45,091 bases of DNA from the NCBI GenBank assembly GCA_003222675.1, contig QHWT01000066.1, positions 36,965 through 82,055 on the forward strand, written 5' to 3'. This document shows positions 1-45,091 of the stretch, in pieces (the first letter of the stretch is position 1; each line of letters opens with the position of its first letter). The notes under the pieces are model-generated. The model made no database searches. It was not told the origin of the DNA and saw only the letters and a program-made list of their open reading frames with translations. The DNA is from Acidobacteriota bacterium (lineage in GTDB: Bacteria > Acidobacteriota > Vicinamibacteria > Vicinamibacterales > 2-12-FULL-66-21). Made by a program: the position numbers and the translations under genes.

Positions 1-1
1 T

Positions 2-688
2 GAACCCGCACCCGCCGCGTCCCCATATCCGTTCGAGGACGTCTCCTTCACTGAACTGAAGCCGGCGGCAGCGGGCCAGCCCCTACGAATGCAGCGCGGG
101 TTCGGCGTGCCGCCCGGCAGCTACGATATTTACGTGGTCGTCCGCGAAAGGAACGCACCCGCCGGCGCGACGCCGAAGACGTCGGTGCTCAAACAGCCGG
201 TTGACGTGCCCGATTTCACGTCGGAGTTTTCGACGAGCTCGATTATCCTGGCCGAGCGCGTTGACCAACTGCCGACGGCTGTCACGCCCGAGACACAAGC
301 GGAACGTCCGTATGCGTTCGGCCAGACCGAGCTCATTACGTCGCCCGAGAAGAAGTTCAGCAAGTCGCAGGAGCTGATCGTCCTGGTGCAGATTTACAAT
401 CCGACGATCTCACCGGAGAAGAAATTCAACGTCGAAGCAACCTACACCTTTTACACGATCGGTCCGGATGGCGAGAAGCGGTTCAACAGCACGCAGCCGC
501 AGCCGTTCACGAACGACACACTGGGGCCTGGCTTCGATCCATCCGCCGCCGATCGCAGCATCCAGGCAGGACAGGGGATTCCGCTCGCCAGTTTTCCGGC
601 GGGCAATTACCGACTCGAGATCAAGGTTACGGATAAACTGAGCTCGAAGGTCTTGACGCAGAACGTGAATTTCTCGGTGACCCCGTAA
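2..688 (+). CDS. Hypothetical secreted-type protein, 5' end outside window
   Basis: The frame is open from base 2, before the first ATG at 89, so this is the C-terminal 228 or so codons of a longer gene that starts upstream of the window. The visible part is rich in beta-forming, Pro/Thr/Ser-containing segments (for example PPGSYDIYVVVRER and FPAGNYRLEIKVTDKLSSK), which look like stacked beta-sandwich modules of an exported protein. I do not recognise a catalytic motif. Similar segments occur in large acidobacterial proteins of unknown function, some with a GWxTD domain, but that domain is not visible here. The TonB-like gene follows after 16 bases with a good Shine-Dalgarno sequence, so the two are probably co-transcribed. 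Confidence 0.7.
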   Translation, partial: EPAPAASPYPFEDVSFTELKPAAAGQPLRMQRGFGVPPGSYDIYVVVRERNAPAGATPKTSVLKQPVDVPDFTSEFSTSSIILAERVDQLPTAVTPETQAERPYAFGQTELITSPEKKFSKSQELIVLVQIYNPTISPEKKFNVEATYTFYTIGPDGEKRFNSTQPQPFTNDTLGPGFDPSAADRSIQAGQGIPLASFPAGNYRLEIKVTDKLSSKVLTQNVNFSVTP

Positions 689-704
689 TGTTACGGAGGA
701 GTCC

Positions 705-2597
705 ATGCGACGCCTGACGCGGGTCCTGGCGGCGGTCGCGGTGGTCGGCACGGTACACGTGACGACACTGGATGCGTGCGCGCAGCAGGTTCCGCTGTTC
801 ACGGGCGTGCACGCGGCGCGTCTCGGCCTGGGCAGCATTCAGGGCGTTGTCAGCGATGAACGCGGCGGTCCGCTGGCGGGCGCGATGGTTTCCGCGCTCG
901 GCGCCAAGAACGGGATGGCGGTCACCGACGCGCGCGGCCGCTTCCTGATCGACTCACTCCCATCCGGCGTCTACATTGTCCGCGTGCACCTCGCCGGCTT
1001 CGCATCGTCGCGGCGCGATTACGTGCGCGTCGGGACGTCGCCCTCCATGGTCGAGGCGTTCTACCTGCGCCGTGACACTGCGACGGCAGACACGCTGGCC
1101 GAACCGGTTGGCTCGCGCACCATCCTGACGGCCGGCATGGAACTGCCACAACCTGAAGGCACGGCCACCGCCGCCGACGATCATCCGCACGGCGAGACGG
1201 CATGGCGGCTGCGTCATCTGAAGCGCAGTGTGCTGAAGGATTCGGGCGAGGTCGTGTCGATCGCCGATGCGGCCGCTGACGAGGAAGTGCCGCCGCCGCC
1301 ATCGTCGCTGTTTGGCCGCGCGTTCGACGGTGCGGCGAGCATGGCCTCATCGCTGTTCGCGGACCTGCCGTTCTCCGGCGAGGTGAACCTGCTGACCACA
1401 TCCGCCTTCATGCCGGGGCAGATGTTCTCGGGTGATTTTCTGCCGCGCGGTGTCGCCTACGTCTCGCTCGGCGCACCGCTTGCCGGCGGCGAGTGGACGG
1501 CGCGCGCGTCGATGACGCAGTCGGATCTTTCATCCTGGATCGTCGCGGGATCGTTCTCGTCGCACCGCGCCAGCAGTCACAGTTACGGGTTCGGCGTGTC
1601 GTACAGCACGCAGCAGTACCAGAGCACCAGCCCGATGGCGATCGGCGCGGCGACGGATAACACGCGCAATGTCGGCGAGATCTACGGCAGCGATCATTGG
1701 ACGATCGTGCCGGCGCTCGCCCTCGATTACAGCACGCGATACGCGCATTACGACTACCTGCGCGATCGATCGTTGATGAGTCCGCGCGTCGGCTTGACGC
1801 TCACGCCGTTCGCCAACACGCATCTCACCGCATCGGTCGCGCAGCACATGCTCGCGCCCGGTGCCGAAGAATTCCTGGCGCCGGCCAGCGTCGGCCCGTG
1901 GCTTCCGCCGGAGCGCACGTTTGCGCCGCTCGACGGCCGGGACTTCCGCGTCGAGCGCGCGCGAATGCTCGATATCGGCGTCGAGCACGAGTTCGACGCC
2001 GACCTGGTGCTCGGCGTGCGGCGGTTCCAGCAGAGCGTCGACGATCAGCTCGTCACATTGTTCGGATTGCCGGTCGCCGGCGGGCCCAAGTCGCCGGGCC
2101 ACTACTACGTGGCCAACGCCGGCAGCCTCGATGCAGAGGGCTGGGCCGTCCGGTTCAGCAGCGCGCCCTCGCAGCGGGTGCGCGGTTCGGTCGAGTACAG
2201 CATCACGCGGGCGCACTGGGTGTCGCGCGGCGACATGGCCGCGATTGCCGTGTGGGCGCCGGAAGCCATCCGGCCGCAGACCGAAGACGTGCACGGCGTC
2301 ACAACCTCGCTCGAGACTGAAATCCCCGAGACCGCCACGCGGCTGTTCTTCCTCTACAAGGTGAATACCTCCCTCGCGCACAGCACCGACCCGACCCGCT
2401 CCACCACGGATTCGCGGTTCGGACTGCAGGTGAACCAGGCGCTTCCGTTCATGCCGTTTGGCAGCACTCGGTGGGAGGTCCTCGTCGGCGTCCGGAACCT
2501 GTTCCGCGATCCCGCGGAGGCCGGATCGATCTACGACGAGCTGCTTGTCGTCCGTCCGCCCAAGCGGGTCGTCGGCGGCGTGCTCGTGAAGTTCTGA
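705..2597 (+). CDS. Outer-membrane TonB-receptor-like protein with carboxypeptidase-regulatory domain
   Basis: The 630-residue product starts with a signal peptide (MRRLTRVLAAVAVVGTVHV, cleavage probably near ACAQQ). A CarboxypepD_reg-like beta-sandwich follows at about residues 45-122 (IQGVVSDERGGPLAGAMVSA through GVYIVRVHLAGF). The rest is rich in alternating aromatic and polar strands expected of a beta-barrel, and the chain ends in a terminal Phe (VVGGVLVKF), the usual outer-membrane protein sorting signal. Typical SusC/CarbopepD TonB receptors are 900-1100 residues with a plug domain. I see no clear plug or TonB box, so this is a short relative whose transport role is uncertain. The start is supported by GGAGGA seven bases upstream. 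The ligand cannot be predicted. Confidence 0.75.
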   Translation: MRRLTRVLAAVAVVGTVHVTTLDACAQQVPLFTGVHAARLGLGSIQGVVSDERGGPLAGAMVSALGAKNGMAVTDARGRFLIDSLPSGVYIVRVHLAGFASSRRDYVRVGTSPSMVEAFYLRRDTATADTLAEPVGSRTILTAGMELPQPEGTATAADDHPHGETAWRLRHLKRSVLKDSGEVVSIADAAADEEVPPPPSSLFGRAFDGAASMASSLFADLPFSGEVNLLTTSAFMPGQMFSGDFLPRGVAYVSLGAPLAGGEWTARASMTQSDLSSWIVAGSFSSHRASSHSYGFGVSYSTQQYQSTSPMAIGAATDNTRNVGEIYGSDHWTIVPALALDYSTRYAHYDYLRDRSLMSPRVGLTLTPFANTHLTASVAQHMLAPGAEEFLAPASVGPWLPPERTFAPLDGRDFRVERARMLDIGVEHEFDADLVLGVRRFQQSVDDQLVTLFGLPVAGGPKSPGHYYVANAGSLDAEGWAVRFSSAPSQRVRGSVEYSITRAHWVSRGDMAAIAVWAPEAIRPQTEDVHGVTTSLETEIPETATRLFFLYKVNTSLAHSTDPTRSTTDSRFGLQVNQALPFMPFGSTRWEVLVGVRNLFRDPAEAGSIYDELLVVRPPKRVVGGVLVKF

Positions 2598-2773
2598 CAC
2601 TCTCTTCAGACACTCCAACTTTTTGAATCGATCGTTCGGGGGCTTGGAAGCAGCGCTCTTGTGCGCTCGTCGCGCATGCGCTAAATGGCTGGAAAACGGC
2701 GGGTTGCTGGATAGCGTGGGCGAGCGGCGCGGGGTATAAGCTTTGCTACGTCAGCCGGATACAACCGGTACTC

Positions 2774-5650
2774 ATGATCCGACCTTCTAACAGCCGCACA
2801 CGGGTCCCCTGGATGGCACAAGCGGCCATCGTCGTGGCCCTGCTCGGCCTGGCGGTTGCGAATATCGCGCAGCGCGCGTCGTGGTCGGAGGTCGAAGACG
2901 GCGTGCTGTGGCGCTCGGCCGGTGGCGACGTGGTTGCGCAGGAAATCGCCGTGGGGAGCGCAGCCGCGAAGGCGGGTGTGCGGCCGGGCGACGTGTTGCT
3001 CGCGATTGACGGGCAGGCGGTTGGGGGCGTCGAAGACGTCGTTGCGACGAATCATGCCAGCCAGGAGGGACGAACCGTCGAGTACACCGTGCTGCGGATG
3101 AAGACGCAGCAGCAGCTGGCGCTTGCAGTGCAGCCTATTCCCTCCAGCCCGAGGGCGCTGTATTACATGCTCGCGACCGTGGGGATGTTCTCGCTGCTCG
3201 TCGGCGCGTCTGTCCGTTTACGCCGTCCCGATCATCAGGCCACGCTGCACTTCTTCTGGCTGACGATTGCCTTCTTCGGCGTGCTCGCGTTCTCGTTTAC
3301 GGGCAGGCTGAATCCGCTGGACTGGACGTTCTACTGGGGCGACCTCACGGCGCAGCTGCTGTTGCCGCCGTTGTTCCTGCACTTCGCCCTGGTATTTCCC
3401 GATCGGCCCGACGCGTGGGTCCGGAGCGATGCCGGCCGCACGCTGGTGCCGGCGATGTATCTCCCGGCGCTCCTGTTCGGCGGCGCCTCGGTGGCGGCCG
3501 TGGTCAATGGCGGCCAGCACGGCGACGTGCTGACGCGCGTGCTGTCGCTCCTCGATCGCGCGCAGCTGGTGTATCTCGCAATCAGCCTGATCGCCGGCCT
3601 CGCAATCATGGTGCGGGCGCTCCGCCGCGTGCGTTCGGTGACCGCGCGCCGTCAGCTCCGATGGATCGTGTGGGGAACGGCGCTCGGATCCGTGCCCTTC
3701 GTTGCGGGCTATGCGCTCCCGTTCAGTCTCGGGCTGCAGCCGCTTCGCGGGTTCGAGTTCAGCGCGTTGCTGCTCGGCCTCATTCCGCTGGCGTTCGCGT
3801 CCGCAATCGTGCGCTACCGGCTGATGGACGTCGAAGTCATCATCAAGCGCGGTCTCGTCTACGCTGCGGCGCTCGCCGCGATTGCCGCGATTTACGCGGT
3901 GCTCCTGAACATCGCCGGGGCAATCTTCTTCAAGGACGCGGATCAGCGCAACCCGGTGATTGCGATGCTCGCGACGCTCGTCGTGGTGCTGCTCTCGCGG
4001 CCGGTTAAGAACGCGATCCAGACCGGCCTCGATCGCGTGTACTACCGCGATCGGTACGATTACCGGCGGGCGCTCGTCGGGTTCGCGCGCGATTTGAACA
4101 GCGATCTCGATCTGCTGCGATTGAGCGAGCGGCTCGTGCACCGCGTCACCGAAACGCTGGTCGTGGATCGGATGGCGCTCATGCTGGCGCCGGTATCGAT
4201 GTCGCCCGAAGACGGCGACTTCGTCACGATCTCGCACTCGGGTTTCACGGAGCAGCCGCCGCGGCTGTCGCGCGGCTCCGAAGTCGGCACGCGCCTCATT
4301 GCCGGGCATACCCTCGCGTTGGACGACAACCTCGCGCTTCGCCGCGTCGATGCGCGCGAAGTCGATTTCTGGCGTGAGGCCGGGATCCATTACTTCGTGC
4401 CGTGCGTCTCGAAGGAAGGCGCGATCGCCGTCATGGCGCTCGGACGCAAGGCAAGTGCCGAGCCCCTGAGCAGTGAGGATATGGCCCTCCTCTCGGCGGT
4501 GGCGGCGCAGGCGGCGACCGCGCTCGAGAACGGCCGCCTCTATCGCCAGCTGCGAACGAAGGCGGACGAGGTCGAACGCATGCGGCAGTTCAGCGAGAAC
4601 ATCGTCGAATCACTGAACGACGGCCTCGCGGTGCTCGATCGCAACGGGCGGGTCGTCCGCTGGAACCGGCGTCTCGAAGAGCTGTATGGGATACGCCATG
4701 AGGAGGCGGTAGGACGCCTGCTGGACGACCTCTTCGATGCGGCGGTCGTCGGGATGATTCGTTCGACGTCAGAAGACGCGCCCGAGGGAGTCGCGTACTA
4801 TCGCGTGCCGCTCACGACGAGGCACGAGCCGGCGCGGCGCCTGCTCGTGAACATCGCGGCGACGCCGCTGCGCGACGCGAACGGCAAGATCGCGGGCACG
4901 ATCGTGATTGCCGAGGACATTTCGAGCCGCGTGCAGCTCGAGGAGCAGCTGCAGATCTCCGAGAAGATGGCGTCGATCGGCCTGCTCGCGGCGGGCGTGG
5001 CGCACGAGGTGAACACGCCGCTCACAGGCATCTCGAGCTTTACGCAGATGCTGCTCGAAGGGGCCGCGGAGGACGATCCGAAGACAAAGGTGCTGGAGAA
5101 GATCGAGCGGCAGACGTTCCGCGCGGCCAAGATCGTCAACGGACTGTTGAACCTGGCGCGCCCGGCACAAGTCGACAGCGGACCGTGCGACATCAACGCT
5201 GTCATCAACGACGTGCTGGCACTGCTCGAGCACCAGTTCCGCACCGGCCGTATCCAGCTGCGCAAGGAGTTCGCGCCGGTTGCGCCGCGTGTGCAGGGTA
5301 TCGAGTACAAGCTCCAGCAGGTGTTCCTGAACCTGCTGTTGAACGCGCGCGACGCGATGCCCAAAGGGGGCTGGCTGACGATCGTCACGCGCATGGATGT
5401 CGAGGCCGCGGTTGTGGAGGTCGCCGACACGGGCTCGGGCATTCCATCGGAGCAGCTGTCGCGGATCTACGATCCGTTCTTCACGACCAAGGCGATCGGC
5501 AAGGGCACAGGGCTCGGCCTGTCGATCACGTACGGGATCGTGCAGGAGCACGGCGGGACGATCACGTGTGAGAGCGACATCGGGCACGGGACGCGCTTCA
5601 CGTTGCGGTTCCCCTTGGCAGTGCCGGCCGCCAAGGTGCATCAGGCCTGA
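2774..5650 (+). CDS. Membrane sensor histidine kinase: PDZ, multi-TM, GAF, PAS, HisKA, HATPase
   Basis: This 958-residue protein begins with a membrane anchor (about 15-33), then a PDZ-like domain (about 45-115, with AKAGVRPGDVLLAIDG). A block of about seven to eight hydrophobic segments spans roughly 128-385. The cytoplasmic part has a GAF domain (about 430-590), a PAS domain (about 605-720), a dimerisation/phosphoacceptor domain with His744 in GVAHEVNTPL, and an HATPase_c domain (about 840-950) with an N box (FLNLLLNARDAMP), G1 (DTGSGIP), an F box (PFFTTK) and G2 (GKGTGLGLS). It should autophosphorylate on His744 and pass phosphate to the NtrC-type regulator 121 bases downstream. A PDZ fold ahead of the membrane domain suggests sensing of peptides or protein C-termini in the periplasm, which is inference. 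It carries no fused receiver. Confidence 0.9.
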   Translation: MIRPSNSRTRVPWMAQAAIVVALLGLAVANIAQRASWSEVEDGVLWRSAGGDVVAQEIAVGSAAAKAGVRPGDVLLAIDGQAVGGVEDVVATNHASQEGRTVEYTVLRMKTQQQLALAVQPIPSSPRALYYMLATVGMFSLLVGASVRLRRPDHQATLHFFWLTIAFFGVLAFSFTGRLNPLDWTFYWGDLTAQLLLPPLFLHFALVFPDRPDAWVRSDAGRTLVPAMYLPALLFGGASVAAVVNGGQHGDVLTRVLSLLDRAQLVYLAISLIAGLAIMVRALRRVRSVTARRQLRWIVWGTALGSVPFVAGYALPFSLGLQPLRGFEFSALLLGLIPLAFASAIVRYRLMDVEVIIKRGLVYAAALAAIAAIYAVLLNIAGAIFFKDADQRNPVIAMLATLVVVLLSRPVKNAIQTGLDRVYYRDRYDYRRALVGFARDLNSDLDLLRLSERLVHRVTETLVVDRMALMLAPVSMSPEDGDFVTISHSGFTEQPPRLSRGSEVGTRLIAGHTLALDDNLALRRVDAREVDFWREAGIHYFVPCVSKEGAIAVMALGRKASAEPLSSEDMALLSAVAAQAATALENGRLYRQLRTKADEVERMRQFSENIVESLNDGLAVLDRNGRVVRWNRRLEELYGIRHEEAVGRLLDDLFDAAVVGMIRSTSEDAPEGVAYYRVPLTTRHEPARRLLVNIAATPLRDANGKIAGTIVIAEDISSRVQLEEQLQISEKMASIGLLAAGVAHEVNTPLTGISSFTQMLLEGAAEDDPKTKVLEKIERQTFRAAKIVNGLLNLARPAQVDSGPCDINAVINDVLALLEHQFRTGRIQLRKEFAPVAPRVQGIEYKLQQVFLNLLLNARDAMPKGGWLTIVTRMDVEAAVVEVADTGSGIPSEQLSRIYDPFFTTKAIGKGTGLGLSITYGIVQEHGGTITCESDIGHGTRFTLRFPLAVPAAKVHQA

Positions 5651-5682
5651 CACCGTGGGCCGGGGCGTTGGCGGCGGCATCC

Positions 5683-5746
5683 GGCGGGTCTAAGGATCCG
5701 CCCCTACAATTCGGCGGCCGACGCGGGTCTGAAGACCCGCCCTACA
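5683..5746. repeat. Two copies of a GCGGGTC/GACCCGC palindromic element
   Basis: Copy A is GGCGGGTC-TAAG-GATCCGCC (5683-5702), with one G-T wobble in the stem. Copy B is GCGGGTC-TGAA-GACCCGC (5723-5740). Both are followed directly by CCTACA, which shows they belong to one family in the same orientation. They sit between the histidine kinase and its response regulator. A third member in reverse orientation (preceded by TGTAGG) lies inside mtaB at 24360-24388. The stems could fold in the kinase-regulator transcript, but there is no T-run, so a terminator role is unlikely. Confidence 0.75.
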
Positions 5747-5771
5747 TTCCGGACTCTCCGGCGCGAGGGTT

Positions 5772-7238
5772 ATGAACAATTCCATTCTGGTCATCGACGA
5801 CGAGGAGATCATGCGCGAGATCCTCGAGGCGTTGCTGACGCGCGAGGGTTATCAGGTCCGGCTCGCATCGACCGCCTCGGAGGGACTCGACCTCGCTCGC
5901 GCGATGCCATTCGATGCCGCCATCGTCGACGTCATGCTGCCCGGCATGGACGGCATCGCCGCGCTCGACGAACTGAAGAAGATCGACGACGATCTGCCGG
6001 TTCTGATGATCACGGCGTTCGCGTCGGTGGAGAACGCGATTGCCGCGATGAAGCGCGGCGCCTACGACTACATCACCAAGCCGTTCAAGAACGACGAGGT
6101 GCTCGTCGTGCTCAGGAACGCGCTGGCGCAGCGGCGGCTCGTCGCCGAGAACAAGGCGCTTCGGCAGAACCTGCAGGCGCACGCCAACCATTTCGGCGAG
6201 ATCATCGGCCGCAGCTCGAAAATACGGCAGGTCTTCGACCTCATCATCCAGGCCGCGCCGAGCCGGACGACGATCCTGATCAATGGCGAAAGCGGCACCG
6301 GCAAGGAGCTCGTCGCGCGCGCGCTCCACCAGAACTCCTCGCGCGCCGACCGCGCATTCATCACCGTCAATTCCGGCAATCTTCCCCCGGACCTCCTCGA
6401 ATCGAACCTGTTCGGGCACGTCAAGGGAGCGTTCACAGGCGCCGTGTACCCGAAGAAGGGACTGTTCGAGCTTGCCGACAAGGGGACGATTTTCTTCGAC
6501 GAGATCGGCAATATCCCGGTCGAAACGCAGGCGAAGCTGCTGCGCGTGATCCAGGAACGCGAATTCATGCGTCTCGGCGGCGTCGAGACAATCAAGGTGG
6601 ACGTCAGGATCGTCGCGGCCACCAACGTTGATTTGCGCGGGATGGTGGACCAGGGGAAGTTCCGCGAGGATCTGTACTATCGCCTGCACGTCATTGCCGT
6701 GCAGTTGCCGGCGCTCCGCGAGCGTAAGGACGACATCCCGCTTCTCGTGCAGCACTTTCTCGACAAGTACGGCCAGGAGAACACCAAGCCTGGACTCGAG
6801 CTCTCGCCCGAAGCGCTCGACATGCTCTTCGAATACGACTGGCCGGGCAACGTCCGCGAGCTGGAGAACGTCATCGAGCGCGCGGTGGTGCTCTCCACGA
6901 ACTCGCGCATCGATGTGGATCTGGTGCCGGACCACGTCCGCAGCAGCAAGCGGTTCCAGATGCCGCAGTTCGTTGTGCCCCCCGAGGGCATCTCTTTTCG
7001 CGACGTCATCACCGATTTCGAGAAGCGCTTGATCGAATCCACGCTGGAAGCGGCGGGCGGCGTGCAGAAACGCGCCGCCGAGCTCCTTCACATCAAGCCG
7101 ACGACGCTGAAAGAGATGATCAAGCGGCACGATATCCGTCCACGTCGCAAGAAGGCGCCCAACGGCACGGCGGCTTCCCGGCCCAGCACGCCGGATATCG
7201 AAGACGACGAAGAAGTCGTCGGCGCGGATCGGGACTAG
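5772..7238 (+). CDS. NtrC-family sigma54-dependent response regulator
   Basis: The 488-residue protein has a receiver domain (1-120) with the phosphoacceptor Asp53 in [13 protein letters not shown] and conserved DD at 9-10. An AAA+ sigma54 activation domain follows (about 150-370), with Walker A GESGTGKE at 172-179, the sigma54-contacting GAFTGA loop at 219-224, Walker B FFDEIG, and the R-finger region FREDLYYRL. The Fis-type helix-turn-helix is near the C-terminus ([20 protein letters not shown]). It should activate sigma54 promoters once phosphorylated, most likely by the histidine kinase just upstream. The C-terminal tail after the HTH is charged and probably disordered. Target promoters were not identified in the window. 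Confidence 0.93.
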
Positions 7239-7248
7239 GGCGGCTGTC

Positions 7249-7935
7249 ATGCGGCTGCTGGTCCTCGGGCCCACTGGCGTCGTCGGTGCCGAGGTCGTGC
7301 GCGAGGCGCTGCACGACGCGCGGTTCACCACGGTCATGGCGATCAGCCGGCGGCCGCTCGCCGTCACGCATCCCCGGCTCGAGACTCTTCTCCACGCCGA
7401 CTTCCGCGATTTCACCGATCTGCGATCCCGCTTCTCCGGAGTCGACGCCGCGATCTGCGCGCTCGGCATGGCGTGGCCTCAGGCTGACAGCGAGGCGCAG
7501 TATCGCGCCGTCACGAACGACTACGTGATGGCTCTGGCACGGACGCTCAACGCCGCGAACCCCGAAGTGAGGTTCTGCTTCGTCAGCGGGCATGGGGCAT
7601 CGGCAACCAGCAGGCAGACCTGGGCGCGTATCAAAGCGGAAACGGAGGACGCGCTTCGCGACACGTTCGGTTCGCGGCTGGTGGTGTTCCGTCCCGGCTA
7701 CATCTATCCGGTCCACGGGCGCGAGACCGGCTACTGGGGCGACACGGTGATGCGTCCCTTCATGCCGTTCCGACGCCTGCTTGGCCGCTACATCACCGAC
7801 AGCGTGACGGTTGCGCGCGCGCTGTTGTACGCAGCGCTTGGTGCGGCGGTCGCGAGTCCTGCCGGAAACCCCCAGATTGAAGCGGCGTCAGCGACTTACG
7901 CAGTGCCGCGGACGCACGAAGTGTCTTCCGCCTGA
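7249..7935 (+). CDS. NAD(P)-binding atypical SDR / NAD-dependent epimerase-like protein
   Basis: The 228-residue protein opens with a Rossmann nucleotide-binding motif (LLVLGPTGVVGAEV, a GxxGxxG variant). It continues with a typical atypical-SDR pattern (CALGMAWPQAD, FVSGHGAS, VVFRPGYIYP). It lacks the classical YxxxK dyad, as is common in atypical SDRs that bind NAD(P) for redox sensing or sugar and quinone chemistry. It starts 10 bases after the response regulator and may be in its transcript. Its 3' end overlaps the convergent glycosyltransferase by 40 bases, so the two mRNAs are antisense at their tails. The substrate is unknown. Confidence 0.8.
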   Translation: MRLLVLGPTGVVGAEVVREALHDARFTTVMAISRRPLAVTHPRLETLLHADFRDFTDLRSRFSGVDAAICALGMAWPQADSEAQYRAVTNDYVMALARTLNAANPEVRFCFVSGHGASATSRQTWARIKAETEDALRDTFGSRLVVFRPGYIYPVHGRETGYWGDTVMRPFMPFRRLLGRYITDSVTVARALLYAALGAAVASPAGNPQIEAASATYAVPRTHEVSSA

Positions 7936-9215
7936 AGCGGCCAGACGATTCTCCGCGCAAACATGCGCTCGTATTTGGACAGGATGACATCCCACCGGTA
8001 GTTCTTCCGAATGTACGCGCGGCCATTCCGGCCCATCGCGGCGCGCAGCCGATGATCCGCCATCAGCAGCTTCAGCGCCTCGACGAACTCGTCGCGGTCG
8101 GCGTAGTAGAGGCCGGCGTTGCTCTTCTGGCAGTGATCGACGAGTACTTCGCTGCGCGCGTTGGCGAGGATCGGCGTGCCGACGGCAAACGATTCCAGCG
8201 CGAGCAGCGATAAGCTTTCGTAGGGCGACGGGACGACCACGACTGTCGCCGCCTCGAGCGCCTGCAGGCGCTCCTGATCCGAGAGCCGCCCCGCGAACCG
8301 GATGAACGGCTCCTCCGGGAGCGGCATCAGCTTCACGCCCATCAGCACCAGCGCGGCGTCCCCCCCTTCCTGCACGTAGGTGCTGAAATACTCAATGAGC
8401 TCCTCGCATCCCTTGCCGGGATCGATGCGGCCGCCGTACAACGCGATTGAGCCGTGCAGGCGATGCCGGCGTCTGAAGATGACGCCACGTCCTGCGAGGT
8501 GAGGCCGCCAACTCGGCGGCCGATCCTCATCCCGGACAGGTTCACCATCAGACTCTTCGCGGTCCTCGCCGTCATCTGCCTTGTCGCGCTGGTAGCCCTG
8601 CGCCTGCCACAGATCGACGCCGCACCCGACGATCTCTTCCTCAACGGCCCTGATTGAAAAATGCGTCGTCAGGAACCTTCGCTCGGCTTCCGTGTTGTAC
8701 GCGATGCCGGCCGGCGTGCTGAACAGCTCGCGATAGATCTCGAGGTGGATCGCCGGTTCGTCGTGCGCCGTAGGGACGAGGATGCTCTTGTGCGGCGCGA
8801 CCCTCATGCCGATGAGCGTGGGCGCATAGAGGTAGGTGAAGAAGATCAGGATGTCGTATTGATGATGATTGCGTTCGAGATGCTCGAGCAGCGCGGGGCA
8901 CCAGGGGCCCTGCTGCCGCACCCACTCGAGCTCGTCGTCACGCGCATGCCGCGAGGTGAAGATCCACTCCGAGTACCGGTTGAAGGCCTGGATGTCGCGC
9001 GCCTTCGCGTTCGCAAACCGGCGGACGGTGACGCCGCGGATGCGGTCCGTGCCCTCCGCGTATTCGTTCTTCCACGTCACATAATCGCGCGCACAGGTCG
9101 TCAACACGTCCACCTGGTGCTTTGGTGCGAGACGCTCCGCGATCAGGCGGCAGTGATACTCGGACCCGCCGAGGATCTCGGTGCCGTAGCGTTGAACGAT
9201 AAAGGCGATCTTCAA
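7896..9215 (-). CDS. GT4-family glycosyltransferase (copy A')
   Basis: The 439-residue protein has a GT-B fold pattern. The N-terminal Rossmann domain starts MKIAFIVQRYGTEILGGSEY, and the C-terminal donor-binding domain carries ALYGGRIDPGKGCEEL and the GT4 EX7E-type region PSPYESLSLLALESFAVGTP. It is a clear paralogue of the gene at 11613-12947, as shown by the shared VQRYG, LTTCA and NAGLYY segments. The linker (about residues 205-250) is unusually acidic and arginine-rich. The start codon is TTG at 9213-9215, overlapping the upstream stop in the string TTGA, so translation is probably coupled. It ends a polysaccharide operon. Donor and acceptor sugars cannot be read from sequence. Confidence 0.87.
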   Translation of the reverse strand: MKIAFIVQRYGTEILGGSEYHCRLIAERLAPKHQVDVLTTCARDYVTWKNEYAEGTDRIRGVTVRRFANAKARDIQAFNRYSEWIFTSRHARDDELEWVRQQGPWCPALLEHLERNHHQYDILIFFTYLYAPTLIGMRVAPHKSILVPTAHDEPAIHLEIYRELFSTPAGIAYNTEAERRFLTTHFSIRAVEEEIVGCGVDLWQAQGYQRDKADDGEDREESDGEPVRDEDRPPSWRPHLAGRGVIFRRRHRLHGSIALYGGRIDPGKGCEELIEYFSTYVQEGGDAALVLMGVKLMPLPEEPFIRFAGRLSDQERLQALEAATVVVVPSPYESLSLLALESFAVGTPILANARSEVLVDHCQKSNAGLYYADRDEFVEALKLLMADHRLRAAMGRNGRAYIRKNYRWDVILSKYERMFARRIVWPLQAEDTSCVRGTA

Positions 9216-10279
9216 TTGAGCAGCTCACCAATCGTCTGCCGAACGCGCGCTTCGATTGCCGCCGGCGCAAAAGCGGATAGGCGCGCCCGTTGCCCCTGCA
9301 GCACGCGCGTACGTACTTCCCGATCGTACACGACAGTGCCGAGGAGCTCGGCGGCGAGCTCGAGATCCTTGGGTTGAAACAGCAGGCCCGCGCCGCCAAG
9401 TGTCTCGGGCACTGCGCCGGCCGCATAGGCCACGACCGGGACGTCTGCCGCCATCGCTTCGACGAGCGGGACGCAGAAGCCCTCGTGTTCGCTCAACGAG
9501 ACATACGCGTCGGCCCAGCGGTAAAACGCGGCGAGATCCTCGTCGGGCACGGGGCCGGTGAACCAGAACCGATCCGGCAGCATGTCGAACTCGGCGATGA
9601 GCGCGCGAATCTGCGCGTAATACCGCGGCACGCCGTCGTGCCGGCCGACGAAGATGAAGCGATAGTAGCTGTCGATATTCCTCTTGTACAACTCCGCCAG
9701 CCGGATGTGATCTTCGATCTTCTTGTTCGGAACGATCCGCCCGACGAAGAGAATGTTGATGAGGCCGTCGCCCAGGATGCGTTCGAGGGCTGGACGCGGC
9801 GGCGCCGCCGTGATCCGTTCGGTGTCGACGGCAATGGGCAGCACACCGGTGCGGCCGAAGCCGAGCGCTGCGAGCTCCTGCCGGTTGAATTCGGAATCCC
9901 CCAGCGCGAGGTCGACGAGTCCGACCAGCGTCGCGAGCTCACGGCGGCCGAGGGCGGCAAGACGAAACAGGCCGGCGTCGTAAGGCGCGAAGAATGCTGC
10001 CGGCGTGATGTTGTGGTACTGCAGGACTTTCGCGCCGCTCAACGCGGCGAATGCCTCCGTCATTGGCGACGGCAGCGCGAAATGAAAGATCGTCACCTCT
10101 CCGCGCGCCGCGGCGGGATCGGCGAAGGGGCGCACATCGCCTCGCAACTCATCGTCGATCGTCAGCGCGAACAGCTCGGAGTCGTGACCCATACGCCGGA
10201 GCAGATCGCGGACCTTCCGCGCGCTGTCGCCGATCGCATCGCCCCGGTGTGCGGCGGGGACCCACTGGTGGATGATCAT
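9212..10279 (-). CDS. GT4-family glycosyltransferase (copy B')
   Basis: The 355-residue GT-B enzyme begins MIIHQWVPAAHRGDAIGDSA. The acceptor-domain signature is YHNITPAAFF, followed by ALGDSEFNRQELAALGF. The donor domain contains ILFVGRIVPNKKIEDHI and the GT4 motif LSEHEGFCVPLVEAMAADVP, with the two Glu of EX7E. It is paralogous to its upstream neighbour (10276-11616), sharing YHNITP, ALGDSE and VGRI.PNKK. The start ATG overlaps the upstream stop as ATGA (10276-10279), and its own stop overlaps the next start. It likely adds one sugar to the same surface glycan as its neighbours. Confidence 0.88.
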   Translation of the reverse strand: MIIHQWVPAAHRGDAIGDSARKVRDLLRRMGHDSELFALTIDDELRGDVRPFADPAAARGEVTIFHFALPSPMTEAFAALSGAKVLQYHNITPAAFFAPYDAGLFRLAALGRRELATLVGLVDLALGDSEFNRQELAALGFGRTGVLPIAVDTERITAAPPRPALERILGDGLINILFVGRIVPNKKIEDHIRLAELYKRNIDSYYRFIFVGRHDGVPRYYAQIRALIAEFDMLPDRFWFTGPVPDEDLAAFYRWADAYVSLSEHEGFCVPLVEAMAADVPVVAYAAGAVPETLGGAGLLFQPKDLELAAELLGTVVYDREVRTRVLQGQRARLSAFAPAAIEARVRQTIGELLN

Positions 10280-11616
10280 CGTCGGGATGCGGGGTGCGGG
10301 GTGCGGGGTGCGGGATCGGGGGTGCGGGGTGCGGGATCGGGGGGGCGTGATGCGGCATCCCGGGCCCGCGTTGCGGGAATCGGGGCAGTTGAACCTGCGC
10401 GTCCCGCGTCCCGCGTTCCGCGTCCCGGATCCGGCGGCAGCGCCTTATACACCGCCGGCCTGAACTGCCGCAATTCCTCGAGGCGCTCTGCCTGATCGAA
10501 CTGCGACCAGAAGTCCCATGCGACTTGCGGCGCGGGGCGTGGGGCCAGCGCGCGCACCTGATCCACGAAGCGCAGCAACGTGCCCGGAAAATCCCTGCGC
10601 TGCATCCGCGCGAGCGCAGTGTCCTGCGACGCGATGATGCTGTCTTCGAGGACTTGATCGTCGAGGATCGCCGCCATCAGCCGCGCCACTTCAAACGGAT
10701 ACTTCGTCGAATACAGCACGCCCCCGCCGTCCATCGTGGCCGGCACGGCTGTCGCGGCATAGGCCAGGACGGGCACGCGCTTGTAGAAGCTCTCGATGAG
10801 CGGCACGCAGAAGCCTTCGTGCTCGCTTGCGCAGAGAAACAGATCGGCGATGTCGTAAAACGCAGTGAGCTCCTCGTTGCTGACGTGTCCGAGAAAGTGC
10901 ACGTCCGGCGTGCCGAGCCGCGCGATGAGCCCGTACAGCATCGCGAGATATCGCTCGAAGCCGCTGTACGAGCCGACGAGCAGGAGCCGCGACCGCGGAT
11001 TGTGGCGCGTGTGGTAGACGTGAAAGGCGCGTATCACGTCGTCGAACTTCTTGTTCGGGATGATCCGCCCGACGAACATGACGTTCGTCCACCCATCGTC
11101 GAATGCGGCCGAGATCATGGTGTTCGGCGGCAGATCGAGGTGCGAAAAGTCCGGCACGACCGGCAGCACGCCCGTTGAGGTGAATCCGAGGTCCGCAAGT
11201 TCATCGCGGTTGTACTCGGAGTCGCCAAGCGCGAGCTCGCAGCGCGCGATGTACGCCGTCAGCTCGCGGCGGCCGCGGAAGCAGAGCTTGACCAGGTCCT
11301 TGTGGATGCCGACGAAGTACTCCGGCGGCGTGATGTTGTGGTACACGAGCGCCATGCGTCCCGGCAGTGCATACGCGGTGCGTGAGGCGCGCGACCCGAT
11401 CGAGAAGTGATGGATGACGACATCGTCCGGCGCAAGGGCGCCGACCATCTCGCGATAGTCGGTCGTGAGGCGCTCCAGCCGGCGATCCGCTGTCTCGACG
11501 AAGATTTCGGATTCATAGCCGGCGCCCTGCAGCACCCGCTGAATCCCGAGCACCTCGTGGCCGATCGCATCCCCGTAACCAAGCGTCGCGAGCACCTGAT
11601 GAACGCGGCCGCTCAT
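10276..11616 (-). CDS. GT4-family glycosyltransferase (copy B) with repeat-encoded C-terminal tail
   Basis: I place the start at the ATG 11614-11616 (MSGRVHQVLATLGYGDAIGH), because it overlaps the upstream stop as ATGA and matches the paralogue's N-terminus. An ATG 87 bases further upstream would add a low-complexity Ala/Arg leader. The 446-residue protein has GT-B features: YHNITPPEYF, LALGDSEYNRDEL, VMFVGRIIPNKKF and the EX7E region SEHEGFCVPLIESF. The last 50 or so residues (after KALPPDP) are a Pro/Arg/Ala-rich tail translated from heptanucleotide repeats (10284-10428) and have no counterpart in the paralogue. The enzyme core looks intact, and the tail probably extends it without being catalytic. 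Confidence 0.87.
   Translation of the reverse strand: MSGRVHQVLATLGYGDAIGHEVLGIQRVLQGAGYESEIFVETADRRLERLTTDYREMVGALAPDDVVIHHFSIGSRASRTAYALPGRMALVYHNITPPEYFVGIHKDLVKLCFRGRRELTAYIARCELALGDSEYNRDELADLGFTSTGVLPVVPDFSHLDLPPNTMISAAFDDGWTNVMFVGRIIPNKKFDDVIRAFHVYHTRHNPRSRLLLVGSYSGFERYLAMLYGLIARLGTPDVHFLGHVSNEELTAFYDIADLFLCASEHEGFCVPLIESFYKRVPVLAYAATAVPATMDGGGVLYSTKYPFEVARLMAAILDDQVLEDSIIASQDTALARMQRRDFPGTLLRFVDQVRALAPRPAPQVAWDFWSQFDQAERLEELRQFRPAVYKALPPDPGRGTRDAGRAGSTAPIPATRARDAASRPPDPAPRTPDPAPRTPHPASRR
10284..10428. repeat. Inverted pair of heptanucleotide arrays inside a GT4 coding region
   Basis: On the plus strand 10284-10345 is a degenerate run of 7-base units of the type GGGTGCG (also GGATGCG and GGATCGG). 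At 10401-10428 are four units of GTCCCGC type (one GTTCCGC). Their consensus sequences are close to reverse complements, so the region can fold back on itself. It lies within the 3' end of the glycosyltransferase gene and is translated as the Pro/Arg-rich C-terminal tail. The same 7-base periodicity, with different unit sequences, recurs at 21286-21338, 23973-24049 and 30001-30028. Confidence 0.8.
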
Positions 11617-12947
11617 GCGGCGCCGCTCCGTGCGTGTCCGGCGGGGATCCTGTGGAGCATTTCCCGCCCCGGCGGCAGGCGACGCTCCCGCCGCGCGAAC
11701 CATCCCGGCAGCGGCTCCATCTTGTAGCCTCCGCCTTGACGCGCAAGCGCCTTGGCCTGAAGCGCCTCAGGATGACGCTCTCTCTTCAAGTGCTCGAACA
11801 TATCGAGGTACTTGCGCTCGATCACCGGCCATGCGTAATGACGCCTGAAGTACGCGCGGCCATTGCGTCCGAGATGGGCGTTCAACGGTCCGTTCGATTC
11901 GAGTGAGTAGAGCGCCTCGACGAATTCCTCGTAGCGTTGGTAGTAAAGGCCGGCGTTGCTGCGAATGCATTGCCCTTTGAGCACATCGCAATGCCCATTG
12001 GCGAGCACGGGACGGCCGAGCGCCCATGCCTCGAGCGCGACCATCGACAGGCTTTCGAAGTACGACGGCATGATCAGCAGGTCCGACGCGGCGAGCGCAT
12101 CGAACTTGTCGCGATCGTCGAGAAAGCCGAGGTGATGCACTTTCGGGTGTTTCGGAATGTCGATGATGGCGCTGCCGACGAGCACGAGATCGAGGCCTCG
12201 CGCAAACGACGCCGCGTACCGCAAGTAGTGGGAGAACAGCTCCGCGCACCCTTTGTTCTCGTCGATGCGCCCGATGTAGATCGCGAAGGGCCGGTGAATG
12301 TTGAACGTCCGGCGGAATCGCGCGGGATCGGTACGATCCGGCACATCCGACCCCACCCCTACCACGACGCCCGGGACCCGCTCGTTGCCTGACGCCGCCT
12401 CGATCATGGCCCGTTCTTCGGGCGAGTTGTACATCACGGCGCGAACGCCTCTGAACACGGGACCGAATATCGACAGCCCGATCGCCGGATCGCGCTCCGC
12501 CGTCGGCACGATCACAGCCTTGTCGGCCACGCGCCGCGCCACATGCCACGCGTGGTAATAGCGATAGCTGAAGATCAGGATGAAATCGAAATCGTGGGAC
12601 ACCTGCTCGACATGCCGGACGAGGGCGGGACTCGCTGGACCTTCACTCTCCAGCCAGCGCAGCTCGTCGGCAACCGAATGAATCTGTTCGAAGACGCGAA
12701 CCGATTTGCGCCCGAAGTCGTACGGCTCCCGCTCGTGCGCGACGGGGAAGCGGCGCACGATCACATCGTTGATCTGATCGACGCCGGGCGGCCGCTCGTT
12801 TCTCCAGCTGACGTAGTTCTTCGCGCACGTGGTAAGGACCTCTACCTGCGCATGACGCGACAGTCGCTCGGCGATATAACGCGCGTGCAGCTCGGCGCCG
12901 CCGTTGATGTCGGCGCCGTAGCGCTGGACGACGACCGCGAGCTTCAC
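11613..12947 (-). CDS. GT4-family glycosyltransferase (copy A)
   Basis: The 444-residue GT-B enzyme starts with GTG at 12945-12947 (KLAVVVQRYGADINGGAELH), overlapping the upstream stop as GTGA. The C-terminal domain has IYIGRIDENKGCAELF and MPSYFESLSMVALEAWALGRP, the GT4 nucleotide-sugar region with two spaced Glu. It shares VQRYG, VLTTCA, NAGLYY and GRNGRAY segments with copy A' at 7896-9215, so they arose by duplication. About 45 basic residues follow the GT fold at the C-terminus (RRERRLPPGREM), perhaps a membrane-surface contact. It is part of the coupled operon and acts in the cytoplasm on a lipid- or protein-linked glycan. Confidence 0.88.
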   Translation of the reverse strand: MKLAVVVQRYGADINGGAELHARYIAERLSRHAQVEVLTTCAKNYVSWRNERPPGVDQINDVIVRRFPVAHEREPYDFGRKSVRVFEQIHSVADELRWLESEGPASPALVRHVEQVSHDFDFILIFSYRYYHAWHVARRVADKAVIVPTAERDPAIGLSIFGPVFRGVRAVMYNSPEERAMIEAASGNERVPGVVVGVGSDVPDRTDPARFRRTFNIHRPFAIYIGRIDENKGCAELFSHYLRYAASFARGLDLVLVGSAIIDIPKHPKVHHLGFLDDRDKFDALAASDLLIMPSYFESLSMVALEAWALGRPVLANGHCDVLKGQCIRSNAGLYYQRYEEFVEALYSLESNGPLNAHLGRNGRAYFRRHYAWPVIERKYLDMFEHLKRERHPEALQAKALARQGGGYKMEPLPGWFARRERRLPPGREMLHRIPAGHARSGAA

Positions 12948-13831
12948 GACTCGGACGGCGGCTCGGGCGAACGGTCTGACGGTTCCGCCGGCGTCGTTCG
13001 ATCGGCCATCGGCGACCTTTCTCTTTCGTCGTCGACGTGCACGTGCGACTGTTCGCGATTGTCGGCGGAACCTGAGGGCCGTTCACCTTCGTGCGTATCG
13101 CGATCGCCAAACCCGGCGTCCGATGCTTCGCCCGCGACCGGGCCCCGATCGCCAGGCCCGCGGCGCCGTCCGCGACGCCTGCGCCGGCGCGCCCGCCGCT
13201 CGTTTCCCTCGTTATCGAGCGCATTGTGCTGTCCGGGCTGCCCGGCCGCCGATTGCGCCGTCGGCGGCTGCAGCGGCGGCACCGTGCCGGGCCGGTACTG
13301 CACCACGCCTTCGAGCGCCCGCGCGCGGCGCTCGTCGAAATCGAGGCGGCTCGACATCGACTCCAGCCGCATCTTGAGATTCTTCACTTCGATGCCGGTC
13401 CTCGTCAGCTCGATCACGAGATTGTGCATCAGCTCGTACGACAGCGCCTCGGACTGGTTGTACGACTCGTTCAACCGCGACTGGATGTGCAGGGCCTCGA
13501 CCAACGGGTTGGGGTTGAAGAACAGCTTCAGGATCGGGTTGAGCAGCCGTCGCACGAATCGCAGCAGCGGCCGGCTGGATGCGAACAGGGTCGTGTCCTC
13601 GAACGCGTAGTTGCGGGCCGTCTCGGATGACTCCCGGATCTTCCGGAACTGATCGAGCAAGTCCGATCGAACGCCCTTCGGATCGAGGAACTTCTCCAGC
13701 TTGACGTTGGCCAGCTCGCGGATTTCGTCTTCGGTGTAGTCCACGCCGCGCTTCTCACGGATACGCGCGCGGATCTGTCGCATGATCTGTTCGACGTCGA
13801 CGTTATCGGACCGCACGGAGAAATCAGACAT
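12944..13831 (-). CDS. Coiled-coil protein with Arg-rich disordered tail, function unknown
   Basis: The 295-residue product heads the four-glycosyltransferase run and overlaps the first of them by 4 bases. Residues about 1-75 are helical and charged (VEQIMRQIRARIREKRG). Residues 85-110 hold a short hydrophobic stretch (LLRFVRRLLNPILKLFFNP) that may lie in the membrane interface. Residues about 115-175 look like a coiled coil (NLVIELTRTGIEVKNLKMRL). The C-terminal third is low-complexity with an RRARRRRRRGRRRG block and an acidic/Ser-rich end. I recognise no enzyme motif. The coupling to glycosyltransferases suggests a scaffold or membrane-tethering factor for them, or a chain-length factor, which is inference. 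Confidence 0.65.
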   Translation of the reverse strand: MSDFSVRSDNVDVEQIMRQIRARIREKRGVDYTEDEIRELANVKLEKFLDPKGVRSDLLDQFRKIRESSETARNYAFEDTTLFASSRPLLRFVRRLLNPILKLFFNPNPLVEALHIQSRLNESYNQSEALSYELMHNLVIELTRTGIEVKNLKMRLESMSSRLDFDERRARALEGVVQYRPGTVPPLQPPTAQSAAGQPGQHNALDNEGNERRARRRRRRGRRRGPGDRGPVAGEASDAGFGDRDTHEGERPSGSADNREQSHVHVDDERERSPMADRTTPAEPSDRSPEPPSES

Positions 13832-13841
13832 AACGGATCCT

Positions 13842-13917
13842 ACTCAGAGGCCACGGAGGCCACGGAGACTTGTTCAGAAAAACCAAAAATTCTCCGTATT
13901 CTCCGTATCCTCTGAGT
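13842..13917. repeat. Imperfect 27-bp inverted repeat made of 9-base units
   Basis: The left arm (13842-13868) and right arm (13891-13917) pair over 27 positions with two short internal mismatches. Each arm ends in ACTCAGAGG / CCTCTGAGT and contains two 9-base steps (CCACGGAGG-type left, TCTCCGTAT-type right). The 22-base loop is A-rich. It lies between the stop of the DUF362 gene and the start of the coiled-coil gene on the minus strand. There is no U-run after the stem in the direction of transcription, so termination is uncertain. It may be a transcript-stability or processing hairpin, or a mobile foldback repeat. Confidence 0.7.
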
Positions 13918-13935
13918 GAAAAAACTGTGGCGTCT

Positions 13936-15213
13936 TCAGCGCGGCTCCGTGGCCTCCCGCCGCCGGCGACGCGCGACGAATTCAGGCGCCTGCGCGATGC
14001 AGGTGCCCAGGATGCCGAGCGAGCGGATGAGCGCCTTGCTGCCCGTGAGCTTGAGTTCTGCCGCGCCGGAGCCCACGTCGGGAAAACCGTTCGCATCGGG
14101 CGTAAGGTGCTCCCAATTGCGGAACAGCCTGCCCCACGGACTGTCGAGCACCTGCTGCATCATCCGTTTTGCGTTGACTGGGTACCAAAAGCTGTCGTGA
14201 TAAATGACGCTGGCGATATACGCCCACGGCGCAAGCACCGTCTTCAGCGACCATTCGATCGGCTTCTTCATCGGGCCCCAGTAGATCTTGTGCTGCATCC
14301 GCGAGGCGAACGTCATCTTCTTGAACGGCCCGACGAAATGCCAGTTCTCCTCGGCCGCGGACATGTCGCCGACCATTTCAATATCGCGCGGATCGCCGCA
14401 TCCAAGCCCCAGGTCGTGCGCCATGCGGATGAACTTGATCGTCATCGGCTCGAAGCCCATGAGGCGCGCCGCGACGGCATCGATCGCCACCTGATCGTCG
14501 CTGGCCAGAATCACGTTCTTCACATGCGGCATCATGCATCGCGGGCCCGGCCCATCGCCCGCGAACGTGCCGTCCATCACGGCGAACACGCCGCGATGGA
14601 TCTTCTTCTGAATCATCAGCAGGTCCACGAGCGTCTCGTGGATGACCGGGTGCGTCCAGTGCCGGTGCTCGTTCAGCAAGCCGCCGAACGCATTCTTCAT
14701 CGCGCCCGTGGTCGTCGTGAAGACGTGCGTCTTCATCGTCGGCAGATGGATGATGTTCTCCCCGATGAAGCGCTTCGGGATCATGAAGCCGTTCGGGTAC
14801 ACGTCGTTCAGGCAGGTGAACTTCTTCGTCAGGTCGCCGACCGCATCGCGGATATTGATCCACTCTTCCGTCTCGTAGATGTGGATGTTTCGAAGGCCGT
14901 GAGCCCCGACGACGTTGACCTGCTTGTTCTCGCGCTCGCCCAGGTGCGCGTCGATGACCACGGTGCGGTTATGGCAGGCGTGGATCAGGTTCCGATCGTA
15001 GCCGTCCTCGGTCATCGCGCGGATCACTCCTTCGAGTTGCCACGGCGTCGTCGAGCTGGCGGGAAAGAAGAAGTGCCACGAGATATTGACTTTCAGCGCC
15101 GTGTCGGCGTCTTTGGCGACGACGTTCTGGTACCCGGCGAGGTTCAGCAGCGAGTGATAGTCGCGCAGCACGGTGGCGGGCGACGTCCGGAGAATTGCAA
15201 CTTTCGATTTCGC
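13936..15213 (-). CDS. DUF362-family protein
   Basis: I start at MAKSKVAILRTSPATV (15213), 8 bases after the stop of the prenyltransferase gene. An upstream in-frame ATG would overlap that gene. The 425-residue chain contains the DUF362 landmarks: a conserved early KVNISWHF block, HACHNRTVVID, IHLPTMKTHVFTTTTGAMKN and VMDGTFAGDGPGPR, then the SDDQVAIDAVAARLMGF segment. No CxxCxxC ferredoxin cluster is present, unlike many DUF362 proteins. The family has no firmly established enzymatic role. The protein ends in a basic RRRRREATEPR tail whose DNA resembles the neighbouring CCACGGAG repeat. The context suggests surface-polymer or prenyl-lipid metabolism. Confidence 0.75.
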   Translation of the reverse strand, partial: AKSKVAILRTSPATVLRDYHSLLNLAGYQNVVAKDADTALKVNISWHFFFPASSTTPWQLEGVIRAMTEDGYDRNLIHACHNRTVVIDAHLGERENKQVNVVGAHGLRNIHIYETEEWINIRDAVGDLTKKFTCLNDVYPNGFMIPKRFIGENIIHLPTMKTHVFTTTTGAMKNAFGGLLNEHRHWTHPVIHETLVDLLMIQKKIHRGVFAVMDGTFAGDGPGPRCMMPHVKNVILASDDQVAIDAVAARLMGFEPMTIKFIRMAHDLGLGCGDPRDIEMVGDMSAAEENWHFVGPFKKMTFASRMQHKIYWGPMKKPIEWSLKTVLAPWAYIASVIYHDSFWYPVNAKRMMQQVLDSPWGRLFRNWEHLTPDANGFPDVGSGAAELKLTGSKALIRSLGILGTCIAQAPEFVARRRRREATEPR

Positions 15214-15220
15214 CATGGAG

Positions 15221-16189
15221 TTAGTGGATCCGGAGCGCGGCGCCAAGGTCGGCGCCGTAGATGATGATTGCCACCGCCACGCCCCAGAGCGCGACGCAGG
15301 CGAGCAGGGGTCGATCGTTCAGGAGCATGTCGGAGGGGCTGCCGCCCCCTTCCTTCTGGTGCACGAGATACAAGTACCGGAAGATCCCGTACAACGGAAA
15401 CACGAGCGTGAGCCCCAGGTAGTCGGTCTGGAACTTCTGAACCGTCTCCGGGCTGACCGTGTACATCACGTACGAAATGAGCGTTGACGCGGTGACGACC
15501 GCGATCATCTGATCGAGGAGGTACGGGCTGTATTCCTCGAGGATCGGGCGATGCCCCGTGGCGCCGTCGGCCAGCAGCACCAGCTCGTGGCGTCGTTTGC
15601 TGAGCGCCAGAAACAGCGCCAGGAGGATCGTGAGGATCAGCAGCCAGTGGCTGATCGGCACGTCGATCGCGACCGCTCCGGCGACCGCGCGCAGCACGAA
15701 CCCGATCGCAATCGTCAGCACGTCGATGATGACGACGTGCTTCAAGGGGCCCGAGTACAGCGCGAGAAGCGCGACATACGTGACGGCGACGAGGGCAAAC
15801 GCCGGGCGCAGGAGCCAGGCGGCCGCGAGGCTCCCGAGCAGCAGCACCACTGCCGTCCCTATCGCGAGTGACGGCGACACGGCGCCCGAGGCGATCGCGC
15901 GGCGCCGCTTCAGCGGGTGACGCCGGTCCGCGTCGCGATCGGCGACGTCGTTGATCAGATACACGACACCCGACAGGGCGCAGAAGATCGCGAAGGCGGC
16001 CGACGACTGCGCGATCGCATGCGGATCGAGCAGCCGCTGCCCGAATATCAATCCAAAGAAAATGAACAGGTTCTTCGTCCATTGCTGCGGACGAAGAGAC
16101 ATGAGGAGGCCGATCGCGACCGGCCGCGCCGGAGCGTCGATCCGTTCCAGGTGCGGCTCGGTCAACTTTGGCAGTGTGCTGTGCGCCAT
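15221..16189 (-). CDS. UbiA-superfamily prenyltransferase, decaprenyl-phosphate phosphoribosyltransferase type
   Basis: The 322-residue polytopic membrane protein carries LRPQQWTKNLFIF at the first helix, the metal/diphosphate-binding NDVADRDADRRHPLK (NDxxDxxxD), and the second motif YSGPLKHVVIIDVL. This combination is typical of DPPR synthases that move phosphoribose from PRPP to a polyprenyl phosphate, giving the lipid-linked pentose precursor of arabinan-type glycans. Nine or so hydrophobic segments fit the family fold. Start at 16189 is the longest choice. An internal ATG (16102, MSLRPQQW) is also possible, and neither has a strong Shine-Dalgarno sequence. The DprE1/E2 epimerase genes are not nearby. 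The activity is inferred from motifs. Confidence 0.83.
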   Translation of the reverse strand: MAHSTLPKLTEPHLERIDAPARPVAIGLLMSLRPQQWTKNLFIFFGLIFGQRLLDPHAIAQSSAAFAIFCALSGVVYLINDVADRDADRRHPLKRRRAIASGAVSPSLAIGTAVVLLLGSLAAAWLLRPAFALVAVTYVALLALYSGPLKHVVIIDVLTIAIGFVLRAVAGAVAIDVPISHWLLILTILLALFLALSKRRHELVLLADGATGHRPILEEYSPYLLDQMIAVVTASTLISYVMYTVSPETVQKFQTDYLGLTLVFPLYGIFRYLYLVHQKEGGGSPSDMLLNDRPLLACVALWGVAVAIIIYGADLGAALRIH

Positions 16190-16251
16190 GCGCGGAATAC
16201 GCCGCGCGGGCCGTGGTGCGCCCTCGGAGACCGGGGCTGCACGGCGCGGAG

Positions 16252-16590
16252 CTATTTGTAGCTCTTGATCGCGTCCGCTTCCGAGTCGTAGGTCTCGAAC
16301 ACGGTCAGCAGCTTCGTGATCGCCAGGAGATCCTGGATGCGTTTCGTCAGGTTGAGCAGCTTGAGCTTGCCCCCCTGGCGGCTGACAGTCGTGTACGTGC
16401 GCACGATTTCACCAAGGCCCGCGCTGTCGATGTAGGGCACACCCTCGAGGTTGAGCAACAGCTGCTTCTTGTCCTGCTGGATGAGGGAGTTGATCTTGTC
16501 CTTGAGCAGTTCGTCGCCTTCGCCGAGCGTCATCTTGCCCTTGAGGTCGAGAACCGTCACTCCGTCGACGACACGTTCGTCGATCTGCAT
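16252..16590 (-). CDS. STAS-domain anti-sigma-factor antagonist
   Basis: The 112-residue protein is a single STAS domain (VTVLDLKGKMTLGEGDEL, then LLNLEGVPYIDSAGLGEIV). Ser56 in DSAGLG is the residue phosphorylated by partner anti-sigma kinases in SpoIIAA/RsbV-type proteins. A strong GGAGGGG Shine-Dalgarno sequence lies 6-12 bases upstream of the ATG, and a TTGACA box is found further up. No anti-sigma kinase or phosphatase is next to it. It starts the minus-strand run that leads into the glycan genes, so it may belong to their control or be an independent stress-signalling component. Confidence 0.85.
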   Translation of the reverse strand: MQIDERVVDGVTVLDLKGKMTLGEGDELLKDKINSLIQQDKKQLLLNLEGVPYIDSAGLGEIVRTYTTVSRQGGKLKLLNLTKRIQDLLAITKLLTVFETYDSEADAIKSYK

Positions 16591-16638
16591 CGCTGCCCCT
16601 CCGCCCTACGAATTTAGCTTGAAAAACGACCTGCCAGC

Positions 16639-16665
16639 GTACTACGGGATTCTGAATAGTGTCAA
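16639..16665 (-). promoter_or_regulatory. Possible sigma70-type promoter of the STAS gene
   Basis: On the minus strand TTGACA (plus-strand 16660-16665) is a perfect -35. The best -10 candidate is TAGTAC (16639-16644) with a 15-base spacer, which is weak and a little short. It points at the STAS gene starting at 16590 and would give a leader of about 40 bases with a strong Shine-Dalgarno sequence. Confidence 0.35.
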
Positions 16666-16747
16666 ACCTTTCAGTCAGTTACGTCCTGTCGGTGCTCCAG
16701 CGTAGCGCAGATGAACGCGCTGCAGGCGCCGAGACTGTCGCTCGAAA

Positions 16748-16972
16748 ATGATCAGCTGTCGTGGCTTGTGCGGCGCAGCACTGCTGTTCGTCGGCCTGAC
16801 GGCCGTGCTCACGTGGCCTCGATACTCTCCGCGCGATCGTTTCGACACGATAGCCCGGACGCTGGCGACAAGCGGCGAGCTTTCGGCTTACGGCCAGTTT
16901 GCGGAAGCACCCGGCGAAGCGCGCGCGTATCGGTTCGTTACCCCGCCGCCGGCGCGTGCGTCTCGCCCGTAA
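16748..16972 (+). pseudogene. Possible 5' remnant of a membrane-protein gene
   Basis: The roughly 350-base gap between the STAS gene and the efflux permease holds one short plus-strand frame of 74 codons. Its first 25 residues (GAALLFVGLTAVLTWP) look like the first transmembrane helix of acidobacterial polytopic membrane proteins (GT-C or YfhO-like). The similarity stops there and the frame runs into the 3' end of the convergent permease gene. I read it as a decayed gene start, not a functional small protein. It could also be chance coding. Nothing else is evident in this gap apart from the STAS promoter. Confidence 0.25.
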
Positions 16973-19900
16973 AGCGCTCCCGAACCGTCTCGATGACGAC
17001 ATACAGGACCGGGATGAACACGATATTGAGGAATGTGGACAGAATCATCCCGCCCGCGACCGCCGTCCCAACGGAATGCCGAGCTTCCTGTCCCGCGCCT
17101 GTCGCAAACACGAGCGGCAGCACGCCCAGGATAAACGCGAGGGACGTCATCAGGATTGGCCGCAGCCGGATTCGGCCGGCTTCGATTGCGGCGTCGACGA
17201 TCGAGAGACCGCGCCCGCGCAGCTGTTCCGCGAACTCGACAATCAGGATCGCGTTCTTCGCCGCAAGCCCGATGAGCATCACGAGCCCGACCTGGCAGTA
17301 CACATCGTTTGCAAGGCCTCGGACCCACTGCGCGGACAAGGCTCCGAGCACCGCGAGCGGAACGCCAAGCAGCACGATGAACGGGAGCACGAGGCTCTCA
17401 TACTGCGCGGCAAGCGTCAGGTACACGAGCAGCAGCGCCAGACCGAAGATGATGAATGACTGCCGTCCTGCCTTTGTTTCCTCGAGCGATATGCCGGACC
17501 ACGCGTATCCGAATCCCTGCGGCAGCGTGCGCTCGGCGATGGCTTCCATCTGCCGCAACGCGTCGCCCGAACTGACGCCCGCTGCCGCGGAGCCATTGAT
17601 CGTTGCGGCGCGGAACAAATTGAAATGGTTGATCACCTGCGGCGCCGTTGTTTCCTTGATGCTGACGACCTGCTCGAGCGGAATCATCGTGCCCGTGCTC
17701 GTGCGCGCGTAGAGCTCTCTCAGAGCCTGCGGATTCGATCGGAACTGCTGGTCGGCCTGCACGTAGACGCGATACGCACGATTGTTGAACTCGAAATCGT
17801 TTACATACTGTGATCCGAGAAACACCTGCATCGCGCTGGTCACTTCATCGAGCGGCAAGCCGAGCGCGAGCGCGCGCTGACGATCGATCGTCACCTGTAA
17901 TTGGGGATCGTTCGAGGTAAACGCACTGAACAGGCCCCGCAGCGTGCCGGAGCGGTTGCCCGCGCCGACGATCGCCTGCGTCGCTTGCGCGAGCGCCCCG
18001 ATGTCGCTGGCTCCGCCCTGATCGAGCACCTGGAACTCGAATCCGCCGAACCGGCTGAGTCCCGGGATGGACGGCGGCGTGAAGGCGACGACGATCGCGC
18101 CGGGCAGGCCGAACAGCGGTCCGGTGATTCGCCCGAGAATTCCCTGGAGCGAATGGCCGCTGCCGGGCCGCTCCTCGAACGGTTTCAGTCGCGCGAACAT
18201 CAGGCCGGTGTTCGATGCGGCGCCGGTGAAGCTGAACCCCATCACGGAGAACAGCGCCAGCACGTCCGGATCCTTCATGATGATTTGTTCCGCCTGCCGC
18301 GCAACGCCACCCGTGTACTCGAGCGAAGCACCCGGCGGCGCCTGGATCTGAACGATGAAGTACCCAGGATCCTCTTCAGGAATGAACGCCTGCGGAACGT
18401 TTCGATACACGAGGTACGTGACACCCAGGCCGACGAAGAACACGATCACGACCACCCAGCGCGCGCGCAGCGCGCCGCGGAGGCCGCGCACGTATCTGTT
18501 CGTGCCCGCAGTGATGCCGCGCTCGAACAATGAGAAGAACCGCCCCTTGTGATGGCTCTGACGTTCGAGTAGCAGCGCCGACAGCGACGGCGTCAGCGTG
18601 ATGGCGTTGAATGCCGACAGCGCCACGGCAAATACCATCGTCATCGAGAACTGCGCGTAGAGGCGGCCGGTCGTCCCCGGGAAGAACGCGACGGGCACGA
18701 ACACAGCAATGAGGACGAGCGCGGTCGCGACGACGGCGCTCAAGACCTCGCGCATCGCGTCTGATGCCGCTTTGTGCGCAGAGACCTTGTATTCCTGAAT
18801 GTGCCGCTCGATGTTCTCGATGACGACGATGGCGTCGTCGACGACGATGCCGGTGGCGAGAATGATGCCGAACAGCGTCAGAGTGTTGATCGAGAAGCCC
18901 ATGAGCTTCACGAACCCGAACGCACCGATGAGCGACACCGGGATCGTAATGGTCGGGATGATCGTGCTGCGCCAGGTCTGCAGGAAGACGAAGATGACGA
19001 GCACGACGAGGACGATCGCCTCGGCGAGCGTCTTCAGCACCTCGCGAATCGACTCGCTGACGACGTCGGTCGTGTTGAACGCGATCTGGTAGTTCATGCC
19101 GGGCGGAAACTGCTTCTTGAGCCGCTCGAGCTCCTGCACCATCGCGTCGTACACGTCGAGCGCGTTGGCCCTGGGGAGCTGTATGACGCCCATGCCGACG
19201 CCTTCGATGCCCTGGAAGCGCAGTTGGGCCGAATACGTTTCGGCCCCGAGCTCCGCGCGACCGACGTCCCGTACGCGGACGAGCGCAGCGTCTGCCCCTG
19301 ATTTCAGGATGATGTTATCGAACTCACTCGACTCGCGGAGGCGTCCGACGGCGCGCACGCTCAGCTGATACATCTGGCCGGATGGCGCCGGCGCTTGCCC
19401 GAGACTGCCCGCTGCCACCTGAACGTTCTGCTGGCGTAACGCGTTCACCACGTCGTTGGCGGTAATCTTTCTCGCCGCCATGCGGTCGGGATCGAGCCAC
19501 AGCCGCATCGAATACTTGCGCTCGCCGAAGATGATGACGTCGGCGATGCCGGGGATCCGCTTCAGGGCGTCTCTGACGTAGACATCGAGGTAGTTGCTCA
19601 GGAAGAGCGAGTCGTACTCGCCGTGCTCCGCGTAGACGCCGATCGCGGCAATGAAACCGGTCGACTGCTTCTGCACGGTGATGCCGGTGGTCCGGACTTC
19701 GGCCGGCATGCGGCCGAGCGCCTGGTTCACGCGGTTCTGCACCTCCACGGCCGCGACGTCCTGGTCGCGCGTGACGTCGAACGTCACGTTGATCGAGGAG
19801 ACGCCGCTGTTCGTGCTCGAGGAGGTCATGTAGAGCATGCCCTCCACCCCGTTGATCGCCTGCTCGAGCGGGGTCGTGACGGCCGTCTCGACCTCCTGCG

Positions 19901-20063
19901 CGTTGGCACCCGTGTAGAACGCCGCGACCGTCACCTGCGGCGGGGCCAGCGACGGATACTGCGCGACCGGCATCGTGGGAATCGCGAGCAGCCCCGCGAG
20001 GATCAGAACGAGCGAGCAGACCGATGCAAGGATCGGCCGCTGGATGAAAACGTCGACAAACAT
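16938..20063 (-). CDS. RND (HAE1/AcrB-type) multidrug efflux permease
   Basis: The 1041-residue protein has the full hydrophobic-efflux RND layout. TM1 is at the start (MFVDVFIQRPILASVCSLVL), followed by a large periplasmic porter loop. The TM2-6 block includes GIVVDDAIVVIENIERH, whose DD pair corresponds to the proton-relay Asp407/Asp408 of AcrB. A second periplasmic loop and the TM8-12 block with LANDVYCQVGLVMLIGLAAKNAILIVEFAEQ complete it. Length is normal. It exports small hydrophobic compounds using the proton gradient, together with the adaptor encoded immediately upstream (stop TAG directly abuts this ATG). No outer-membrane TolC-like gene or local repressor is visible, so those are expected elsewhere. 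Confidence 0.95.
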   Translation of the reverse strand: MFVDVFIQRPILASVCSLVLILAGLLAIPTMPVAQYPSLAPPQVTVAAFYTGANAQEVETAVTTPLEQAINGVEGMLYMTSSSTNSGVSSINVTFDVTRDQDVAAVEVQNRVNQALGRMPAEVRTTGITVQKQSTGFIAAIGVYAEHGEYDSLFLSNYLDVYVRDALKRIPGIADVIIFGERKYSMRLWLDPDRMAARKITANDVVNALRQQNVQVAAGSLGQAPAPSGQMYQLSVRAVGRLRESSEFDNIILKSGADAALVRVRDVGRAELGAETYSAQLRFQGIEGVGMGVIQLPRANALDVYDAMVQELERLKKQFPPGMNYQIAFNTTDVVSESIREVLKTLAEAIVLVVLVIFVFLQTWRSTIIPTITIPVSLIGAFGFVKLMGFSINTLTLFGIILATGIVVDDAIVVIENIERHIQEYKVSAHKAASDAMREVLSAVVATALVLIAVFVPVAFFPGTTGRLYAQFSMTMVFAVALSAFNAITLTPSLSALLLERQSHHKGRFFSLFERGITAGTNRYVRGLRGALRARWVVVIVFFVGLGVTYLVYRNVPQAFIPEEDPGYFIVQIQAPPGASLEYTGGVARQAEQIIMKDPDVLALFSVMGFSFTGAASNTGLMFARLKPFEERPGSGHSLQGILGRITGPLFGLPGAIVVAFTPPSIPGLSRFGGFEFQVLDQGGASDIGALAQATQAIVGAGNRSGTLRGLFSAFTSNDPQLQVTIDRQRALALGLPLDEVTSAMQVFLGSQYVNDFEFNNRAYRVYVQADQQFRSNPQALRELYARTSTGTMIPLEQVVSIKETTAPQVINHFNLFRAATINGSAAAGVSSGDALRQMEAIAERTLPQGFGYAWSGISLEETKAGRQSFIIFGLALLLVYLTLAAQYESLVLPFIVLLGVPLAVLGALSAQWVRGLANDVYCQVGLVMLIGLAAKNAILIVEFAEQLRGRGLSIVDAAIEAGRIRLRPILMTSLAFILGVLPLVFATGAGQEARHSVGTAVAGGMILSTFLNIVFIPVLYVVIETVRERFTGETHAPAAG

Positions 20064-21161
20064 CTATTCAGCCTTGACGGGAACGCCATCGGCGAGCTTC
20101 TGCACGCCGGAGACGATCACGCGATCGCCGGCTTTCAAGCCGCCGGTGACGACGTAGTCATTTCCGAGCATCTCGCCCACTTCGACGGGACGCTGCTTCG
20201 CGACAAGTCCTTTGTCCGTCTGCGCCGCAAGAAAGCAGAAGTACTGCCCGCCGATGCGCAGCACCGATACGATCGGCACCGTCAGGCCCGGTTCGTTTCG
20301 CCAGACGACTCGCGCGCGAATGAACTGCTGAACGCGCATCGCCGGCGGCGTGTCGCGGAGCATCGCCTTCGCCAGCACCGTCTGCGTGGTGCCGTCAACG
20401 CGGGGCGCCACGAACGTGATGGGATTCGTCGCAATCACCTTGCCCTCAGCGTCAAGGATCTGCACGGGCAGGCCGAGACGAAGTTCGGGCGCTCGATTCA
20501 GCGGCACCTGCAGATACGCTTCGAGCCCTTGCTTGTCGTCGATGGTGGTGATCTGCGTCGACGTCGTGACGCGATCCCCTTCACGGACCGCAATGTCGCC
20601 GACGATTCCGGCGGTGGGCGCCGTGACGCGATGATATTGAAGCTGGACCTGATCTTCGCGGACCTGCGCGTCGAGCGCCGCGAAATTGGCCTGCGCGGTT
20701 TCCAGGCTGTGCTGCGCCGAATCGAATTCGTTCTTGCTGATGGCGCCGGCGGCGAGCAGCGCTCTCAGCCGCTCGACCTGTCCCTTCCAGTACTCGACGT
20801 CTGCCTTCCGCGCCGCGCGCTGCGACTGCGTATTGCGCACGGTGGCGACCTGTTTCTCGGGATCGATCTGGAGGAGCGGCGCGCCCGCACGGACGCGGTC
20901 GCCCGACTTCACAAATATGCGCGTGACGCGTCCGTCCACCTGCGGCTGGATGGTGGTCGAGTTCAGCGATTTTACGGTCGCGATGAACTCCGACGCGCGT
21001 TCGATGGGTTTCGCTTCGATATTCTGGATCTTGACTGCGGCGGCCGGTGGACCGCCGGCGGCCGCCTGGCCGGCCCCGGTGCCCTTCCGGCCGTCGCTGC
21101 ATGCGATGGTCGTCGCGAACGCCAGCCCGAGCAGGGCGCGAACAGAGAAATAGTGAGACAT
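20064..21161 (-). CDS. RND efflux periplasmic adaptor (membrane fusion) lipoprotein
   Basis: I prefer the ATG at 21161 (MSHYFSVRALLGLAFATTIACSD), which gives a clean lipoprotein signal with the lipobox Cys in TIAC. An in-frame ATG 24 bases upstream is the alternative. The 365-residue protein has the AcrA/MexA order: a beta-barrel/lipoyl half-motif (STTIQPQVDGRVTRIFVKSG), a long alpha-hairpin (about residues 90-160, with LRALLAAGAISKNEFDSAQ), the second lipoyl half (TAPTAGIVGDIAVREGD), then barrel and membrane-proximal domains. It bridges the permease to an outer-membrane channel. The following permease starts at the next base after this stop. Confidence 0.9.
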   Translation of the reverse strand: MSHYFSVRALLGLAFATTIACSDGRKGTGAGQAAAGGPPAAAVKIQNIEAKPIERASEFIATVKSLNSTTIQPQVDGRVTRIFVKSGDRVRAGAPLLQIDPEKQVATVRNTQSQRAARKADVEYWKGQVERLRALLAAGAISKNEFDSAQHSLETAQANFAALDAQVREDQVQLQYHRVTAPTAGIVGDIAVREGDRVTTSTQITTIDDKQGLEAYLQVPLNRAPELRLGLPVQILDAEGKVIATNPITFVAPRVDGTTQTVLAKAMLRDTPPAMRVQQFIRARVVWRNEPGLTVPIVSVLRIGGQYFCFLAAQTDKGLVAKQRPVEVGEMLGNDYVVTGGLKAGDRVIVSGVQKLADGVPVKAE

Positions 21162-21285
21162 GTCTGAGTGAATGAGACGCGTCATTGGGGAAAATGGCCC
21201 CAGAAACTACGAAGGCCACGCGGGGGGCGTGGCCTGTGGATCACGCCGGACGCCGAGGCGTTAACAGGCTGTTCACAAAGCCTAT

Positions 21286-21338
21286 GTCAAATGCTGAATG
21301 CCGAAAACTGATTGGAATTTCAGCATTCGGCATTTGAC
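21286..21338. repeat. 21-bp foldback composed of 7-base units
   Basis: Arms 21286-21306 and 21318-21338 pair over 21 positions with two changes (one of G-U type). The whole block also reads as 7-base steps (AATGCTG, AATGCCG, AAAACTG, ATTGGAA, TTTCAGC, ATTCGGC, ATTTGAC). It lies between the zinc-ribbon gene's stop and the efflux adaptor start on the minus strand. The stem is strong but no T-run follows in the transcribed direction, so I do not call it an intrinsic terminator. Confidence 0.75.
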
Positions 21339-21364
21339 ACTCACGCTTCGTTTTCAGGAGCTTG

Positions 21365-21679
21365 TTAGACGCCCCCGGCGCCAGCGAACTTCCGCGATTG
21401 GAAACATTCGCGGCAGAAGACCGGACGCCCCTGCGTCGGACGGAACGGCACAGTGGTCTCCTTGCCGCACGCCGAGCAGTTGGTCGTCGTTTCTACGCGT
21501 TCGCGGCCGATAACCGCGCCGCCACCAGCCGGACGCGCAGCACGCTTGGCTTTGCAGCCCTTGCAGCGCTTCGGCTCATTCTTGAAATTCTTGTCGGCGA
21601 AGAACAGCTGCTCGCCGGCGGTCCAGACAAATGGGGCCCCACAGTCTACGCAGGTCAGGGTCTTGTCAAGGAACTCCAT
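21365..21679 (-). CDS. Zinc-ribbon protein with CxxC-x17-CxxC domain
   Basis: I choose MEFLDKTLTCVDCGAPF (21679), which has GAGAGAGG eight bases upstream, over a longer frame starting at 21748. The 104-residue protein has an N-terminal probable zinc ribbon (CVDCGAPFVWTAGEQLFF, then CKGC). Its second half has CSAC, exactly 17 residues and CREC, the spacing that defines the CxxC-x17-CxxC family. Eight cysteines can bind two zinc ions. Such proteins are common next to translation genes in environmental bacteria, and here ribosomal protein S21 lies 113 bases upstream. The function is unknown: a nucleic-acid- or ribosome-binding role is plausible. Confidence 0.85.
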   Translation of the reverse strand: MEFLDKTLTCVDCGAPFVWTAGEQLFFADKNFKNEPKRCKGCKAKRAARPAGGGAVIGRERVETTTNCSACGKETTVPFRPTQGRPVFCRECFQSRKFAGAGGV

Positions 21680-21792
21680 CGTAACCTCTCTCGCTCGCCC
21701 CAGGGCCCGCCTCCGAGGCGGGTTGCCGCGGGCAGGCTCGACGCCCAACCCGCGACCCCTTGCACCAGGTTTCGCAGTCCCGGCTTACGTGC

Positions 21793-21990
21793 TTAATCCG
21801 ACTCGCGGCGCTGCTTCTTGCGCGTCCGCTTCCGTGCCAGCGCCTGCTTGGCGCGCCGCCGATCGCCAGGCTTCAGGTAGAAGGAGTGCTTCTTGATATC
21901 CTTGATGATATCTTCCTGCTGCACCTTCCGCTTGAACCGGCGAAGCGCGCTTTCGATGGACTCGCCATCCTGCACTTTCACTTCAGCCAA
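21793..21990 (-). CDS. rpsU: 30S ribosomal protein S21
   Basis: The 65-residue protein is full length for bS21 and shows its pattern: an N-terminal KVQDGESIESALRRFKRKV block, then the strongly basic C-terminus (RRRAKQALARKRTRKKQRRESD). It binds the 30S subunit near the anti-Shine-Dalgarno end of 16S rRNA and aids initiation. The start codon is TTG (plus-strand 21988-21990), with AGGGGG about 12 bases upstream. The zinc-ribbon gene follows in the same direction. Confidence 0.95.
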   Translation of the reverse strand: MAEVKVQDGESIESALRRFKRKVQQEDIIKDIKKHSFYLKPGDRRRAKQALARKRTRKKQRRESD

Positions 21991-22176
21991 GCTTGATTAC
22001 ACCCCCTTCGCGGCCGACTCGTTTTGGTCGCGCGGGGCGACCTGTACACTGTGTGGGCCTTTGGAATCCGTCAGAATGCGTTAGGCTATCACAGGTAGCG
22101 GGCGATTCTAGGTGCAAAGCCTTGGTGCCGTCAATCCTCCGTAAGATATAGAGATGCAAGGTTTTATCTTGGGACT

Positions 22177-23487
22177 ATGAAGGTCCTGATTGTCGGCGGC
22201 GGAGGTCGCGAGCATGCGCTCGCGACAAAGATCGCGCGCGAACGGGGGGTTTCAAAATTACTTTGTACGCCCGGAAATGCGGGGATCGCGCGCGTCGCGC
22301 AGCTCGTGTCCGTCGACCCGTCGGACGTTGACGCGCTGTGTGCGCTTGCGTCACACGAATCGATCGATCTCACCATCATCGGGCCTGAATTGCCGCTCGA
22401 TCGCGGCGTCGTCGATCGCTTCCGCCGCGCGGGGCTCCGCATCTTTGGACCGCCTCGCGACGCTGCACAGCTCGAGTGCAGCAAGGTCTTCGCGAAAGGC
22501 TTCATGGCGCGTCACGGCATTCCTACCGCTCGCTACCGCGTGTGCGATAGCGCCCACGACGCGCGCACAGTCCTGGCATCAGGTGAGTTCGGTTTTCCCG
22601 TCGTGCTGAAGGCCGATGGTCTCGCCGCAGGTAAAGGCGTCGTCGTCGCCGCCGATCGTGACGAAGCGAACGCGGCCGTGCGCGCCGCGATGGTGGAGCG
22701 CCGGTTCGGCGACGCCGGCGCACGACTGGTGATTGAAGAGTGCTTGTCCGGGCCCGAGGTCTCGTTCTTCGCCCTGTGCGACGGCACGCGCGCTCTACCG
22801 TTGACCTCAGCGCAGGATCACAAGCGCGTGTTCGATGGCGATCGCGGACCCAATACGGGCGGCATGGGCGCGTTCGCTCCGAGCCCGCTGCTCGATGCGG
22901 AGCTGCAGGCCGAGGTCATGCGCGACATCGTCGAGCCCGTGCTGCGCGGCATGCGCGCGGAAGGGACAGAGTATCGCGGATTTCTCTACGCCGGCCTGAT
23001 GCTGACGTGCGCGGGCCCGAAGGTGATCGAGTTCAACGTGCGCTTCGGCGACCCTGAGGCACAGGCCGTGATGCCCTTGATCGAGAGCGATCTTCTGCCG
23101 CTGCTCTCATCTGCGGCTGATGGCCGTCTCGCATCCGGCGCGCCGCGAATGACAGATACCGTAGCGGTCTGCATTGTGATCGCTTCCGGGGGATATCCGG
23201 GCGCCGTGAAAAGCGGCGTGCCGATTCGCGGTCTGGAGGAGGCCGAACGCGTTCAAGGCGTCACCATCTTTCACGCGGGTACCGCGATGCAAGACAATCA
23301 GATCGTGACGGCCGGCGGCCGCGTGTTGACTGTTGTCGGAACCGGTGCTGATTATCGCGAGGCTCGTGAGCGCGCGTACGTGGCGGCCGCGCGCATCTCT
23401 TTCGATGGCATGCAGTATCGCCGCGACATCGGTCTCAAAGCTCTTCAACCCGCGAGTCAGCAGTTCACGAAAACGTCAGATGCCTAG
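22177..23487 (+). CDS. purD: Phosphoribosylamine-glycine ligase (GAR synthetase)
   Basis: The 436-residue enzyme catalyses step 2 of purine synthesis, joining glycine to phosphoribosylamine with ATP. It begins with the family start MKVLIVGGGGREHAL and continues with TPGNAGI. It has the ATP-grasp core KADGLAAGKGVVVA, the EECLSGPEVSFFALCDG segment, QDHKR, GPNTGGMGAF and FNVRFGDPEAQ, which carries the metal-binding Glu/Asn. Length matches the family (about 420-430). Its 3' end overlaps purE by 8 bases, so the two are translated together. It is the first gene of the purine supercluster and is divergent from the rpsU side. Confidence 0.97.
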   Translation: MKVLIVGGGGREHALATKIARERGVSKLLCTPGNAGIARVAQLVSVDPSDVDALCALASHESIDLTIIGPELPLDRGVVDRFRRAGLRIFGPPRDAAQLECSKVFAKGFMARHGIPTARYRVCDSAHDARTVLASGEFGFPVVLKADGLAAGKGVVVAADRDEANAAVRAAMVERRFGDAGARLVIEECLSGPEVSFFALCDGTRALPLTSAQDHKRVFDGDRGPNTGGMGAFAPSPLLDAELQAEVMRDIVEPVLRGMRAEGTEYRGFLYAGLMLTCAGPKVIEFNVRFGDPEAQAVMPLIESDLLPLLSSAADGRLASGAPRMTDTVAVCIVIASGGYPGAVKSGVPIRGLEEAERVQGVTIFHAGTAMQDNQIVTAGGRVLTVVGTGADYREARERAYVAAARISFDGMQYRRDIGLKALQPASQQFTKTSDA

Positions 23488-23968
23488 CGTCCTCATCCTG
23501 ATGGGCTCGGATTCGGATGCTCCCGTCATGCAGGGAGCTGTCGAGGTGTTGAAGGACTTCGGCATCTCGAGCGACATGACCGTCGCGTCGGCGCATCGCT
23601 CGCCGGAGCGTGTGATGCGGCTCGTGCGCGATGCGCCTGCGCGCGGTGTCAAGGTGTTCATCGTGGGCGCCGGCGCGGCGGCACATCTCGCCGGTGTGGT
23701 CGCGGCGCACTCGACGCTGCCGGTTATCGGGGTGCCCATCGATTCGTCGGCATTGAACGGACTCGACGCGCTGCTCTCGACCGTGCAGATGCCGCCCGGC
23801 GTTCCGGTTGCGACCGTGTCGATCGGCAGACCCGGCGCCACGAATGCCGGCGTTCTCGCCGCGCAGATCCTGGGCGTCGGCGATCAGACGATAGCCAAAA
23901 AGCTGGACGAGTACAAGAAGAAGCTGGCGGACAAGGTGGAAGCGGCCGCGGCGAAGCTGAACGCGTAA
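23480..23968 (+). CDS. purE: N5-carboxyaminoimidazole ribonucleotide mutase (class I PurE)
   Basis: The 162-residue start at ATG 23480 (MPSVLILMGSDSDAP) lies inside the last codons of purD. An upstream in-frame ATG would overlap purD heavily and is not used by the family. Conserved class I features are GSDSD, SAHRSPER with the catalytic His, and GAGAAAHLAGVVAAHSTLPVIGVP. It moves the carboxyl group of N5-CAIR to give CAIR. The partner ATP-dependent carboxylase PurK is not in this window. Lys/Ala-rich coils follow the core at the C-terminus. Confidence 0.95.
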   Translation: MPSVLILMGSDSDAPVMQGAVEVLKDFGISSDMTVASAHRSPERVMRLVRDAPARGVKVFIVGAGAAAHLAGVVAAHSTLPVIGVPIDSSALNGLDALLSTVQMPPGVPVATVSIGRPGATNAGVLAAQILGVGDQTIAKKLDEYKKKLADKVEAAAAKLNA

Positions 23969-23972
23969 CAAG

Positions 23973-24049
23973 GCTTCAGGCTTCGGGCTTCAGGCTTCAG
24001 GGGCTTCAGGCTTTCGACCTCGGACCTCGGACCTCGGATCTCGGATCTC
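23973..24049 (+). repeat. Two abutting heptanucleotide arrays upstream of mtaB
   Basis: From about 23973 to 24010 the sequence repeats GGCTTCA/GGCTTCG units. From 24019 to 24049 it repeats CTCGGAC, then CTCGGAT. Both have a 7-base period but unrelated sequences. The second array runs right up to the mtaB ATG (24051), so that gene has no Shine-Dalgarno sequence in the usual place. Confidence 0.8.
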
Positions 24050-24050
24050 G

Positions 24051-25322
24051 ATGAAGTACTCCATCATCACCTTCGGTTGCCGCGTGAATCAGGCGGACTC
24101 GCTGCGCCTCGAAGAGGACCTTCGTGCGCGGGGCGCGACCGAGAGCGCATCGAGCGAGGCGGACCTCGTCATCGTCAACACGTGTTCGGTGACCGCGAGC
24201 GCTGATCAGGGCGCGCGCCAGACGATTCGTCGCATCGCACGCGAGAATCCGCGTGCACAGATCATCGCCACTGGCTGTTACGCCACACGGTGTCCCGACG
24301 ACCTCGCGTCGCTTCCGGGCGTCGCGCGGGTCGTGCCGAACGACGACAAATTGAAATTTGTAGGCCGGGTCTTTGGACCCGGCGGTCTCAGAGCCGGCGC
24401 GGTCCGCACAACCGCAAATCGCGACGGCGACGGACCGTGCGGCGCCCCGATCGAACCCGGCGTCGCCGGTCGTACAGCTTTCACGTTGCGCGTGCAGACC
24501 GGCTGCGAAGAGCGTTGCGCGTACTGCATCATCCCATCCACGCGTGGCGCCTCACGGAGCGCGCCGCTCGAGTCGCTCGCGCGTGAAGTCGAGCGGATCG
24601 CGTCGGCTGGCTTCAAAGAAATCGTGTTGACCGGCGTTCATCTCGGATCCTACGGCGGCGATCTCTCGCCCGCTTCGTCGCTGATCGATCTGCTGCTCGC
24701 GCTCGAGCGCGTACGCGGCGACGTGCAGTTCCGCATCAGTTCGCTGGAGCCGATGGACTGCACACCTGAGATCGTCGATCTCGTCGCGGAGAGCGATCGG
24801 TTTCTGCCGCACTTTCATCTGCCGCTCCAGCACGCAAGCGATCGCATGCTTCGCGCGATGCGGCGCCCGTACACGCTCGACGACTATCGCCGGCTCGTCG
24901 ACAGCATCCAGCTGCGCCTGCCGCACGCGTCGATTGGTTCGGACATGATTGTGGGGTTCCCGGGCGAGACTGACGATGACTTCGCGGCGAACCTGGCCTA
25001 CCTGCCGGCGTCGCCGCTCACACACCTGCACGTTTTTCCGTACTCCGATCGGCCGGGCACGGAAGCATCCGCGATGACTCGCAAGGTGAGTGGATCGGTC
25101 GTTCGCGATCGCGGGGCACGGCTCCGCGAGATAGGGTCCGCGTTGACCCGGCGATTCCGCGACGCACAGATTGGCAGCGTGCGCCCCGGCCTGACGCTGG
25201 ACGACGGCACGCTCGTGGTGACGGATAACTATCTGAAAGTACGAATTCCGGCGGGGCTGTCACGCAACGAGCGAGTCAACGTCAGGTTGCTTTCACGCGA
25301 TGCCGCAGTTCTTGCGGGCTGA
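24051..25322 (+). CDS. mtaB: tRNA t6A37 methylthiotransferase (MtaB type)
   Basis: The 423-residue protein is a MiaB/RimO/MtaB-family radical-SAM methylthiotransferase that adds methylthio to t6A37 of tRNAs. The N-terminal UPF0004 domain has the three cluster cysteines in FGCRVNQADS, VNTCSVT and TGCYA. The radical-SAM cluster is CEERCAYC, followed by IIPSTRG and the ISSLEPMD, HLPLQHASD and GSDMIVGFPGE blocks, with a TRAM-like tail (GLTLDDGTLVVTDNYLKVRIP). FGCRVNQ points to MtaB rather than MiaB. Residues about 102-120 are encoded by a palindromic repeat (24360-24388) that adds an in-frame insertion between the UPF0004 and radical-SAM domains. It lacks a Shine-Dalgarno sequence. Confidence 0.88.
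   Translation: MKYSIITFGCRVNQADSLRLEEDLRARGATESASSEADLVIVNTCSVTASADQGARQTIRRIARENPRAQIIATGCYATRCPDDLASLPGVARVVPNDDKLKFVGRVFGPGGLRAGAVRTTANRDGDGPCGAPIEPGVAGRTAFTLRVQTGCEERCAYCIIPSTRGASRSAPLESLAREVERIASAGFKEIVLTGVHLGSYGGDLSPASSLIDLLLALERVRGDVQFRISSLEPMDCTPEIVDLVAESDRFLPHFHLPLQHASDRMLRAMRRPYTLDDYRRLVDSIQLRLPHASIGSDMIVGFPGETDDDFAANLAYLPASPLTHLHVFPYSDRPGTEASAMTRKVSGSVVRDRGARLREIGSALTRRFRDAQIGSVRPGLTLDDGTLVVTDNYLKVRIPAGLSRNERVNVRLLSRDAAVLAG
24360..24388. repeat. Palindromic element inserted in the mtaB coding sequence
   Basis: GCCGGGTC-TTTG-GACCCGGC (24364-24383) is a perfect 8-bp stem with a 4-base loop, preceded by TGTAG. In reverse orientation it matches the two palindromes at 5683-5746, which are followed by CCTACA. 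It falls in the variable stretch of mtaB between the UPF0004 and radical-SAM domains and keeps the frame. Confidence 0.7.
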
Positions 25323-25348
25323 CTTCCGCCTGAAGGCGGAAGAGGCAG

Positions 25349-26443
25349 TTACACGGACATCAGGCTCGCAAGGAGCTGGCCCGGCGATTTCTGGCGAGTT
25401 GATTCGGTGATTAACTGGCCGCAAGCCGCTCGAATGTCGCGGCCGCGCGACTTGCGCACGGATACGACGATCCCGCGCTCCGCAAGAATCTGCGCGAAAC
25501 GATTGACCCGCGCATCCGAAGGCCGCTCATGAGGAATGCCCGCCGCCTCGTTGAGCGGCAGCAGGTTCACCTTCGCGCGAATCCCGTTGAGCAGGCGCAC
25601 CAATCGACGCGCATCTTCGTCGGTATCGTTCACGTCCTTCAGCATCACGTACTCGAATGTGATGCGTTCGCGGCGCTTCACCGGGAAGCTGCGGCAGGCG
25701 TCGAGGAGTTCTTTCAAGCCGTACTTGCGATTGATCGGCACGAGCAGATCGCGCTGATCCTCGGTAGTCGCGTGCAGAGAAATCGCAAGGTTCGGCATGA
25801 GCGGCTCGGTCGCCAGCCGCTCCAGCGCCGGCAGGACGCCAACCGTCGACAGCGTCACGCGCCGCGGATTCACGGACAGCCCGTGCCCGTCCGCGAGAAT
25901 GCGCAAAGCCTTCATCGTTGCGTCGTAATTATGGAGCGGCTCTCCCATCCCCATCAGCACGACATTGAAGCGCGAGTGCAGCATATCCAGCTCGCGCGTG
26001 AGCACGCGCACCTGGCCGGCGATTTCGCCGGCCGTGAGGTTGCGGATGATGCCCATCTTGCCGGTCAGGCAGAAGCCGCAGCGCATCGCGCAGCCGACCT
26101 GCGTCGAGAGACAGAACGTGTTCGACGGCGTGTCGGGGATGAACACGGATTCGATGAGCTGCCCGTCTTCGAGCCGGAGGAGAAATTTCATGGTGCCGTC
26201 GATCGACCGCTCTCGACGAATCACTTCTGGCGTGATGATCCGGAACTCCGCCGCGAGCGTAGACCGCAACTCGCGCCCGAGATCGGTCATCTCACCAAAA
26301 TCGGTGACACCGCGCTTATGTATCCACTGAAAGAGCTGCCGGCCGTGGAAACGCGGACGTCCCAGCGTTTCGAGCGCCTGCTCGAGCTCGGCAAGCTCCA
26401 TCTCGGCGATGTCGTGGCGGCATTCAGTCAGCATGATGAACAC
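25349..26443 (-). CDS. rlmN: Dual-specificity 23S rRNA A2503 / tRNA A37 C2-methyltransferase
   Basis: The 364-residue radical-SAM enzyme methylates C2 of adenosine 2503 in 23S rRNA and usually A37 of some tRNAs. It shows the N-terminal helical region (RFHGRQLFQWIHKRGVTDF), the cluster motif CAMRCGFC in STQVGCAMRCGFCLTGKMG, MGMGEPLHNYD, NLAISLHATTEDQRDLLVPIN, and the C-terminal methyl-carrying Cys in RGRDIRAACGQL. Length is typical. It is read opposite to the purine genes on both sides and is divergent from the M16 peptidase. An ATG three codons downstream is an alternative start. Confidence 0.95.
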   Translation of the reverse strand: MFIMLTECRHDIAEMELAELEQALETLGRPRFHGRQLFQWIHKRGVTDFGEMTDLGRELRSTLAAEFRIITPEVIRRERSIDGTMKFLLRLEDGQLIESVFIPDTPSNTFCLSTQVGCAMRCGFCLTGKMGIIRNLTAGEIAGQVRVLTRELDMLHSRFNVVLMGMGEPLHNYDATMKALRILADGHGLSVNPRRVTLSTVGVLPALERLATEPLMPNLAISLHATTEDQRDLLVPINRKYGLKELLDACRSFPVKRRERITFEYVMLKDVNDTDEDARRLVRLLNGIRAKVNLLPLNEAAGIPHERPSDARVNRFAQILAERGIVVSVRKSRGRDIRAACGQLITESTRQKSPGQLLASLMSV

Positions 26444-26535
26444 GTGAGCCGGACTGTACGCCCCGGCGTGGTGGCAAGAACTCGAATCCTTATTGTACTA
26501 TCTCGGTCCAGCACGGCTTTTCGGCTCCGAGCATG

Positions 26536-26565
26536 TTGCGCGAGAGCGGCGGGGCGTGGTAAAAT
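26536..26565 (+). promoter_or_regulatory. Probable sigma70-type promoter for the M16 peptidase
   Basis: TTGCGC (26536-26541) and TAAAAT (26560-26565) are separated by 18 bases and followed by an AT-rich stretch, unusual in this GC-rich window. The start of transcription would be near 26572, giving a leader of about 88 bases before the ATG at 26660. Confidence 0.5.
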
Positions 26566-26659
26566 TCGTTTTTTAAACGTCTTCGGTAATTCCTTTCCTT
26601 ACAAGCACTTGCGCGTCACGGTTGTGAATACCGGCGCAGGCAGCGGCTCTCACTGACGC

Positions 26660-27916
26660 ATGGTCACACGCGAGGTCCTGGATACCGGCCTTCGTCTCAT
26701 CACCGAGTCGATGCCGCACGTCCGGTCGGTCAGCATCGGTGTCTGGCTGATGCGCGGCTCGCGTCATGAGACGAACGACCAGAGCGGCATTGCGCATTTC
26801 GTCGAACACATGCTCTTCAAGGGAACCGCGACACGCACCGCCGAAGACATCGCGCAGACGATCGATTCTATCGGCGGCCAGCTCGATGCGTTCACCGCGA
26901 AGGAGTACGCGAGCTACTACATCAAGGTCCTCGACGAGCACCTGCCCCTCGCGGTCGATTTGCTCTCGGACATCGTCATGAACCCGCGGTTTTCGGAAGA
27001 CGAGCTCGAGCGCGAGAAGAAGGTGATCCTCGAAGAGATCAAGATGGTAGAGGACACGCCGGACGATCTCGTCCACGAGCTGTTTACGCAGCATTTCTGG
27101 GAAGGGCACCCGCTCGGACGGCCGATCCTCGGCACGAAGGAGACGGTGGAGTCGTTCACGCCGGATGTTCTGCGCGAGTACTTCCGCGCGGCTTACGCGG
27201 CGCCGAACCTGATCGTCTCAGCCGCGGGGAATATCGATCACGCGCAGGTGCGCGATCTGGTGAACCGCGCGTTCCAGAGTCTGCCGCGCTCCGCGCCGCA
27301 GTACTCGGATGCTGTTCCGCGCGTTGTGCCGCAGGTCGTCGTCAGATCCAAGGAGCTCGAACAGAGCCACTTGTGTCTCGGGACTGGCAGCTATCCGCAG
27401 AATCACGACGACCGGTACGTGAGCTACATCATGAACACCGTCCTCGGCGGCTCGATGAGCTCACGACTGTTTCAGAATGTGCGGGAAAAGCGGGGTCTCG
27501 CGTACGCGGTGTTCAGCGGGTTGAGCGCCTATCGCGACACGGGGAACATCACGATCTACGCGGGCTGCGCGAACGAAGCGGTCACCGAGGTGGTGGCCCT
27601 GTGCGTTGACGAGCTGCGCACGATGAAGAATACGCTGGTGCCGGGCGCGGAGCTGCGGCGCGCGAAGGATCATCTCAAGGGCAGTCTGATGCTGAGCCTC
27701 GAGAATACCGCGAGCCGCATGTCGCACCTCGCGCGCCAGGAGATCTACTTCGATCGGCACTTCGGTCTCGACGAGACGCTCGCCGGTGTCGAGCGCGTGT
27801 CGGCGGACGACGTGCAGCGCGTCGCGCGCGATCTGTTCGCGAACGGGTCGCTCGCCGCCACGGTGCTGGGGCCCTCGCCCGCCGAAGTCACCCGCGCTCA
27901 ATTGGATCTCGGCTAG
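26660..27916 (+). CDS. M16-family zinc peptidase (processing-peptidase-like)
   Basis: The 418-residue protein has the inverted zinc motif HFVEH at residues 46-50 (two His ligands and the catalytic Glu49) and the distal Glu ligand at about 126 in VILEEIKM. It has the two-lobe length of single-chain bacterial M16B enzymes related to mitochondrial processing peptidase beta. The second lobe carries the conserved R/Y region NVREKRGLAYAVFSG. It would degrade or trim peptides, possibly leader or signal fragments. No inactive M16 partner is next to it. Its placement ahead of purB is not obviously functional, and a GC-rich tandem repeat separates them. Confidence 0.9.
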   Translation: MVTREVLDTGLRLITESMPHVRSVSIGVWLMRGSRHETNDQSGIAHFVEHMLFKGTATRTAEDIAQTIDSIGGQLDAFTAKEYASYYIKVLDEHLPLAVDLLSDIVMNPRFSEDELEREKKVILEEIKMVEDTPDDLVHELFTQHFWEGHPLGRPILGTKETVESFTPDVLREYFRAAYAAPNLIVSAAGNIDHAQVRDLVNRAFQSLPRSAPQYSDAVPRVVPQVVVRSKELEQSHLCLGTGSYPQNHDDRYVSYIMNTVLGGSMSSRLFQNVREKRGLAYAVFSGLSAYRDTGNITIYAGCANEAVTEVVALCVDELRTMKNTLVPGAELRRAKDHLKGSLMLSLENTASRMSHLARQEIYFDRHFGLDETLAGVERVSADDVQRVARDLFANGSLAATVLGPSPAEVTRAQLDLG

Positions 27917-27961
27917 GCCCGTTATGCCACCAGCGATGAAATCGCTTTTTTTCGTTGACTG

Positions 27962-28218
27962 CCCGCAAGCGACCGAGCCGGGGAGCCCCAGGGCCAAGGC
28001 GCGCACGGCGCGCCTGCGGCCGGGGTCCCCGCCACGCGTTTTGTCCGTGGTGGGGTGGAGAGGGAGCGGCGCGGGGCGCCGGGGTCCCCGCAAGCGACCG
28101 AGCCGGGGTGTGGGGCGGAGCCCCAGGGCCGAGGCGCGCACGGCGCGCCTGCGAGGGAGCGGCGCGGGGCGCCGGGGTCCCCGCAAGCGACCGAGCCGGG
28201 GTGTGGGGCGGAGCCCCA
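27962..28218. repeat. GC-rich tandem repeat, about 93-bp period, 2.5 copies
   Basis: Two identical 66-base blocks (28060-28125 and 28153-28218) start 93 bases apart and run from GAGGGAGCGGCG to GGGGCGGAGCCCCA. They are linked by AGGGCCGAGGCGCGCACGGC-type sequence. A partial third copy with one base change lies at 27962-28017. The unit contains several stems (GGGGC-GGA-GCCCC; AGGCGCG-CACGG-CGCGCCT). It fills the 312-base gap between the M16 gene and purB, where I see no gene. The last copy ends 10 bases before the purB ATG, so it covers the leader and leaves no normal Shine-Dalgarno sequence. Confidence 0.85.
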
Positions 28219-28228
28219 CGAGAATTAG

Positions 28229-29545
28229 ATGATTCGTCGATACACCAATCCCGAAATGGGCGCGATCTGGAGCGATCAGCACCGCTATGATGCGTGGCTC
28301 CAGGTGGAACTTGCCACCACCGACGCGATGGCGGATGCTGGCATCGTCCCCCTCGATGCCGCGCGCGAACTGCGCGCGAAGGCGTGCTTCGATCCCGCGC
28401 GCATTGACGAAATCGAGCAGACGACGCAGCACGACGTCATTGCGTTTACAACGGCCGTCGCCGAGCGCGTCGGGCCCGCCGCGCGCTGGCTGCATTTTGG
28501 CCTGACCTCGTCAGACGTGCTCGATACGGCACTTGCGCTGCAGATGCGTGACGCCTGCGGGCTCATCATCAAAGGCATTGCCGCCGCGATGGAAGCGGTG
28601 CGGGAGCGCGCCGAGGAGCACCGCGCTACGCCGATGATCGGTCGCACGCACGGCGTGCATGCGGAGCCGATGACGTTCGGCTTGAAGCTTGCGCTCTGGT
28701 ACACGGGACTGCAGCGGGATCTCGACCGCGTGCTGCGCGCGCGCGACATCATCTCGGTCGGCAAGATTTCTGGTGCGGTTGGCACCTTCGCGCATCTCGA
28801 TCCCGGCATCGAGGCGCGTGTCTGCGAACGCCTCGGCCTCCATCCCGCGCCCGTCTCGTCGCAGGTGATTCAACGCGACCGCCATGCGGAGCTCCTGTCG
28901 GCGCTGGCGATCACCGGCGCCTCGCTCGAAACGTTCGCGCTCGAGATTCGCGGTCTGCAGAAAACAGAAATCGGCGAGGTCGAGGAGCCGTTCGGCAAGG
29001 GGCAGAAGGGCTCGTCCGCGATGCCGCACAAGCGCAACCCGATCGGCTGCGAGCAGATCGTCGGTCTCGCGAGGCTGCTGCGCGCGAATGCCATGGCGGC
29101 TTTCGAGAACATTGCGCTCTGGCACGAACGCGACATCTCGCATTCATCCGTCGAGCGGGTGATTCTGCCCGACAGCTTCATCGTGCTCGATCACATGCTG
29201 CGGCGCTTCACGCGGATTGCCCGCGGGATGGTTGTCTATCCCGACCGCATGAAGGAAAACCTCGAGCGCTCGCGCGGCGTGGTCTTCTCCGGTACTGTCC
29301 TGCTCGAGCTCGCCCGCCGCGGCGTCTCGCGCGAGCAGGCGTATGAATGGGTGCAGCGAAACGCTATGCGGTCGTTCCACGAAAAGCGGGACTTCAAGGA
29401 ACTGCTGCTCGCTGACGGCGACGTCACGAAGGTGCTCTCGCGCGCCGAGATCGCCAAGGCGTTCGATCTCAACGGCCAGTTGCGCAACGTCGACAAGGTG
29501 TTCGCGCGCGTGTTCACAGGCGTGCCGGCGATGACTTCCTGCTGA
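28229..29545 (+). CDS. purB: Adenylosuccinate lyase
   Basis: The 438-residue enzyme cleaves SAICAR to AICAR (step 8) and adenylosuccinate to AMP. It carries the fumarase/lyase superfamily pieces: TTQHDVIAFTTAVAE, HFGLTSSDVLDTA, GRTHGVHAEPMTFG with the catalytic His, and the flexible signature loop KGSSAMPHKRNPIG with the catalytic Ser. The chain starts with the usual RYTNPEMGAIWSDQ. Length is normal for the roughly 430-residue bacterial type. No good Shine-Dalgarno sequence precedes the ATG because the GC-rich repeat ends 10 bases upstream. Confidence 0.96.
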   Translation: MIRRYTNPEMGAIWSDQHRYDAWLQVELATTDAMADAGIVPLDAARELRAKACFDPARIDEIEQTTQHDVIAFTTAVAERVGPAARWLHFGLTSSDVLDTALALQMRDACGLIIKGIAAAMEAVRERAEEHRATPMIGRTHGVHAEPMTFGLKLALWYTGLQRDLDRVLRARDIISVGKISGAVGTFAHLDPGIEARVCERLGLHPAPVSSQVIQRDRHAELLSALAITGASLETFALEIRGLQKTEIGEVEEPFGKGQKGSSAMPHKRNPIGCEQIVGLARLLRANAMAAFENIALWHERDISHSSVERVILPDSFIVLDHMLRRFTRIARGMVVYPDRMKENLERSRGVVFSGTVLLELARRGVSREQAYEWVQRNAMRSFHEKRDFKELLLADGDVTKVLSRAEIAKAFDLNGQLRNVDKVFARVFTGVPAMTSC

Positions 29546-29551
29546 CCGCCT

Positions 29552-29686
29552 CCGCCAAGGCTACGGCGAGTTCTCCGCAGCTTCAGCGAAGGCGAAAGGC
29601 GGAACCCACGAAGTTGCAAGAAGTTCACCAGCGCCTGCGGCCGCAAGCGAGCGCCGGAGGGAACCCCCGACGCGCAGCGTTGGGGC
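29552..29686. other. Hairpin-rich purB-purS spacer
   Basis: The 207-base gap contains a foldback of CCGCC...GGCGG type (about 29547-29602, with TCCGCCAAGGCTACGGCG). It also has a strong stem CCCCGACGC-GCA-GCGTTGGGG (about 29666-29686) with one G-T pair. No reading frame of interest is seen. GGAG eight bases before the purS ATG is a usable Shine-Dalgarno sequence. The stems may set mRNA processing or stability between purB and purSQL. Confidence 0.5.
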
Positions 29687-29752
29687 CTGGGCGACCGCGA
29701 GCGCGCAGCGAGGCGGGAAATGTTAAAGGGGCCCCGCCGAGCGGAGTAAAAG

Positions 29753-29992
29753 ATGAAAGCCCGCGTTTACGTCACGTTGAAACCATCGGTGTTCGACCCG
29801 CAAGGACGAACGATCGCAGAGGCCCTGCACTCGCTCGGCTATGCCGGCGTCGGCGACGTGCGGCAAGGCAAGTTCTTCGAGCTCGAGGTGAACGCCGGCT
29901 CTGACGATCAGGCGCGCGCGCTCGCGTCCGAAGTGGCCGACAAGGTGCTCGCGAATCCGGTAATCGAAAGCTATCGCGTCGAGATTGTGTAG
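29753..29992 (+). CDS. purS: Phosphoribosylformylglycinamidine synthase subunit PurS
   Basis: The 79-residue protein is the small structural subunit of the three-part FGAM synthase (PurS-PurQ-PurL) that performs step 4. It matches the family throughout: KARVYVTLKPSVFDPQG, AEALHSLGYAGVGDVRQGKFFEL and ANPVIESYRVEIV. PurS bridges glutaminase PurQ and synthase PurL and helps pass ammonia. Its presence shows that the enzyme here is of the Bacillus type and not the single large PurL of E. coli, which agrees with the size of the purL reading frames downstream. Confidence 0.96.
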   Translation: MKARVYVTLKPSVFDPQGRTIAEALHSLGYAGVGDVRQGKFFELEVNAGSDDQARALASEVADKVLANPVIESYRVEIV

Positions 29993-30000
29993 CCGCCGGC

Positions 30001-30028
30001 AACTGGCAACTGACAACTGGTAACTGAC
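30001..30028 (+). repeat. Four heptanucleotide units filling the purQ ribosome-binding region
   Basis: AACTGGC, AACTGAC, AACTGGT and AACTGAC follow each other exactly, ending at the base before the purQ ATG (30029). The array takes up the spacer after purS (stop at 29992) and removes any recognisable Shine-Dalgarno sequence. The sequence is unrelated to the other 7-base arrays in the window. Confidence 0.85.
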
Positions 30029-30742
30029 ATGAAATTTGCCGTCGTCGTCTTTCCCGGATCAAATTGCGATCACGACGCGTACCACGCGACAAGGCACGTC
30101 TTGGGTCAGGACGCCGAGTTCGTGTGGCACAAGGAGACGGAGCTGAAGGGGGCCGACGCGGTCATCCTGCCTGGCGGCTTCGCCCACGGTGATTACCTGC
30201 GCACCGGCGCCATTGCACGCTTCTCGCCCGTCATGCCCGCGGTCATCGACTTCGCGCGTCGCGGCGGCCCTGTGCTCGGCATCTGCAACGGGTTCCAGAT
30301 CCTGCTCGAAGCCGGACTGCTGCCAGGCGCCATGCTGCGCAACCGCGACCTGAAATATCACTGCGAGCACATCATCGTGCGCGTCGAGCAGACCGATACG
30401 CCGTTCACGCTGCAGGCCTCGAGAGGTCAGCGCCTGCGATTGCCGATTGCGCACGGCGAAGGCAACTATTTTGCGGATGCCGATGTCCTGCAGCAGCTCG
30501 AAGCCCAGCGCCGCGTGATTTTCCGCTACTGCGACGAGAGCGGCGAAGTCACCGATGCGGCGAACCCGAATGGATCGGTCCACCACATTGCGGGCATCTG
30601 CAGCGAAGGACGGAACATCGTCGGCCTGATGCCGCACCCGGAACGCGCGTGCGAAGGGCCGCTGGGGAGCGCCGACGGCCTGGTCATGCTCGAGTCCGTC
30701 GTGGCCGCGTTGTCGCGTGAAGGAGCGGTGCGGGGCGCATGA
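30029..30742 (+). CDS. purQ: Phosphoribosylformylglycinamidine synthase, glutaminase subunit PurQ
   Basis: The 237-residue class I glutamine amidotransferase releases ammonia for FGAM synthesis. The nucleophile is Cys86 in VLGICNGFQ, and the triad is completed by His203 and Glu205 in LMPHPER. The start [15 protein letters not shown] is typical. The stop overlaps the purL ATG as ATGA (30739-30742), so translation of PurQ and PurL is coupled. A heptanucleotide array sits where the Shine-Dalgarno sequence should be. Initiation may depend on coupling with purS or on an unstructured leader. Confidence 0.96.
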
Positions 30743-31311
30743 CGATCGATCAGGCTGTTGTGGAGCGGCACGGCCTCACACGCGACGAGTACGAGCGGAT
30801 CGTCCGGTCGCTGAGACGCGAGCCGACGCTCACAGAGCTCGGGATCTTCTCCGTGATGTGGTCGGAGCACTGCAGCTACAAGAGCTCACGGATCCATCTG
30901 AAGAAGCTGCCGACCGCGGGCCCGCGCGTGCTGCAAGGCCCCGGCGAAAACGCGGGCGCCGTCGACATCGGCGATGGTCTCGCGGCGGTCTTCAAGATCG
31001 AATCGCACAACCACCCGTCGTTCATCGAGCCGTACCAAGGCGCCGCAACCGGCGTCGGCGGCATCATTCGCGACATCTTCACGATGGGGGCGCGTCCCAT
31101 TGCGTTGCTGAATGCGCTTCGCTTCGGGCCGCTCGACGGGCCGCACGGCGCGCGCACGCGGCGCATCGCCGAAGGCGTCGTCGCGGGCATCGGCGGTTAC
31201 GGCAACAGCATCGGAATTGCGACGGTCGGCGGAGAGATCGCATTCGAAGAACCGTACGCCGGCAATCCGCTCGTCAACGTGCTGTGTCTCGGAATCGCCG
31301 AAGGGCGCTAA
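30739..31311 (+). CDS. purL: PurL, N-terminal fragment (reading frame broken)
   Basis: These 190 residues are the first part of the Bacillus-type FGAM synthase large subunit: [20 protein letters not shown], the ATP/metal segment [25 protein letters not shown], and [15 protein letters not shown]. The frame then stops at TAA (31309-31311). The expected next block, a GVGN-containing segment of about 19 residues before AKTGRDG, is missing. The protein continues in the next frame from 31304. The two frames together amount to a complete PurL minus that block. The net loss fits about 56 bases. A real deletion and an assembly collapse are both possible. Confidence 0.85.
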
Positions 31312-32905
31312 AACCGGCCGCGACGGGATTCACGGCGCAACGATGGCGTCGGCGGAGTTCGACGACAAGTCCGCGGAGAAGCGTCCGGCGGTGCAGGTCG
31401 GCGATCCGTTCATGGAAAAGCTCCTGCTCGAGGCGTGCCTGGAGCTCATGAAGACCGACGCGTTGATCGGCGTGCAGGACATGGGGGCCGCGGGGCTCAC
31501 GTGCTCTACGTGCGAGATGGGTGCGCGTGGCGGAGCCGGCATCGAGATCGACGTGCGGCACGTGCCGCAGCGCGAAACGGGGATGACGCCGTACGAAATC
31601 ATGCTCTCCGAGTCGCAGGAACGCATGCTGCTCGTGGTGAAGAAGGGTCGTGAAGCGGAAGTGGAGCGGATCTTCGAGAAGTGGGACCTGCACGCCGCGC
31701 ACATCGGAGAGGTGACCACCGACGGGCTGCTGCGGGTCAGGGATCGCGGACAGGTCGTTGCCGAAATCCCGAACACCGCGCTCGTCGACGAAGCGCCGGT
31801 CTACGATCGGCCGACGAAGCGGCCGGCGTATCTGGATCACCTGAACACGATCGACGCGGCGTCGCTCGCGACCGTCGGCGCGAAGGACGCGCTGCTGAAG
31901 ATCCTCCGATCGCCGACCGTCGCCAGCAAACGTTGGGCGTATCGCCAGTACGACACGATGGTCCGCACCAACACCATCGCGCTGGCGGGCGTGAGCGCCG
32001 GTGTCGTGCGGGTGAAAGCGACGAACCGCGCACTCGCGATTTCCACCGATGGAAACGGTCGCTACTGTTACCTGAATCCGCGGCGCGGCGCGATGCTCGC
32101 GCTGGCTGAAGCGGCGCGCAACGTCGTCTGCGCCGGTGCGGTGCCGATCGGCGGCACGAATTGCCTGAACTTCGGCAATCCCGAGCGTCCCGAGATCATG
32201 TGGCAGTTCGTCGAGTGCGTCGAAGGACTGGCCGAGGCGTGCCGCGCGCTCGATATCCCGATCACCGGCGGCAACGTCAGCCTCTACAATGAGACGGACG
32301 GCAACGCGATTTATCCGACACCGATCATCGGGGTCGTCGGACTCATCGAAGACGCCGCCCGGGTGATCACGCGGACGTTCAAACGGGAGGGTGATGTGAT
32401 TGTGCTCCTCGGTGAAGACCGGGGAGAACTCGGCGGCAGCGAATACCTGCGGACCGTTCATGGTCTTGTCCGCGGCGATGCGCCCGCCCTCGATCTCGCA
32501 CGCGAGCGCGCATTGCAGACCGTTGTTTCTCGATCGGCGGCCGTGGGCCTTTTGCAGTCGGCGCACGACTGCTCGGACGGCGGCATCAGCGTCACGCTGG
32601 CGGAGAGCTGCTTCGATACGCGCGGACTTGGCGCCACGATCGATCTGGATGGCGTGAGCGCCGACATTGCGCTCTTCAGCGAGAGCGCGTCGCGGATTGT
32701 CGTCTCGGTCAATCCGTCGGACGAAGGCGAACTTCTGAAACGCGCAGCGGGCGCCGGTGTGCCAGCAAGTCGCATCGGTCGTGTCGGCGGCTCGCGACTG
32801 CAGATCAGCATCAACGGCGATCGAGCGATCGACATCGCTGTCGGCGAAGCGGAACAAGTCTGGGCGACGGCGCTCGAGAAATACTTCAAACGGGTTGCAG
32901 CATGA
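31304..32905 (+). CDS. purL: PurL, C-terminal fragment (resumes in a different frame)
   Basis: Homology resumes at 31304 with [19 protein letters not shown], one frame forward of the N-terminal part. The fragment of about 533 residues contains [56 protein letters not shown], the C-terminal AIRS-like half ([36 protein letters not shown]) and the end [17 protein letters not shown]. An ATG at 31343 or 31112 could start it alone, but a separate C-terminal half is not known to be functional. The stop overlaps an ATG at 32902 as ATGA. Every other conserved segment is intact, so the lesion is recent or artefactual. Confidence 0.82.
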
Positions 32906-32906
32906 G

Positions 32907-33024
32907 CGACGAAACGCCGCAAGGTAGCCGAGCCGCAAGTACGCGAGCGCTCGAAGAGCGCCACGACGAAACGCCGCAAGGTAGCGCTTCAGGAGCCGCA
33001 AGTACGCGAGCGCTCGAAGAGCGC
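32907..33024. repeat. Direct duplication of a 55/61-bp unit at the purL-purF junction
   Basis: Copy 1 (32907-32961) and copy 2 (32964-33024) share CGACGAAACGCCGCAAGGTA at the left and a GAGCCGCAAGTACGCGAGCG block through CTCGAAGAGCGC at the right. Copy 2 has six extra bases in the middle. The unit contains small stems (GCGAGCGCTCG and GAGCGCTC). Read from ATG 32902, the array is open and in frame with purF and would encode a 47-residue extension with two [16 protein letters not shown] repeats. Confidence 0.85.
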
Positions 33025-33042
33025 GAGCAGCAGGACTATATA

Positions 33043-34449
33043 ATGTTCGATAAATTCCGAGACGAGTGTGGAGTGTTTGGCATCTTCGGACACCCCGAGG
33101 CCGCTAACCTGACGTACCTCGGTCTCTACGCACTCCAGCACCGGGGGCAGGAAAGCGCCGGTATCGCAACGGCTGACGGCGAGAAGATGCGGCTGTCGCG
33201 CGCGATGGGACATGTTGCGGACGCTTTCGATGAGCAGGCCCTTGAAACACTGCCAGGGCACATCGCGATCGGCCATACGCGGTATTCGACGGCAGGCGAG
33301 AGCCGCCTGCAGAATGCGCAACCGATCCTGATCGACTGCGCTCACGGGCAGATTGCGATCGCGCACAATGGCAACCTCGTGAATGCGCGCGAGCTGCGCG
33401 ACCGCCTGGTGCGCGACGGATCGATCTTCCAGACCAGCAGCGATACGGAGGTGGTGCTCCACCTCTATGCCCGCTCGCGCGAGCACAGCGTCGAAGATGC
33501 GCTCGTCGAGTCAATCGGGCAGGTGAGCGGCGCGTTTTCCTTCGTGCTGCTCACGAAGGACCGGCTGATTGCCGCGCGAGACCCGCACGGCTTCCGGCCG
33601 CTCGCGCTCGGCCGCCTCGACGACGCCTATATCGTGTGCTCTGAAACATGCGCGCTCGATTTGATTGGCGCGACCTACGTGCGCGATGTGGAGCCGGGCG
33701 AGCTCCTGGTCATCAGCGACGGCGGCCTGCGGTCGCTGAAGCCGTTCCCGCCCGCGCAGCTCTCGCACTGCGTGTTCGAGCACGTGTACTTTGCCCGCCC
33801 CGACAGCTACGTCTTCGGCAAGAGCGTCAACGAAGTCCGGACCGAGCTGGGACGAATCCTCGCGAGCGAGTCACCGGTGGACGCCGATGTCGTCTCGCCG
33901 ATTCCGGACTCGGGAGTGTGCGCGGCTACAGGCTTCGCGGAGGCTTCCGGCATCCCGATGCAGATGGGCCTCATCCGGAATCACTACATCGGACGCACGT
34001 TCATCCAGCCGCAGCAGGCGATCAGGCATTTCAGCGTGCGGATCAAGCTGAATCCGGTCCGCAGCGTGCTGGAAGGCAAACGCGTCGTCCTCGTGGACGA
34101 TTCGCTGGTGCGCGGAACAACCAGCCGCAAAATCGTGAAGATGGTCCGCGCGGCAGGCGCAAAGGAAGTGCACGTGCGCATCAGTTGTCCGCCGACGATC
34201 TCTCCCTGCTTCTACGGTGTTGACACGCCGAGCCGGTCCGAGCTGATCGCCGCCACGCAACAGCTCGACGAGATTCGCGAGTTCATCGAAGCGGACAGCC
34301 TCGCGTACCTCAGCCTCGATGGCCTGCTGCGCGCGGTCAAGCCGGACGGCCGGTCGTACTGCACGTCGTGCTATACCGGCGTGTATCCCGTCGCCTTCCC
34401 ACGCGACGAGCAGGCGTACCTGCAGCTTGCGTTGAAGGCCGTCGAATAG
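33043..34449 (+). CDS. purF: Amidophosphoribosyltransferase (glutamine PRPP amidotransferase)
   Basis: The 468-residue enzyme makes phosphoribosylamine, the first committed step. I start at ATG 33043 ([17 protein letters not shown]), which has AGCAGGA about 8 bases upstream. Family members have a short propeptide cut before the nucleophile, here Cys9. The Ntn glutaminase part shows [11 protein letters not shown] and HNGNLVN. The PRPP-binding loop is [15 protein letters not shown], and late cysteines ([17 protein letters not shown]) suggest a Bacillus-type 4Fe-4S enzyme. An ATG at 32902 overlapping the purL stop would add 47 repeat-coded residues, incompatible with normal maturation unless removed. 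Confidence 0.95.
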
Positions 34450-34452
34450 CCG

Positions 34453-35613
34453 ATGCGCACCGCCTCGCTCCTTGCGCTTTCGCTGATGCTCGCCGGGGCC
34501 CCAGCGTGGCAGGGACGCGGGCAGGTCTCTCCCGCACAACTCAAAGCCGCCATCGATAGCCTGGGCAAGTTCGATGCGCAGGCGCGCACCGAGGCGGCGC
34601 GGACGGTGCGGCGTGCGGCAGCGGCGCACGCCGTGCCCGCGCTGATGGACGCCGCGTCGAGTCACGCGGACGGCTACGTACGATTCCGGGCGCTCGTGCT
34701 GCTGTCGGGCTTCAACGATCCGCGCGCGCGCGACGTGATGAGCGCGGCGTTCGATGATCCGAACGATCGACTGCGCGCCGTCGCGTACGCATACTTCGAG
34801 CGCAACATCGAACGCGCGATGGCCGAGCGCCTCCTCAAGGCACTGGAGAAGGAGGACGGGGAATTCGTGCGGCCGGCGCTGACGCGAGCGCTCGCCGCGT
34901 ACGGCGACGATCCGAAGGTGCGGACCGCGCTCACCGCGCTCGTCATGAGCGGCCAGGATCTCTTTCGCGGGGCGGTGATCGAAGCCTTAGGCGATTACCG
35001 CGCCGCCTACGCGGTCGCGCCCATTATCGCCGTAGCGAAGCTGGATGGTCCGCTGCAGGAGGATGCCGTCCTCGCCCTCGGGAAGATCGGCGACCAGAAG
35101 GCGCTTCCCGTTCTTGCGTCGCTGCAGGGGACCGCGCCGCGCGTCCGCCAGCCTTCAATCGCAGCGGCCATTTGCCTGCTTGGCACCAACTGCGGGTCGC
35201 ACCAGAAGTTCGTCATCGAGACGTTGATGTTCGCGATGAAGAACGTGGGATTCCAGGATCTGCTGCGCGCGTCCGCGCGCAGTCTTGGTGTGCTGGCTGC
35301 GGGCGGTCGAGAGGATGCGGCCGGCACGTTGATCGATCTCGGCGCGCCTGCGAAGGATCCTGCGCGCGCACCTGTGGCGCTGGCGCTTGGAACCGTCGCC
35401 CTTCGGAACACGCCGCTCGTCTTGAAGGTGCTGGCGGCGCGCGCGGATCTTGCCGACAGCGCGCTGCTCCTCCGCGACGCATTCGACATGCTCGAAGAAG
35501 ACTACGAGGAAGAGCGTTTCTTCGCGACCGTCCGCCGCACCTACTGGCAGGCGCCAGCCGGCGCCGCGGAGCGCCGCGTCCTCGACGCGCTCATCCAGAC
35601 CCTGGAGTTCTGA
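34453..35613 (+). CDS. Secreted HEAT-repeat protein
   Basis: The 386-residue protein has a signal peptide (MRTASLLALSLMLAGAPAWQ) and then repeated pairs of amphipathic helices typical of HEAT/PBS-lyase-type repeats (VPALMDAASSHADGYVRFRA, AVLALGKIGDQKALPVLASL, RAPVALALGTVALRN). Such solenoids bind other proteins or peptides. It starts 3 bases after the purF stop and ends 3 bases before the purM GTG, so it is translated as a member of the purine operon, although an exported scaffold has no clear task there. I see no catalytic motif. It could be a hitchhiker that uses the operon's expression. Confidence 0.75.
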   Translation: MRTASLLALSLMLAGAPAWQGRGQVSPAQLKAAIDSLGKFDAQARTEAARTVRRAAAAHAVPALMDAASSHADGYVRFRALVLLSGFNDPRARDVMSAAFDDPNDRLRAVAYAYFERNIERAMAERLLKALEKEDGEFVRPALTRALAAYGDDPKVRTALTALVMSGQDLFRGAVIEALGDYRAAYAVAPIIAVAKLDGPLQEDAVLALGKIGDQKALPVLASLQGTAPRVRQPSIAAAICLLGTNCGSHQKFVIETLMFAMKNVGFQDLLRASARSLGVLAAGGREDAAGTLIDLGAPAKDPARAPVALALGTVALRNTPLVLKVLAARADLADSALLLRDAFDMLEEDYEEERFFATVRRTYWQAPAGAAERRVLDALIQTLEF

Positions 35614-35616
35614 TCG

Positions 35617-36651
35617 GTGGACTATAAGCAGTCGGGCGTCGACATTGCGGCAGGCAACGAGGTGGTCCGGCGGATTCGCGGCCTCGCGCGCGGGACAGCC
35701 ACGCCCGGCGTACTGTCCGATCTCGGATCCTTTGGCGGCTTGTTTCATCTGGGGGCACAGTCGCGGCATGACCCCGTGCTGGTGGCCAGCGCGGATGGCG
35801 TCGGCACGAAGCTGCGTGTCGCATTCATGGCCGGCACACACGAAACAATCGGCGTGGATCTCGTGAACCACTGCGTCAACGACATCCTGGTGCAGGGAGC
35901 CGAGCCGCTCTTCTTCCTCGACTATCTCGCGACGGGACGGCTGGATGCCGATGTCGCGGTGCAGATCGTCGAGGGCCTGGCGCGCGCCTGCCGTGAGAAC
36001 GGCTGCGCGCTGCTCGGCGGGGAAACGGCGGAGATGCCCGGCTTCTACGCGGACGGCGAATACGACGTCGCCGGTTTCATCGTGGGTGTCGTCGAGCGCG
36101 ACCGATTAGTCGACGGGCGTGATGTGGCGCCGGGGGACGTGTTGATTGGCGTCCCCTCATCGGGCCTTCACACGAACGGATATTCGCTCGCTCGGCGCAT
36201 CGTGTTCGAGCGGCTGCGGCTCGGCGTGCGCGACCGCGTGCCCGAGCTCGGCACAACGGTCGGCGAGGCGCTGCTGGCGCCGCATCGATCCTATTTGCCG
36301 GTGATCCGTCCGCTGTTGCCGAGACGCGTCATAAAGGCGATGGCGCACATCACCGGCGGCGGGATTACCGATAACTTGCCGCGCGCGTTGCCGAAGGGCG
36401 CTGAGGCCATTGTTCGCATCGGCGCGTGGGACGTGCCGCCAATCTTCCGCTGGCTCGGCGCCGCGGGCGCGGTGCCGCAGGACGACATGCTCGGCACGTT
36501 CAACATGGGCATCGGATTGATTGTCGTTGTCGCGCCGTCCGATGCGGATACGGTGCTGGCCGCGCTGCACGCGCCGCCCGAACCGACCGCGCGTGTCATT
36601 GGAGAGATTGTCGCGGGCGGTGAGCCTCGCGTGCGCTACGTGGCCGCCTGA
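35617..36651 (+). CDS. purM: Phosphoribosylformylglycinamidine cyclo-ligase (AIR synthetase)
   Basis: The 344-residue enzyme closes the imidazole ring of AIR (step 5) using ATP. The start codon is GTG at 35617 (MDYKQSGVDIAAGNEVV). Conserved family blocks are LVASADGVGTKLRVAF, GVDLVNHCVNDILVQGAEPLFFLDY, CALLGGETAEMPGFY, GVPSSGLHTNGYSLAR and HITGGGITDNLPR. Length is normal. It overlaps nothing and sits 3 bases after the HEAT gene. The next gene begins with GTG 7 bases after its stop. Confidence 0.96.
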   Translation: MDYKQSGVDIAAGNEVVRRIRGLARGTATPGVLSDLGSFGGLFHLGAQSRHDPVLVASADGVGTKLRVAFMAGTHETIGVDLVNHCVNDILVQGAEPLFFLDYLATGRLDADVAVQIVEGLARACRENGCALLGGETAEMPGFYADGEYDVAGFIVGVVERDRLVDGRDVAPGDVLIGVPSSGLHTNGYSLARRIVFERLRLGVRDRVPELGTTVGEALLAPHRSYLPVIRPLLPRRVIKAMAHITGGGITDNLPRALPKGAEAIVRIGAWDVPPIFRWLGAAGAVPQDDMLGTFNMGIGLIVVVAPSDADTVLAALHAPPEPTARVIGEIVAGGEPRVRYVAA

Positions 36652-36658
36652 GGTCCGG

Positions 36659-38344
36659 GTGCACCAGCGCGGGGCTCGTCTGACGGCAGAGGCGGTCGCC
36701 GCGAGCGTGCTGGCCGCTCCCGCGGCCGTAATGATCGCGGGATGTGTGCTGGATGTCGTGCGCCTTCCGCTTGCGCCCGGGCTCCTGGCTCTCGCGGGCG
36801 CGATCGGCGGCGCGGCGACGTTTCGCGCGGTTCTGCGGTCTTCACCAGGGCTCGAGAGCCCCCATCCTTGGTTGGCTGCAGGGATTTTCCTCTCGATCGC
36901 CGCTGCAGTCTGCGGTTACTTCCTCTGGCTCGCGTCACCCTCGCTGCTGCCGGTTGCTGCTGGTCCCGACATCGTGCATCACCTCTCCTTCGTGCACACG
37001 ATTCAGCGCACCCATCGAGTCCCGCACGACCCTGCGATGGAGACCTATCTTGGCGAGATGGTGTATTACACACCCGGGAGTCACGTGCTCGCCGCGACGA
37101 TCGCAACATGGCTCCGGGTTGATGCGATGCGCGTCATCTATTCCGTCATGGCTGGTTCGATCGCGTTAAAGAGCGCGCTGATCTTCCTCGTCACGTTACG
37201 AATCCTGCCCGAATCGAGGTCCGCGATTTCTGCGATTGCGGCGTCCATGCTGGTCATGGTTCCGGCGGAGTACTTCTTTGGATCGATCCTGAAGTTTGGT
37301 TTCTACGCGCAGGTTGTCTCCGAAACCTTCGCCGTCGGCATGCTCCTGGCGGTCGTCCTGTGGGGGCGAACCGTTGCGCGGATCTGGCTGTTCGTTTTCG
37401 CCATGTGCGGAAGCGCCGCGTTTCTCGCCTGGCCCCTGTGGGTGCCGCCGGCGATGCTGGCTTTCCTCTTTTATGTCCTGATGCGAGGCCCCGCAATCAC
37501 CGATCGTCTGCGTGACGTGCTCATCGCGTTCGGACCGATTGTTCTCGTGGGCCTGCTGCATGTCTCGACACATCGAGGAGGTGCGTCGATTTTCGCCAGC
37601 GTCGGACTCGCCCCGGTCCCTTCATGGCAGGTGTTTGGCGCGGCATTCATAGCCATGGCATTCGCCGGCACGCTGATGGCCCTTCGCGAGCCTGTCGCGC
37701 GCACAGTGGTCGTCTTTGCCGCGGCGATCGCGCTGCAGGCGATCGGACTTGCGGCGCTGAACCGGTTGGCTGGTTCGAGCAGCCTTTACCTGCCGTACAA
37801 GATGGTGTACCTGCTCGTCCTCCCAGGTGCGGTGCTTGCGGCCTATTCGCTGGCGCAGTTGACGGCGTTCGTGTCCAGTCGCAGCCGGTTCCTCGGAAGC
37901 GTGTCGTGGATCATCCCGATCCTGATCGCGGCGCTATTGATGTGGGGACGCATTCCGCGCGAGCGCCAGCACAGCCCGATCACCGAATCCAGCCATGGCG
38001 CGGGAGTCTGGGCGCGCGAGCATCTACCTGTTGCGTGCGTCGACTATTTTTCGCGTCACTGGCTGACCGGCTATTGGCTGCATCTCGACGTCCTCGGTAA
38101 TCCGCGCGTGTCCCCGCGGATGCGGGTCGAGACGTTCGAATTCCGCGACACGGTTGCGAAATGGATCGAGGGGCGGGGCGAGCCTTACGCCATCGTCGAA
38201 GACGTATCGTCGCTGCCGCACGAGGTGCGCCCAGGGATGGCGACGCTCTATCGCAACGGTCCCGTAGCGGTGGTCCAACACGCGGGCCGCTGCGCTGATC
38301 AAACCGCTTCGATTCAGGAGTTCGAGAAACATGCCCGACGCTGA
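36659..38344 (+). CDS. Polytopic membrane protein, GT-C-like
   Basis: I start at GTG 36659 (codon GTG-CAC-CAG), 7 bases after the purM stop with TGAGG just upstream. A longer frame from 36521 would overlap purM by 130 bases. The 561-residue product has about 11-12 hydrophobic helices and a soluble C-terminal region of about 130 residues. After the second helix pair comes AGPDIVHHLSFVHTIQRTHR and then YYTPGSHVLAATIA. An acidic residue in the first large loop plus a proline-rich PG-H segment is the pattern of lipid-dependent GT-C glycosyltransferases. The assignment is by pattern only. It may transfer a sugar from a polyprenyl carrier in the periplasm. Confidence 0.7.
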   Translation: MHQRGARLTAEAVAASVLAAPAAVMIAGCVLDVVRLPLAPGLLALAGAIGGAATFRAVLRSSPGLESPHPWLAAGIFLSIAAAVCGYFLWLASPSLLPVAAGPDIVHHLSFVHTIQRTHRVPHDPAMETYLGEMVYYTPGSHVLAATIATWLRVDAMRVIYSVMAGSIALKSALIFLVTLRILPESRSAISAIAASMLVMVPAEYFFGSILKFGFYAQVVSETFAVGMLLAVVLWGRTVARIWLFVFAMCGSAAFLAWPLWVPPAMLAFLFYVLMRGPAITDRLRDVLIAFGPIVLVGLLHVSTHRGGASIFASVGLAPVPSWQVFGAAFIAMAFAGTLMALREPVARTVVVFAAAIALQAIGLAALNRLAGSSSLYLPYKMVYLLVLPGAVLAAYSLAQLTAFVSSRSRFLGSVSWIIPILIAALLMWGRIPRERQHSPITESSHGAGVWAREHLPVACVDYFSRHWLTGYWLHLDVLGNPRVSPRMRVETFEFRDTVAKWIEGRGEPYAIVEDVSSLPHEVRPGMATLYRNGPVAVVQHAGRCADQTASIQEFEKHARR

Positions 38345-38351
38345 ATTGAAT

Positions 38352-38393
38352 GGGGTCAGACCCCGGCGGCTGTCACGACCGGGGTCAGTCCCC
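38352..38393. repeat. Paired REP-type palindromes, transposase 3' side
   Basis: GGGGTCAGACCCC (38352-38364) and GGGGTCAGTCCCC (38381-38393) have their centres 29 bp apart. The second is extended to a GACCGGGG/CCCCGGTC stem (38377-38397). They lie directly downstream of the RAYT stop, and a second pair with the same 29-bp centre spacing lies upstream of the RAYT start (39046-39087). Confidence 0.85.
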
Positions 38394-38403
38394 GGTCGGT
38401 GAG

Positions 38404-38958
38404 TTACACACTGTCAGCGTCGAGCCACAGATCAAATCCCTCGTGCAGGATCCTGGGCCAATCCTGCGGCAGTGGGCATGGTGGTGAGTCGAGTTCGAGG
38501 CACCCGTTGGCTGGCGGTTGCTGGGCAGCGCTGGACCAGGGCCAGTCCTCCGCTCTTGCAGTCAGATTAGCCTTGACCGGATTGCATTCAACATATCGCC
38601 AGGTCGTAAGCAGGTGCCAGCTGTCTTCGATGGCCACGGCCTGATATCGGCTTTGGTACACCGCCCCTTCTCCTTGTGTCCCACGCTCTTCTCGCCAGCG
38701 TTGTGCGTGCGTGCCTGTCAACCAATGCATGAACCTCTGAAGGTCCCCGTCAGCTTCCGGCCATAGCAGAAAATGCCAATGGTTCGACATGAGGCAGTAC
38801 GCCAGAATTCGCATTGGGCATCTCCATCGCGCCTCTGCAACGAGGCGAACGAACACGATATAGTCCTCTGCGTTACTGAACAGTAACCCTTTGCGCGAGC
38901 CGCGGTTGCAGACGTGTTGCACAACTCCACCAGGTGTAAATCTGTGTCGTCTGGCCAT
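38404..38958 (-). CDS. REP-associated tyrosine transposase (RAYT, Y1/HUH family)
   Basis: The 184-residue protein belongs to the Y1_Tnp/IS200-like RAYT group. It has the metal-binding HxH motif in SNHWHFLL, the catalytic Tyr in TTWRYVECNPVKANL, and the usual N-terminal RRHRFTPGGVVQHVCNRG. RAYTs cut and join single-stranded DNA at REP palindromes. It is flanked on both sides by paired GGGGTC/GACCCC palindromes, its likely substrates. A TGCTCC-GTAT-GGAGCA stem (38963-38978) immediately upstream of the ATG contains its GGAG Shine-Dalgarno sequence, so translation may be held down. The gene separates the membrane-protein gene from purN. Confidence 0.93.
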   Translation of the reverse strand: MARRHRFTPGGVVQHVCNRGSRKGLLFSNAEDYIVFVRLVAEARWRCPMRILAYCLMSNHWHFLLWPEADGDLQRFMHWLTGTHAQRWREERGTQGEGAVYQSRYQAVAIEDSWHLLTTWRYVECNPVKANLTARAEDWPWSSAAQQPPANGCLELDSPPCPLPQDWPRILHEGFDLWLDADSV

Positions 38959-39045
38959 GTGATGCTCCGTATGGAGCAGAACAGACTCGCAATCAGCTAG
39001 CCGGCCGTGCGACGGAGTGCAGCACTGGTGTGTAACGGAACGACC

Positions 39046-39087
39046 GGGGTCTGACCCCAGGAAGGGATCCGCATGGGGTCTGACCCC
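39046..39087. repeat. Paired REP-type palindromes overlapping the purN start
   Basis: GGGGTCTGACCCC occurs identically at 39046-39058 and 39075-39087, with centres 29 bp apart. The purN Shine-Dalgarno sequence AGGAAGGG (39059-39066) lies between them, and the ATG at 39073 sits at the left edge of the second palindrome. Thus this palindrome is part of the purN coding sequence. The pair mirrors the pair on the other side of the RAYT gene. Confidence 0.9.
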
Positions 39088-39693
39088 AGTCGACGAATTG
39101 CCGTACTCATCTCAGGCCGGGGCTCGAACCTCCAGGCGCTCATCGACGCCATTGCAGAAGGACGGCTCGATGCGACGATCTCGGTCGTGATCTCCAATCG
39201 CGCAGACGCGCAGGGACTCGACCGCGCGCGCGGGGCCGGTGTGGACGCGGTGGTGATCGATCACCGCGCCTTTGCGTCACGCGCGCTCTTCGAAGAGGCG
39301 GTCGCGCGGGAGCTCCGCGGACGCCGGGTGTCGCTCGTGTGCCTCGCCGGGTTCATGCGCCTGCTCGGCGCGACGTTTCTCGACGCCTTTCCAAACGCGA
39401 TCGTCAACGTCCATCCCTCGCTGCTGCCCGCCTTTCCCGGCGTGGACGCGCAGCGTCAGGCATGGGAGCACGGTGCGAAGGTCGCCGGCGCCACAGTCCA
39501 TCTGGTCACCGGCGAGCTCGATGGCGGTCCTATCGTCCTCCAATCGTGCGTGCCGGTGATGGACGACGACACACCCGACCGCCTGGCCGCGCGCATTCTC
39601 GTCGAGGAACATCGGATTTATCCGGAGGCCGTCCGCATCCTGCTGGATGGGGACCATGAGGTGCAGGGCCGGCGCTTCGTCAAACGGACGTAA
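39073..39693 (+). CDS. purN: Phosphoribosylglycinamide formyltransferase
   Basis: The 206-residue enzyme adds the formyl group to GAR using 10-formyl-tetrahydrofolate (step 3). Catalytic residues are Asn112, His114 (VNVHPSLLPAF) and Asp150 (GELDGGPIV). All three are offset by exactly six from E. coli Asn106, His108 and Asp144. The six extra N-terminal residues MGSDPS are encoded by the REP palindrome at 39075-39087, after which the normal RRIAVLISGRGSNLQ begins. The Shine-Dalgarno sequence AGGAAGGG is 6 bases from the ATG. The gene is separated from the rest of the purine cluster by the RAYT unit, so its promoter may lie in or near that insertion. Confidence 0.95.
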   Translation: MGSDPSRRIAVLISGRGSNLQALIDAIAEGRLDATISVVISNRADAQGLDRARGAGVDAVVIDHRAFASRALFEEAVARELRGRRVSLVCLAGFMRLLGATFLDAFPNAIVNVHPSLLPAFPGVDAQRQAWEHGAKVAGATVHLVTGELDGGPIVLQSCVPVMDDDTPDRLAARILVEEHRIYPEAVRILLDGDHEVQGRRFVKRT

Positions 39694-39735
39694 CTTAGCT
39701 CTCGCGAGGCGGCCTATTGCCGCCCGTTGCTTTAA

Positions 39736-39801
39736 CCTTGCGGCAACGTCCAACGCACCTGTTGCGGTCCTTTGCTGTACCCTTGCGGCAACCTCCAACG
39801 C
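39736..39801. repeat. 45-bp-period direct repeat after purN
   Basis: CCTTGCGGCAACGTCCAACG (39736-39755) and CCTTGCGGCAACCTCCAACG (39781-39800) differ at one base and are 45 bases apart. CGTTGC...GCAACG pairs around the first copy can form a small stem. The region lies between the convergent ends of purN and the metallophosphoesterase gene and may serve as a weak two-way terminator or be a decayed repeat. Confidence 0.6.
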
Positions 39802-39806
39802 TGTCG

Positions 39807-40679
39807 TCACGGGGCAGCGGGAGTCCCGAGGGTAAGCACGGCAACTTCCGGCGGACAGTTGATACGCACCGGCACATACACCGTCCCGACGCCGCGGCTC
39901 ACGAAAATGGACGTGCTGTCGCGGCGCTCGAACCCTGCGATCACCGGGAACTCGCGCGCCGCAATCGCGCCGATGCCCGGCAGCACGATCTGCCCGCCAT
40001 GCGTGTGTCCGCTCAGCACGGCGGGTATCGCAAGCTGCTGCGCCTCGAGCAGACGTTTCGGCGTATGCGCAAGCAGGATGGTGTGAGGCACCGTGCCTCG
40101 CGCCAGCCGTGCGATGTCCTGCACCTTTCTTGTCCAGTACCTGATCCCGATGAAGTCCATCGACTCGCCGCGGACGCTGAGGCGTGTATGCGCATCGCGC
40201 AGGACCATGAAGCCCTTCCCGGCCAGCGCGGCGGGCATGTCGCGGTCGTCATCGTGATTGCCGAGGATGGCGATGATCCCGAACGGCGCCGACAGTGCGG
40301 CCAATGAATCCGCCGCAGCCTGGACATAATGTCGATCGCCCCATGTCACGTAGTCACCACCGAGGATGATGAGATCGGGGCGCTCGGCCATCAGCATATT
40401 GACAGCCGCAGTCACGTGATCGTGCGAAACGGTCTGGCTGCGGTGGATGTCCGTGATCAGGCCAATGCGGAGCCCGCGCAGCGCCTCTGGCAGCCCCGAG
40501 ATCGGAAATGACGCGCGCGTCAGTTCCAGGTGATGCCGCTCGTACAATGACCCGTGGACGATCGCTCCGGTCGCGACGCCGAGACCGACGCCTGCCATCC
40601 CCCTGAAGAACGTTCGTCTCGTGAGCCATCGTGCCCCGCCGGTGTCGGCCGATGCCCTGGGTCTGCGCGTGATGCTCAC
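39807..40679 (-). CDS. Tat-exported metallophosphoesterase
   Basis: I start at GTG 40679 (SITRRPRASADTGG), because it overlaps the upstream stop as GTGA. The frame extends further but into the neighbouring gene. A twin-arginine leader is visible (LTRRTFFRGMAGVGLGVATG). The calcineurin-like core shows ITDIHRS, GGDYVTWGDRH, GNHDDDRD, LLAHTPKRLL and SGHTHGGQ, with all metal-binding His/Asp/Asn present. The YkuE-like family acts on phosphodiesters or lipid-linked phosphates outside the cytoplasm. The natural substrate is not known from sequence. Confidence 0.88.
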   Translation of the reverse strand: MSITRRPRASADTGGARWLTRRTFFRGMAGVGLGVATGAIVHGSLYERHHLELTRASFPISGLPEALRGLRIGLITDIHRSQTVSHDHVTAAVNMLMAERPDLIILGGDYVTWGDRHYVQAAADSLAALSAPFGIIAILGNHDDDRDMPAALAGKGFMVLRDAHTRLSVRGESMDFIGIRYWTRKVQDIARLARGTVPHTILLAHTPKRLLEAQQLAIPAVLSGHTHGGQIVLPGIGAIAAREFPVIAGFERRDSTSIFVSRGVGTVYVPVRINCPPEVAVLTLGTPAAP

Positions 40680-41443
40680 GGTTTCGTGAACTCGAAGAGG
40701 CCGCACGCGTTTCGCGCGTGCGCGAACGCGTCAACGGCGGCGTTCGCTACGAGCCGATCGTCATCGTCGACCGCAGAGAACGCGAGCAGTTGGAGATCGG
40801 AGAGCGCGTCGATGATGGTCGCGGGTGAAAACACGCGCTGGCTATTGAAGCAGAGACGCTCGCGTCCTACCGGCGTGCCGAGGTACAAGCGGCCGCCGGG
40901 CGCGAGAATGCGCGCCTGCTCGCGTAAGGCGACGTGCCATCCGCGCGCATCAACCGAATCGCCGTATCGTCCCAGGCCGACGTGCTCGATGGCGTGCAGA
41001 CACGAGAGCGATTCGATCGACCCGCTTTCGAACGAGTCGAGGCGGCACATGTCGCCGCGAACGAACGTCAGGCCATCTACGCTGGATTCGAGCGGGCGGA
41101 TGTCCACGATGGTGACGGGCATGAACGTGAGTACGTGCGCCACGAAACCGTCGATGCGCGAGCCGATATCGACGTGTTGCCGTGGCCGCCGCGCGAAGAT
41201 GCGACGGGCGGCCCACAGGTCCTGGTGAAAATAGTGGCCGCGCGCGATCCCCGCCTCGGCGGCGAAATCCGTCAGGACCGGCTCGAGGTCGCTGATCGTC
41301 AGCGGAAAACGGCGGTCCCCGGCGCGGCGGTACTCGGACGCGTGCCGCATGAAGCGAGGCAGCCGCCTGAGTGTCGCCGCGCGGTGGAGGTCGAAGCCCG
41401 CAAACGCGGCTGCATTCAAGAACGGGCGCAGGAGTCGGCGCAT
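40676..41443 (-). CDS. DUF268-family protein, methyltransferase-like
   Basis: I start at ATG 41443 (MRRLLRPFLNAAAFAGFDLH), because a longer frame to 42154 is only the antisense of tyrS. The 255-residue protein shows the DUF268 pattern HYFHQDLWAARRIF, HVDIGSRIDGFVAHVLTF and VTIVDIRPLE, then LSCLHAIEHVGLGRYGD. The GSRIDG and VDIRP pieces resemble a degenerate SAM-binding Rossmann fold, and such genes often lie among polysaccharide genes. The 3' end overlaps the phosphoesterase start by 4 bases. It is divergent from tyrS, with 66 bases between the starts. Confidence 0.82.
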   Translation of the reverse strand: MRRLLRPFLNAAAFAGFDLHRAATLRRLPRFMRHASEYRRAGDRRFPLTISDLEPVLTDFAAEAGIARGHYFHQDLWAARRIFARRPRQHVDIGSRIDGFVAHVLTFMPVTIVDIRPLESSVDGLTFVRGDMCRLDSFESGSIESLSCLHAIEHVGLGRYGDSVDARGWHVALREQARILAPGGRLYLGTPVGRERLCFNSQRVFSPATIIDALSDLQLLAFSAVDDDDRLVANAAVDAFAHARNACGLFEFTKP

Positions 41444-41473
41444 GTGATCGTGGTGTCCGCGATCATAGCGCAG

Positions 41474-41501
41474 TCGACGCTGCGGGTTTCTTCTGTATAG
41501 T
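41474..41501 (+). promoter_or_regulatory. Probable tyrS promoter with little or no leader
   Basis: TCGACG (41474-41479) and TATAGT (41496-41501) with a 16-base spacer fit a sigma70-type promoter. The start of transcription would fall at about 41507-41510, on or just before the tyrS ATG (41510). No Shine-Dalgarno sequence precedes that ATG, which suits a leaderless mRNA. Confidence 0.5.
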
Positions 41502-41509
41502 ACCGGACG

Positions 41510-42787
41510 ATGGATTTGTACGAAGAGCTCGAATGGCGCGAGATGATCTACGACGGTACGGAAGGGCTGCGCGACGCCCTCGCATCGAGCTCTCTCACGG
41601 GCTACATCGGCTTCGATCCAACAGCGTCGAGCCTTCACGTCGGCTCGTTGCTGACGGTCCTCGGTCTGGCGCGCCTGCAGCGCGCGGGGCACGCACCCAT
41701 CGCGGTCGTCGGTGGCGGCACCGGGATGATCGGTGATCCCAGCGGCAAGTCGCAGGAGCGCGTGCTGCTGTCGAGCGAGCAGATCGAGATCAACGTCGCC
41801 GGCATCCGAGAGCAGCTCGCGCGCTTGCTCGATTTCGACGCGGCCCGCAACCCCGCACGGATCGTCAACAACGCCGACTGGCTGGGCGGCATCGACGTGC
41901 TGTCGTTTTTGAGGGACGTCGGAAAGCATTTCACCGTCAGCTCCATGCTGCAGAAGGAGTCGGTGAATCGCCGGCTCGAGACCGAAGAGGGCATCTCGTA
42001 CACCGAGTTCAGCTATCTCGTCCTGCAGGCCTACGACTTCCTGCAGCTGTTCGATCGCACCGGCTGCACGCTGCAGATGGGCGGCAGCGATCAATGGGGC
42101 AACATCACGGCAGGCATCGATTTGATCCGGAAGCTGCGGGCCCGCAAGGCGCATGGCCTCGTGTGGCCGCTGATGCAGACTGCGTCAGGAGTGAAGTTTG
42201 GAAAGACAGAGGCGGGCGCCGTCTGGCTCGATCCAGAGCGGACCAAGCCGTTCCGCTTCTACCAGTTCTGGCTGAACACCGACGACCGTGACGTCGTGCG
42301 ATACCTCAAGTGCTTCACGTTCCTGCCGCGCGACACGATTGACGGACTCGCGCGCGCAACGGCCGAGAAGCCAGAGGCTCGTGAAGCACAGCGAACGCTC
42401 GCGCGCGAAGTGACGGCGCTCGTGCACGGGCAGGAGCAGGTGCACCGGGCGGAGCGGGCGGCGGAAGTGCTCTTCAGCGATCGCGTCGGTGAGGCGAGCA
42501 TCGAGGACGTGCTGACTGTATTCGAAGACGCGCCGTCGACTGAGCTGGCATTGCCCGAGGAAGGCATATCGATTACGGAACTGCTGACCACAGTGGGCCT
42601 GACGGCATCGAAGAGCGAAGCGACGCGCCTCGTCAAGACCAACGGTATTTCCGTGAACAACGTTCGCGCGACGGATGAGCGGAAGCGGCTCACTCGCGCG
42701 GATGCGATTCGAGGGCAGCTGTTCATCCTTCGCAAAGGGCGCAAGGATCATCATATCGTCAAGCTGCGGCCCGGCGCGCCGGCGTAG
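41510..42787 (+). CDS. tyrS: Tyrosyl-tRNA synthetase
   Basis: The 425-residue class I synthetase joins tyrosine to tRNA-Tyr. The HIGH motif appears as HVGS (43-46), the tyrosine pocket includes LQMGGSDQWGNI, and the KMSKS loop is KFGKT (229-233). The last 65 or so residues form an S4 RNA-binding domain (ITELLTTVGLTASKSEATRLV, then INNVRATDE-type end). Length is normal for the bacterial TyrRS. It may be read from a leaderless transcript. It is convergent with the GT2 gene and a hairpin lies between the two stops. Confidence 0.97.
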   Translation: MDLYEELEWREMIYDGTEGLRDALASSSLTGYIGFDPTASSLHVGSLLTVLGLARLQRAGHAPIAVVGGGTGMIGDPSGKSQERVLLSSEQIEINVAGIREQLARLLDFDAARNPARIVNNADWLGGIDVLSFLRDVGKHFTVSSMLQKESVNRRLETEEGISYTEFSYLVLQAYDFLQLFDRTGCTLQMGGSDQWGNITAGIDLIRKLRARKAHGLVWPLMQTASGVKFGKTEAGAVWLDPERTKPFRFYQFWLNTDDRDVVRYLKCFTFLPRDTIDGLARATAEKPEAREAQRTLAREVTALVHGQEQVHRAERAAEVLFSDRVGEASIEDVLTVFEDAPSTELALPEEGISITELLTTVGLTASKSEATRLVKTNGISVNNVRATDERKRLTRADAIRGQLFILRKGRKDHHIVKLRPGAPA

Positions 42788-42928
42788 GCAGCCGTCATTC
42801 GGAGCGCGGACCACCATCGGGTCGACGTGCCCCGCGCGGCGTGCGGGAACCGGCGCGGTGCGAGCGATCGAGCCGACGATATCGCTCATCCGGCGGATGT
42901 CGCACACCGGGACATCACGATCAACGGA

Positions 42929-42966
42929 CCAGATGGCGGTACGTACTGCGGCTGTCCGCTATCTGG
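42929..42966. terminator. Possible two-way terminator between tyrS and the GT2 gene
   Basis: CCAGATGGCGG (42929-42939) and CCGCTATCTGG (42956-42966) pair over 11 positions with one wobble. A shorter GCGG-CTGT-CCGC stem can form inside. The right arm covers the GT2 stop codon. Neither side has a T-run, so Rho-independent action is uncertain. Confidence 0.35.
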
Positions 42967-43624
42967 TGAGGCGGCACTTCAGCAGCGTCATCTTCTTGCC
43001 TTCGTCGATGCGTCGAGGGTTGTACGAAATCGGCACTTCGACGATGCGCCGGTTCCCGAGCAGCAGTTTGGCGGTGAGCTCCGGCTCGATGTCGAATCCG
43101 ACCGTGCGAAGCTGGATGCCATCGAGCGCGGGGCGGAGCATCACCTTGTAGGCGGTTTCCATGTCCGTCAGCCGTGCGCCGAACAAGATGTTCGTCAAGA
43201 GCGTCAGTAACCGGTTCGCCGCGCGTGTTTTCCTTGGGACGCGACCAGTTCGCTTGAGGAACCGCGAGCCATAAACGACATCCGCGCGTCCCTCGAGCAG
43301 AGGCTGGAGCAGCAGGCCGTACTCATTCGGATCGAGCTCGAGGTCGGCGTCCTGCACCAGGATGATGTCGCCGCTCGCGAACGCGAGGCCGAGGCGAACG
43401 GCCGCGCCCTTGCCGAGATTGATCGGGCTATGGTAAACGTGCACGGGCAGTCCGGTCGGCCAGCGGCGCGCGTCGATGATGCCGCGCGTGCCGTCGGTCG
43501 ATCCGTCGTTCGCGATGATGATTTCCTTTTCAACCGCGCCGAGATCGACAGCCGCGACACGATCGATGACGGCATCGATCGTCTGCTCTTCGTTGTAAAC
43601 GGGAATGATCACCGATAGGCGCAT
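42959..43624 (-). CDS. GT2-family glycosyltransferase (dolichyl-phosphate mannose synthase-like)
   Basis: I start at ATG 43624 (MRLSVIIPVYNEEQTIDAVI), the normal GT2 beginning. The upstream part of the frame is low-quality. The 221-residue GT-A domain has IIIANDGSTDGT, the DxD-type motif QDADLELDP, GSRFLKRTGRVPRKTRA and FDIEPELTAKLL. The domain ends after EVPISYNPRRIDEGKK, where relatives continue with a GW-DG segment. Here the chain stops after 11 different residues (MTLLKCRLTR), so the end may be truncated. It probably loads a sugar onto a polyprenyl phosphate for use by membrane GT-C enzymes. Confidence 0.85.
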   Translation of the reverse strand: MRLSVIIPVYNEEQTIDAVIDRVAAVDLGAVEKEIIIANDGSTDGTRGIIDARRWPTGLPVHVYHSPINLGKGAAVRLGLAFASGDIILVQDADLELDPNEYGLLLQPLLEGRADVVYGSRFLKRTGRVPRKTRAANRLLTLLTNILFGARLTDMETAYKVMLRPALDGIQLRTVGFDIEPELTAKLLLGNRRIVEVPISYNPRRIDEGKKMTLLKCRLTR

Positions 43625-43746
43625 CAGCGGCGGTCGAACTATACACGGGCGCGGGAACGCGGCCGCGCCCGCAACGTCATCGTTAATGGTTCTGCTTGCC
43701 GGCGCGCGTTTAGTGCCCCGCCAACGAACGGAAGAGGCCGGCGCGG

Positions 43747-43775
43747 TTGACAGATGCGGACGCGCTGCGTATATT
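43747..43775 (+). promoter_or_regulatory. Strong sigma70-type promoter upstream of a short terminated transcript
   Basis: TTGACA (43747-43752), a 17-base spacer and TATATT (43770-43775) form the best promoter in the window. Transcription would start near 43782 and meet an intrinsic terminator ending at 43844, about 62 bases later. Confidence 0.7.
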
Positions 43776-43781
43776 GAGTGG

Positions 43782-43844
43782 GTTCGAAGCGTGACCCGGT
43801 GCCGTGCACCGGAAGTGCTCCGAGAAATGTCCGGAGCATTTTTT
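43782..43844 (+). ncRNA. Candidate small RNA or attenuated leader with two hairpins
   Basis: The predicted transcript of about 62 nt begins after the promoter at 43747-43775. It contains a perfect CCGGTGC-CGT-GCACCGG hairpin (43799-43815 region) and then the terminator hairpin TGCTCCG...CGGAGCA followed by six T (43816-43844). No ORF fits. It could be a free small RNA or a leader whose read-through reaches the rRNA operon 460 bases downstream. The first hairpin has no alternative pairing that I can see with the terminator. I know of no family match. Confidence 0.4.
43816..43844 (+). terminator. Rho-independent terminator
   Basis: TGCTCCG (43816-43822) pairs with CGGAGCA (43832-43838) around a 9-base loop, and TTTTTT (43839-43844) follows. 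This is the clearest intrinsic terminator in the window. Confidence 0.85.
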
Positions 43845-43851
43845 GTCGGCC

Positions 43852-43875
43852 GGCCCTGAGCATCGTCGAAGGGCC
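43852..43875. repeat. REP-like palindrome in the rRNA upstream region
   Basis: GGCCCTGAGCATCGTCGAAG (43852-43871) continues to GGGCCC-type sequence at 43875. Outer arms GGCCCT/AGGGCC pair around GAGCATCGTCGA. The pattern CCCTTCGAC..GCTCAGGG is a dispersed palindrome seen in many bacterial genomes. It stands between the short terminated transcript and the rRNA promoter. Confidence 0.5.
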
Positions 43876-43962
43876 CGAACGTCTTCAGCCCGAGCATCCT
43901 TTCGGCTCTTCCGTTCACCGGCGCTCTCTTCCAAGAAGCTCGGCGCGACAAGCTTGACGAGG

Positions 43963-43991
43963 TTGACAAGGCTGGGACCGTCTAGTAATAT
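43963..43991 (+). promoter_or_regulatory. Probable 16S rRNA operon promoter
   Basis: TTGACA (43963-43968), 17 bases and TAATAT (43986-43991) form a sigma70-type promoter about 310 bases upstream of the mature 16S 5' end. A further TTGACG lies nine bases upstream. The interval 43992-44302 is the rRNA leader: it has a boxA (44071-44082) and paired stretches near 44245-44300 that may form the 16S processing stem. No gene is seen in it. Confidence 0.65.
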
Positions 43992-44070
43992 TGGAAGGTT
44001 CCCCTGACGACAAACGGTCGACGAGGGAACGTCTCTCGCCCCAGACGCGGAACGCGTCGCGGCGGCCCGG

Positions 44071-44082
44071 TTCTTTGAAAAC
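44071..44082 (+). promoter_or_regulatory. boxA antitermination element of the rRNA leader
   Basis: TTCTTTGAAAAC in GGTTCTTTGAAAACT is the usual bacterial boxA-like sequence near the start of rRNA operons, where NusB/NusE bind to let RNA polymerase ignore terminators. It lies 80 bases after the promoter and 220 bases before 16S. Confidence 0.6.
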
Positions 44083-44302
44083 TAGATAGAACGTGCAAGC
44101 ACAGCCCGTCGAGTATCAGCGGGTGGCGCAGCGCACGTCGCGTCCTGATTCCAGTTCGGTTCAGGGCGCGAGCTGCGAACCACTCATAAACTTGACGAAC
44201 TGAACAACGTAGAGAGAGCCATTAATCAACAGGCTTCTCGCGTTAAACGTTTGTTCCCGCCTTGTTGCGCCTCACGGCGCTGCGGCGCGGAACATACGCT
44301 CT

Positions 44303-45091
<789 letters not shown>

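Follow-up and report, generated by a model that had tools for sequence, protein, structure and literature searches.

We analyzed a window of 45,091 nucleotides from a genome of the Acidobacteriota (G000), in which a RAYT-type transposase gene with REP palindromes at both ends is located directly upstream of purN, and judged from its sequence the terminal part of this mobile element apparently now serves as the start of a gene of core metabolism. It is probable that a REP-RAYT unit is resident at the purM-purN junction and that its ends serve there as stop and start. At the level of sequence, this reading is built on the position of the unit, its fixed antisense orientation, the repeat core in the purN frame and, in three repeat classes, the agreement of the purN repeat with the dispersed repeat of the same genome. 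As a model, a Y1 HUH transposase gene with inverted palindromic repeats on both sides would be living at the purM-purN junction of the lineage. The right repeat would carry the purN start or sit just past it and be translated as the first codons, in the window's genome it probably also supplied the Shine-Dalgarno sequence, and the left repeat would often carry or abut the stop codon of the upstream gene.

The RAYT unit upstream of purN in the window

In the window, purM (35617-36651, plus strand; TIGR00878, 399.7 bits with a cut-off of 236), the upstream member of the gene pair that it forms with purN, is followed by a predicted membrane-protein ORF (36521-38344, plus strand), which lies between purM and the RAYT unit. 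The real start of this ORF is probably near 36650 and its stop codon is found at 38342-38344; the term membrane protein is a call from the hydrophobic sequence, and searches of the ORF in Pfam and NCBIfam returned no match. The minus-strand RAYT with a REP doublet at either end and then purN (39073-39693, plus strand; TIGR00639, 240.9 bits) complete the gene order. Among 21 loci compared, a membrane-protein gene without family match separates purM from purN in G000, G001 and G003, the latter two carrying homologues of the window ORF in this position.

The RAYT gene (38404-38958, minus strand, antisense to purN) encodes a protein of 184 amino acids. A Pfam match to Y1_Tnp (E 9.5e-11) together with an intact HWH motif and Tyr122, by alignment the Tyr of RYVE, assigns it to the Y1 HUH transposases, and the NCBIfam model NF047646 (REP_Tyr_transpos) is matched with 73.1 bits (E 2e-20), a score below the curated cut-off of 80. 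As expected of a RAYT, palindromes with further copies throughout the window's genome stand on both sides of the gene. It stands between two inverted doublets of GGGGTCWGACCCC with a spacing of 29 bp in both, exactly as the initial annotation had described: GGGGTCAGACCCC (38352-38364, exact) and GGGGTCAGTCCCC (38381-38393, one mismatch) on the left, and an exact inner copy (39046-39058) and the exact outer copy GGGGTCTGACCCC (39075-39087) on the right. Read outward, each RAYT end consists of GTGTGTAA, about 10 nt, GGGGTCTGACCCC, 16 nt and again GGGGTCTGACCCC, the left inner copy carrying the mismatch. The GTGTGTAA tags are located at 38404-38411 on the minus strand, where the TAA is the RAYT stop codon, and at 39028-39035 on the plus strand. 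When up to two mismatches are allowed, the window holds four palindromes, all at the RAYT, a number that is reached in 2 of 100 shuffles.

The right inner palindrome contains an in-frame TGA that closes the purN frame upstream, and between this TGA and the conserved IAVLISG the ATG at 39073-39075 is the sole in-frame ATG, GTG or TTG. This confirms that the last palindrome overlaps the purN start: the spacer of the right end is AGGAAGGGATCCGCAT and the next G opens the outer palindrome, so that codons 1-5 read ATG GGG TCT GAC CCC. The proposed Shine-Dalgarno-like sequence was also recovered between the two right palindromes (AGGAAGGG, 39059-39066, plus strand). The catalytic residues of the window protein, N112, H114 and D150, were found as annotated, and we take the corresponding E. 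coli positions to be 106, 108 and 144. The six extra residues that had been claimed hold against E. coli only; in relatives that lack the RAYT and have the shortest start, 4 codons precede LGVL, compared with 8 in the window purN, which indicates that the insertion adds four residues (GSDP). These short starts of RAYT-less relatives often overlap the purM stop (e.g., G033, G012, G056, G028).

The same palindrome is dispersed in the 7.16-Mb genome of the window, which contains 42 exact copies compared with 0 in the backward-read control. The pairing predicted for other sites was borne out, as 29 bp is the commonest spacing among neighboring exact sites at most 120 bp apart (8 pairs), followed by 33 bp (3 pairs), 48 bp (2 pairs) and five others with one pair each; in the 33-bp doublets the spacer is, by eye, partly self-complementary. 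In 23 stretches round exact sites we identified 11 doublets at exactly 29 bp with at most two mismatches, two of them at this RAYT, and 10 of the 11 are direct by their center base. The GTAG tetranucleotide of the GTAG-REP superfamily was absent from the 24 nt that precede the first palindrome of each of the 11 doublets, and in its place GTGTGTAA is found, which is exact in 8 of them. Ten of these doublets have CC before the second palindrome and only the one at purN has AT, and the A and T of the purN ATG may be local changes. AGGAAGGG, the first eight spacer bases at purN, also follows the first palindrome of another doublet (G000:C136), which makes it probable that the purN Shine-Dalgarno sequence is a repeat variant. 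The earlier idea that an insertion rebuilt the purN start is supported in so far as the terminal repeat of the RAYT forms the initiation region, but the AT of the ATG is peculiar to the doublet at purN.

RAYTs beside purN across the order

In a survey of 162 genomes of the order, 132 contained PurN at E ≤ 1e-45, and RAYTs were collected at E ≤ 1e-12. A RAYT is located immediately upstream of purN in 26 of the 132 genomes, as judged by eye from contigs and coordinates, a procedure that misses RAYTs on other contigs of broken assemblies, and the orientation is antisense in 26/26. The cases fall into families f1 (4 of 9; G000, G001, G007, G008), f2 (7 of 38; G026, G094, G105, G110, G111, G118, G126), f6 (4 of 26; G048, G071, G076, G079) and f11 (11 of 11; G021, G042, G051, G059, G086-G092), with 0 of 48 in the other families; the RAYT of G118 is split into two matches. 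One further genome (G010) has a RAYT remnant upstream of purN. Rough arithmetic with about 140 RAYT matches, a 1-kb interval and genomes of about 4.5 Mb puts the chance expectation far below one, and this recurrence, together with the 42 versus 0 palindromes, rules out chance or a curiosity of a single genome. The insertion is thus not one event in one genome, as had initially been assumed. Of the 26 linked stretches, 25 have purM upstream of purN, and in G094 it is not within reach, and some loci have intervening genes (e.g., G000, G001, G026). A separate contig scan, mostly of distant PurNs, revealed a RAYT upstream of purN in 1 of 80 loci (L065, probably identical to G021).

G001, from the same genus as the window, has retained the order of membrane gene, RAYT and purN; its palindromes are 38 bp apart and purN has the same kind of start, ATGGGGTCTGACCCC (MGSDPGRR). 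Taken literally, the refuting condition named by the initial annotation applies to G010, which has a similar N-terminus without an intact RAYT. Here, the RAYT is down to 23-24 matching residues, the inner palindrome is still present, and the purN frame contains a TTG in TTGGCGTCTGACCCC after GGAGG (MASDPGRR if used; region LASDPGRR) as well as further in-frame starts upstream. As the remnant and the inner palindrome remain, we read G010 as a probable case of RAYT loss after insertion.

To score the repeats, the stretch from the RAYT to the PurN core was compared by alignment with the opposite RAYT end in reverse complement in the 26 loci, with 200 shuffles for each. Long inverted repeats round the Y1 gene, the mark of a TIRtron with its TIRYT, score higher than any of the 200 shuffles in 15 loci, the window included, and fail to do so in the other 11 (G001, G059, G042, G051, G021, G091, G090, G092, G110, G118, G086). 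G001 is among these although its palindromes are plain to see, and some of the other ten have decayed RAYTs.

All in-frame ATG, GTG and TTG codons were then recorded in 17 loci, namely the 15 above shuffles plus G001 and G010. No in-frame start follows the repeat core in 15 of the 17 (13 of the 15 above shuffles), and therefore any standard start forces translation of the core in these loci. G007 and G088 have one or two in-frame starts after the core, which may stay untranslated there. Between the end of the core and the LGVL codons lie 0-15 nt in 15 of the 17 loci, 27 nt in G007 and 36 nt in G008. The sole in-frame start lies inside the repeat in G000, G001, G111 and G126, and an alternative purN start was rejected for these four, as they contain no other in-frame ATG, GTG or TTG; in the other checked loci additional in-frame starts occur, most of them ahead of the repeat. 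The shortest PurN translations begin with MGSDPSRR (G000), MGSDPGRR (G001), MASDPGRR (G010) and LGSDPQ or MTQLGSDPQ (G008). The remaining ones are VDASQKRSPTPL (G026, G094), MAETAKGSRPHR (G048), MPSEKGSRPPS (G071), MTPDP (G105, G126, G111), VPEKKGYDPF (G076), ..RTDSRPR (G079), VEKGSDP (G089) and VEKGYVP (G087). In G048, purN begins with ATGGCAGAAACTGCAAAAGGCTCCCGACCCC, which resembles the arm of the dispersed repeats of this genome. The repeat is read in three phases at purN, giving GSRP in G048, APDP in G007 and SPTP in G026. At L166 (G007), the same repeat, read in one phase, gives both the C-terminus of the RAYT (KKAPDPFFQFS) and the beginning of the purN frame (KKAPDPFLQFS).

The left end was compared in nine loci in which the repeat is clear and purM is adjacent to the unit. 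In six of them purM terminates inside or at the left repeat (G048, CGA TAG GGG; G111, GTG TAA TGG; G126; G071; G076; G007), in two it does so within 10 nt of this repeat (G105, G008), and in G079 the purM frame continues into the left repeat without stopping there.

The purN repeat is also the dispersed repeat of its own genome in three classes. GGCTCCCGACCCC occurs 45 times in G007 and 38 times in G048, with 0-2 copies in the other 14 of 16 genomes. For GGGGTCTGACCCC we counted 37 copies in G001, 32 in G008 and 12 in G003 (0-2 in the other 12 of 15), and for ATGACTCCCGACCCC, the class with a built-in ATG, 17 in G105, 46 in G126, 25 in G111 and 28 in G124 (0 in the other 10 of 14). These classes are dispersed in the genomes whose purN carries them and nearly absent elsewhere except in G003 and G124, for which no RAYT was found among the matches listed at E ≤ 1e-12. 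Furthermore, the spacing of the purN pair equals the commonest short spacing of the genome in G000 (29 bp) and in G001 and G008 (38 bp). The repeat arms are 96% alike within 12 loci versus 68% between 66 pairs, a measure with an upward bias, as the arm limits were set by aligning both ends of a locus with each other, and the arms of G026 and G094 are identical; this is only suggestive of concerted evolution.

Proposed age and turnover of the unit at the junction

The RAYTs beside purN are clustered on the RAYT trees. On a tree of 60 rows, the 10 purN rows then known need 3 changes (shuffled mean 9.3); on a tree of 72 rows, calculated without 21 far RAYTs of the former and without the broken G118, 25 purN rows need 6 changes, and no shuffle was that low (mean 20.8). 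All eleven RAYTs of f11 fall into a single clade. For six pairs within f11 the dN/dS of the RAYT is 0.11-0.19, and its dS is near that of purN in four pairs and lower in two. The pair G021-G086, in which catalytic residues are lost, is relaxed with a dN/dS of 0.62. As a separate observation, four RAYTs beside purN have no catalytic Tyr but keep an open frame and their position (L178 in G042, L179 in G051, L180 in G021, L262 in G086); three of the four have also lost the first His of HUH, and no flanking repeat above shuffles was found at these loci. The order thereby offers a natural series of intact units, a decayed RAYT with the repeat start kept (G010), Tyr-less RAYTs (G042, G051, G021, G086) and junctions with no RAYT.

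In the genus of the window, the RAYTs of G000 and G001 share 50% amino acid identity compared with 81% for purN, and dS is 1.7 for the RAYT versus 0.84 for purN. G001 groups with G008 (100/96) on a RAYT tree that was calculated without G042, G051, G021, G086, G110 and most RAYTs away from purN, whereas it groups with G000 on the PurN tree. With an AU p of 0.068, this conflict is only suggestive of a RAYT replacement in place. These data do not establish a strictly vertical history of the RAYT, and in this genus the divergence beyond purN and the tree conflict contradict it in tendency.

On the PurN tree (50 loci, compared with 132 genomes in the survey), the label of the 26 RAYT-bearing genomes needs 11 changes, and in combination with the 6 changes on the RAYT tree a repeated gain is possible. 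The stop/start overlap of purM and purN might be a preferred target at which several RAYTs arrived, the survivors being those whose ends happened to give a start. We regard such repeated independent insertion as a serious possibility that nevertheless falls short of an even chance. The three reading phases, the patchy presence in f2 and f6 and the fact that the window RAYT is much further from that of G001 than purN is would fit this scenario. So would G036, from the genus of G026, which has a RAYT-free junction with overlapping GTGA behind apparently the same gene, presumably an oxidoreductase, and the related RAYT units L208, L210 and L214, which are found away from purN and also close to gene ends. 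The clustering of purN RAYTs on the RAYT tree, the retention of the RAYT in 11/11 f11 loci and the similar dS of RAYT and purN in four of six f11 pairs argue against it, and our first choice is an old residence in which the unit was at times lost or replaced. The repeat encodes the C-terminus of a neighboring ORF in L210 and L208.

For an old residence, we infer that the unit entered at a stop/start overlap and that its ends were then recruited as stop and start. RAYT-driven exchange or replacement in place would keep the two ends alike, and the PurN N-terminus would consequently change along with the repeat family. A repeat end as initiation region of a purine-synthesis gene would provide a concrete, testable reason for the unit staying at one site, and purN would be a measurable case of a protein N-terminus changing with a mobile repeat family. 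Going further, if a RAYT left or lost its right end the cell would forfeit PurN, and the REP end with the purN start might in this way tether the unit and make the junction a long-term home site from which REPs spread, with RAYT exchange rewriting the first ~10 PurN residues along with the repeat family; we consider this extended scenario rather doubtful.

The link between RAYT and purN could also be regulatory, if a hairpin of the doublet in the mRNA, or the RAYT acting on the repeat, controlled the expression of PurN or of the RAYT. The 42-nt window doublet folds as RNA at -27.3 kcal/mol with the start codon in the stem, and 0 of 200 shuffles were as low; in a 91-nt context it was 3 of 200. 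Nevertheless, a palindrome pair folds by construction and the homologous region of G001 is ordinary (45 of 200 shuffles), therefore we did not accept the hairpin as evidence of regulation. As G010 has moreover kept purN after the decay of its RAYT, a regulatory link seems improbable to us.

Known REP systems and translated repeats

As far as described in the parts of the cited work available to us, REPtrons and TIRtrons consist of a RAYT or TIRYT with flanking REPs or long TIRs, and the Acidobacteria form one TIRYT group (PMC3733652). REP ends often supply the TAG stop of flanking ORFs, and REPs also occur inside ORFs and at NH2 termini, although many of the NH2-terminal cases are suspected to be extragenic (PMC3733652). 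What the units at purN have in common with them is a Y1 transposase gene with repeats on both sides, copies of which may be dispersed as well; they differ in that the sole in-frame start lies in the repeat in four genomes, in the recurrence of the arrangement at one gene, purN, in four families of one order, and in the absence of a GTAG tag. The REPINs of Pseudomonas are likewise REP doublets with a fixed spacing that are associated with a RAYT (PMC3116915), but these are defined in extragenic space according to the accessible text, whereas here the repeats are mostly under ORFs and the 29-bp doublets of the window's genome are mostly direct; inverted repeat pairs are common in G007, G048, G008, G111 and G126. 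TnpAREP of E. coli and its relatives is an HUH/Tyr enzyme with a cognate palindrome (PMC8266576), which is here predicted from sequence, and the GTAG motif of that system was not seen. The long-term persistence of RAYTs and REPs is debated and a benefit to the host has been argued; RAYTs are said to have been inherited vertically for millions of years with their REPINs kept and are regarded as domesticated (PMC8049555). Vertical descent is only partly supported at purN, and the accessible text of PMC8049555 does not connect RAYTs to the initiation region of a core gene.

Our literature search found no paper linking purN to a RAYT among the matches listed, nothing joining purN, purM, REP sequence and transposase, and nothing on Vicinamibacter with transposase and palindromic repeats. 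Rickettsia palindromic elements (RPE) are palindromes translated inside proteins and share this property with the purN repeats, whereas the palindromes described here are linked to a RAYT flanked by matching repeats. RPE are also named in the available part of PMC3733652.

Translation of REPs is not confined to purN in the window's genome. In 19 of the 23 REP clusters the repeats are spanned by an ORF that is at least 80 codons long and has a GC bias like that of coding sequence. When 18 of these 19 ORFs were analyzed with Pfam, 16 matched families; by positions worked out by hand, the repeats fall inside or between domains of a single ORF in 11 and precede the first domain in 5. REP-encoded inserts in alanine racemase (versus 7 relatives) and PriA (versus 6) are absent from the aligned relatives. 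In the light of these coding-like ORFs and inserts, the REPs of this genome seem to be commonly translated, and purN seems to be the case in which they carry the start. The same data would fit the view that REP doublets are generally translatable insertions in genes, that purN is merely the N-terminal case and that the nearby RAYT is incidental, but the adjacency of RAYT and purN in 26 of 132 genomes makes this highly improbable in our opinion.

The ORFs with palindromes inside or between Pfam domains are L062, L048, L049, L054, L063, L001, L055, L005, L050, L051 and L009, and the matched genes with internal REPs include alanine racemase, PriA, Lnt, a protein kinase, UreD, thiolase, ArsA and others. 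The alanine racemase gene contains a 66-bp REP unit twice, which is absent from the 7 aligned relatives. At the same two insertion points, the G001 alanine racemase (L334) and the G003 PriA (L346) have other short inserts (VASVFRRK; PPEGGSHE..VASAFRRT), which look like a different translated repeat family.
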